Source: Methanosarcinales archaeon (lineage in GTDB: Archaea; Halobacteriota; Methanosarcinia; Methanosarcinales; Methanocomedenaceae). Taken from it: 41,884 nucleotides of DNA. Shown here one piece after another: positions 1 through 41,884 of this stretch. Position 1 is the stretch's first letter. Each line of letters starts with the position of its first letter. The DNA lies in assembly GCA_030610815.1 (NCBI GenBank), contig JAUWRA010000002.1, positions 1-41,884 on the forward strand, written 5' to 3'. Both the position numbers and the translations under genes were made by a program. Under the pieces are notes generated by a model. It saw nothing but the letters and a program-made list of their open reading frames with translations, had not been told where the DNA came from and ran no database searches.

Positions 1-3000
1 CGCCTGAGGTATCGCTCGTATAATACTTCAGCAGATCATACCGCTCGTCTGTCCCGTGATTGTCATGACACGCCTTACATGCAAGTTTCCCATCCTCGAG
101 CGGGTGATGGGTCTTCTGGCTGAACTCGGTCTCCTGCTGAAGCCGCGGCTGTGTCGCACTCGCGCTGTGGCACTCCAGACTGCCGGTACTGCCGGTGTAG
201 CATAATTGCGGACTTGGATAGTACAGCAGATCCTTCCCGCTCTCAGTACCGTGCGGAATGTCAATGGAATCGTTCTCATCATGGCAGTCTATGCACCGCC
301 CAGCTGTGTACGGATCGGTCATATTCGTTATATTGATTTCATACTTCGTCCAGTGCTTCGTGTTTGTAAACGTAAGTTTATCCACATGACAGTAATAGCA
401 CTTACTGTTCGGGGTGTAGCCTGTGTCTACGAGAATGGTAACGCCTGGTTCTGTGATCGTGGTCGTGACGTTCCGATACGACCTGCCATATATCTCCTGA
501 AGCACATCCCATCGATTGATTGCGGTACAGTTCATCGGTTGGTATGTGGTCTTCCCGCTCACATTCTGTTTGTACTCGATAATCAGAAGCCAGTTATCAC
601 TTGATGTCGGCGGTCCCCAGTAACTGAATGGCTTACCGCTCAGTCTGCCGCCCTGCACCTCCTGCTCTCCATCTTGAGCTCCTGCTGATATTTCGCCATC
701 CCAGCAGAGTGCTCCATTGGCATCACTGAGATCACTGTACCGCACCGTGAGATTGGACCACATCGATTCCTGGTGGTAGTTATCCCAGCAGACCACATCG
801 ATCCTCCACATCAGTGTCAGATTCGATGTATCCTCGTAGCCGACCTTTGTTTTGTCAAAGACGGTATCAAGTGTGTAGAGTCTGGTGTCATTGGTGAGGT
901 AGAATATGTAATTCGCTGCTGTCGATCCATTGTTTGTGAAAGTTGCGCCGTTTGAGTCATTGATCCTGATATCGAACTCTGCCCCGTTGCGTGTAAGATC
1001 GTTCCCGATCATCGTTGTGTTCGTTGAGTACTCCTCAAGGAGGATGCCGATGCTCGTGTAGTTCGTGATAGTGTTTGCGGTGAGGTTGTGATCCCTTGAT
1101 GTGTTGAGGAATATGCCCCGCTCTATGGCATCAATGGTGTTGTTCGTGAGATTGCCCCAGTTTGACTCTAACATATAGATGCCGTCTGTACCCGCTGTGA
1201 TGGTGGTGTCGATTATGTCTGTGTGGTTTGAATTCGTGCAATTCAAGCCTGTGTTGTTTGCGGTGATGCTGCCGCCGTCCCGGATGGTTACGTGGTGGGA
1301 CACAGATAGGCTTATGCCATCGCTGGATGATGAGGTGATCGTGACGTTTGCAAGGGTTGTGTAATGGGCACTGTTCGTGTTTAGTCCGTAATCATCCACA
1401 GACGAGATCGTAGTGTCGGTGATGGTGGTGTGATCGGATGAGCTTATGTCCAGTCCCTTGTCGATTGTGCTTTCGATAGTGCTCCCTGTGATGTTGTTGT
1501 AATGCGAACTCGTTTCGAACCGTGCTCCTTCGCTTGGACTTACCGTATCGAGATCAGTGATGTTGTTGCTGGATGAAGCATATAGCAGGATGCCATTGAA
1601 GTTATTCGATAGGGTGTTGTTGGTCAGAGTGTTACTATTTGAATCCCGCAAAAATATACCATAACCGGATTTTATATTATTTGAAAGTTCGCTGTCTCTT
1701 ATGGTGATGTTAGTACAATTTATAAGCGTGATCTTTCCGACATTGCTCACATTGTATTGCAAGAGGTTCTTCGACTCGATTATGATGTCCTGTTCTTCAT
1801 AGTAATAGCTCACATTTTCGCCGTTTGCTGTGTTGTTGCGCCAGATGTGATTTTTATAATATGAGTACTCGAATTGTAATGCAAGATCACTGTTCCCTGA
1901 TATTGTATTTTCACTTAGATCATTGTTATCCGAATAGAAATAAACTCCATTGCCGCTGTTCGAGAGTATTGTATTGTTTCGTATGGTGTTATCGCCTATA
2001 TGTTCAGTGGTAGAACCTATGCAGATACCGTCGCCACTATTCTCTGATATATTATTGTCTGTGAAGTTATTATTTCCACTTCCTGCTAAATAAATGCCTA
2101 TACTATTGTTGATGACGCTATTGTTGATGATGCGGTTGTCACTGCTTGTACCGTCTGATCGAATACCATTACCAATGTTATCCAGAATTTGACTGTCGTT
2201 TATGAGATTATTGTTCGAATCGGTAAAATATACCCCGTGTTTTACGTTGTTCTCGATAGTACTTCCACTAATTCCACTCAATGAAGATCCCACGATCCGG
2301 ATGCCATCCCCGTTGTGTATCGTGCAGCCCGTGAACCACAGATCGTTGCAATTGGCGATTGTTATGTGCCCGATGTTATTGTCGCCGGTAATCATGCCGC
2401 TGTCGCTGTAGTTATAGTATACCAGCCCGCCGTTTACGGTGTTGGTGGTGTCGATATCCTGATCATAGTCTCCTGTGACGTACAGGCTGTAATCCCCATT
2501 GTTGTTGTTCAGACTGTTATTTCGCAGGATATTGTTCTTCGAGGAATCTATGAATATGCCGTTCCCCTGGACGGTGTTTTCGATGGTGCAGTCTGTGATG
2601 TTGACATATCCTGAGGTCGAGGTCAGGTAGATGCCACAGTTCTGATTGTTGCCGATGGTACAGTTATCAATGGTTATATTATTGATGGTCCGGATGTTCA
2701 ACTCATTGCTGTACTCGACGGTGCTGTCGCTCAGATTGCCGTAGCTATCGTCATTGTAGTTGAAATTGTAATAGCCGGAATCGTTTCGGGTGATGGTTGA
2801 ACCACTGGTCACGTTCATGGTTGCGCCGCTCTGGACATTGATGGAAGTTAAGTTTTCCATCCGTATCGTTGCGTTGCTGAGGTGCAGCGCGCCGCTTTCG
2901 ACATCAATTTTGACGGATATAACGCTCTCGTTGTTGCTCAGATTCGTACTCCATTCCGCATAGTTCGCATCAGTAACAATGATCGTGCCATAATCCACAG

Positions 3001-3121
3001 CCTCTGCCACCCCGCACATCATCAAAAATAGCACAACCAAGCACGTGCAGGCAGCAAGTAAAGACATAGCTCGAATAGGGTGACTAGTATATGTACGTCC
3101 AGTGGATACAGCGGGGATCAT
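1..3121 (-). CDS. Secreted beta-helix (NosD-like) protein with C-terminal multiheme c-type cytochrome region, 3' end beyond window
   Basis: One reading frame stays open from an ATG at 3121 to the window edge, about 1040 codons without a stop. The N-terminus has a basic stretch, a hydrophobic core (LLAACTCLVVLFLMMCGVAEA, positions about 20-40) and a signal-peptidase-like site; an inner ATG at 3067 is an alternative start. From about residue 50 to 700 the protein is Asn/Thr/Ser-rich with repeated N-N-x-I/L and G-I-x-I/F motifs about 22-25 residues apart, as in NosD/PbH1 right-handed parallel beta-helices. A beta-sandwich-like stretch follows (about 700-880), then heme-type motifs CYYCH (bases 386-400), CIDCH (281-295), a long-spaced C-x9-C-H (167-202) and CKACH (65-79), with many extra His. 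The expected place is outside the membrane. No Shine-Dalgarno sequence is seen. It is divergent from the pentaheme gene at 3593. A surface role in electron transfer is inference. Confidence 0.85.
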   Translation of the reverse strand, partial: MIPAVSTGRTYTSHPIRAMSLLAACTCLVVLFLMMCGVAEAVDYGTIIVTDANYAEWSTNLSNNESVISVKIDVESGALHLSNATIRMENLTSINVQSGATMNVTSGSTITRNDSGYYNFNYNDDSYGNLSDSTVEYSNELNIRTINNITIDNCTIGNNQNCGIYLTSTSGYVNITDCTIENTVQGNGIFIDSSKNNILRNNSLNNNNGDYSLYVTGDYDQDIDTTNTVNGGLVYYNYSDSGMITGDNNIGHITIANCNDLWFTGCTIHNGDGIRIVGSSLSGISGSTIENNVKHGVYFTDSNNNLINDSQILDNIGNGIRSDGTSSDNRIINNSVINNSIGIYLAGSGNNNFTDNNISENSGDGICIGSTTEHIGDNTIRNNTILSNSGNGVYFYSDNNDLSENTISGNSDLALQFEYSYYKNHIWRNNTANGENVSYYYEEQDIIIESKNLLQYNVSNVGKITLINCTNITIRDSELSNNIKSGYGIFLRDSNSNTLTNNTLSNNFNGILLYASSSNNITDLDTVSPSEGARFETSSHYNNITGSTIESTIDKGLDISSSDHTTITDTTISSVDDYGLNTNSAHYTTLANVTITSSSSDGISLSVSHHVTIRDGGSITANNTGLNCTNSNHTDIIDTTITAGTDGIYMLESNWGNLTNNTIDAIERGIFLNTSRDHNLTANTITNYTSIGILLEEYSTNTTMIGNDLTRNGAEFDIRINDSNGATFTNNGSTAANYIFYLTNDTRLYTLDTVFDKTKVGYEDTSNLTLMWRIDVVCWDNYHQESMWSNLTVRYSDLSDANGALCWDGEISAGAQDGEQEVQGGRLSGKPFSYWGPPTSSDNWLLIIEYKQNVSGKTTYQPMNCTAINRWDVLQEIYGRSYRNVTTTITEPGVTILVDTGYTPNSKCYYCHVDKLTFTNTKHWTKYEINITNMTDPYTAGRCIDCHDENDSIDIPHGTESGKDLLYYPSPQLCYTGSTGSLECHSASATQPRLQQETEFSQKTHHPLEDGKLACKACHDNHGTDERYDLLKYYTSDTSG

Positions 3122-3297
3122 AATGTTTATCTATTTATTTCATGGGGGGCAACTATTTTATCCTTGATGGAAAAATATCTTAAATTGCCAGATTGTATAA
3201 TTCAAATTTTCAAACCAATTTTTTTAATGGATAGTAAATTATAAACACATTTCGATATAGATATCGGTAATTTTCTTAGTTTCAATCATATCTTTTG

Positions 3298-3337
3298 ACA
3301 GGATTTGCAGGATATGCAGGATTGGATAGTATCCTGT
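3298..3337. repeat. Quasi-repeat hairpin (ACAGGAT/TGCAGGAT units)
   Basis: Three imperfect copies of a 9-nt unit containing GCAGGAT or ACAGGAT lie side by side. The first is inverted at the far end as ATCCTGT, so the block can fold. The layout resembles the hairpins at 27884, 35881 and 36095, although the unit sequence differs. Confidence 0.6.
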
Positions 3338-3550
3338 TAGTCGCAGCTGCCTGAAATTTCAATTTTCTTGAGAATTTCATAAAGAATTCACACTCCATAT
3401 ATGTAAAATATTCTTTTATATTGTTTTCATTATTTTATATATCTTTTGGACTCATATATTCAACATTTGTATAAAGTCTGAGTACGAAATCATTATATAT
3501 CGAAACAAGAGTATACCATATTAGGATTGAAAGTAATATCTATTCCATTT

Positions 3551-3559
3551 GTATAAATT
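3551..3559 (+). promoter_or_regulatory. TATA-like element upstream of the pentaheme cytochrome
   Basis: GTATAAATT lies about 35-42 bases before the ATG at 3593, which would put a transcription start around 3577-3582 and leave a short leader carrying AAGG (3587-3590). A second TATAAATA at 3567-3574 is closer to the start codon and would give a nearly leaderless message. Confidence 0.4.
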
Positions 3560-3592
3560 GATATAGTATAAATATTTTAATAAGTTAAGGCC

Positions 3593-4096
3593 ATGAAAGA
3601 TAAAACTTACATTACAATAATTGCACTATCAGGCATTCTACTTATTGTAGGTGTTGTATACCTGACACTAACTACAGATATTTTCGCATCACAAAATGAC
3701 ACTGATGTAGAAGAAATTATTATACCGGAATTCGAACCAATTCCAGAACAAACAATTGACTGTGAAATGTGTCATGCTCATCCGGAAAAAGAAAAGAAAC
3801 ATATAGATGGCGGCATCTATTGTGAACCATGTCATGGAACAGATCTCCACGACCTGCACATCAAAGAAACTACAGCTAATCTCTCATGCATTGTCTGTCA
3901 TGGTCTAGAACCGATCATCCCGGAAAAACTACCAGGGCATGATAAGATCTGCGATGCATGTCACGACTACCCTGACGCGATCCAGCCAAGCTATGGAAAT
4001 ATTATAACAATACATATGACCAGAGGATACTCCTGCACTATCTGCCATATACAGGATATTCAGAGTATCCATACAAATTCCATGAACAGCAGTTAA
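3593..4096 (+). CDS. Membrane-anchored pentaheme c-type cytochrome
   Basis: This is a 167-residue protein. Residues 5-28 form one hydrophobic segment after a Lys-rich start, fitting an uncleaved signal anchor or a signal peptide. An acidic linker (33-55) follows, then five CxxCH motifs at C57, C77, C99, C120 and C148, with further His (H63, H70, H85, H88, H116, H141) able to act as distal ligands. Such proteins are exported and receive heme on the outer face through the Ccm machinery. AAGG precedes the ATG. The gene is divergent from the large beta-helix cytochrome and is followed by a V4R-like gene. No match to a named family (NapC/NirT, NrfH) is evident. A role passing electrons between the membrane and the large surface protein is inferred from position only. 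Confidence 0.9.
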   Translation: MKDKTYITIIALSGILLIVGVVYLTLTTDIFASQNDTDVEEIIIPEFEPIPEQTIDCEMCHAHPEKEKKHIDGGIYCEPCHGTDLHDLHIKETTANLSCIVCHGLEPIIPEKLPGHDKICDACHDYPDAIQPSYGNIITIHMTRGYSCTICHIQDIQSIHTNSMNSS

Positions 4097-4149
4097 GGTG
4101 GCATCTATTGATAAATCCTCAGTAAGAAAATCGAAAACCCAATAAATCT

Positions 4150-4169
4150 AGTGGATTGAATGATCCACT
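4150..4169. promoter_or_regulatory. Short hairpin before the V4R-like gene
   Basis: AGTGGAT pairs perfectly with ATCCACT around a six-base loop, about 53 bases after the cytochrome stop. No T-run follows directly, so it may be a processing or attenuation structure rather than a terminator. Confidence 0.4.
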
Positions 4170-4197
4170 TAAATACAAATTTACAAAAGGTTTAATT

Positions 4198-4677
4198 ATG
4201 ACTTCGGAACTCACATCTGAACAGGGGTGTATGACACTGATTGCAGGATTGCTTGATACACTCAGGGAAATAAATGGCGATGAAGTTACAGGTGATTTAA
4301 TTTATATGAATTTTTTTCGAAGAGGGGAAAATTTCGGGGAAAAAATCGGAACAGGCAAAGATCCCCAAACTGCTCTGAAACAATTCATTGAATATATCAA
4401 GTTTTGTTTTGATATAGAAATTATAAGTGAAAACTCAAAAGAAAAAGAATATACAGCAGACATACGGTTTAAAAACTGTTTGATAAAAGATCTGTGCAGT
4501 AACCAAGGATCATCCATAAAAAACCCTCTTTGCAGAAGTACTCAAGGTTTAATAGAAGGAGCACTTTCCTTTATGACTGGCAAGCAAGTAGAATTGGACA
4601 TATCTATTATGGAAAGGGATATTTGTCAGGGTACTATACGATTCAAGAAAAAACGTGATATATTTCATTTCATATAA
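4198..4677 (+). CDS. V4R-like (4-vinyl reductase/hydrocarbon-binding fold) protein
   Basis: This is a soluble protein of 159 residues from the ATG at 4198, chosen because AAAGG lies 7-8 bases ahead; an in-frame TTG upstream at 4156 has no such site. The C-terminal half has the pattern seen in V4R-domain proteins as I recall them: N-P-x-C (C112), then a G-L-I-E-G-A-L-S segment, T-G-K-x-V-E, and a Cys-x-G element (C143) where the family often has G-D-P-x-C. C94 and C100 may complete a metal or cofactor site. V4R domains bind small ligands or act as sensors or scaffold proteins. It follows the pentaheme cytochrome by about 100 bases on the same strand, so it may be co-transcribed. Assignment is by motif memory only. 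Confidence 0.55.
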   Translation: MTSELTSEQGCMTLIAGLLDTLREINGDEVTGDLIYMNFFRRGENFGEKIGTGKDPQTALKQFIEYIKFCFDIEIISENSKEKEYTADIRFKNCLIKDLCSNQGSSIKNPLCRSTQGLIEGALSFMTGKQVELDISIMERDICQGTIRFKKKRDIFHFI

Positions 4678-4945
4678 TTTTCATTATTCACATCACATAA
4701 AAAAATGCTATTTTTTTTATCCAGAAAATTTTTAACTATGGGCTGACTGTGGAGATTGCAAGGAGGCAGGGGGATCCATGCCCGGTTTATGATGATGATT
4801 TCCAGCAGCCCGTAAATGTCACCTTTACTTTTTTCACCGGAATTCATTGAAAAATTTACGTCCGTTAAATTTTTACTTTATCGATTACATTATGAACTCA
4901 CTTCATCCTAAACCATTCAATATTTTATTTAGAAGGAAAACCAAT

Positions 4946-5794
4946 ATGCCATTTGAGATAATTGAAAAAAGCCAGATAGTTCCAACAATACACAATATGA
5001 TCATTTCTGCCCCCAGGATAGCAAGAAAAGCCCGGGCAGGCCAGTTCATCATCCTGAGGATAGATGATGCCGGAGAGCGAATTCCCCTGACCATTGCTGA
5101 TTTTGACCGCGAGAGTGGCACAATAACCACAATCTTTCAGGAGATGGGAAAGACCACAGCCCAGTTATCTAAAATGAACGCCGGAGAAAGCCTGCTCGAT
5201 TTCGTGGGCCCCCTCGGCAATCCTTCAGAGATAGAGCCGGTAGGTACAGTAGTATGTGTGGGTGGCGGCGTGGGTGTGGCCCCTGTTTATCCTATTGCCC
5301 GGGCCCACAAGGAAGCCGGCAACAAGGTAATATCCATTATAGGCTCCCGCAGTGCGGACCTGCTGCTCTGGGAGGAAAAGATGCGGGATGTAAGTGATGA
5401 GCTGTATATCACAACAGATGACGGCACCAAGGGGCAACACGGTTTTGTTACAGATGTGCTAAAAGAACTGCTCGAAGGCAGTGGATCCATTTCCCTTGTG
5501 GTTGCTATCGGACCCCCTATAATGATGCGCGCCGTGGCCGGGGTAACTCATCCTTTCGGTGTGAGAACCGTAGTAAGTCTAAACAGTATCATGGTGGACG
5601 GCACTGGCATGTGCGGTTCATGCAGAGTGCTGGTCGGCGGCGAGACCAAGTTCGCATGCGTAGACGGGCCGGAATTCGATGCCCATGAGGTCGATTTTAC
5701 TTTGCTCATGAACAGGTTGCAGATGTACCAGGATGAGGAGCAGCTTGCTATGGAACACTACAAAAAATGTGAACGGGAGGGATGCCAGTGTTAG
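4946..5794 (+). CDS. nfnA: NfnA/SudB-type FAD and [2Fe-2S] oxidoreductase subunit
   Basis: The protein is 282 residues from the ATG at 4946, which has AAGGA about nine bases upstream; 33 codons of in-frame sequence before it lack family similarity. It belongs to the ferredoxin-NADP reductase-like group: flavin motif R-x-P-L-T (46-50), nucleotide-binding G-G-G-V-G-V-A-P (106-113), and a C-terminal [2Fe-2S] set C223, C226, C238. A Cys-rich tail (C275, C280, C282) follows. With the next gene it forms the two-subunit complex known as NfnAB (electron-bifurcating ferredoxin/NADH:NADP transhydrogenase) or SudAB (called sulfide dehydrogenase in Pyrococcus). Sequence alone cannot tell which redox partners are used here. 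The 3' end overlaps the next gene by 13 bases, implying coupled translation. Confidence 0.85.
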   Translation: MPFEIIEKSQIVPTIHNMIISAPRIARKARAGQFIILRIDDAGERIPLTIADFDRESGTITTIFQEMGKTTAQLSKMNAGESLLDFVGPLGNPSEIEPVGTVVCVGGGVGVAPVYPIARAHKEAGNKVISIIGSRSADLLLWEEKMRDVSDELYITTDDGTKGQHGFVTDVLKELLEGSGSISLVVAIGPPIMMRAVAGVTHPFGVRTVVSLNSIMVDGTGMCGSCRVLVGGETKFACVDGPEFDAHEVDFTLLMNRLQMYQDEEQLAMEHYKKCEREGCQC

Positions 5795-7167
5795 AACGAC
5801 AGGACATGCCAAGACAGGACCCTGAAAAGAGGCGTTCCAACTTTAATGAAGTAGCCCTGGGATATTCCCATGAACAGGCTGTAAATGAGGCCAGCAGGTG
5901 CATCCAGTGCAAGAAACCTTTGTGTGTGGCCGGGTGCCCGGTAGAGATCGATATTCCTGCTTTTATTAAGTGTATAGCAGATGACGATATGGAAGGTGCC
6001 ATTAATGAGCTGAAGTCCATGAATGCACTTCCAGCCATTTGCGGTCGCGTATGCCCTCAAGAGACCCAGTGTGAGGAGGTCTGCGTGCTGGCAAAGAAGG
6101 GTGAACCCGTTGCCATCGGCAGACTGGAGCGTTATGCTGCTGACTGGGAACTGGAGAACAAGCTGGGGGAAGCGGAAAAACCTGAATCGACAGGTAAGAA
6201 GGTGGCTGTAGTGGGTTCAGGTCCGGCAGGGCTGACCGCTGCTGCCGAACTGGCAAAGATGGGGCACAGTGTGAACCTGATGGAGGCCCTGCACAAGGCC
6301 GGAGGCGTACTGGTCTACGGCATACCAGAGTTCAGGCTGCCCAAATCCATTGTCCAAAAGGAAGTCGAATACATAGAAAGACTGGGTGTTGATATCCAGC
6401 TTAATAGTGTGATCGGTATGGTAGAGACCGTGGATGAACTACTGGATGAGTATGATGCCGTATTCCTCGGCACCGGTGCCGGGTTGCCCAGCTTCATGAA
6501 CATCGACGGTGAGAATCTCAGTGGTGTTTATTCTGCAAATGAATTCCTGACAAGGGTTAACCTGATGAAGGCATACCAGTTCCCTGATCATGATACTCCT
6601 GTCAAAAAGGGCCATAAGGTAGTGGTCGTGGGTGGAGGTAATGTTGCAATGGACGCTGCCAGGTGTGCGGTTCGCCTGGGTGCCGAAGAAGTGACTGTTG
6701 TGTATCGTCGAGGAGATGATGAAATGCCGGCCAGGCGTGAGGAGATTGAGAATGCAAAAGAGGAAGGCGTTATTTTCAGGCTCCTGTCAAACCCCACGCG
6801 GATACTTGGTGATGAGAAGAACTGGGTAAGGCAGATGGAATGCCTGGATATGGAGCTATGCGAGCCCGATGAATCTGGACGTTGCAGGCCCGTACCTATA
6901 GAAGGTTCTGAACATATCCTTGATGTGGATGTAATAATAATAGCAGTAGGGACATCTCCAAATCCGCTTATCCCGAAGACCACTTCAAGCCTTGAGACCT
7001 CGAAATGGGGTACTATCATAGCCGATGATAACGGTGCCACTTCTAAAACCGGGGTATTTGCCGGTGGAGATGTGGTAACAGGGGCTGCTACAGTCATAAG
7101 TGCCATGGGTGCAGGTAAGATTGCTGCTAAGGCTATTGACAAATATCTTAATTCGAATAATTTATAA
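5782..7167 (+). CDS. nfnB: NfnB/SudA (GltD-like) FAD/[4Fe-4S] oxidoreductase large subunit
   Basis: This 461-residue protein has the usual length of the glutamate-synthase small-subunit/NfnB family. The N-terminal ferredoxin-like region supplies two cluster sites (C40, C43, C48, C52 and C87, C91, C97, C101). It is followed by an FAD Rossmann motif G-S-G-P-A-G (145-150), a second dinucleotide site G-G-G-N-V-A-M-D (284-291), and a C-terminal A-G-G-D-V-V-x-G-A flavin motif. GGGAGG just before the ATG lies inside nfnA. No glutamate synthase large subunit is adjacent, which favours the Nfn/Sud role over glutamate synthesis. Together the two subunits would exchange electrons between NAD(P)H and reduced ferredoxin in the cytoplasm. 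Confidence 0.9.
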   Translation: MPVLERQDMPRQDPEKRRSNFNEVALGYSHEQAVNEASRCIQCKKPLCVAGCPVEIDIPAFIKCIADDDMEGAINELKSMNALPAICGRVCPQETQCEEVCVLAKKGEPVAIGRLERYAADWELENKLGEAEKPESTGKKVAVVGSGPAGLTAAAELAKMGHSVNLMEALHKAGGVLVYGIPEFRLPKSIVQKEVEYIERLGVDIQLNSVIGMVETVDELLDEYDAVFLGTGAGLPSFMNIDGENLSGVYSANEFLTRVNLMKAYQFPDHDTPVKKGHKVVVVGGGNVAMDAARCAVRLGAEEVTVVYRRGDDEMPARREEIENAKEEGVIFRLLSNPTRILGDEKNWVRQMECLDMELCEPDESGRCRPVPIEGSEHILDVDVIIIAVGTSPNPLIPKTTSSLETSKWGTIIADDNGATSKTGVFAGGDVVTGAATVISAMGAGKIAAKAIDKYLNSNNL

Positions 7168-7212
7168 TGTGGTATGGGTAGAAGTATTTTTTTTAGATTC
7201 TAATGCAAAATC

Positions 7213-7228
7213 CGAAAACTTTATATAT
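7213..7228 (+). promoter_or_regulatory. Strong archaeal promoter (BRE plus TATA)
   Basis: CGAAAA is followed directly by CTTTATATAT, a near-ideal purine-rich BRE and TATA box. The expected transcription start is near 7247-7250, exactly where the GTGAGCGGG hairpin begins. Confidence 0.65.
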
Positions 7229-7246
7229 CAAATCTGAATAAATAGG

Positions 7247-7330
7247 AGCTTGTGAGCGGGAACAACGTTTTTCTAACTAACCCCCACTCCCCAACCCGCT
7301 CACACAAAACACCTCTTATTTTACTTTTCA
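7247..7330 (+). ncRNA. Candidate small RNA or structured 5' leader
   Basis: Downstream of the strong promoter, GTGAGCGGG (7252-7260) pairs perfectly over nine bases with CCCGCTCAC (7295-7303). The enclosed loop of 34 bases is C-rich at its 3' side (CCCCCACTCCCC), and ACACCTC follows the stem before a T-rich stretch (7317-7330). No ORF is present. It could be a free small RNA ending at the T-rich tract or the leader of the flavoprotein gene at 7369. The C-rich loop and CACCTC resemble anti-Shine-Dalgarno sequence, hinting at pairing with ribosome-binding sites. I do not recognise a known RNA family. Confidence 0.5.
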
Positions 7331-7368
7331 CGATAAACCTAATTTGCTATTAACCATAATTACAACTA

Positions 7369-8712
7369 ATGACAAAGAAAGTGGCTATTATTGGTGCAGG
7401 TGCTGTGGGGATGACTGTAGCCACCTATTTGAAACGGCATACGGATCATGATGTTTTGGTATTTTCATCGGACACTTACACTGCGTACAGCCAGTGCGGG
7501 ATGCCCTTCGTACTGGAAGGTATTATATCTGATTTCCCTGACCTGATAGTAAGGCCGCCAGATACCTTTATTGAAATGGGTATAGACCTGCATATGGACA
7601 CAGAGGTCAGGCACATAGATGCCGGAAGCCAAAAAGTGATATCAGATTCTGGTGTTTTTGAATATGATCATCTGGTGATCGCTACTGGCAGTACACCTTT
7701 TATCCCGCCCATCCCCGGAATTCACTTAAGCGGCGTGTTTACCCTGCATACGCTATCGGATGGGATAGACATCAAGTCCAATATTAATGATAACAGCAGG
7801 GTGGTGGTTATTGGTGCGGGCGGGATAGGAATCGAAGTTGCAGCATCCCTGGCCAGGAGAGGGATTAATACCACATTGATCGGAACCCTGGCCCAGGTGC
7901 TTCCACTGACCCTTGATCCTGATATGGCATCATTTGTAGAGCAGCATCTTATCTCGATGGGTATCAGGGTAATGACAGGTACCAGTGTGGATTCTGTGAA
8001 TGGACAACAAAGGGTAGAATCGGTCAGTTATGGGGGTGAAATACTGCCGGCTGATGTTGTTATCGTCACTTCAGGACTCAAGCCATTGACATCGGTTGCC
8101 AGGGAGGCTGGCTATGATATAGGTCCCACAGGCGGCATTGTGACCGATGAGCGATTGAGGGTGAGCATGAATGGAGTGTTCCAGGATAATGTTTATTCAG
8201 GTGGTGAGTGCGCCCAGGTCTTTGATCTCATCACGGGTTCGCCTGTCATCAGCAGGCTGGGTTCGGCTGCCCGGAGGATGGCACGGGTTATTGGCGAGAA
8301 CCTTGCCGGCAAGGATGCTGTCTATCCACCTACATTAAGCCCAGGTGTGGTGGTGGCGGGGCATCTGGTGGCAGGTTCGGTGGGTATTACATCACATACG
8401 GCAAAAGTCCACGACATTAACATAATCAGCGGTAGTTCAAAGGGATATACCAGGGCCGGTTATTATCCGGGTGCTTTGCCCCTGTTCATTAAATTACTGT
8501 TCTCAAAAAAGAAGCTTGTAGGCGCACAGGTGGTGTCGGGCGAGGGTGTGAAAGAGAGGATAGATGCTCTTAGCTTTGCTATGCGTATGGGTGCCGAAGT
8601 GGACGACCTGCTGGATTGGGAGACCTCATACTCGCCGCCGGTTGCCATGGTCATTGACCCGGTAACGTTTGCGGCCGATGATGCAAAAAATAAGATGGAA
8701 GGTATAGCTTGA
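7369..8712 (+). CDS. CoA-disulfide reductase-like FAD/NAD(P)H oxidoreductase
   Basis: This 447-residue protein is of the pyridine nucleotide-disulfide oxidoreductase class. It has an N-terminal FAD motif G-A-G-A-V-G (9-14), a single redox Cys in Y-S-Q-C-G-M-P (C43) that matches the CoA-disulfide reductase/NADH oxidase/persulfide reductase subgroup, A-T-G-S-T-P (105-110), and a second dinucleotide site G-A-G-G-I-G (149-154). The C-terminal dimerisation domain is present. No rhodanese domain is fused. Reactions in this subgroup include reduction of CoA disulfide or polysulfide and water-forming NADH oxidation; the true substrate is unresolved. No Shine-Dalgarno is visible before the ATG. The stop codon overlaps the TTG start of rtcA, so the two are co-transcribed although functionally unrelated. 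Confidence 0.85.
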   Translation: MTKKVAIIGAGAVGMTVATYLKRHTDHDVLVFSSDTYTAYSQCGMPFVLEGIISDFPDLIVRPPDTFIEMGIDLHMDTEVRHIDAGSQKVISDSGVFEYDHLVIATGSTPFIPPIPGIHLSGVFTLHTLSDGIDIKSNINDNSRVVVIGAGGIGIEVAASLARRGINTTLIGTLAQVLPLTLDPDMASFVEQHLISMGIRVMTGTSVDSVNGQQRVESVSYGGEILPADVVIVTSGLKPLTSVAREAGYDIGPTGGIVTDERLRVSMNGVFQDNVYSGGECAQVFDLITGSPVISRLGSAARRMARVIGENLAGKDAVYPPTLSPGVVVAGHLVAGSVGITSHTAKVHDINIISGSSKGYTRAGYYPGALPLFIKLLFSKKKLVGAQVVSGEGVKERIDALSFAMRMGAEVDDLLDWETSYSPPVAMVIDPVTFAADDAKNKMEGIA

Positions 8713-9791
8713 TCAACATCGACGGCTCCTACGGTGAAGGCGGCGGCCAGATCATACGCACGGCTGTAGCACTGTCCGCTGTTACAGGAACTGAGGTAAC
8801 AATCAGCAATATCCGCAGCAACAGACCGAAACCCGGACTAAAGGCTCAGCATATGACTGCCATCAGGACGGCCGCTGACATGACCGGTGCCAGGTTATCG
8901 GGGCTGAAACCTGGTTCCACTGAACTCACATTTAGCCCTGGTGACATCTCGGGCGGTCATTACAACATAGATATCGGTACGGCAGGCAGTATCACACTAC
9001 TTCTCCAGTGCCTGATGCCTGTCGCCTCGGCAGCACAGGAACCAGTATCACTGGATATCACCGGCGGCACTGATGTGGCATGGTCACCTCCTATTGATTA
9101 TATAGCCCATGTGCTGCTGCCGGTACTTGCAGCTATGGGATTAAAGTGTAATATCAAGCTTCAACGCCGGGGTTACTATCCCAGGGGCGGCGGAAGGGTC
9201 ACTGCTATCATTCACCCGTCAGCATTGCGGGCTGTGGACCTGGATAAAGAGAAAGTGACGGATACGGAGAAGGAGGAGGAGATGGAGAAGGATACGGAGA
9301 AGGAGATAGAGAAGGAGTGGGAGGGGGGGAAGGAGAAAGAACCCTGTACAGTTTCAGGCATTTCGCATAGTTCAAACCTGCCGCCACACGTTATGCAGCG
9401 GCAGGCAGATGCAGCGGCAGCAGCACTGGAAAAGGCAGGCTATAGTTCATCCATTGATACATGGGCGGCCAACTCCCCATCTACCGGCAGCGGAATAACC
9501 CTTTGGTATGGGTATACCGGCGGCAGTGCCCTGGGCAAGCGGGGGCTGCCTGCCGAGAAGGTAGGCAAGGCTGCTGCTGGAGAGATAATTACAGAACTGG
9601 GCTCGGGGGCTGCGGTGGACGTGCACCTTGCCGACCAGTTGATTCCGTACATGGGGCTTGCCGGGGGCGGTAGCTTCACGGTTCGGGAGGTGTCCGGGCA
9701 TACCAGGACAAATATATGGGTAGTGGAGCAGTTTTTGGGAGTGGAGTTCAGGATAGAAGAAAAAAAGGATGTTTTCAAAATATCATTATGA
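8709..9791 (+). CDS. rtcA: RNA 3'-terminal phosphate cyclase RtcA, with a charged insert
   Basis: This is 360 residues from a TTG start inside the stop of the previous gene; the opening M-I-N-I-D-G-S-Y-G-E-G-G-G-Q is the family's N-terminus, which fixes the start. RtcA uses ATP to turn RNA 3'-phosphates into 2',3'-cyclic phosphates. The adenylylated His of the family corresponds to H331 in S-G-H-T-R-T-N. The core is complete. The oddity is a Lys/Glu-rich stretch at about 177-211, encoded by a purine-only-like repeat, sitting right after G-G-G-R-V-T-A-I and lengthening the protein relative to the usual roughly 340 residues. The last bases overlap the tail of kptA on the opposite strand, placing two RNA-end enzymes side by side. 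Confidence 0.9.
   Translation: MINIDGSYGEGGGQIIRTAVALSAVTGTEVTISNIRSNRPKPGLKAQHMTAIRTAADMTGARLSGLKPGSTELTFSPGDISGGHYNIDIGTAGSITLLLQCLMPVASAAQEPVSLDITGGTDVAWSPPIDYIAHVLLPVLAAMGLKCNIKLQRRGYYPRGGGRVTAIIHPSALRAVDLDKEKVTDTEKEEEMEKDTEKEIEKEWEGGKEKEPCTVSGISHSSNLPPHVMQRQADAAAAALEKAGYSSSIDTWAANSPSTGSGITLWYGYTGGSALGKRGLPAEKVGKAAAGEIITELGSGAAVDVHLADQLIPYMGLAGGGSFTVREVSGHTRTNIWVVEQFLGVEFRIEEKKDVFKISL
9237..9341 (+). repeat. GAGAAGGA purine-rich microsatellite inside rtcA
   Basis: About 100 bases are built from imperfect repeats of GATACGGAGAAGGAG and GAGAAGGAGATAGAG, in frame with rtcA and encoding only charged residues (K, E, D, T). Nothing similar is seen elsewhere in the window. Confidence 0.8.
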
Positions 9792-10412
9792 TTCCGGCTC
9801 GGTGATTTCCAGGTACTCGGGCGGTATCTCCTCAGACAGCACGATATACTTGTTCACCACCATCATTTCCACACCACCTTCCATAGCAGCAAAGGCATCC
9901 ACCCTGAAGATAACCGGATTCTCAGTATGTACACTGGCAGCCTCCACGGCCTTCTCATAAGTGGAACTCTGGTGCACATATCTCTGGCGCACAGGCCTGA
10001 TTCCCATCTCCTGTATCATATCTGCTTCTTCCTGGCTGGCACCGTAATATACAAACTCCAGGTCGTTCTCAGGAAAATCCAGGTCAATGTTAACCGAGTG
10101 TCCGTATCTGGCCCTGATATTTTTGCCTGATAGCTGGTATCTGTCCTTCTTATCAGATTCCACCATTGCCATCAACCTGTTATGGGATGCCCAGGGATAT
10201 CTTGTCATCATAACATCCACCAGCACATCAATATCTACCCAACCATGCTGGTTCATGGCCAGCCCAAGGTCATCCGGAAAATGCCGCAATGCTCCGGAAA
10301 GGAACCGACCCATTCGTTCAGTGCGCTCATCATCCAGCACATAACTGCCAGCCTCGCCGCATTGACATACTTCTCCTCTGAAAAAACCATGTTTCGGACA
10401 CTTTCGTATCAT
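9786..10412 (-). CDS. kptA: RNA 2'-phosphotransferase KptA/Tpt1
   Basis: This is a 208-residue protein. KptA moves an internal or terminal RNA 2'-phosphate to NAD+, giving ADP-ribose cyclic phosphate and nicotinamide. An archaeal N-terminal zinc-binding knuckle is visible (C5, H8, C16, C18). L-S-x-x-L-R-H (R43, H44), R-A-R-Y-G-H-S (R100-S106), and Y-G-A-S with the later G-I-R-P-V-R-Q-R-Y-V-H segment carry the conserved basic residues of the active site. The gene converges on rtcA with a 6-base overlap. A TATA-like TTTATAAG around 10437-10445 lies about 27 bases before the ATG, so the message is probably leaderless or nearly so. Function in tRNA splicing or RNA repair is known for the family; its archaeal substrate is not clear. 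Confidence 0.9.
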   Translation of the reverse strand: MIRKCPKHGFFRGEVCQCGEAGSYVLDDERTERMGRFLSGALRHFPDDLGLAMNQHGWVDIDVLVDVMMTRYPWASHNRLMAMVESDKKDRYQLSGKNIRARYGHSVNIDLDFPENDLEFVYYGASQEEADMIQEMGIRPVRQRYVHQSSTYEKAVEAASVHTENPVIFRVDAFAAMEGGVEMMVVNKYIVLSEEIPPEYLEITEPES

Positions 10413-10466
10413 ACAACCAGCAATATTATTAATACATCTTATAAACCTTATTAATCGTTTGAAAAA

Positions 10467-10505
10467 ACAATGTATATTTTAACATTGTAACAAATATAAC
10501 ATTGT
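10467..10505. promoter_or_regulatory. Operator-like triple ACAATGT/ACATTGT site
   Basis: ACAATGT (10467-10473) and ACATTGT (10482-10488) form a perfect 7-base inverted repeat, and a second ACATTGT follows at 10499-10505, giving a 10-base direct repeat AACATTGTAA with 17-base spacing. It lies between divergent kptA and the acyl-CoA synthetase genes, over the likely promoter of the latter. The regulator is unknown. Confidence 0.5.
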
Positions 10506-10553
10506 AATAACTGCATGAACTTGTGGATGTGAGATTCCCCTGACTATCAAAAA

Positions 10554-11966
10554 ATGGGTCTAATATCGACCGAACGTGAACTATATGGAGAAATACAACT
10601 GACGTTAAAAGCAATATTCGAACCGGAATCTATAGCCGTTATCGGGGCATCGGCAACACCAGGTAAATGGGGTTATACCATACTGAAGAACATGCTGGGC
10701 AATGGGTTTCCCGGTCCTGTATATCCTGTGAACCCGAAGGCAACGGACATACTTGAGCAGACATGTTATCCTTCTGTGCTGGATATACCGGGTCCTGTTG
10801 ACCTGGCAGTTATCGTTGTACCCATATCCCATGCACTTGCAGTAACAGAAGAATGCGGCAAGAAGGGAGTTAAAGGCATTATCATGGTCACCGCAGGGTT
10901 CAGCGAAGTGGGTGGCGAGGGTAAGCAGCTTGAAGAACAGTTGATGGGGATTGTTGACCGATACGGCATAAGGCTGATCGGCCCGAACACATTGGGAGTG
11001 GTCAATGCCCATGCAGGCATGAATGCCAGCATTATCTCCAAACTACCTGCAAAGGGTGGGATATCCTTTATCACCCAGAGCGGTACACTGGGACTGGCCC
11101 TGGCTGACTGGACAATGGAGATGGGGATCGGCCTGAATATCGTGGTAAGCACTGGCAACAAGGCCAATGTTGATGATGTGGACTTACTGGAATATCTTGT
11201 TGATGACAAACAGACAGATGTGATCGCAATGTACATTGAGGGTATCGATCACGGTCGGGAGTTTATGGAACTGGCCAAGGGCATATCCAAACCCATTCTT
11301 GCGGTAAAGGCTGGCCGGACCCGGAGCGGTTCAAAGGCCGTATTCTCACACACAGGTAGTCTGGCAGGCTCGGATGATGTTTATAGTGCCGCTTTCAAAC
11401 AGGCAGGTATTATCAGGATCGAGAATATTGATGATCTTTTTGATTCTGCACTGGCCCTTTCGGTCCAGCCCGCACCCGTGGGCAACAGGGTGGGAATAAT
11501 TTCCAATGGCGGCGGTGCCAGTATCATAGCATCTGACACATGTGAACGTCTGGGTTTGACAATACCGGGCCTTGAGCCAGGGACAAGAGCCAGTATCAAG
11601 GAACTGGTCCCAAAGTTCGCATCATACAGCAATCCGGTAGATACGGCCGGACTGGCATCCTACGAGACCTATAACGGTATCGTCAAACATATGTTGCGTG
11701 ACCCCAATATCGATGCGTTGATCGTAATCTATGTGCATACCGTGATGTGGGATTCACGCATTCCGGCAAATGCCATTGTAGATATTCACCGCGATAGATG
11801 TATTAAACCAGTAATAACATGCTGGCTTGGAGGTGCGGGCACAGAAGCGGGGATAGATATTTTAAAAACTGGCGGTCTTCCCAATTACCCTGTACCCGAA
11901 AGGGCTGTTAAGGCCCTGGCATCCCTGGTCAAGCATCATGGGTTTTTAGAGAAGGTGAAGGAATGA
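10554..11966 (+). CDS. acdA: ADP-forming acetyl/acyl-CoA synthetase, alpha subunit
   Basis: This 470-residue protein has the usual length for a separate alpha subunit. Order of domains: CoA-binding Rossmann fold (I-A-V-I-G-A-S at 27-33), succinyl-CoA-ligase-like domain (I-G-P-N-T-L-G at 142-148; T-Q-S-G-T-L-G at 174-180), and the second ligase domain with the phosphohistidine loop S-H-T-G-S-L-A-G (H266). The enzyme converts acyl-CoA, ADP and phosphate to acid, CoA and ATP. The first about 17 residues before the conserved L-K-A-I-F-E-P-E-S are unusual, and no clear ribosome site precedes the ATG, so the true start could be slightly downstream. It overlaps the beta gene by four bases (ATGA). 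In ANME-type archaea this enzyme is a source of ATP from acetyl-CoA. Confidence 0.88.
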   Translation: MGLISTERELYGEIQLTLKAIFEPESIAVIGASATPGKWGYTILKNMLGNGFPGPVYPVNPKATDILEQTCYPSVLDIPGPVDLAVIVVPISHALAVTEECGKKGVKGIIMVTAGFSEVGGEGKQLEEQLMGIVDRYGIRLIGPNTLGVVNAHAGMNASIISKLPAKGGISFITQSGTLGLALADWTMEMGIGLNIVVSTGNKANVDDVDLLEYLVDDKQTDVIAMYIEGIDHGREFMELAKGISKPILAVKAGRTRSGSKAVFSHTGSLAGSDDVYSAAFKQAGIIRIENIDDLFDSALALSVQPAPVGNRVGIISNGGGASIIASDTCERLGLTIPGLEPGTRASIKELVPKFASYSNPVDTAGLASYETYNGIVKHMLRDPNIDALIVIYVHTVMWDSRIPANAIVDIHRDRCIKPVITCWLGGAGTEAGIDILKTGGLPNYPVPERAVKALASLVKHHGFLEKVKE

Positions 11967-12610
11967 ACGGGAATGAGGAACGGCTCTGGAAATTGTTAAG
12001 TGACTGGAATATTCCCGTGCTCCCAACGGCTGCAGTATCTTCACCCGGGGCTGCAGTGGAAGTGGCCAAAACCCTGGGTCATCCTGTTGTAATGAAACTC
12101 CTTTCTCCTGATATCACTCATAAAAGCGATGTGGGTGGCGTTATACTTGACCTGGGTTCGGATAAGGAGGTAAAGGATGCATATCATGGGATGATGAAGT
12201 CTGTGAAACAGCACCTGCCGGAAGCCAGGATCGAAGGAGTAGTACTGCAGAAGATGGCCGAACCCGGACTTGAAGTGATTGTCGGTGCTAAACTGGACCC
12301 TCAGTTCGGTCATGTGATCATGTTCGGCCTGGGTGGTATATTTGTGGAGATATGCAGGGATGTTTCCTTCAGGGTTACACCAGTGGACAGGGAGATGGCA
12401 CGGGAGATGGTATTGGAGATTAAGGGCAGTCCTATCATTGAAGGTACGAGAGGCAGGGAACCTGCTGATCTGGAAGCCATTATTGATGTGATCACTGTAT
12501 TATCCTCTATGCTTGAGAAGAATCCTGATATTACTGAGATTGATATTAACCCGTTGATCGTGTATTCTCGGGGCTCGGTAGCAGTGGATGCAAGGATGCT
12601 TACAAAATGA
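11963..12610 (+). CDS. acdB: ADP-forming acetyl/acyl-CoA synthetase, beta subunit (ATP-grasp)
   Basis: This 215-residue ATP-grasp protein fits the separate beta subunit (about 230 residues). Recognisable parts are the N-terminal substrate segment, V-M-K-L-L-S-P-D-I-T-H-K-S-D-V-G-G-V, the nucleotide-binding G-L-E-V-I-V-G-A, F-G-L-G-G-I-F-V-E, and the C-terminal E-I-D-I-N-P-L metal-binding motif. It starts within the alpha stop codon (ATGA), so the two are translated together in equal amount. It binds ADP/ATP and accepts phosphate from the alpha-subunit His. Confidence 0.88.
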   Translation: MNGNEERLWKLLSDWNIPVLPTAAVSSPGAAVEVAKTLGHPVVMKLLSPDITHKSDVGGVILDLGSDKEVKDAYHGMMKSVKQHLPEARIEGVVLQKMAEPGLEVIVGAKLDPQFGHVIMFGLGGIFVEICRDVSFRVTPVDREMAREMVLEIKGSPIIEGTRGREPADLEAIIDVITVLSSMLEKNPDITEIDINPLIVYSRGSVAVDARMLTK

Positions 12611-12732
12611 TTAAATATTGGTTTTTCAATGTATAGGAAATTATATCTTTTCTTGAAAGGTTTCATCAGTAAAATATATGTAGAATAGCTGAAAATTATT
12701 ATTACCCATATTGATTTCAGTGAGGTGGCGAA

Positions 12733-13002
12733 ATGGAAAATGACGATGTAGTATATGTCGGTAACAAACCAGTGATGAACTATGTACTTGCAGTGGTAAC
12801 CCAGTTCAATAGTGGTACCAATAAAGTAACTATCAAAGCACGCGGCAGGGCCATTTCAAGAGCTGTTGATGTTGCGGAAGTGGTGAGGAACAGGTTCCTT
12901 GATAATGTGGAAGTGAAGGATATTCTCATATCCACAGAAAAGGTAACATCGGACCGCGGCGAAACCAACGTATCAGCAATGGAAATAACAATAGGGAAGT
13001 AG
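12733..13002 (+). CDS. albA: Alba, chromatin/RNA-binding protein
   Basis: This 89-residue basic protein has the Alba fold signature: [12 protein letters not shown] at 7-18 (K12 is the DNA-binding Lys position), [16 protein letters not shown] at about 36-51, and a C-terminal A-M-E-I-T-I. Alba dimers coat DNA and RNA in many archaea. GAGGTG eight bases before the ATG supports the start. It is apparently monocistronic or paired with the next gene 39 bases on. Confidence 0.92.
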
Positions 13003-13041
13003 TATTATTTTATATTTTATTCGCTCAAAGCATCAGGTTCC

Positions 13042-13602
13042 ATGAAAATAGAGATACTATCCGGCACCCTGGATTATGACGGCTCCCAGATAGAGCCGCT
13101 GTGGGCATATTCAAAAGATATTCCCGGGGACAGCATTGTGTTGTTCAGGGGGGCTATGGATATTCCGGATTCAAATATCAAGGACCTGGAAGACCTGCAA
13201 AATAATCTAGCTATCAAGGGCGGGGATATGCTGCACTTCATAGTTGAGCGGTTCGATTCTCCGGGCAGCATAAGGCTTGCATATTATATGCAGCGCTTGC
13301 TGGTTGTCTGTGCTAAAGATGTCTTATTTCACCACGGCATAGAATCGATACGCAACGGTGATGATCTTTTTATTGGTAGTGGTAAATTGACTGTTAGCAT
13401 AGCATCTGCGGGGATTTCCTCTGAGAAAATACATTTAGGCATTAATATTTCATGTAATGGCACGCCTCCAGATGTGGAAATTGCCTGTCTGACAGATCTG
13501 GGCATTACTGATTTTATGGGCATGGGGACGGAGATTGCCACTGCTTTTGCAGCCGAAGTCGATGATATAGAGTCTGACATTGTGAAAACAAAGGGACTTT
13601 GA
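13042..13602 (+). CDS. DUF366-like conserved archaeal protein
   Basis: This is a soluble protein of 186 residues. The opening with L-D-Y-D-G-S-Q-I-E-P-L-W-A-Y matches what I remember of DUF366, a family largely restricted to archaea and of unknown function; I believe it is distantly related to biotin/lipoate-ligase folds, but I cannot verify that. It has no Cys clusters, signal peptide or membrane segments. AGGTTCC before the ATG is a poor ribosome site. It may be co-transcribed with albA. Confidence 0.6.
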   Translation: MKIEILSGTLDYDGSQIEPLWAYSKDIPGDSIVLFRGAMDIPDSNIKDLEDLQNNLAIKGGDMLHFIVERFDSPGSIRLAYYMQRLLVVCAKDVLFHHGIESIRNGDDLFIGSGKLTVSIASAGISSEKIHLGINISCNGTPPDVEIACLTDLGITDFMGMGTEIATAFAAEVDDIESDIVKTKGL

Positions 13603-13647
13603 CCTGACCATTTCAGTACATAAAGTATGACTTTGTATACTCAAGTT

Positions 13648-13682
13648 AATCCAACTGACAAGAGGATTTTCTTGTTGGGATT
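13648..13682. terminator. Imperfect hairpin after the DUF366-like gene
   Basis: ACAAG pairs with CTTGT around an 8-base loop, extended with a bulge by AATCC and GGATT. It lies 46 bases after the stop and about 70 before the fpo promoter. It may be a terminator, but no strong T-tract follows. Confidence 0.3.
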
Positions 13683-13751
13683 ATAAGTTTAACCTGCTAT
13701 TCTCGATAACGAAACACGGGACCATTAAAATCTCATGAACATTTCATAACA

Positions 13752-13800
13752 TTTTTATACATAGAATTTAACTCTCAATATCGAAAGGACATATAGGTGA
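13752..13800 (+). promoter_or_regulatory. Promoter and ribosome site of the fpo operon
   Basis: TTTTTATAC (13752-13760) is a good TATA box, predicting a start near 13780-13785. AGGTGA (13795-13800) precedes the fpoA ATG at 13805. No other promoter of this quality is seen before the terminator at 24.07 kb, consistent with one long transcript. Confidence 0.55.
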
Positions 13801-13804
13801 TGAT

Positions 13805-14203
13805 ATGGAGGAAATTATTGATAATTTTATACCTGTAGCTATTTTCATTCTATTTGGTTTAGTAATACCCTTGGCAATAATGTTTATTGTAAAGCAGATA
13901 TCGCCGAGGAGCAAGACGCTAGCTAAGTTCACAACCTATGAAAGTGGTTCTGTGCCCACCGGTAGTGCGAACATGATGTTCAATGTCGAATATTACGCAT
14001 ATGCAATACTTTTTGTATTGTTTGATGTTGAATTGTTGTTCCTTTATCCATGGGTTACTGTTTATGTGAATGAAGCTGTGATTACATCTACACCAGGTTT
14101 TACTACAGGATTTAGCATTTTAGCGATGGTATTGTTTATGATTGTTGTACTATTAGGACTTATATATGAATGGAAGAAGGGGGTCTTGGAATGGGTGAGA
14201 TAA
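13805..14203 (+). CDS. fpoA: F420H2 dehydrogenase subunit FpoA
   Basis: This 132-residue NuoA-like membrane subunit has three hydrophobic segments (about 10-30, 60-85 and 95-120) and the conserved loop T-T-Y-E-S-G-S-V-P-T-G-S-A. The matching acidic run F-D-V-E-L-L-F-L-Y-P-W of NuoA/ND3 is present. In Fpo it helps link the peripheral arm to the membrane arm near the quinone-like (methanophenazine) site. It is the first gene of the operon, and its end overlaps fpoB. Confidence 0.93.
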   Translation: MEEIIDNFIPVAIFILFGLVIPLAIMFIVKQISPRSKTLAKFTTYESGSVPTGSANMMFNVEYYAYAILFVLFDVELLFLYPWVTVYVNEAVITSTPGFTTGFSILAMVLFMIVVLLGLIYEWKKGVLEWVR

Positions 14204-14733
14204 AGACAGAGCTTCCACCGAATGTGGTGGTCACTACTAACAGTGCAATAAATGAGTTCATTAAAAATTCACCGCTCCAGAAAATTGTAAACTGGGGTAG
14301 AAAGAACTCGTTATGGTTTATGACCCATCCAATGGGTTGCTGCGGAATTGAACAAATATGCGTAGGTGTAGCCCATTATGATACAGATAGGTTTGGTATC
14401 ATCCCGAGGTGTTCCCCGAGACAGGCTGATGTAATGATGATCAGTGGTTATGTTAGCAAGAAATATCTACCTGCTCTAAAAAGGGTATGGGACCAGATGT
14501 TAGAACCTAGGTGGATATTGATGATGGGTGAGTGTGCAATCTCCGGTGGTCCCTGGTGGGAATCATATAGTACAGTCACGCATCTTGATGAAATATTCCC
14601 TGTGGATATTTATATTCCCGGTTGTCCGCCAAGACCCGAAGCCCTTTTGCAGGGATTCATTGAACTTCAGAAAAAGATCGTGGCTGAGCAAGACAGGACT
14701 GTAATACCAAATCCAGGAGAAGGTGGTGAGTAA
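14191..14733 (+). CDS. fpoB: F420H2 dehydrogenase subunit FpoB
   Basis: This is 180 residues from the ATG at 14191, preceded by AGGGGGT; an in-frame ATG seven codons earlier (14170) lies deeper in fpoA and is less likely. It is NuoB/PSST-like and binds the terminal [4Fe-4S] cluster N2 through C50, C51, C115 and C145. The family segments H-P-M-G-C-C-G-I-E and G-C-P-P-R-P-E-A-L are intact. It delivers electrons to methanophenazine. Confidence 0.95.
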   Translation: MGEIKTELPPNVVVTTNSAINEFIKNSPLQKIVNWGRKNSLWFMTHPMGCCGIEQICVGVAHYDTDRFGIIPRCSPRQADVMMISGYVSKKYLPALKRVWDQMLEPRWILMMGECAISGGPWWESYSTVTHLDEIFPVDIYIPGCPPRPEALLQGFIELQKKIVAEQDRTVIPNPGEGGE

Positions 14734-14736
14734 AAT

Positions 14737-15204
14737 ATGGGAGATGAAAAGATCGATAAAACCATCATGATTGAACTGTCAAATACGTTCAAGGATGCAG
14801 TTTCTGATGTGGATGTCCCCTCACCTAACAGGGCGGTAGCAAGAATAGATCCAGGTAAAGTAAAAGAGATCATGCAGTTTTTACTTGACAACGGTTTCGA
14901 CCATCTTTCCTGTATATCAGGTGTGGATTATCCTCCTGATAAGATAGAGGTGGTATATCATGTCACATCATATTCGGCACCGTTGGTCATAACATTAAAA
15001 GCTTCAGTACCAAGAGATGATCCGAAAATAGATTCACTATGTGGTATCTACTGGAATGCAAACTGGTATGAACGGGAAACGTATGAACTTTATGGGATCA
15101 AATTTACTGATTGTCCGTATATGAAGGTCCTATTGCTGATAGACGAAATGGAAGGAGAATGGCCACTGCGTAAAGATTACGCTGGGTATCCCGATCTAAC
15201 ATAG
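14737..15204 (+). CDS. fpoC: F420H2 dehydrogenase subunit FpoC
   Basis: This 155-residue NuoC (30 kDa)-like peripheral subunit carries the signature W-Y-E-R-E-T-Y-E-L-Y-G-I and the C-terminal P-L-R-K-D-Y-A-G-Y. It begins four bases after fpoB with GGTGAG as ribosome site. Separate FpoC and FpoD, rather than a NuoCD fusion, is the arrangement known in Methanosarcina. Confidence 0.93.
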   Translation: MGDEKIDKTIMIELSNTFKDAVSDVDVPSPNRAVARIDPGKVKEIMQFLLDNGFDHLSCISGVDYPPDKIEVVYHVTSYSAPLVITLKASVPRDDPKIDSLCGIYWNANWYERETYELYGIKFTDCPYMKVLLLIDEMEGEWPLRKDYAGYPDLT

Positions 15205-15214
15205 GTGATGAACA

Positions 15215-16345
15215 ATGACACATGAAGCAACTCAAATCACTTCCCCACCCAAACCATCTGAGATACTCCTGCATCTCGGACCACAGCATCCGCTGCAGCC
15301 TGGTCCTTTTTTGCTTGATCTGAAGATAGAGGGTGAAACAATAAGGGAAGCCGAACTCAAGATAGGTTATATTCATAAAGGTATGGAAAAGGTGTTTGAA
15401 GACAGGACATATCTCCAGATCCTTCCGCTGACAGACAGGATATGTTATCTTGCCTCTAATTCCAACAACGATGTCTACTGCCGTGGTGTTGAGGAACTGT
15501 TGGGCATAGAACCTACAGACCGTGCCATGTATCTTAGGGTAATAACCAATGAGCTTTGCAGATTACAGAGCCATCTGTTAGGAATAGGTGAATTTACCAC
15601 AGATGTAGGCTTTTTGACCATGTTCATCTATATGGTCAGGGAGCGAGAAGGGGTTGTATCCCTGCTGGAAGCTATTACAGGTTCAAGACTGAACCACAAT
15701 TATGCAAGGTTTGGCGGGGTAGCGAACGACCTGCCGCCAGGCTATAAGGAGATGGCATTAAAAACCCTGGGAGAACTGAAGAAACAGGTCAAATCCCATG
15801 ATGCGATGCTGTCCAGTGATTCGATCTACCTCAGAAGGACTAAAGGTGTAGGAGTATTAACTGCTAAAGAAGCCGGCGAACTTGGAGTGGCAGGACCGCC
15901 TTTAAGGGCCGCAGGCGTGGAGTATGACCTAAGGCGTATGGAACCTTATCTGGTATATGATGATCTTGATTTTAAGGTAATCACCCAGACTGATGGTGAT
16001 GTATTTGCACGGGTCAAAGTAAGATTACTGGAGATGCTTGAGAGTATCTATATTATTGAGCAGTGTCTGGACCAGATGCCTTCAGGTCCGTATAAGCAGG
16101 ATGTAACACCATATATCACGCGCCCCAAATCCGGAGAGGTGTATCCCCGTATTGAAGATCCGAGAGGAGAGATGGGAATGTACATAATTTCTGATGGTTC
16201 CGATAAACCATATCGTTTCAGGATCAGGGGTCCTGCTTTTGCTACGGCACAGGCACTTCCGCCATTATTGGTGGGAACATACGTAGCTGATGTGGCAGCC
16301 ATAGCAGCAAGTATGGATTCATGTACCAGTGAGGTAGATCGGTAG
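15215..16345 (+). CDS. fpoD: F420H2 dehydrogenase subunit FpoD
   Basis: This 376-residue NuoD (49 kDa)/hydrogenase-large-subunit-like protein forms the methanophenazine pocket with FpoB. The N-terminal G-P-Q-H-P-L-Q-P-G replaces the bacterial H-P-S-T-H-G, as in other Fpo proteins. R-L-Q-S-H-L-L-G-I-G, the D-P-R-G-E-M-G segment and the C-terminal D-x-C-T-S-E-V-D-R are conserved. The hydrogenase nickel-binding Cys pairs are absent, as expected for complex I relatives. AGGTGA precedes the ATG. Confidence 0.95.
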   Translation: MTHEATQITSPPKPSEILLHLGPQHPLQPGPFLLDLKIEGETIREAELKIGYIHKGMEKVFEDRTYLQILPLTDRICYLASNSNNDVYCRGVEELLGIEPTDRAMYLRVITNELCRLQSHLLGIGEFTTDVGFLTMFIYMVREREGVVSLLEAITGSRLNHNYARFGGVANDLPPGYKEMALKTLGELKKQVKSHDAMLSSDSIYLRRTKGVGVLTAKEAGELGVAGPPLRAAGVEYDLRRMEPYLVYDDLDFKVITQTDGDVFARVKVRLLEMLESIYIIEQCLDQMPSGPYKQDVTPYITRPKSGEVYPRIEDPRGEMGMYIISDGSDKPYRFRIRGPAFATAQALPPLLVGTYVADVAAIAASMDSCTSEVDR

Positions 16346-16358
16346 GGAGGTGTAATTT

Positions 16359-17420
16359 ATGGGAATTGTAGAAATATATGAAATTATTATGGATACTCTT
16401 GTTTTTATTTTTGCAACCAATCCATTTTCGCCCTGGATCAGGGGTGTTCTTGGCGGGCTTGTGATAGGAGCTGTGTTCGGCGGAGCTCTTGTAATGGTAT
16501 ATCTTGAGCGTAAGTTCCTGGGAGATATGCAATCCAGGATTGGTCCTAATCGGGTAGGCGGTCGATTTGGTGTATTGCAGTTGATAGCAGATGCTATCAA
16601 ACTATTCACTAAAGAAGATATTATACCTGCCAAGGCCGATAAATGGTTATTTATAGGTGCACCGATTGTTGCACTCACGTCAGGTTTTTTGATGGTGGCA
16701 GTAATCCCCTTTGATCTCCTAATAATCAAAGGGAACGAATATGCAGTAGCAGTATCCCGAATGGATATCAGTATCCTGTATATTGAAGCTGTATCCGGGT
16801 TGGCCATCTTTGCTACATTTATGGCAGGATGGGGTTCAAGCAGTAAATATGCAGTGCTTGCTGCGTTCAGGAACGTAGCAAAGATGATCGGTTACGAAAT
16901 TCCAATGGGTATTTCTATTCTTAGTGTGGCAGTAATGGCGTATTCACTGGATATCGTTGAAATAGTGGAAGCCCAGTCAAGTATATGGTTCATTATTGCA
17001 CAGCCGTTGGGTTTTGTAATATTCTTCATAGCCTTGTTGGCTGATGTGGGACGAATACCCTTTGACCAAACTGAAGCAGAAGAAGAACTCGTCGCAGGAT
17101 GGGCTACGGAATACAGCGGGATGAGATGGGGGCTGGCATTCTTTGCTGAATATCTCCATGCAGTTGTGGGCTCCTTCATTGTTACCCTGATATTCCTGGG
17201 TGGATGGAATGGTCTCCCGTTTGTTGGCAATCTATACATTCCAGGAATCTTCTGGGTGATTGCCAAGACAATAATAGTGATGATGCTTTTCATATGGATC
17301 AGAGCTGCCCTGCCAAGATACAGGATCGACCAAGTCATCGATATAGGTTGGAAGGTATTAATTCCACTTGCTTTGCTGAACCTTGTATGGTCAACTATCA
17401 TAGGATTAATGTGGGCCTAG
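16359..17420 (+). CDS. fpoH: F420H2 dehydrogenase subunit FpoH
   Basis: This 353-residue NuoH/ND1-like membrane subunit has about eight hydrophobic helices. Family landmarks present are E-R-K-F-L-G-D-M-Q-S-R-I-G-P-N-R-V-G (about 51-68), the R-I-P-F-D-Q-T-E-A-E-E-E-L-V-A-G loop and a C-terminal R-A-A-L-P-R-Y-R-I-D-Q. It forms the entrance to the methanophenazine site and the first proton path. GGAGGTG precedes the ATG. Confidence 0.95.
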   Translation: MGIVEIYEIIMDTLVFIFATNPFSPWIRGVLGGLVIGAVFGGALVMVYLERKFLGDMQSRIGPNRVGGRFGVLQLIADAIKLFTKEDIIPAKADKWLFIGAPIVALTSGFLMVAVIPFDLLIIKGNEYAVAVSRMDISILYIEAVSGLAIFATFMAGWGSSSKYAVLAAFRNVAKMIGYEIPMGISILSVAVMAYSLDIVEIVEAQSSIWFIIAQPLGFVIFFIALLADVGRIPFDQTEAEEELVAGWATEYSGMRWGLAFFAEYLHAVVGSFIVTLIFLGGWNGLPFVGNLYIPGIFWVIAKTIIVMMLFIWIRAALPRYRIDQVIDIGWKVLIPLALLNLVWSTIIGLMWA

Positions 17421-17432
17421 GAGGGGAAAAAG

Positions 17433-17828
17433 ATGGTATTAAAAAATTTACAAATAACTCTTCGCACTGTATATACAAAATCTGTAACGAGACTATATCC
17501 GGAAGAAATTATGGAACTGCCTGATGCATTCAGGGGGCAGCAACATTTGGATATGGATAAATGTGTAGGATGCGGTATATGTTCCCAGATGTGTCCCAAT
17601 GATGTTATTGAGATAGTTAAAAGCGGAAAATGGTATCCACAATTTGATAACGGGCATTGTATGTTCTGCGGACTATGTGTTGATTTTTGTCCGAATGGGG
17701 CATTGTCTATGACAAAACATTTTGAGATGGCTTGTTGGACCAAGGAAGAAACAATCTACAGCCCTGACCAGCTTGCAGCTCCGAATAAAGCCGAACTTGA
17801 AGGCAGGACAGGGGGGTATACGAAATGA
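17433..17828 (+). CDS. fpoI: F420H2 dehydrogenase subunit FpoI (two [4Fe-4S])
   Basis: This 131-residue NuoI-like ferredoxin subunit carries two clusters, from C44-C47-C50 plus C86 and C76-C79-C82 plus C54. It passes electrons from FpoF to FpoB. The ribosome site is AGGAGGGG. The last four bases overlap fpoJ. Confidence 0.95.
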   Translation: MVLKNLQITLRTVYTKSVTRLYPEEIMELPDAFRGQQHLDMDKCVGCGICSQMCPNDVIEIVKSGKWYPQFDNGHCMFCGLCVDFCPNGALSMTKHFEMACWTKEETIYSPDQLAAPNKAELEGRTGGYTK

Positions 17829-18082
17829 TAGACCTACAGATCATACCATTTGCAATTATATCAATAATCATGATCGGTTCATCCATCATGGTGGTAAAAT
17901 CAAAGGAAGTAGTACACAGTGCTTTCCATTGTGTTATAACTATGATGGCTGCTGCCGGATTTTATGTGTTGCTTAGTGCGCAGTTCATAGCTGTAGTGCA
18001 GATACTGGTGTATGTAGGAGCCATTGGTGTGATGATACTCTTTGCAGTAATGCTTACTACGAGAAACCAGGAGGTGGAGTGA
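17825..18082 (+). CDS. fpoJ1: F420H2 dehydrogenase subunit FpoJ, N-terminal part
   Basis: This 85-residue protein has three predicted helices and matches the N-terminal half of NuoJ/ND6, including the V-G-A-I-G-V-M-I-L-F-A-V-M-L segment of its third helix. The ORF ends right after that helix. The rest of NuoJ is in the following gene. As I recall, FpoJ is also encoded in two pieces in Methanosarcina, so this is an ancestral split rather than a recent frameshift. Confidence 0.88.
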   Translation: MIDLQIIPFAIISIIMIGSSIMVVKSKEVVHSAFHCVITMMAAAGFYVLLSAQFIAVVQILVYVGAIGVMILFAVMLTTRNQEVE

Positions 18083-18084
18083 TT

Positions 18085-18390
18085 ATGGAACAATTACCAA
18101 GTAAAAGTTGGAATATAATTAACCTGGTGACTGCGCTTATGTTGATGGCAGTATTAGTATTTGCGATTGTTAGTGTTGTCGGATTAGGGCCTTTAGTGCC
18201 AAGCACTCTGCCAGAAAGTGTACCTATTGATTATACAGTCTGGGAAGACGGGTCAAGGGATGCAAGTGGGATTGAACATGTAGGAGGACTGTTGTTCACC
18301 AAATATGTAATCCCGTTTGAGGTCCTTGCACTGGTCCTGTTAGCGGCACTCTTAGGGAGTCTTTACATGGCCAAGAAGGAGGATGAGTAA
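18085..18390 (+). CDS. fpoJ2: F420H2 dehydrogenase subunit FpoJ, C-terminal part
   Basis: This is 101 residues from the ATG at 18085; AGGAGG ten bases ahead favours it over a GTG at 18079 that overlaps the fpoJ1 stop. Two hydrophobic helices flank a soluble loop (T-V-W-E-D-G-S-R-D), matching helices 4-5 of NuoJ, with the G-L-L-F-T-K-Y-V-I-P-F-E-V element. It would assemble with fpoJ1 into one subunit of the membrane arm. Confidence 0.85.
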   Translation: MEQLPSKSWNIINLVTALMLMAVLVFAIVSVVGLGPLVPSTLPESVPIDYTVWEDGSRDASGIEHVGGLLFTKYVIPFEVLALVLLAALLGSLYMAKKEDE

Positions 18391-18692
18391 TGTTACCGGT
18401 CAGTTATTATCTAATTGTTGCAGCCATTGTGTTCTGCATTGGTGTTTATGGTGTGATGACATTAAGGTCAGGAATTATGATCATGATGTGTATAGAACTG
18501 ATGCTTAATGCAGCTAACATCAACCTGATAGCCTTTGCATCACATTTCAGCCAGGTGAACGGTCATGTTTTTGTACTGTTCAGCATTGCTTTGGCAGCGG
18601 CTGAAGCAGCTATTGGTTTTGCAATATTAATGAGTATATTCAGGTCTAAGAACAATGTCAATATCGACAATATCAACATCCTGAGGTGGTAA
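18390..18692 (+). CDS. fpoK: F420H2 dehydrogenase subunit FpoK
   Basis: This 100-residue NuoK/ND4L-like protein has three helices. The conserved membrane Glu residues of the family are present in C-I-E-L-M-L-N-A-A-N-I-N and A-A-A-E-A-A-I-G-F-A. The ATG shares a base with the previous stop (TAATG), preceded by AGGAGGATG. Confidence 0.95.
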   Translation: MLPVSYYLIVAAIVFCIGVYGVMTLRSGIMIMMCIELMLNAANINLIAFASHFSQVNGHVFVLFSIALAAAEAAIGFAILMSIFRSKNNVNIDNINILRW

Positions 18693-18695
18693 GAT

Positions 18696-20741
18696 ATGGC
18701 TGTTGATAATATAGTATATTTGATACCGGCACTTCCGGTGTTAGCATTCGTACTTACCCTTGCTTTTGGCAAGAAACTTCCCTCAGGTGGAGGATATATA
18801 CCGATACTGGCAATCGCCATATCCTGTATTATATCTGTAATGGCATTTTTACAGATATATAACACGGGTATACCCATTGAGGTATCTGCTCATTGGTTTT
18901 CAGTATTGAACGTTGGTATTTTGATCGATCCTCTGGCAAGTGTAATGTTGATGATGGTCACTTTTGTGAGTTTGCTCATCCACATCTATGCTATAGGTTA
19001 TATGGCACACGACCCAGGCAAACCCAGATATTTCGCAGAGACCGCATTGTTCACTGCTGCTATGCTGGGTGTGGTGCTGGCAGATAACATCCTCCAGTTC
19101 TTCATTGCTTGGGAACTGGTAGGTCTGTGTTCATATCTGCTGATCGGGTTCTGGTTCAGGAAACCTACAGCTGCAGCCGCAGCTAAGAAGGCTTTCCTCA
19201 CAACCCGTGTAGGTGATGTGCTGTTCTTAGCTGGTATAGTAATATTATATTCCAGTATGAGAGATGTTTTTTTGGAGCGCTTTCCAGCTGGTATACCCGA
19301 CGGGACCTATTTACTTCAATTCAGTACGATCTTCGATAATATATCACATATAGATCCTACTAACCTTACTATTATTACACTGCTCTTCTTTGGCGGTGCG
19401 GTAGGTAAGAGCGGGCAGTTCCCGCTGCATGTATGGTTGCCTGATGCAATGGAAGGTCCCACTACGGTTTCGGCCTTGATCCATGCAGCTACAATGGTAA
19501 CTGCTGGTGTGTATTTAGTTGCCAGGACGTTCCCGATGTTTATTGCATCTCCTGCGGTTGAATTAGCGGGAATTACAATTCCTGCAACACTTACTGTTGT
19601 AGCTTATATAGGCGGTTTTACAGCACTGTTCGCATCTACCATGGGACTGGTAATGAACGATATCAAACGTGTACTTGCCTTTTCTACGATCAGCCAGCTT
19701 GGATATATGATGCTGGCACTTGGAATGGGATCGGTAATAGGTGTTGCTGCAGTAGGTTTTGCCATGTTCCACCTGATCAATCATGCATTCTTCAAAGCAT
19801 GTCTGTTCTTGTGTGCAGGTAGTGTCATTCATTCGACTGGTACAAATGATCTGCGTGAAATGGGTGGTCTGATGAGTAAGATGAAGATCACAGGGATCAC
19901 CATGTTATTTTCTTCACTGGCACTTGCCGGTATTGGTATACCATTTTTGAAAATTATTGGTACGCCTATTGGTACCAGCGGCTTTGTCAGTAAGGATGCG
20001 ATCATTTTGGAAGGTTCATATGTATTTGCTAATGTGACACATGACTGGATCCCATTTGCCTTTGGTGTATTAGCGGCATTATTGACAGCAATATATACAT
20101 TCAGGCTGTGGTTTATGGCATTCACAGGGAAACCCCGCCAGGAAAGACATCCTCATGAGTCGCCAGCAACTATGACAGGAGTTTTATCAATTCTTGCTGT
20201 GTTTGCATTGGTATTTGGAATGCTCACCTTCATTCCGTTCAATATTTTCGTCGGTCATACATATGATCACCATGAGATTGAAGAACTTGCTGGATTAGCT
20301 GGAAATCATGTTATAGGTCATGATGAAATTCTTGATATCGCCCATCATGCTTCCCCAATAATAACCCTATTACCGGTTATCGTTGGTGTAGGTGGACTAC
20401 TGTTAGCATGGGTAATCTATAACAGGCGTTGGATAAGTGTGGCATCGATCGGGAATATGCGAAATCCGTTATTCAAGATTCTTGCCAAGCGGTACTACCA
20501 GCATGAAATATTCATTGAACTGATATCCCTGAAGTTCACTTATGGAGTACTTGCCCTGGCCGGTGAGTTCAGTGACCGTAAGATAGTTGATGGTATCATT
20601 GACGGCATAAGTTCATTTATCATAGGAGGAGCAGAAGTCTTGAAAAAGATTCAAACAGGTGTGGTGCAGAATTATGCCACAGCAACGGTTTTAGGGGTGG
20701 GCTTGATAGCCCTTATCCTTTCATTAAGGTGGGTGATCTAA
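18696..20741 (+). CDS. fpoL: F420H2 dehydrogenase subunit FpoL (antiporter-like)
   Basis: This 681-residue NuoL/ND5-like ion-translocating subunit has about 16 membrane helices including the long C-terminal lateral helix. W-E-L-V-G-L-C-S-Y-L-L-I-G-F-W carries the conserved Glu, and G-K-S-G-Q-F-P-L-H-V-W-L-P-D-A-M-E-G-P-T with N-D-I-K-R-V-L-A-F-S-T-I-S-Q carries the conserved Lys/His proton-path residues. A short His-rich insert (D-H-H-E-I-E, H-D-E-I-L-D-I-A-H-H) sits in the C-terminal third. Confidence 0.95.
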   Translation: MAVDNIVYLIPALPVLAFVLTLAFGKKLPSGGGYIPILAIAISCIISVMAFLQIYNTGIPIEVSAHWFSVLNVGILIDPLASVMLMMVTFVSLLIHIYAIGYMAHDPGKPRYFAETALFTAAMLGVVLADNILQFFIAWELVGLCSYLLIGFWFRKPTAAAAAKKAFLTTRVGDVLFLAGIVILYSSMRDVFLERFPAGIPDGTYLLQFSTIFDNISHIDPTNLTIITLLFFGGAVGKSGQFPLHVWLPDAMEGPTTVSALIHAATMVTAGVYLVARTFPMFIASPAVELAGITIPATLTVVAYIGGFTALFASTMGLVMNDIKRVLAFSTISQLGYMMLALGMGSVIGVAAVGFAMFHLINHAFFKACLFLCAGSVIHSTGTNDLREMGGLMSKMKITGITMLFSSLALAGIGIPFLKIIGTPIGTSGFVSKDAIILEGSYVFANVTHDWIPFAFGVLAALLTAIYTFRLWFMAFTGKPRQERHPHESPATMTGVLSILAVFALVFGMLTFIPFNIFVGHTYDHHEIEELAGLAGNHVIGHDEILDIAHHASPIITLLPVIVGVGGLLLAWVIYNRRWISVASIGNMRNPLFKILAKRYYQHEIFIELISLKFTYGVLALAGEFSDRKIVDGIIDGISSFIIGGAEVLKKIQTGVVQNYATATVLGVGLIALILSLRWVI

Positions 20742-22223
20742 GTGGTGGATTATGTACTTTCGTTAATACTGTTCATCCCACTCATAGGTGCTGCCCTAAC
20801 GCTGTTATTTACCAAGAGCCGTGAATCAGCCAGAATGGTTGCATTTGTCTCATCAGCAATATCATTTGTACTTACAATAATGATATATCTCCAGTTCGAA
20901 CCAGGTATAGCTTTCCTGGGATTCCAGTTCGAGGAAAAAATCGGCTGGATCAGCAGTATGGGAATAAATTACCAACTTGGTGTTGACGGAGTCAGCATGC
21001 CGTTGATTTTATTAAATGCAATACTGTGTCCGTTAACCATTGTTTATGCATGGGGAGAGAGCAAACTGCCCAACCAGTTCTTTGCTTTGATACTGGTGCT
21101 GCAGGCTGGAGTGTTCGGGGTATTCATGTCCCTGGATTTCTTCCTGTTCTACATATTCTGGGAACTGACACTGATACCATTGTACTTCCTGATAAGTATC
21201 TGGGGCGGTCCTAATAAGGACTATGCAGCCATTAAATTCTTTATTTATACTCATGTTGCCAGTCTTGTAATGGTCCTGGGTATATTTGCGCTGTATTTCA
21301 GTACTGGTGTCAATACATTTGAAATACCGGTATTGTTAGAGGCATTTTCTGACATAGTATCTGCTGAGATGAGAGTTGGTATTTTCCTTGCCCTGTTCTT
21401 TGGGTTTTTGGTGAAGATGCCTACTGTTCCATTCCATACCTGGCTGCCAGATGCCCATGTGGAAGCACCCACTGCAGGCAGTGTCCTGCTGGCCGGTGTG
21501 CTGCTTAAGATGGGCGGCTACGGGCTGTTCAGGGTATTGTTACCAATGATGGATAGCCTTGGACCATATCGTTCAAGTATAATCACATTAATGGCGGTGC
21601 TGGCTGTGGTAAGCATATTATATGCTACATTTTTGGCACTGGCACAGAAAGATCTGAAAAAGATGGTCGCTTACAGCAGTGTAGCCCATATGGGTTATGT
21701 GATGCTGGGAGCTGCCGCATTCAACTATATGTCAGTTTCAGGAGCCATGTTCCAGCAATTCAGTCACGGACTGATCACTGCCGTGCTTTTCATGAGCGTA
21801 GGTGTGATACAGCACAGTGTTCATACCAGGATCATACCAGACCTGGGTGGATTGGCTGACCGGATGCCAAAACTGGCCTTCTTGATGATGTGTGGATTCA
21901 TGGCATCACTGGGACTTCCGGCTATGAGTGGTTTTATTGCTGAGTTTATGGTACTAACAGGAAGTTACCTGACTCTACCAGTATATGCACTGTTGGCAAT
22001 GGTTGGTATTGTAGCTACGGCTGGTTATCACCTGTGGGCAATGCAACGTGCCATGTTTGGCAGTTACAACGAGAAACTTGGTGAACCTCATGACCTGGCT
22101 AACTTCGAAATGATACCCATGGCAATACTGGTGTTGTTGATAATATTGTTTGGAGTATATCCGGGATCAGTGATGGAAATGTTTGAACATGCCAGTAAAA
22201 TCATTCCAGGAGTGATGATATGA
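20742..22223 (+). CDS. fpoM: F420H2 dehydrogenase subunit FpoM (antiporter-like)
   Basis: This is 493 residues from a GTG immediately after the fpoL stop, with AAGGTGGGTGAT ahead. It is NuoM/ND4-like with about 14 helices; W-E-L-T-L-I-P-L-Y-F-L-I supplies the key Glu, and P-F-H-T-W-L-P-D-A-H-V-E-A-P-T and K-D-L-K-K-M-V-A-Y-S-S-V-A-H-M-G-Y are intact. It overlaps fpoN by four bases. Confidence 0.95.
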   Translation: MVDYVLSLILFIPLIGAALTLLFTKSRESARMVAFVSSAISFVLTIMIYLQFEPGIAFLGFQFEEKIGWISSMGINYQLGVDGVSMPLILLNAILCPLTIVYAWGESKLPNQFFALILVLQAGVFGVFMSLDFFLFYIFWELTLIPLYFLISIWGGPNKDYAAIKFFIYTHVASLVMVLGIFALYFSTGVNTFEIPVLLEAFSDIVSAEMRVGIFLALFFGFLVKMPTVPFHTWLPDAHVEAPTAGSVLLAGVLLKMGGYGLFRVLLPMMDSLGPYRSSIITLMAVLAVVSILYATFLALAQKDLKKMVAYSSVAHMGYVMLGAAAFNYMSVSGAMFQQFSHGLITAVLFMSVGVIQHSVHTRIIPDLGGLADRMPKLAFLMMCGFMASLGLPAMSGFIAEFMVLTGSYLTLPVYALLAMVGIVATAGYHLWAMQRAMFGSYNEKLGEPHDLANFEMIPMAILVLLIILFGVYPGSVMEMFEHASKIIPGVMI

Positions 22224-23698
22224 ATTATATAGAATTAGCGTCAGAATTCGCTCCGGAATTGATATTGACCATCGGGGCTCTTGCCATTATGATGATCGGT
22301 CTATTTCTGGCAAATTCACAGAAAAAGGTACTGGGATATCTTGCCACAATATTCCTTGCAGTGGCCAGCTTGGTCATTGTGTACAGGGGAATATATGATA
22401 TACAGATGGAAGGCATATTGGCAGATTCCCTGACCATCGACCCCATGAGCCAGTTCTTTAAGCTGACCTTCTTAGTGGTATCCCTGATTGTGGTTATTGC
22501 ATCGATAAAGGAGTATGATGGCCATTCGAATCAAGACGAGTATTATACTCTAATACTACTCGGGACCATCGGAATGATGGTAGTGGCCTCAGCGATAGAT
22601 ATTGTGACTATGTTCATCGGGTTTGAACTGGCCAGTTTATCCACTTATGCACTGGCAGGATTCAATAAGAAGGATCCAAATAGCCTGGAAGCGGCAGTCA
22701 AGTACTTCATCATAGGTGCCCTGTCATCCGCATTGCTGTTGTTCGGTCTTTCATACATATATGGTATGAGCGGTGGCCTTACAAACATCAGTGAACTGGC
22801 TGTTTTCTTTAACAATAATCCCGCGGTCCTCCAGAGTCCAATGGGTATAATAGCTTTAATGCTGATCGTGGCCGGATTCGGATTTAAGATGGCATTAGTA
22901 CCGTTCCATATGTGGGCACCGGATACATATCAAGGTGCACCTACCGTTATATCAGCATTACTGGCAGCAGGGTCCAAGAAGATGGCCTTCGTTGCAGCCT
23001 TCAGGATATTATTGATTGCGATGATAGCCATCAAGATCGATATAGCAATGGTGTTCATGATTCTTGCAATAATTACCATGACCCTTGGGAATGTGGTTGC
23101 CCTTAGCCAAAGGAGTTTAAAGCGTATGCTTGCTTATTCTTCAGTGGCACAGGCAGGATACATTTCCATGGTGTTTGTAGTAATGTCGCCCGAAGCATTG
23201 ACTGGAGGCATACTGTATGTTATGTCTCATGCATTCATGAAGACGGGTGCTTTCATTGCAGTAGCAGCACTGGGATATATGTTGTTGAAGGAGAACAGTA
23301 ATGCAAAGGACGTTGATCATCTGGATAACTTTGCCGGACTAGGTAAAAGGTCTCCATTTTTGGCATTCAGTATTATGATATTCCTGTTTGCCCTGGCTGG
23401 TATTCCATTCACGGCAGGTTTTGTCAGTAAGTTCATACTGTTCTTATCAGTGCTGGAAGGAGGATTTTATCTCCTTGTGATCTTTGCCATATTGAATAGT
23501 GCATTGTCCCTGTATTATTACGCCAGGGTTGTGAAATATATGTATGTACTTCCGCCTTCGTCCGATGAAAAATTGAAAGTACCCGGAACATATGCAGTAG
23601 CTATACTGCTGGCAATTATAGGCGTGCTGGCAATAGGAATTGTTCCTGAACCATTCATCAACTGGGCAGCAAGTGCAGCTAATGTACTGGGACTATAA
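22220..23698 (+). CDS. fpoN: F420H2 dehydrogenase subunit FpoN (antiporter-like)
   Basis: This 492-residue NuoN/ND2-like membrane subunit has about 14 helices. P-F-H-M-W-A-P-D-T-Y-Q-G-A-P-T and S-L-K-R-M-L-A-Y-S-S-V-A-Q-A-G-Y are the family signatures, and G-F-E-L-A-S-L-S-T-Y-A-L carries the membrane Glu. It sits between the other antiporter subunits and FpoK/J in complex I-like enzymes. Confidence 0.95.
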   Translation: MNYIELASEFAPELILTIGALAIMMIGLFLANSQKKVLGYLATIFLAVASLVIVYRGIYDIQMEGILADSLTIDPMSQFFKLTFLVVSLIVVIASIKEYDGHSNQDEYYTLILLGTIGMMVVASAIDIVTMFIGFELASLSTYALAGFNKKDPNSLEAAVKYFIIGALSSALLLFGLSYIYGMSGGLTNISELAVFFNNNPAVLQSPMGIIALMLIVAGFGFKMALVPFHMWAPDTYQGAPTVISALLAAGSKKMAFVAAFRILLIAMIAIKIDIAMVFMILAIITMTLGNVVALSQRSLKRMLAYSSVAQAGYISMVFVVMSPEALTGGILYVMSHAFMKTGAFIAVAALGYMLLKENSNAKDVDHLDNFAGLGKRSPFLAFSIMIFLFALAGIPFTAGFVSKFILFLSVLEGGFYLLVIFAILNSALSLYYYARVVKYMYVLPPSSDEKLKVPGTYAVAILLAIIGVLAIGIVPEPFINWAASAANVLGL

Positions 23699-23713
23699 TA
23701 GGAGGTGAAAAAT

Positions 23714-24067
23714 ATGGCAGATTGTGATCTATGCGGGGTAGGAAGACCTACTCTATGTCCTGTGAAACCAGATGTACCGAGATACAGAAACGCCTACCCT
23801 ACAGGGATGTGGATGGCCATTTGCGAGGAATGCACCAACGCCTCCCACGACGCCAATAAAATCCGTACAAAGGCAAAAGGTTCCAAATGCAACCTTTGTG
23901 GAAGAAAGGGTGATCAACTGTATGCTGTGGAAACAAGAGTTCCTGATTTCAGCGAGCCTTATTATAAGGAAAAAGTAGCGGAGATCTGTGAATCATGCCT
24001 GGAAGCCACCGAGAATGCATACAACAAACGGCAGGCAGAACTGGCATCCCATAAAGGCCACCATTGA
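23714..24067 (+). CDS. fpoO: F420H2 dehydrogenase subunit FpoO (Cys-rich, iron-sulfur)
   Basis: This is 117 residues from the ATG at 23714 with GGAGGTG seven bases ahead; an in-frame GTG at 23705 lies inside that ribosome site. Nine Cys are arranged as C4-C7, C15, C37-C40, C59-C62 and C92-C95, two similar halves of C-x2-C pairs. FpoO is known from the Methanosarcina Fpo complex, where an iron-sulfur cluster was proposed; it has no bacterial complex I counterpart. The tail is His-rich. It is the last gene before the terminator. Confidence 0.9.
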   Translation: MADCDLCGVGRPTLCPVKPDVPRYRNAYPTGMWMAICEECTNASHDANKIRTKAKGSKCNLCGRKGDQLYAVETRVPDFSEPYYKEKVAEICESCLEATENAYNKRQAELASHKGHH

Positions 24068-24071
24068 TTGA

Positions 24072-24121
24072 AAAGGGGTACTTTTAACCCCTGTTCATTC
24101 TTTTTTATCTGTCTTTTTTTT
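24072..24121 (+). terminator. Terminator of the fpo operon
   Basis: GGGGT pairs with ACCCC around an ACTTTTA loop right after fpoO, followed by two T-runs (CTTTTTTA-like near 24101-24107 and eight T near 24113-24120). The convergent gene begins its stop at 24120, so it may serve both directions. Confidence 0.65.
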
Positions 24122-25385
24122 ATTTTTTAATTTCACCTATCAGGTAAGTGATAGTAGAGCCTGTTATTTTCACATCGTACCAGTTACCTAACGGTAAATC
24201 CTCTTTAACTACGATGTTATTGTAATAGATATCCCGTCCTATAGTAGAATTATCCTTACCCACCTCTGTTGTCAAAACATGTGTAGTATCCCCTATCCTC
24301 TTTCTGAACAGTTCCCTGTTAACAGTATGATGTACTTTTGTCAGTCTACGTGAACGTTCTTTTTTATTCCATGATGGCAGGTCACGCAAATGGGAGGAAT
24401 GTGTGTTCGGTCGTGGTGAATATCTGGTAATATTGACCTTCTGAGGACGAATTTCCTTTAGCAGTTCCAGTGTATCAATAAAGTCCTGCTCGGTCTCTGT
24501 AGGATACCCTACAATAAAATCTGTTGAGATTACCATGCCAGGAAAATTGTTCCTGAACGTATCTATGATATATTTGAACTCTTCTGATGTATGCTTGCGG
24601 TTCATGTGTTGCAGGACCTTATCTGATCCGGACTGGATGGGAATGTGAAGGAACTTGAAAATATGCGGGCTTTGAAAGGATTCAATTACATCGTCGATAA
24701 TATCAATAACCGTGAACGGATTCATCATGCCAACCCTTATCATATAATCCCCTTCAACAGCGGTTACGTCACGTAGCAGTTCAGGCAGTCTTACACCCAT
24801 ATCCATGCCGTAAGCCGATGTGTCCTGCGAAGTAATCTGGATCTCTCTGGCACCACGCTGTACAAGTGACCTTATTTCATCAACAATATCTGGAACAGGG
24901 CGGCTTACCAGTTTGCCCCTGGCCTGCTTTACGATACAGTAGGAGCACTGTCCTGCACATCCCTGCGAGATGCTAACAATACCTGTTACACCATCCAGTA
25001 TTGGAACATCATAGGGGGCAGGGGCAGTAATGCCATTACTACCAACAATATTACTATCTATAAAATTACTACCTACAATATCAGTGATATCATCCAGTGA
25101 AGCAGGTGTTACTGACGGGCTGTCAATACCAGCCAGGGTATCGGGCTGGGCTGCAGGTAAACACCCTGCTACCACAATGTCCTTATCCAGATCAGATAGT
25201 AAATTGATATACTTCAGGACCTTTTGCTGGGTGGTCTCTGTAACAGTGCATGTGTTAACTACTATCAGGTCGGACAAATCCGGATTGTCGATAAAAACAT
25301 GACCTTGCGAGGCAAGCAATTGCATGATCCTGTGACTATCGGCTTTGTTAGCCGTACAGCCAAAGGTCTTTATATGTATTTTCAT
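24120..25385 (-). CDS. tRNA threonylcarbamoyladenosine methylthiotransferase (CDKAL1/e-MtaB type)
   Basis: This 421-residue radical-SAM methylthiotransferase makes ms2t6A at tRNA position 37 from t6A. The N-terminal UPF0004 domain binds a [4Fe-4S] through C10, C46 and C75. The radical-SAM motif C-A-G-Q-C-S-Y-C gives C143, C147 and C150, and a TRAM RNA-binding domain ends the protein (about 360-421). The linker between UPF0004 and SAM domains (about 100-122) has a short internal duplication of (D/N)-I-V-G-S-N, matched by repeats in the DNA. It starts with ATG 14 bases after the next upstream gene, so it may be co-transcribed with purP. Confidence 0.92.
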   Translation of the reverse strand: MKIHIKTFGCTANKADSHRIMQLLASQGHVFIDNPDLSDLIVVNTCTVTETTQQKVLKYINLLSDLDKDIVVAGCLPAAQPDTLAGIDSPSVTPASLDDITDIVGSNFIDSNIVGSNGITAPAPYDVPILDGVTGIVSISQGCAGQCSYCIVKQARGKLVSRPVPDIVDEIRSLVQRGAREIQITSQDTSAYGMDMGVRLPELLRDVTAVEGDYMIRVGMMNPFTVIDIIDDVIESFQSPHIFKFLHIPIQSGSDKVLQHMNRKHTSEEFKYIIDTFRNNFPGMVISTDFIVGYPTETEQDFIDTLELLKEIRPQKVNITRYSPRPNTHSSHLRDLPSWNKKERSRRLTKVHHTVNRELFRKRIGDTTHVLTTEVGKDNSTIGRDIYYNNIVVKEDLPLGNWYDVKITGSTITYLIGEIKK

Positions 25386-25399
25386 CCCTGGAAAAGGAT

Positions 25400-26557
25400 T
25401 TAGGTTACAATCATATCAAGTTTACCCATCTCAATGGCATTGCGGATCTCCATTGCCAACCGTCTGCCCGTGCTCATGGGGATGCGCCAGGTGGTATTAC
25501 CGTATGGGTGCCCCACTGACATGTGGACATTTGTTCCGCCGCCCACCCTGGGAGCCACGTCATAGATGTAGAAGTTAAGGTCCTTATCCACGCAGGTCTG
25601 GAGACAAAAGGGACCGATTATGCCTGGATCGTAGTATTTCTGGGTGGCTGATACGTACTTCTCTGCCAGTTCAAAAGCTTCTTCGAGTAGCGATTCCCTT
25701 AGTGTGGCTGAGTTGTGGCCGCAGACCGTGTACTCGGGTGTTACCTGCCCGGGATCAAGCGTCATCTGCTGGGGTGCGGGCAGCCTGACATGTCCGTCGA
25801 GACTTGTCTCGAACCGCCAGTCGATACCCAGTAGCTCGACCGGGCTTAGGTCTTCCTCGATGGGTGAATAAAAGAAATCAAGATTAAAGACCGGGCCGAT
25901 GATATAGCGTTCGATGCGGGCGTTGTCAAGAGCGGACTGGGTTATGACGTTCTGTGCCAGCAGTGATTCTGATTTTTCCAAGTATTCATCATAGGTTGCG
26001 GCACTAAAGAAACCCCGTTCAAGTTTCTTGACAGCATGGGGTAGTTTTACCATGACCAGTTCGTCTATTTCCTGTGGGTCTTCCAGCTTTTCAGGATAGG
26101 GCAGACCGGCTTTGTCCAGCAGCCAATAATAGTCCTGTTCTTCGCCTCGCTCTTCGCTTCGCAGCAAGTTCCGGCTGCCCACAAGCGGTACCCTGAAATC
26201 ATCTTCGATGGCGTCTATTCCGCAGTAGGATGTAAAGGAGCGGTTAGGTATGAAAAGTATGTTATTGTCGATGAGTGATTGCTGTTCTGCAGGCAGGAGA
26301 AGTTCATCAAAACTGTCATATACAACCCAGTCGTCCACCACGCCGCGTATGACGCAGCCGTTCTCGTCACACTTGGTCCTGAAGTAATTGGTATAGGTCT
26401 GTTCACGGCCGCTGCGGCATATGGCATAGGTCTGGAAACCTTCTTCCACTGCTCCGTCAAATACATCCAGGGCTGAATGGGATGCTACGGCACCGATCTT
26501 GTAATCGGTTGGGTCGTATTCCTGGAGTACTTCGATAATCTCGTTTCTGTCGATCAT
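25400..26557 (-). CDS. purP: FAICAR synthetase PurP (formate-dependent purine synthesis)
   Basis: This is 385 residues from the ATG at 26557, which has GAGGG nine bases ahead; a TTG six codons earlier overlaps that site. PurP is the archaeal ATP-grasp-like ligase that joins formate to AICAR using ATP, replacing the folate-dependent step of purine synthesis. The N-terminal S-H-S-A-L-D-V-F-D-G-A with E-G-F-Q-T and the C-terminal A-P-R-V-G-G-G-T-N-V-H-M segment are characteristic. It lies just upstream of the methylthiotransferase gene. Confidence 0.9.
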   Translation of the reverse strand: MIDRNEIIEVLQEYDPTDYKIGAVASHSALDVFDGAVEEGFQTYAICRSGREQTYTNYFRTKCDENGCVIRGVVDDWVVYDSFDELLLPAEQQSLIDNNILFIPNRSFTSYCGIDAIEDDFRVPLVGSRNLLRSEERGEEQDYYWLLDKAGLPYPEKLEDPQEIDELVMVKLPHAVKKLERGFFSAATYDEYLEKSESLLAQNVITQSALDNARIERYIIGPVFNLDFFYSPIEEDLSPVELLGIDWRFETSLDGHVRLPAPQQMTLDPGQVTPEYTVCGHNSATLRESLLEEAFELAEKYVSATQKYYDPGIIGPFCLQTCVDKDLNFYIYDVAPRVGGGTNVHMSVGHPYGNTTWRIPMSTGRRLAMEIRNAIEMGKLDMIVT

Positions 26558-26723
26558 GTTAGTTTGCCCTCGCAAAGAATGAATGTTGAATAATATGGCT
26601 ATAAAAGGGTAGGAGATTATAAAAAGGTGATGTTTTCGTTATGTCCTACGGCGGGAGCATAAGGATTAATAGGCAGTAAGGCTTAGTGGTTAGCACCGAA
26701 ATAAGTTAATAATTGACAGATAT

Positions 26724-26795
26724 TCGGCCGCGGTATAGACGGCCCGAGTCACGCCACTGGAGGGCGTGTCCCACTCGCCTCCGGCTCGATGGGAC
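26724..26795. ncRNA. Candidate structured RNA: three tandem GC-rich hairpins
   Basis: In an AT-rich spacer, 72 bases form three abutting stems: TCGGCCG with CGGCCCGA (26724-26747, one bulge); CACGCC with GGCGTG around ACTGGAG (26750-26768); and GTCCCA-c-TCG with CGA-TGGGAC (26768-26795, one bulge). It lies 27 bases before tRNA-Gly, so it could be in the tRNA leader or be a separate RNA on either strand. No C/D box, H/ACA end or tRNA cloverleaf is convincing. Confidence 0.45.
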
Positions 26796-26821
26796 CTGAA
26801 TGTGAAAGAATATAGCAATAT

Positions 26822-26892
26822 GCGGCCGTGGTCTAGCGGTATGACAGTGGCTTCCCAAGCCTCTAATCCGGGTTCGATTCCCGGCGGCCGCA
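26822..26892 (+). tRNA. tRNA-Gly (anticodon CCC)
   Basis: The cloverleaf has acceptor stem GCGGCCG paired with CGGCCGC, anticodon loop TTCCCAA, T-arm CCGGG-TTCGATT-CCCGG and discriminator A at 26892. The anticodon is CCC, reading GGG. The anticodon stem has one T-T mismatch (second pair). CCA is not encoded and no intron is seen. Confidence 0.95.
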
Positions 26893-26956
26893 TTACAATA
26901 TTTTCTTTCCAGGACCTATTTTTCCGCATTTTTTCTAATGCAATTAACCCTTCTTC

Positions 26957-27334
26957 TTAAGATATCATCCCTGCACGAAATAGGTAATAAAGTAGATGAG
27001 TACTGAAAAGTGTGGAAGTATTAGTTAGTTTAAGTTCTGGCATTGCATGGATATCATCGGAAACAATGAAATCACATTTTTTCTGAAGCGCAACTTCGAT
27101 GAGTTCTTCTTCCCCTGTTAATCTTTGTGATACTTCCATGATTGTTATTGTATGTAACAACTTCATTATTTCTCGTGCGGCTGCAGCGTCATTATCTGTA
27201 AATTTCCAAATCTCTTCAAGTTCAGAATGAATTTTTTTTGTTATTACGATATCTACCGTTTCGTCAATTGTACTGAGGTAACCGCTATACTGGAGTGCTA
27301 TCAATGAACGTGTATCGATGGCAAATATCATCAT
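26957..27334 (-). CDS. PIN-domain protein, probable VapC-like toxin
   Basis: This is a 125-residue protein (or 124 from the second ATG). An early acidic residue in I-F-A-I-D-T-R-S-L-I-A (D7), E/D residues in the middle and late D-F-I-V-S-D-D-I-H-A fit the metal-binding set of PIN ribonucleases. It overlaps the upstream RHH gene by four bases, the usual antitoxin-toxin order. VapC enzymes cut tRNA or rRNA when their partner is degraded. The family identity is weaker than the layout, since PIN sequences diverge strongly. Confidence 0.65.
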   Translation of the reverse strand: MMIFAIDTRSLIALQYSGYLSTIDETVDIVITKKIHSELEEIWKFTDNDAAAAREIMKLLHTITIMEVSQRLTGEEELIEVALQKKCDFIVSDDIHAMPELKLTNTSTLFSTHLLYYLFRAGMIS

Positions 27335-27621
27335 TCACCAGACAGTCTGTCGATTTCCTTTTTCCCTTTTTGTGTCTTCTCACTGATCGTCCTGACATCT
27401 TCAGCCTCACGACCTACAGCGGTCTGTAATTCTTCGAATGATATATGGCCCATTGTATATTCCATAGCCAATGCTTCGCGATATTTCAATAGATCTTCTT
27501 TAACAGCTTCTGCTAATTTCATACTTAGCCAATCTGACCTTGGAACATGGAGTATGTGTGCCAGTGTATCGATTTCCTGTAAAGGATGTTCATTCAGCCT
27601 GATATTTATTTGAGTAATCAT
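27331..27621 (-). CDS. Ribbon-helix-helix antitoxin-like protein
   Basis: This 96-residue protein begins M-I-T-Q-I-N-I-R-L-N-E, a typical RHH DNA-binding strand, followed by helix-turn-helix-like H-V-P-R-S-D-W-L-S-M-K-L-A-E-A. A charged, helical C-terminus (about 50-96) would wrap the toxin. It precedes the PIN gene with an ATGA overlap. Such pairs bind their own promoter; AT-rich sequence with TATCAATTGATATCATA-like symmetry lies just upstream (27626-27642). Confidence 0.65.
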   Translation of the reverse strand: MITQINIRLNEHPLQEIDTLAHILHVPRSDWLSMKLAEAVKEDLLKYREALAMEYTMGHISFEELQTAVGREAEDVRTISEKTQKGKKEIDRLSGE

Positions 27622-27986
27622 AATGTATCAATTGATATCATATTGATAGTAAATGCTATATATTTTTTATCTTTAGAGATTATTAAAATAATTTTAAAAG
27701 CAATAGCAGCCCCTCCTCTCCCTGCTTTCATAACCCGCCCTGACATTAGTTGGCAGCAACCGCACGCAGGCACTCGTGCAGGAGGGGGTAGAACAAGTGC
27801 AAAAAGGAAGCAGGCCGGTTAAGTGCACAGAGCGGGAGGCAGGAAATTGGGAGAACGGTTTGGAACTGGAATTATTTTAATACCAACCACAGGGTCGACA
27901 GAGGAACACAGAGAAAAGCAAAAATGCTCTGTGTGCTCTGGCCCTCTGTGGTTGAATATCCCTTACTCTATCCTCACCAGCACGAT
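27622..27986. other. Gene-free spacer with repeats
   Basis: This 365-base spacer has an AT-rich start (promoter side of the RHH gene) and then GC-rich sequence. CCCCTCCT near 27712 is inverted as AGGAGGGG near 27780. A 19-base stretch at 27797-27815 recurs with one mismatch at 36051-36069, and the quasi-repeat hairpin 27884-27954 follows. No convincing gene is visible. Confidence 0.6.
27884..27954. repeat. Quasi-repeat hairpin (CACAGAG units)
   Basis: The left arm reads CAACCACAGGG, CAGAG, ACACAGAG. The right arm is its near-perfect reverse complement ending CTCTGTGGTTG, around a loop of about 14 bases. Both arms are built from 8-10-nt units around ACAGAG(G/A). Confidence 0.75.
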
Positions 27987-28649
27987 TTATCCCATTAACG
28001 AACTTGATAAAAATGTCATTACAATCCCGAATATCAAGAACAACAGCGGTAAAGCTACAGCGATCAAAGCCTTGCTGCTACTTAAACCATGTATGTGCCT
28101 GACACCCATAAATACCAGGCCGATGCTCCAGAATTTAAATATTGTACCAGAAGCTATGGAAGCCTGGTAGAATGGGTTGGACATAAAGTCAGCCATGGAA
28201 TTGTTAGAAGCCCCGGTGGATGAAATAGAAATATTAATCGGGTCAACAAAGTTCATTAATATAATTCCTACAACCGTACTGATTATAATGGGAATATTGG
28301 CATAACCATACACCACCAGCATCTGGATGAACTTGCCTTCCCCACCCAGGGCTACCGATATCAAATGAACGATACCTGCAGCAATGATCCACATAACAAA
28401 TACGCCTATCAATCCCATAATAATAGGTGCCACCGTGGTTATCAATTTCAATGTTTCCAGACCACTGACATCCATATCCCCATAATCATAGATGATCTTG
28501 CTTTGCATCAGGTATGCAGAAATTGCAGAAATAACTGAAGTTATTCCAACAATGAGGACTGCATCCTCTATGTAAGGATTTTCAGATATGTCTTCTATTG
28601 TTTCTTTGGGACGTGTGATCATCCCGGTAATTCTTTCCATCAGGTTCAT
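27987..28649 (-). CDS. Yip1-domain-like membrane protein
   Basis: This is 220 residues from the ATG at 28649, with GGAGGG seven bases ahead; the in-frame ATG at 28670 lies upstream of that site. A short cytoplasmic N-terminus (M-N-L-M-E-R-I-T-G-M-I-T-R-P-K-E-T) precedes about five membrane helices (35-55, 78-105, 112-140, 165-190, 195-217). The layout fits the Yip1 family as found in archaea, of unknown function. It is the last gene of the transporter block, 45 bases after the FtsX-type permease. Confidence 0.65.
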   Translation of the reverse strand: MNLMERITGMITRPKETIEDISENPYIEDAVLIVGITSVISAISAYLMQSKIIYDYGDMDVSGLETLKLITTVAPIIMGLIGVFVMWIIAAGIVHLISVALGGEGKFIQMLVVYGYANIPIIISTVVGIILMNFVDPINISISSTGASNNSMADFMSNPFYQASIASGTIFKFWSIGLVFMGVRHIHGLSSSKALIAVALPLLFLIFGIVMTFLSSSLMG

Positions 28650-28694
28650 TCTTTTCCCTCCTAAATTCATTATCTATAACAATAACAATAACTA

Positions 28695-29909
28695 TTATTC
28701 AGCTCGCAATGCTTCCACAGGGTCCAGCCGTGCCGCCCTTGAGGCAGGGTACACACCTGCTACTACGGATGTGACCAACCCGAAGGTCAGACCTATTAAC
28801 ATCGATGTAAGGGTCACAGTGCTGGGGAAGTTACCCAGTACCGATATCAGGTATGCCAGCCCCCCTCCGAGGGAAACCCCGATCAGGCCGCTGACCAGCC
28901 CCAATATGCCGGATTCGATCAGGAACAATGTCCGGATATCACCTTTATTGGCACCCACTGCTTTCATGACACCTATCTCCTTTATCCGTTCAGTAACAGT
29001 AAGCATCATCACATTTATAATGCCTATGCCACCCACTGCAAGGGCCACAGCACCTATGCCGCCCAGTCCGTATTTTATCTGGATGAGCAGTTCTGTTAGA
29101 CTTTCCAGAATCCCGCTCTGGTCAAAGATAGTATATTTTTCATTCCTGTGGGTCCTCTGGAGACTTTTGTCCATCCGTTCAATAGTTTCAGCAATCATAT
29201 CCTGGTCTTCCACCCAGACATTGATCGACGAAAATGAATACTCTTGAATATCAAGTAAATTCTTCATGCTCGGATGGGTAATATATATCTGGGAATTGCT
29301 ACTGCCTCCAAGTAAAGACATCTGTTCCACATCCTCAAGGACACCCACCACCTTATAATCAATACTGATATTGGTCAGGCTGTTCGTAAGTACAATATGT
29401 GACCCGGGGTTGATCTTCATATCAAACATCTTATTGGCAATATCATATCCCAGCACCACACTGCTGCGGTCCGAATCACTCAGGAACCTGCCAGCCTCGA
29501 TAGTATCTGCTATCTTTGATTCTTTCGATGGTGTTATGGCAACAACGCCTACGTTGCGTTCATCACTACTAAACTTCATCAGAGCCCCGGTAGAACGGCG
29601 CGGTGAGACACCCTCAACACCAATGACACCTTCCAGTATAGAAACATCCCTGTCATCCAATACTGCATTCTTCATGGGTCTGCCAGAACCACTGCTATGT
29701 TGGTCAAAACCCCCTGGTATGACCTGCACCATGTTCAGGTCCATATCGCCAAAAACACCAGAAACCCCGGTTATCAATCCTTCACCCACAGAGAGCATGA
29801 CCACGATAGCTGCCACTCCTATGATAATGCCAAGACTTGACATTACGGTCTTGAACTTCTCACCACTAAAGCTCAGAAATACAAATTCCAGGGCATCGTA
29901 GAATTTCAT
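28695..29909 (-). CDS. ABC transporter permease, MacB/FtsX type
   Basis: This 404-residue protein has four helices: one near 20-45, then a periplasm-side MacB-PCD-like domain (about 50-270), then helices near 285-310, 325-355 and 370-395. I-I-G-V-A-A-I-V, the T-V-T-E-R-I-K-E-I-G-V-M-K-A-V-G-A segment that contacts the ATPase, and the C-terminal P-A-x-x-A-A-R-L-D-P-V-E-A-L-R motif are characteristic. With the ATPase at 30822 it forms a mechanotransmission-type exporter or lipoprotein-release-like machine. Its start overlaps the previous gene by four bases. Confidence 0.9.
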   Translation of the reverse strand: MKFYDALEFVFLSFSGEKFKTVMSSLGIIIGVAAIVVMLSVGEGLITGVSGVFGDMDLNMVQVIPGGFDQHSSGSGRPMKNAVLDDRDVSILEGVIGVEGVSPRRSTGALMKFSSDERNVGVVAITPSKESKIADTIEAGRFLSDSDRSSVVLGYDIANKMFDMKINPGSHIVLTNSLTNISIDYKVVGVLEDVEQMSLLGGSSNSQIYITHPSMKNLLDIQEYSFSSINVWVEDQDMIAETIERMDKSLQRTHRNEKYTIFDQSGILESLTELLIQIKYGLGGIGAVALAVGGIGIINVMMLTVTERIKEIGVMKAVGANKGDIRTLFLIESGILGLVSGLIGVSLGGGLAYLISVLGNFPSTVTLTSMLIGLTFGLVTSVVAGVYPASRAARLDPVEALRAE

Positions 29910-30790
29910 ATTTCTTCTCTGGAACTTCTTCGCTTTCGCATCACGACAAAGAATATTATTATTACCGCAAACAAGCCGCCCACTATACCGAATACCAGCA
30001 AGGGATTTGAATCCTCACCCACAACGATCAGGGGCTTTGAGTTGTTCACATTGATGGTCTGGATCTCAGATTCGTGCCAGTTGTTCCCGTTCTTGAATAT
30101 TGCCTTAACTCCCATCTGCTCAACACCGTCCTCAGGCTCGATATCGAACTGGATGGTGAACATCTCGTCCGAATCCATTGTTCCAATGAAATACTGGGCA
30201 GGCCGGAACTCCACATTATCTGTTGCTGGAACAATGGTCACTGCTTTTACCGTGTTTGGTCTTACATTTGCAATATCAAGAACAATAAAATCCGAGTTCC
30301 TGCCTACCTCAGAATTGATCAATTTGATCCCTGAGGAATCCACAGTCACCGGGATCTTCCATTTGACATCATACATATCCCCTCCTCCAATGAAAATAAA
30401 ATCCAGGAAACGGATACTATCCGGGGCATCCTCGCTTACCTTTATCGAATATGTAAAATCTATAGTGTCACCCGGTCCGAGCAGTCCCACATCATAATAG
30501 GAATTGCTTGTAACCTGGATATGACTATCTCCTGATAACGAAGCGTCTAGTACCTGGGCTGAAAGGTCGAATATCTCGGTCTTGTTATTCACAGGCACAG
30601 AATAGGAATAATCCTTTGCTGCATTATTCAGTGTGATCGTCACTGTACCCACATCCCCGGGCATAAGATATGCCGGATCCACTGAGTAATCCACCATTAC
30701 AGATGGCCTGACCGTAATGTCACTATCGGCAGCTGAGACCTGTATCATTATCAATATCAATAAACATCCGATTATTCTTGTTATTTTCAT
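29906..30790 (-). CDS. Exported Ig-like (CARDB/NEW3-type) protein with C-terminal membrane anchor
   Basis: This is 294 residues with a signal peptide at 1-21 (ending S-A-A-D). Two beta-sandwich repeats (about 25-135, with V-D-Y-S-V-D-P-A-Y-L-M-P-G-D-V-G-T-V-T-I, and 140-255) resemble domains in archaeal S-layer/COG1361 proteins. A membrane helix (about 263-285) ends in a basic tail. It lies between the ATPase and permease genes of the MacB-like system, so it is probably an accessory extracytoplasmic subunit, playing the part of an adaptor. It is connected to the ATPase gene through a tiny relay ORF. Confidence 0.8.
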   Translation of the reverse strand: MKITRIIGCLLILIMIQVSAADSDITVRPSVMVDYSVDPAYLMPGDVGTVTITLNNAAKDYSYSVPVNNKTEIFDLSAQVLDASLSGDSHIQVTSNSYYDVGLLGPGDTIDFTYSIKVSEDAPDSIRFLDFIFIGGGDMYDVKWKIPVTVDSSGIKLINSEVGRNSDFIVLDIANVRPNTVKAVTIVPATDNVEFRPAQYFIGTMDSDEMFTIQFDIEPEDGVEQMGVKAIFKNGNNWHESEIQTINVNNSKPLIVVGEDSNPLLVFGIVGGLFAVIIIFFVVMRKRRSSREEI

Positions 30791-30825
30791 ACTATTATCC
30801 TGTCCCTTATCCTTGTCATTTTCAT
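30787..30825 (-). CDS. 12-codon relay ORF created by a 35-bp tandem duplication
   Basis: On the minus strand ATG at 30825 overlaps the ATPase stop (ATGA), encodes MKMTRIRDRIIV and stops with TGA overlapping the ATG of the next gene (ATGA at 30790-30787). The ORF arises because about 35 bases, from AAGGATAAGGGAC through GTATGAAAAT, are repeated with three mismatches. It could keep translation coupled across the duplication; no peptide function is implied. Confidence 0.5.
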   Translation of the reverse strand: MKMTRIRDRIIV

Positions 30826-31490
30826 ACTATCATCCCGTCCCTTATCCTTATTATCCGGTGGCATGTATCTGCAATATCCTGCTCATGAGTGACCATTACA
30901 ATTGTTATACCCTGTGAATTAAGTTTTTTGAAAATATCCATGATCTCTTCACCTGTCCTGGAATCAAGATTACCTGTGGGTTCATCTGCCAGGATGATGT
31001 CGGGCCTGTTGACCATTGCCCTGGCTATGGCAACCCTCTGCCGCTGTCCTCCCGACAGTTCGGGAGGCTTGTGTTTCATACGGTCCTCCAGTTTTAGTTG
31101 TTCCAGGAGTTCTATAGCCCTGGCCTTTCGTTTTGCCTTTGGTATATCCTGGTAGATCATGGGCAGTTCCACGTTTTTCAGGGCATCGAACCTGGCTATG
31201 AGGTTAAAGGTCTGGAACACAAAACCTATCTTTTTGCCCCGTATTTTGGCAAGTTCCATGTCAGAAAGGGCTGAGGTATCTACACCGTCAATGAAGAACT
31301 TGCCATGGGTGGGCCTGTCAAGCAGACCGATGACGTTCATTAGTGTGGTCTTTCCACTGCCGGATGGACCCATGATGGCAACGAACTCACCGCGCTTAAT
31401 GGAGATGTTTATATCTTTAAGTACCGGGACTGCAAGTTTTCCAAGGTGATAGGTCTTATCGACATCTTGTGTGGATAGTACATCTTCCAT
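30822..31490 (-). CDS. ABC transporter ATPase, MacB/LolD type
   Basis: This is a 222-residue nucleotide-binding subunit: Walker A G-P-S-G-S-G-K-T-T (41-49), Q-loop near Q93, signature L-S-G-G-Q (145-149), Walker B I-L-A-D-E (166-170), D-loop N-L-D, and H-loop H202. It drives the FtsX-type permease encoded two genes on. The N-terminal Y-H-L-G and V-P-V-L-K-D-I-N are typical of the subfamily. Its last codons are duplicated just after the stop. Confidence 0.93.
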   Translation of the reverse strand: MEDVLSTQDVDKTYHLGKLAVPVLKDINISIKRGEFVAIMGPSGSGKTTLMNVIGLLDRPTHGKFFIDGVDTSALSDMELAKIRGKKIGFVFQTFNLIARFDALKNVELPMIYQDIPKAKRKARAIELLEQLKLEDRMKHKPPELSGGQRQRVAIARAMVNRPDIILADEPTGNLDSRTGEEIMDIFKKLNSQGITIVMVTHEQDIADTCHRIIRIRDGMIV

Positions 31491-31511
31491 TTTTTACCTC
31501 GATCATTACCT

Positions 31512-32780
31512 CTAACCTGTTTTCATGTACCGGACGATTTCGCCAATAGCAGGCCGTTTTCCATACATCAATAGTCCTACTCTGAACAACCTGGCAGAGG
31601 TTATTATTACGAAATAGACAGACACCATTAAAATAATTAAGCTTATTGCTATCTGGTAGACAGGTACATCAGAAACGCCCATACGTATAAGCATGGCAAT
31701 AGGAGACGTTAACGGGAACATGGAAAAGAACATCGATAACTTTCCCTCTGGTTCGGTGATCAATACCTGCATGAACAATATGGGTGCTATAGCCGGGAAA
31801 GTGAAAATTGGAATGAGCTGCTGGCTTTCACGCATAGAACCACTTATTGCTCCCACAGCCCCCATCATACTGGCAAATAACAGGAATCCAAGTATGAAAT
31901 ATGCCAAAGACAGGATCAATAAAAAGGGATTGATAGATATGGCAAAAACATATATCAATCCGGCAAAACCCACTGACAGCCAGATCGCTATCTGCAGCAG
32001 TCCTACCGATCCCAGTCCGACGATCTTTCCTGTGAGCATTTCAATTGGAGTTACTGAGGATAACAGTATCTCGATTATCCGGCTTTCCTTTTCCTCTGCT
32101 ACACTCTGCAGTAAATATCCGGAGGAAGTAAAAATTGAAATTAACAGGAGTATACCGGTAATATATGGCAGGGCAAAATCTTCAAGCATGTCGGTTAGTC
32201 CTTTTTCACTGACCTCACCTGTGGCCTCAATAGAAAATCGTTTAAATGTTATAGGATCCTTGACCCGCTGCAAGGTTTCTTCATCCACTTTATCCCGGAG
32301 CAAGTTGTTTACCAACAATTCAGACAATTCTTCCTGGGGAATGTTTGTTCCTTTCCCCATCACATAAGATTCGACAATTCCAGTCTTGATGTAATCTTCA
32401 GGGATGACCAGGTATCCTGATAATGTCCCGGATCCAAGGTCCTGTTTAGCTTCTGCAACATCTGAATATTGTGTGAATTTTATAATTGGATATTTTTCAT
32501 TGTTCGTGCCATCCAATTCCTGGTTATTTGTCACTCCCGGAATTCCATTTGAAAAGATCATAGATCCTCTTACTGTGATCTCGGCAGGGAATTCAAATGA
32601 ATTTGATCTGTCAATGTAACCCAGGTTCAGGTCTTCAGGTGATGATGTACCAGCCAGTAGTAAGGGAACTAACATAATGAGGATAAAAAAAAGCGGGAAG
32701 CCTAATGTCATCAGTATGAACTCTTTGCGCTTTACGGTTTTCAGGAACTCGTATTTTGCTATCATTAGGGATTTATTCAA
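31512..32780 (-). CDS. ABC-2 type permease (NatB-like)
   Basis: This 422-residue protein has one membrane helix near 21-44, an extracytoplasmic domain (about 45-205), and five or six helices in 210-400. A-E-E-K-E-S-R-I-I-E-I-L-L-S-S-V-T-P-I-E-M-L-T-G-K, just before the third helix, is the NatB/ABC-2 coupling segment. Its start overlaps the upstream ATPase gene by four bases (ATGA). The exported substrate cannot be told; sodium and peptide export are known for relatives. Confidence 0.88.
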   Translation of the reverse strand: MNKSLMIAKYEFLKTVKRKEFILMTLGFPLFFILIMLVPLLLAGTSSPEDLNLGYIDRSNSFEFPAEITVRGSMIFSNGIPGVTNNQELDGTNNEKYPIIKFTQYSDVAEAKQDLGSGTLSGYLVIPEDYIKTGIVESYVMGKGTNIPQEELSELLVNNLLRDKVDEETLQRVKDPITFKRFSIEATGEVSEKGLTDMLEDFALPYITGILLLISIFTSSGYLLQSVAEEKESRIIEILLSSVTPIEMLTGKIVGLGSVGLLQIAIWLSVGFAGLIYVFAISINPFLLILSLAYFILGFLLFASMMGAVGAISGSMRESQQLIPIFTFPAIAPILFMQVLITEPEGKLSMFFSMFPLTSPIAMLIRMGVSDVPVYQIAISLIILMVSVYFVIITSARLFRVGLLMYGKRPAIGEIVRYMKTG

Positions 32781-33679
32781 CTGGATACCCCCTTGACAAT
32801 TTTAATGAATATCTCATTCAAGGACGGGGTAGATCGTTCAATTCGCAGGATCCTGACCCTTGTTACAATATCTTCGATAAGGGACTGGACATCATGTCCA
32901 TCTTTTAAGAATATCTCAACATAAGTTCCATGTTGGATGATATTTTTAATCTGGTCGAGTCCTTCAAGTGAGCTTAGGTTCCCCTCAAATTCCAGGAAAA
33001 TGGAGTTATTGCGGTGTTCATTCTTAATATCCCCGACCTTCCCATTAAGGACGATCATGCCGTTATTGATCATAAGTATACGATCACACATGGCTTCTGC
33101 CTGTTCCATCATATGGGTGGAGAGTATGATGGTCTTACCACCTTTTTTTTGTTCGAGAAGAATGTTCTTGATGATCTGGGTATTTACAGGATCAAGACCA
33201 GAGAATGGTTCATCTACGACTATGAGGTCGGGACCATGAATTATGGTGGCAATGAACTGTATCTTTTGCTGCATTCCCTTTGAGAGCTCTTCGATCTTTT
33301 TGTCTTTATGCTCCAGCATTTCAACTGACTGCAATAGATCAACAGTATTTTCCATTGCCCGGGTTTTTGTCATTCCTTTGAGTTGGGCCAGGTAAACCAG
33401 AAGTTCAATGACCTTGGACTTTTTGTAAAGACCGCGCTCTTCCGGTAAATAACCGATCCTGTCTTTCGAATGTGTATCAATATCTTTTCCGAATACCTTG
33501 ATATTTCCTGATTCTGGTTTTATGATATCAAGCATCATTCGCAGTGTTGTAGTCTTACCTGCGCCATTGGGACCGAGAAGTCCGAATATTTCTCCTTGAT
33601 CTACTGAAAAAGATATGTTGTTAATAATCTTTTTAGTATTGTATGATTTTGAAACATGTTCAAGTTCTAATATTATCAT
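32777..33679 (-). CDS. ABC transporter ATPase (NatA-like)
   Basis: This 300-residue protein has Walker A G-P-N-G-A-G-K-T (36-43), signature L-S-K-G-M-Q-Q (132-138), Walker B L-I-V-V-D-E-P (152-158) and H189. A C-terminal regulatory extension of about 90 residues, usual in NatA/CcmA-type drug and sodium exporters, follows. It is the first gene of the export block after a 109-base spacer from the XRE gene. Confidence 0.92.
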   Translation of the reverse strand: MIILELEHVSKSYNTKKIINNISFSVDQGEIFGLLGPNGAGKTTTLRMMLDIIKPESGNIKVFGKDIDTHSKDRIGYLPEERGLYKKSKVIELLVYLAQLKGMTKTRAMENTVDLLQSVEMLEHKDKKIEELSKGMQQKIQFIATIIHGPDLIVVDEPFSGLDPVNTQIIKNILLEQKKGGKTIILSTHMMEQAEAMCDRILMINNGMIVLNGKVGDIKNEHRNNSIFLEFEGNLSSLEGLDQIKNIIQHGTYVEIFLKDGHDVQSLIEDIVTRVRILRIERSTPSLNEIFIKIVKGVSS

Positions 33680-33787
33680 TGAGATCAGTCCATTTATGTT
33701 ATAGATGTGTTTTTTAAATAAAAGGTTTGCGCAAATTAAATTAGAATTTGATATATATTCATCGACCAGTAAACTGTGAAATAAAAC

Positions 33788-33991
33788 TTAATCCTCGAAA
33801 ATAAAAACCTCTTCGATTTTTGATTCCAAAACTTTAGCTACATCATATGCAAGTTTTAATGATGGATTATACTTTCCTCTTTCTAAAAACACAATGGTTT
33901 CTCTTCTAACACCTACTTTATTGGCAAGTTCTTCCTGTGTCAGATCATACTTTGCCCTTAGTTCTTTCATTCTTGTTCTCAGCTTACTCAC
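33788..33991 (-). CDS. Small XRE-family regulator
   Basis: This 67-residue single helix-turn-helix protein has [28 protein letters not shown], a form common in archaea and Firmicutes beside DUF2178-like membrane proteins. The start is a GTG at 33991 inside the previous stop region; an ATG seven codons later is the alternative, but family proteins include the R-x-R-M-K-E-L segment. It is the last gene of the membrane-protein array and probably represses it. Confidence 0.88.
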
Positions 33992-34391
33992 CTGTCTTAT
34001 TGTAGTACCACCTGAATGTAATGAAAATCCATACTACGAGAATCCATATATTCCGGACTCCATCAGTTAATTCTATCGAAGGGGTTAATGATGGAGATAA
34101 TTTCAGCATTCTGAGAAGCACGATCATTGTTGCAATCAACAGCATTGCAATAAACGCAGAATATCCGGCTTTTTCCCTGACTCTCACAGACCTTTCATCT
34201 TCTATTAAATCACATTTGGGTTTCGTAGCTACGCTTAAACCAATTATTAATCCTATGAGTCCACCTAAAATTAGAATAAATCCAAAAACACTAACTGGTT
34301 CGATAAACAAGATAATAATAATTCCAGCCAGAATAGCGCACAAGCTGATTCCAATAAATTTTGTTATATCCTTGTCTTTCCTGAATTTCAT
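33984..34391 (-). CDS. DUF2178-like small membrane protein, copy 4
   Basis: This is 135 residues with four helices (about 12-30, 34-54, 78-98, 112-130) and a cytoplasmic loop [17 protein letters not shown] between helices two and three. The D-E-R...K-A-G motif is shared with its two neighbours. It overlaps the upstream copy by four bases and the regulator by eight. Confidence 0.75.
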
Positions 34392-34786
34392 TCAACCTCA
34401 CCTTTTTTGTTATAAAACCATCGAAGAAAATAAAGTGAAAAGATGCCTATAAGGATAATCAAAGTACCTGCAGTATTATATTCAATAGATACTGAAGTAA
34501 ATCTGTCTATCAGATTAAGGATAATAACAACATTTGCCATTATCCAGAATGCATGATGGCCTGCCTTGTCCGTATTTTTATTAATCCTCTCATCATGCAT
34601 AAAATATTCTACCGGTTTTGTTGCTACATAAACACCCGTAACACTCAATATTGTGCCAGCTATAATTAGGAAAAATCCTACAAAAAACAAAGACGGCATA
34701 AGATAACTCAAAAGGATGCCAGCAATTACCATCCCTATACTCATTGACAAGGGTCTCAAAATGTATTTATCTGTCCTGAATTTCAT
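34388..34786 (-). CDS. DUF2178-like small membrane protein, copy 3
   Basis: This is 132 residues with four helices. It starts M-K-F-R-T-D-K like copy 4 (M-K-F-R-K-D-K) and carries H-D-E-R-I-N-K-N-T-D-K-A-G-H-H-A-F. The end F-L-R-W-F-Y-N-K-K-G matches F-R-W-Y-Y-N-K-T-G of copy 4. These shared ends mark copies 3 and 4 as the most recent duplicates. ATGA overlaps occur on both sides. Confidence 0.75.
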   Translation of the reverse strand: MKFRTDKYILRPLSMSIGMVIAGILLSYLMPSLFFVGFFLIIAGTILSVTGVYVATKPVEYFMHDERINKNTDKAGHHAFWIMANVVIILNLIDRFTSVSIEYNTAGTLIILIGIFSLYFLRWFYNKKGEVE

Positions 34787-35205
34787 TCCAGATCACCCTT
34801 TTTATCAAAATAATATGCCAAGATGCCCCATGAAAATATTCCAATATATAACAGCACAATTACTGCTAAGCTGAAGTTTATGTTTAGCTGTAAAATGCCA
34901 GCAACTGAAGCAGAAGCAATCAATAATCCAGAAAGTATTAAAAGTGCGTATAGTCCTGCTTTTTCAACAGCTCTTTTAGTCCGTTCATCTCCCACAACTC
35001 CTGTTCTTGGTTTTAATATCCTGAAAAAGGAAGACATGGCGACGCCCAGCCCGATAAGAACTGGGAAGATTACCTGGAGGACAGATTCCGGATCTACTTC
35101 GGAGATGTTTTGGAATATTCTAATTATCCCACTTGTTGCTAGCGCAAGTCCCACGAGAAGGATGCACAAATTCAACAAAATTTGTGTGTTGTTTTTAATT
35201 TTCAT
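34783..35205 (-). CDS. DUF2178-like small membrane protein, copy 2
   Basis: This 140-residue protein has four helices, the loop G-D-E-R-T-K-R-A-V-E-K-A-G-L-Y-A-L, and a C-terminus Y-Y-F-D-K-K-G-D similar to copies 3 and 4. It overlaps copy 3 by four bases and starts 18 bases after copy 1. Confidence 0.75.
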   Translation of the reverse strand: MKIKNNTQILLNLCILLVGLALATSGIIRIFQNISEVDPESVLQVIFPVLIGLGVAMSSFFRILKPRTGVVGDERTKRAVEKAGLYALLILSGLLIASASVAGILQLNINFSLAVIVLLYIGIFSWGILAYYFDKKGDLE

Positions 35206-35223
35206 TCAAGATTACCTTTTTAG

Positions 35224-35610
35224 TTAGAAACCAATTTCGTCTTTCATTTTTGAATAATATAACTGAAGTGAAACCTTTGATACTAACATCACAGCCAGAA
35301 TGATTGCTAATACTTCAAATGCATCAAAAAGTGTTGGAAGAAAATGTAACACTATTGTCAATGATCCAATTGATATGATCGATAGATAGAATGCAATATC
35401 CGACGACTGGCCAGAAATTCTTTTAACCATCTCGTCTTTTTTCAATTCATTTTTGAATATTAGTTTTCGTATGATATAAGTTATGAATAATCCAATTGAA
35501 ACACAGGCCATCATATTTCCCCCAACCATATCGCCATAAGAGTATAGAACAATTGCAGCAATTCCAAAAAGCGGAGTCAATATCGGGAGTGTTATTTTAT
35601 ATTTATCCAT
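35224..35610 (-). CDS. DUF2178-like membrane protein, divergent copy 1
   Basis: This is 128 residues with four helices. The loop is L-K-K-D-E-M-V-K-R-I-S-G-Q-S-S-D-I-A-F, a diverged form of the D-E-R...K-A-G motif. AAGGAG precedes the ATG at 35610. It is the first gene of the five-gene array and the least like the others. Confidence 0.7.
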   Translation of the reverse strand: MDKYKITLPILTPLFGIAAIVLYSYGDMVGGNMMACVSIGLFITYIIRKLIFKNELKKDEMVKRISGQSSDIAFYLSIISIGSLTIVLHFLPTLFDAFEVLAIILAVMLVSKVSLQLYYSKMKDEIGF

Positions 35611-35703
35611 TGTGTTAATTCTCCTTGTGCTCGTTATTTTAATAATATGTTAACTATATCTAACATTAAACTATTTAAATTAATCGTTTTTGTTAGAAAT
35701 ATA
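35611..35703 (-). promoter_or_regulatory. Promoter/operator region of the DUF2178-XRE array
   Basis: Very AT-rich. The site GTTAACTATATCTAAC (35649-35664) is partly symmetric (GTTA...TAAC), and its half TCTAAC is inverted 27 bases away as GTTAGA (35692-35697). TATA-like TTTAAATAG and ATATATTTC stretches (minus strand) are present. It is plausibly the target of the XRE protein. Confidence 0.4.
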
Positions 35704-35830
35704 TCATATAAAAAACATTATGATATGGCTGATGTGCTGGGCAAGTAGGGGCACGCTGCTACGGGTATGATGGCGGGCGGCGAGAGGGTGTGAGAATGTG
35801 GTGGAGGCTGGACAGCAATTCAATGTGAAC

Positions 35831-35939
35831 TGCAGAGGTACGCTGATACACGCTGATTGACGGCTGCCGTTAAGTGTTTCACCGCAAAGAGCGCAAAGAG
35901 CGCAAAGACATGTAACCTTAACTTTGCGTCCGTTGTGGT
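35831..35939. repeat. Quasi-repeat block and hairpin (ACGCTGAT and GCGCAAAGA units)
   Basis: First ACGCTGATAC, ACGCTGATTG and GACGGCTG units follow each other (35839-35864). Then ACCGCAAAGA, GCGCAAAGA, GCGCAAAGA (35881-35908) is answered by CTTTGCGTCCGTTGTGGT (35922-35939), forming a hairpin. Confidence 0.7.
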
Positions 35940-36094
35940 ACAGCATTTCATTAATTTTATATTTTAACAACCATGCCCACCACCGGCAGCACCAACAAAC
36001 AACCGAGGCCACCGCCAGCACACATCACCCCCAACCCACGCTCAGCGCATGTGCAAAAAGGAGGCAGGCTGAAATTATTTCTATTTCATTATTA

Positions 36095-36210
36095 ACCGCA
36101 GATGAACGCAGATAGCGGTTAGTATGAGTTTTAATTTTGATTATATGGTTGAAATCAATGTATAATCTAATTTTAGCTGCAATATCTGCGTTCATCCGCG
36201 TTTATCTGCG
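36095..36210. repeat. Quasi-repeat inverted pair (ACGCAGAT units)
   Basis: ACCGCAGATGA-ACGCAGATAGCGG (36095-36118) is inverted as ATCTGCGTTCATCCGCG plus TTTATCTGCG (36184-36210), about 65 bases apart. The same kind of unit appears in many environmental genomes as I recall, without a known function. Confidence 0.7.
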
Positions 36211-36313
36211 CTTTGAAACTCGCATGAATCCACAAGGCTGGCTGCCACCCTGCCGCCCTTACGGGCTGCGGTGGCAGGGAAAGTGTAGACGGTGGGGCGG
36301 TGGGAGAGTGTGA

Positions 36314-36540
36314 GAATGGGGAGATGAGATCGCTATTCATGCTATCAGTGGCGGCGATGTGGTGGGGGATCATACGGTGTTGTTCTTTGGCGATGGTGAG
36401 TGTATCGAAGTACGGCACCAGGCTCACAGCAGGCAGGCGTTTGCTGGCGGGGCTGTGAGGGTTGCACATTGGGTGATGGAGCAGGGGGGGCCGGGGTGTA
36501 CGGTAAGGCTGGTGTGTTTTTGTGGGGGTGGGTTGGATAA
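36314..36540 (+). pseudogene. dapB: Remnant of dapB (dihydrodipicolinate reductase), C-terminal quarter
   Basis: The reading frame from 36314 gives [24 protein letters not shown] and then [15 protein letters not shown], the C-terminal DapB substrate-binding and dimer region. The N-terminal about 190 residues, including the NADPH-binding fold, are missing. Similarity is lost at a run of seven G (36484-36490), and a shifted frame then reads G-V-Y-G-K-A-G-V-F to TAA at 36540, so a frameshift is likely. No function is expected. Confidence 0.75.
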
Positions 36541-36668
36541 CTTAATACAGGAAAATGATAAAGAGTGTAAGTGATGATTGAAGTTCGTCTGGATTAATGT
36601 AGATGGACCATGTTCGGATATACAACTTTAGACGCCATTTCGGCTGTGCTTGATAAAGGTGAAGACTT

Positions 36669-37298
36669 ATTAATAACATTAAAATCTTTGAAAAGTATGC
36701 TCGAGAATATGATGAATGGTTTGATGCAAATAGATTTGCCTATGAGTCCGAAGTCCAAGCTTTAAAGAAGTTCGTTCCAGAAAATAGAAAGGGTTTAGAG
36801 GTTGGAGTGGGTACAGGAAGATTTGCAGTTCCTCTTGGTATCAGGATTGGAGTGGAGCCAGCAAAAGCAATGGCAGATATAGCACAAAAACGTGGGATAG
36901 AGGTCTATAAAGCAAAAGCTGAAAAACTTCCTTTTGATGATTCTTCTTTTGACTTTGTATTGATAGTTGTAACAATATGTTTTGTGCAAGACCCTATACA
37001 AGCACTCAGGGAAGCAAAAAGAGTTCTTAAACCGGGAGGCTATCTCATCATAGGTATGATTGACAAGGAGAGTTTTCTTGGCAAATTGTATGAATCAAAG
37101 AAGAAAGAGAGTAAATTCTACAGGCATGCCAACTTTTATTCTACCAGACAAGTTTTGGATTGGCTTAAAAATTTTGAGTTCGAACATATCAAAACCTGTC
37201 AGACAATCTTCAAAAACCCAAAAAAAATAACTGCTATTGAACCTGTTAAAGAAGGTCACGGAGAGGGAGGTTTTACTGTAATTTCCGCACAGAAGTAG
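36669..37298 (+). CDS. SAM-dependent methyltransferase (class I, ubiE-like), no standard start codon
   Basis: The protein (about 209 residues) is complete in sequence: N-terminal F-E-K-Y-A-R-E-Y-D-E-W-F, SAM motif L-E-V-G-V-G-T-G-R-F, acidic motif II, V-L-K-P-G-G-Y motif, and a C-terminal V-I-S-A-Q-K. Between the in-frame TGA (36660) and the GTG inside the SAM motif (36807) there is no ATG, GTG or TTG. Best start candidates are ATT at 36669, six bases after GGTGA, or ATT at 36678 where relatives have ATG-AAA. The substrate is unknown; relatives act on small molecules, quinones or metals. The next gene starts about ten bases on. Confidence 0.8.
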   Translation: MNNIKIFEKYAREYDEWFDANRFAYESEVQALKKFVPENRKGLEVGVGTGRFAVPLGIRIGVEPAKAMADIAQKRGIEVYKAKAEKLPFDDSSFDFVLIVVTICFVQDPIQALREAKRVLKPGGYLIIGMIDKESFLGKLYESKKKESKFYRHANFYSTRQVLDWLKNFEFEHIKTCQTIFKNPKKITAIEPVKEGHGEGGFTVISAQK

Positions 37299-37306
37299 GT
37301 ATAAAC

Positions 37307-37627
37307 ATTAAAATAGGAATCGTAGTATATTCAAACGACTCGGAAACAGTTTGGAACGCATTTCGGTTTGCAAATTTTGCATTGAATGAGGGCGACGAAA
37401 TAAATGTGTTCTTGCTTGGTAAAGGTGTAGAGTGCGAATCTCTGGACACGGATAAATTTAAGGTGACAGAACAGATGCAAACGTTAGTTGATAATGGTGG
37501 AGAAATATTTGCTTGTGGCAGTTGTCTCAAAATCAGGCAGTCCGAAGGTTCGGAAGTGTGCCCATTATCAACGATGAAAGATTTGTATGAAATTGTCAAA
37601 AAGAGTGACAGAATTGTTACATTTTGA
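37307..37627 (+). CDS. DsrE/F-like sulfur-relay family protein, ATT start
   Basis: About 106 residues read (I)-K-I-G-I-V-V-Y-S-N-D-S-E-T-V-W-N-A-F-R-F-A-N-F-A-L, then G-D-E-I-N-V-F-L-L-G-K-G-V-E, with Cys in I-F-A-C-G-S-C-L-K-I-R and E-V-C-P-L-S-T-M-K-D-L-Y, as in DsrE-like proteins that carry persulfide on Cys. No ATG, GTG or TTG is available before position 37382, well inside the fold. ATT-AAA at 37307, six bases after AGGT, stands where relatives have ATG-AAA. It pairs with the methyltransferase as a small operon. Confidence 0.75.
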   Translation: MKIGIVVYSNDSETVWNAFRFANFALNEGDEINVFLLGKGVECESLDTDKFKVTEQMQTLVDNGGEIFACGSCLKIRQSEGSEVCPLSTMKDLYEIVKKSDRIVTF

Positions 37628-37663
37628 ACGCACAGCCAAAATATGCTCACTTTGTTCGTTTGT

Positions 37664-37741
37664 GTATAACGGTGTATGCGGTTCGCTTTGCTCACCAAGA
37701 TTCCGCATTCGGGGGAACTTTGCATACACTAAAAACGTTAG
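37664..37741 (+). repeat. Imperfect inverted repeat resembling an integron attC site
   Basis: TATAACG-GTGTATGC on the left is answered by GCATACAC-TAAAAA-CGTTAG on the right with unpaired extra bases, and inner ATGCGG pairs with CCGCAT. Length (about 78), imperfect arms, outer TAAC/GTTA and position just after a gene stop fit attC. I recall similar AACGGTGTATG sequences after genes in Bacteroidetes. No integrase is in the window. Confidence 0.4.
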
Positions 37742-37874
37742 TAAAAATCCATCTGCCTTTAGTGAACACACACTTACCCACCCCACATCTTCATGCGCTC
37801 ACCCATGCACACGACTCCTATCTTGCGGATGCAGCCGACTTCAGTCAGGGGTGGGAAGGCTGAGGCTGTAGAAA

Positions 37875-38027
37875 TGGGGCGTTAATATTCGTATAAGTTG
37901 AAGAATTTTCAAGGCAACTTTTATAGATCAACATCACGGAGAAATCGATGACCCGGACTTAAGCGATTTCAAAGTTCGGAATCATTGATCAGCTCAGCAT
38001 AATCCCCATTACCTATTTAACGCCCCA
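37875..38027. repeat. Nested inverted repeat before the U32 gene
   Basis: TGGGGCGTTAA (37875-37885) and TTAACGCCCCA (38017-38027) are perfect inverses. Inside, GAAATCG (37941-37947) pairs with CGATTTC (37964-37970), and GATCAA pairs with TTGATC further out. It could be a small MITE-like element or a structured leader. Confidence 0.5.
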
Positions 38028-38045
38028 CATTACTATAACACCCTA

Positions 38046-40385
38046 ATGCACAAACCCGAACTATTAGCACCAGCCGGAAGCAAAGAAGCCCTTATCGCAG
38101 CAATTGAAAACGGAGCCGATGCCGTATATTTCGGCGGACCAACCTTAAGCGCAAGGCATGATGCCGCCCTTACCCATGATGAACTTGAATGGGCTATTGA
38201 TTACGCCCACATTAACAAAGCTAAAGCATACGTAACAGTCAACACCCTTATCAAGGATACAGAGCTCGAAAAAGCCACCGAATACCTGCAATTCCTCTGC
38301 AATGCAGGAGCAGATGCAGTACTTGTTCAGGATATCGGTATCGTGCGATTATTAAAGGACCAGCTCCCCCAGCTTCCGGTCCATGCCAGTACACAGATGA
38401 CCATCCACAATATAGAAGGTGTACGATACCTTGAGGAAATGGGAGTAAAACGCATAGTGATTGCAAGAGAGCTTTCCCTTGAAGAGATCAGGAGAATAAA
38501 ATCCCAAACCAACACCGAGATAGAAGTCTTTATCCACGGTGCGCTGTGCTTTTCATACTCAGGCCAGTGTCTTTTCAGCAGCATGATAGGCGATAAAAGC
38601 GGGAACCGCGGCTACTGTACCCAGCCCTGCCGCAGGAAATATATAATTGATGGAGCAAAGGGCCACCTCCTGAGTCCAAAGGACCTCAACATAAGCGAGC
38701 ACATCGGACACCTGATAGAATCAGGCATCGATTCTTTCAAAATAGAAGGCAGATTGAAGCACCCTGAATATGTGGCAGGTGTGGTACGAATTTACAGTAG
38801 TCTTATAGAGAGATATCTTGAAAACCCAGGCGATTTCCATGTATCCTATAATGAACAGCACACACTGCGCCAGCTTTTTAACCGCGGGTTTACACAAGGG
38901 TATTACTTTGGAAATCCCGGCGGCAACCTAATGAGCAGGCAGCAGCCGCATAACCAGGGAACGTATCTCGGACAGGTTGTCAAATACGACTGGGAAAGGA
39001 AATTTGCCTACATACAGATCGAGCAGCCATTAAGGATAGGCGATGGAATCGGTACCCAGGGGCGGGGCACAGGAACTACGGTACGAAGTATGTACATCAA
39101 TAACCAGAGTGTGGAAAGCACCCCTGCCTGTGCAACAGTTAAAATACCCATGGAAAAGACCGTTTACAGAAATGAGACCGTTTTAAAGACGTATGACTTC
39201 AGGCTTATGGAATCTCTTGGGATTAAAGATGTCATGAAAAGAATTCCCATCAAAATGTCATTTACAGCAAAACATGGGGAACCGGCAGCACTTTGCATTA
39301 CAGACGGCGAGAACGAGGTCATGCAAACCGGAGATATTCCACAGCGTGCAAAGGGAGGCCAGATATCAGAAGATTCTATAATCCGGCAGTTGAAGAAACT
39401 TAGCAATACCATTTTTGAGCCGGAAAACATCAAGGTCAATCTGGAAGCAGATATTTTCATCCCAATTTCCCAGCTAAATACTCTTCGCAGGACAGCCGTT
39501 AAAAGGCTTGAAAAAGAACGCACAAAGAACTGGAAACGAACATGCAGCAAACCCTGGATTATTTTCGATGGCCAGAAGATACAAAATAAACCCCTCTCCC
39601 CTCTCCTGTCCGTAAATACTTGCACCCTGGAAACTTTTAAGGCGGCAGTTGACGGTGGTGCGGATGTGGTTTATTTTGGTGAAGAAAATTTCACAGGGCA
39701 TTTGCTTACAATAGAAGATTACCGGTTTGCCATTGAGTATGGTAAGGAGAAAGGAGTGGAAGTCTATCTAGGTACACCAAGAATAGCTAAAAAACCAGAA
39801 GGATTTGATTCATTCCCTGACCACACTGGATTTCTTATAGCAAACACGGGTGTCCTGCATAGTCTTCTTGACTCTGGTAAAAAGTCACTTGTCATTGACT
39901 ATCCGCTTAATGTTTTTAACAGGCTTGCAATGGCTCATTATCTGGAGCACTGCCAGAGGGTGACTCTTTCGCCTGAGCTTACACTGGATGAAATAAAACA
40001 GATAGCTCCCCATGGTATGGTGGAATGTATCGTTCACGGTTTTTTCCCTGTAATGGTATCTGAACATGACCTTTTGGGAGAGCTGTTCCCTGATTATAAA
40101 ATTCATGGTGCCCTGCTGGAAGATGTAAAGGGTTTTACTTTCCAGGTGAAAACCGATGGGGACGGACGTACTTATATTATGAACTCCAGGGAACTGTGTA
40201 TGCTCGACCACATTCCTGAACTGATTGAAGCAGGTGTCAGCTGCCTGAGAATTGAGGCAAAAACGTATGACAGGAAAACTACTGGAAAGTTGACAGGACT
40301 TTACAGGAAGGCTATTGATAACAGGACCAATGGTCACTGCGGCGGCGAATCTACTTCAGGGCATTATTTCAAGGGTGTTTTGTGA
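38046..40385 (+). CDS. Peptidase U32-family protein, two-domain (RlhA/TrhP-like)
   Basis: This is 779 residues. The N-terminal U32 domain (about 1-320) begins P-E-L-L-A-P-A-G-S and carries the four Cys proposed to bind an iron-sulfur cluster (C168, C175, C191, C195). E-G-R-L-K-H-P-E-Y-V at about 235-244 is the family signature. A middle part resembles DUF3656 (about 330-470), and a second U32-like half starts near 520 (T-F-K-A-A-V-D-G-G-A-D-V-V-Y-F-G). Bacterial relatives hydroxylate rRNA (RlhA) or tRNA uridine 34 (TrhP) rather than cut peptides. The archaeal role is not established. No Shine-Dalgarno is visible, so it may be leaderless. Confidence 0.88.
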   Translation: MHKPELLAPAGSKEALIAAIENGADAVYFGGPTLSARHDAALTHDELEWAIDYAHINKAKAYVTVNTLIKDTELEKATEYLQFLCNAGADAVLVQDIGIVRLLKDQLPQLPVHASTQMTIHNIEGVRYLEEMGVKRIVIARELSLEEIRRIKSQTNTEIEVFIHGALCFSYSGQCLFSSMIGDKSGNRGYCTQPCRRKYIIDGAKGHLLSPKDLNISEHIGHLIESGIDSFKIEGRLKHPEYVAGVVRIYSSLIERYLENPGDFHVSYNEQHTLRQLFNRGFTQGYYFGNPGGNLMSRQQPHNQGTYLGQVVKYDWERKFAYIQIEQPLRIGDGIGTQGRGTGTTVRSMYINNQSVESTPACATVKIPMEKTVYRNETVLKTYDFRLMESLGIKDVMKRIPIKMSFTAKHGEPAALCITDGENEVMQTGDIPQRAKGGQISEDSIIRQLKKLSNTIFEPENIKVNLEADIFIPISQLNTLRRTAVKRLEKERTKNWKRTCSKPWIIFDGQKIQNKPLSPLLSVNTCTLETFKAAVDGGADVVYFGEENFTGHLLTIEDYRFAIEYGKEKGVEVYLGTPRIAKKPEGFDSFPDHTGFLIANTGVLHSLLDSGKKSLVIDYPLNVFNRLAMAHYLEHCQRVTLSPELTLDEIKQIAPHGMVECIVHGFFPVMVSEHDLLGELFPDYKIHGALLEDVKGFTFQVKTDGDGRTYIMNSRELCMLDHIPELIEAGVSCLRIEAKTYDRKTTGKLTGLYRKAIDNRTNGHCGGESTSGHYFKGVL

Positions 40386-40487
40386 AAGTATTTTTAGCTA
40401 TTTTATTGTTTAAATGAAGACCGTTATTCTTAATTACAGGAAAGCTCTACAAGCTACCAGACCATAAAATCCAAAGGGGTAATTCCA

Positions 40488-41654
40488 TTGAACGTGCTTG
40501 ACACATCAAAACACACAAAAGATGAATTGACCGAGATACTGAGAAAGGAACTGGCAGATAACCCTATCTTAATTCTCACCGGTCCGCAGGGCGGCGGCAA
40601 GACCACCATCAGTGTCGGAATGGCAGATGAGAATGTTGGTGCCATCTATGAGGGACGGGCACGTTCTGCCCAGCCAGTAATAATTATCCGGAAGGATATA
40701 ACAGATAAAATGGAACAGGAGATTGTGGAACGGCGCAAGCTTCCGATCTTTGATGGGGATGACCCCATATATGTGGATGTTAAAATGCTGGATAAGCTCA
40801 ATTACATCATTGAAGATGTCTTCGATGTAATGGAACTGGGCGAAGAGCAATTATTCAATGAGATATCACAGTTGGCAGCCAAAATAGGGGTTAAACCCAA
40901 GCAGATCGAGATCATTGCTGATGAAGATATACTGGTGAGGCGCAGGCTTCAGCGCCACATGGATGCCAAAGAAAGGCTGGAAGAACTACTTAAAAAGGAA
41001 AAAAAGTATGGTATAAAGTCCAATATGTTGGGTATCCAGGGTGCTAAGGTCCTGGATATATTGAACCGGGAAGGGGTTGGAAACTACGATGACAGCCAGT
41101 TCTCAAGGACTGTGAAGGATTTTGACCGGATACTACCCACCCGGGATATGACCCTTGGCCAGTGCCTGCTTAAGGTAGTGGAGATCTCCAATGAGGAGCG
41201 GAAGGAATCCGGTTTCCTGGTCCTGCATACTGATGATGACAAGCAGAAGATCATCAGCGACCTTGTTGTGGGAAAACATGAGAATTCCATGATCGGTGTA
41301 ACACTGCTGGAAATATATGTAGGGTACAGGCAGAGCCGGCATATGTACCAGACCTATAAAAGCAACCTGGAAGGAAAGGTGGAAGTCATACACTCCTTCA
41401 CACCTGAATTGCAGCTTGAGGTGGGATTCAAGCAACTCGCGGACATGAACCTTGATCGCATTTCCGAAGAGGATGACACCGGATTAGTGTCCGTTGCCGA
41501 CAAGGCAGCTGCTGATAGGTTTGGAATTATCGTCAGTGTAGTGGATACTGACGGTAATATTGAATCATCAGAACCTGAGAGGATAGAGGAACTTGAGCGG
41601 ATAATGTTCGAGGCCTACCAGGAATTCAAGGCTGCCCAGGGTTTGAACGAATAG
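40488..41654 (+). CDS. P-loop NTPase-like protein, unrecognised family
   Basis: This is 388 residues from a TTG at 40488, supported by AAAGGGG eight bases ahead. A Walker A motif L-T-G-P-Q-G-G-G-K-T-T (30-40) opens the fold. The middle (about 90-210) is long, charged and probably helical, and the C-terminal third has mixed alpha/beta character with a Glu-rich end. There is no signal peptide or membrane segment. I cannot place it in a named family; nucleotide binding is the only supported statement. The neighbouring U32 gene is 102 bases upstream on the same strand. Confidence 0.75.
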   Translation: MNVLDTSKHTKDELTEILRKELADNPILILTGPQGGGKTTISVGMADENVGAIYEGRARSAQPVIIIRKDITDKMEQEIVERRKLPIFDGDDPIYVDVKMLDKLNYIIEDVFDVMELGEEQLFNEISQLAAKIGVKPKQIEIIADEDILVRRRLQRHMDAKERLEELLKKEKKYGIKSNMLGIQGAKVLDILNREGVGNYDDSQFSRTVKDFDRILPTRDMTLGQCLLKVVEISNEERKESGFLVLHTDDDKQKIISDLVVGKHENSMIGVTLLEIYVGYRQSRHMYQTYKSNLEGKVEVIHSFTPELQLEVGFKQLADMNLDRISEEDDTGLVSVADKAAADRFGIIVSVVDTDGNIESSEPERIEELERIMFEAYQEFKAAQGLNE

Positions 41655-41723
41655 AATTTTTTGCAATATAATAATAATTGATACTAATGTCTAAACACTT
41701 AAATCTTCAGACGATTATAATTT

Positions 41724-41750
41724 AACCACAGAGGACACAGAGAAACACAG
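41724..41750. repeat. Quasi-repeat arm (CACAGAG units)
   Basis: AACCACAGAGGACACAGAG followed by AAACACAG is the same type of arm as at 27884-27912. Its expected inverted partner is not in the window. The intron-like sequence begins within a few bases of its end. Confidence 0.7.
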
Positions 41751-41752
41751 GC

Positions 41753-41884
41753 GTGCCGAGATAAATTCATACTCGCCAGTTGGTGCAAATCCAACCTGAG
41801 GAAAGGCTAGCCACCACCTCTGAACTGAACCCCGCACCCAGTCTGGTAACAGACTGTTGTGAAGCTGGGGGGATGGGATAATAG
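41753..41884 (+). mobile_element. Possible 5' end of a group II intron (domain I RNA)
   Basis: From a GTGCC that could be the 5' splice end, the sequence is a chain of small hairpins: GTTGG/CCAAC around TGCAAAT (41779-41795), GAGG/CCTC around GGCTAGCC (41798-41820), and AGTCTG-GTAA-CAGACT with a GNRA loop (41840-41855) followed by GTTGTGAAGCTGGGG. This resembles domain I of archaeal group II introns as I remember them. The window ends before any reverse transcriptase gene. Confidence 0.4.

Follow-up and report, generated by a model that had tools for sequence, protein, structure and literature searches.

The window, a stretch of 41,884 nucleotides, is the entire contig C216 of genome G000, and its first part is occupied by a minus-strand open reading frame (3121..2) that runs for 1040 codons without a stop and is still open at the contig end. 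The frame encodes the N-terminal 1040 residues of a giant cytochrome of ANME MHC type C (MHC-C; 2..3121, minus strand), cut by the end of the contig. Its sequence begins with a signal peptide region (residues 1-41; 2999..3121, minus strand), a hydrophobic stretch ending in CGVAEA in which an AlphaFold2 model predicts a helix at residues 23-35; no further membrane span is seen, and the protein is clearly predicted to be secreted. There follows a right-handed parallel beta-helix (residues ~42-730; 932..2998, minus strand), recognized by PF13229/PF05048, TIGR03804 repeats, AlphaFold2 and Foldseek. Pfam matches over this N-terminal part are strong (Beta_helix, E=2.9e-52; NosD, E=5.7e-45), with CXXCH families matching the C-terminus of the 1040-residue frame, and the AlphaFold2 model is confident from about residue 40 to ~690-720, with pLDDT mostly above 85.

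Between the helix and the first heme-binding motif lies a conserved heme-free linker (residues ~731-905; 407..931, minus strand) with many invariant columns in 17 relatives. Structure prediction, proposed in the initial annotation, succeeded for the beta-helix and failed for the linker plus first hemes, where the model is uninformative on fold (pLDDT 29). Three CxxCH motifs, supported by sequence and alignment, are present on the minus strand: CYYCH (residues 908-912; 386..400), CIDCH (residues 943-947; 281..295) and CKACH (residues 1015-1019; 65..79). A wide CX9CH motif (CYTGSTGSLECH; residues 974-985; 167..202, minus strand) emerges from alignment with the 17 relatives, in all of which the two cysteines and the histidine are invariant and the spacing variable. 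When residues 881-1040 were shuffled 20,000 times, at least three CxxCH motifs never arose. Sequence, Pfam and AlphaFold2 thus bear out the initial description of one open frame joining a signal peptide, a beta-helix and at least three CxxCH motifs; the helical repeats are as described, although nearer 690 residues than the ~650 first given.

The missing C-terminal half is encoded by a frame of 1208 residues located right where contig C194 ends (G000:C194:34522-38145), found by querying with the C-terminal half of the protein from G003, a genome of the same genus, to which it is 77-79% identical. Extending the frame and counting hemes, as had been suggested, adds 26 CxxCH and three wide motifs (CYTYCH, CGYGCH and CIVMGCH); the frame stops shortly past the last heme motif, ending in CRYCHVYPDKGNRTSQEWY, and no C-terminal membrane helix is present in this half. 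The two contigs were joined on synteny only, the same genes sharing one contig in G003 and G004, and alignment to G003 places the gap between their ends at ~90 residues, within which G003 has two CxxCH. The whole MHC-C would therefore be about 2,320 residues long with ~31 CxxCH and four wide motifs, like its intact relatives, which span 2,316-2,571 residues and, where of type C, carry 30-32 CxxCH. The hemes do lie at one end, as first noted, but their extent had been understated, with ~35 heme-binding motifs distributed over ~1,400 of the ~2,320 residues. Because the joining of helix and hemes is conserved in intact frames of other genomes, with neither a stop nor a frameshift between them and with further hemes beyond, it is not the product of a frameshift or of an assembly join.

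This protein is an ANME MHC type C, a kind already described and defined by exactly this layout of N-terminal beta-helix and multiheme region (Chadwick et al. 2022, PLoS Biol, PMC9012536); nothing essential separates the window protein from the published type, and the initial view that the fusion was undescribed is wrong. Type C calls for at least 20 heme-binding motifs, and the two contigs hold 3 + 26 CxxCH and four wide motifs; the N-terminal beta-helix is identified by Pfam, AlphaFold2 and Foldseek, and there is no C-terminal transmembrane helix. The S-layer domain PF07752 has no match in the window half, the C194 half or G003, a comparison that covers all but the ~90 inter-contig residues. 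Contact with the S-layer by the type C protein itself, as the initial annotation supposed, consequently lacks support, neither an S-layer domain nor a membrane anchor having been found; the domain resides instead in MHC-B. NosD (PDB 7osf) has the same general class of beta-helix repeat but no heme region, and for the NosD copper protein subfamily TIGR04247 the score of 61.8 bits falls well short of the curated cut-off, 300 bits. No solved structure was matched by sequence for either the window half or the heme half of G003. The broader reading of a secreted protein with beta-helix and multiheme cytochrome from an ANME-type archaeon was correct, and surface electron transfer is probable.

A profile built from the linker plus the first hemes finds matches in 18 genomes among 186 of the order, and in an even draw from the phylum it picks out only two of 394 (G000 and G018), both belonging to this order. 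Relatives include E20ANME2, ANME-2 HR1 (Ca. Methanomarinus), Ca. Argoarchaeum ethanivorans and GoM-Arc1-GOS. Among the genome families, we infer that f1 is Methanocomedenaceae, f2 ANME-2c and f3 the ethane oxidisers; that f4 g27 is ANME-3 and f5 Methanoperedenaceae is a guess. Searches of some nearly complete genomes from the window genome's own family (G006 and G010) turned up no MHC-C, which is therefore not essential to the whole family. ANME-2c genomes have the gene elsewhere on the chromosome, in the vicinity of a gene for class I lysyl-tRNA synthetase.

Several other large proteins were encountered. The single-contig genome G018 encodes three giant cytochromes in a row (G018:C1 ~977000-1002500; L029:1036-19001, L030): an MHC-C of 2,458 residues, a 2,578-residue protein that has 27 CxxCH besides MG2 (macroglobulin) domains, and a beta-helix protein of 3,320 residues carrying 40 CxxCH. 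The mature N-terminus is similar in all three (AAEYGEINVTTANDE). G000 itself encodes a giant cytochrome of 1,348 residues with 30 CxxCH, adjoined by an 8-heme protein (G000:C111; L081:2765-8162), and a long protein in which a peptidase-like and GEVED-like region is joined to NosD-type repeats (G000:C146:7279-10743; L001). The latter was set aside: the part read shows no CxxCH, and its layout is different.

The MHC-C gene belongs to a cluster, in which the order in the window genome is a divergent 5-heme gene, MHC-C, a 2-heme gene, a 3-heme gene, several small genes, MHC-B and CcmF. The divergent gene (3593..4096, plus strand) adjoins MHC-C and encodes a small cytochrome of 167 residues with an N-terminal hydrophobic helix and five CxxCH; a 5-heme small cytochrome gene is close to MHC-C in several lineages. 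As the group would lead one to expect, the window further includes an F420H2 dehydrogenase operon (13042-24067) with genes for FpoH and further NADH-dehydrogenase-like subunits. We also note that searches with the window's 461-residue oxidoreductase give matches in genus g4 (G010:C144:1938-3314 and G008:C109:2789-4159) that cross one TAA stop each.

MHC-B is likewise a giant multiheme cytochrome (2125 residues, 34 CxxCH), but unlike MHC-C it has a peptidase-M6-like N-terminus, an InhA-like MAM domain, an S-layer domain (E=6.9e-21) and a C-terminal membrane helix as anchor. In Argoarchaeum-type genomes, too, MHC-C has a CcmF-like gene and a gene for MHC-B close by. In two other lineages the pair forms a single polypeptide, of 3,134 residues in G184, where the S-layer domain is included, and of 3,349 residues in G067; the N-termini of these fusions correspond to the beta-helix and first hemes of MHC-C (62% identical), and their C-termini are MHC-B-like (61% and 53%, respectively) and end in a membrane helix. 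CcmF-like genes adjoin the fusion gene in G067 and the near-identical G179. That two genes stand apart in one lineage and are fused in another is a classical sign of proteins that work together, and the shared cluster and the two fusions point to MHC-B and MHC-C forming a working pair. Composite MHCs of ANME-3 HMMV2 and ANME-2c ERB4, in which one polypeptide unites features of type B with those of type C, or S-layer with pectin lyase domains, appear in the published survey (PMC9012536), where HMMV2 is worded in the opposite order to the type C front and type B rear of G184 and G067; the window MHC-C, unlike these composites, is separate from MHC-B.

The ancestry of the MHC-C gene differs from that of its surroundings. 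Two of the window's housekeeping genes share 95-97% identity with the same genus, an observation by which misbinning of the window was rejected. The 5-, 2- and 3-heme neighbours are 88-92% identical to G003, and MHC-B is 89% identical to G003 versus 42-52% to ANME-2c genomes; the other small cluster genes are poorly conserved within the genus (42-68%). Within MHC-C, the signal peptide region is genus-like and the helix is about equally near to G003 and to the ANME-2c genome G040, and from residue ~775, at the helix end, the sequence (residues 780-1040) is ~90% identical to G040 and 55-83% to G003. In the C194 half the likeness to ANME-2c persists (up to 97%) until roughly residue 578 of that half, beyond which the sequence is nearer to G003 (79-90%). 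An ANME-2c-like tract of ~900 residues thus extends from the helix end into the heme region of a gene whose two ends are native to the genus. Permutation of informative sites with G003 and G040 as parents gave p=5e-5, the floor of the test, in both halves, and ANME-2a/b as a single clade is rejected in the helix tree (p-AU 1e-5) and in the linker/heme tree (p-AU 6e-5). Two genomes of ANME-2a/b and two of ANME-2c have in common a seven-residue insertion past the first heme motif, which the others aligned lack.

The main alternative to recombination is that the mosaic reflects a chimera made in metagenome assembly. Samples often contain both ANME-2a and ANME-2c, the MHC-C gene breaks across contigs, there is a 136-nucleotide exact match to G040, and the relevant relatives, G018 excepted, are all fragmented assemblies. 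We nevertheless consider a chimera improbable, since each junction is internal to a contig and has native sequence at its flank, no exact match longer than 63 nucleotides to any allele occurs near the junction at about residue 775, and cross-family mosaics are also present in G003, G004, G032 and G043. Hidden paralogy alone was rejected as well, because the conflict lies inside the gene and the genomes, G018 apart, are single-copy. The gene apparently is a patchwork exchanged between archaeal families and, as the ANME-2c MHC-C occupies a different site, the exchange probably relied on homology inside the gene itself. As to a mobile carrier, the linker/heme segment has no plasmid match and finds in viral contigs only an irrelevant 32% stretch. 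A literature search of limited extent found no description of cross-family MHC-C exchange, and neither it nor the MHC-B cluster and the occurrence in ethane oxidisers was found in the accessible part of Chadwick et al. 2022 (PMC9012536). We lean towards recombination, with MHC-C as a shared module whose helix and heme tracts are swapped by homologous exchange among ANME-2a/b, ANME-2c and ethane oxidisers, each retaining its native signal peptide, gene ends and MHC-B; these lineages would be exchanging an interspecies electron connector, perhaps one fitted to common partner bacteria.

Foldseek matches of the beta-helix include carbohydrate-active beta-helices, tailspikes, the adhesin PfbA and NosD, the best being alginate lyases and C-5 epimerases; the matches to carbohydrate-active proteins are at fold level only, with low query TM-scores, and no glycan-binding residues were identified in the helix. 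These top matches could be taken to indicate an active polysaccharide-modifying enzyme, an epimerase or lyase, fused to a cytochrome, but only general beta-helix families match, the helix has no DPHD epimerase motif, and it is very poor in Lys, Arg and His; an enzymatic role is unlikely, and we give an active epimerase or lyase very little weight. A structural stalk, or an anchor to matrix polysaccharide, that spaces the hemes from the cell without partner recognition deserves more consideration, although we regard it as somewhat doubtful. It would suit the N/T/S/G-rich repeat with its 40 N-glycosylation sequons, the variation among lineages in the stretch preceding the first heme (903-1150 residues), and the match to general beta-helix families rather than to one enzyme family; some helix segments are, however, 95-99% identical at the DNA level across genomes, beyond what a mere spacer would seem to need.

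We consider it likely that the 5' half of the Methanocomedenaceae (ANME-2a/b) MHC-C gene encodes a secreted, glycan-binding rod at the head of a heme wire fed by MHC-B, in a gene of mosaic origin. The rod, estimated at ~30 turns and roughly 14 nm, would bind glycans of a surface or matrix, most likely on the syntrophic partner or in the matrix of the aggregate; partner recognition via a pectin-lyase-like domain has already been proposed for type C in the published survey (PMC9012536). The C-terminal region would act as the electron wire. MHC-B, as a membrane-anchored S-layer cytochrome, may take electrons through the S-layer and hand them to MHC-C, which the cluster and natural fusions suggest could carry them outward to the partner or to extracellular cytochromes. 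Covalent heme at the motifs is predicted from sequence, and the cluster includes a CcmF gene; attachment plus electron relay is a predicted function of MHC-C.

In what way ANME archaea are electrically wired to their partners has been debated for a long time. The architecture of MHC-C was known already, and what is new is the apparent patchwork of the gene across families. Three observations open hypotheses to testing. The presence of types C and B in one cluster, and their fusion elsewhere, predicts that they form a physical pair; the type C gene also occurs in ethane oxidisers; and its apparent piecewise exchange across families, in contrast to MHC-B, suggests special selection on MHC-C, possibly at the interface with the partner.
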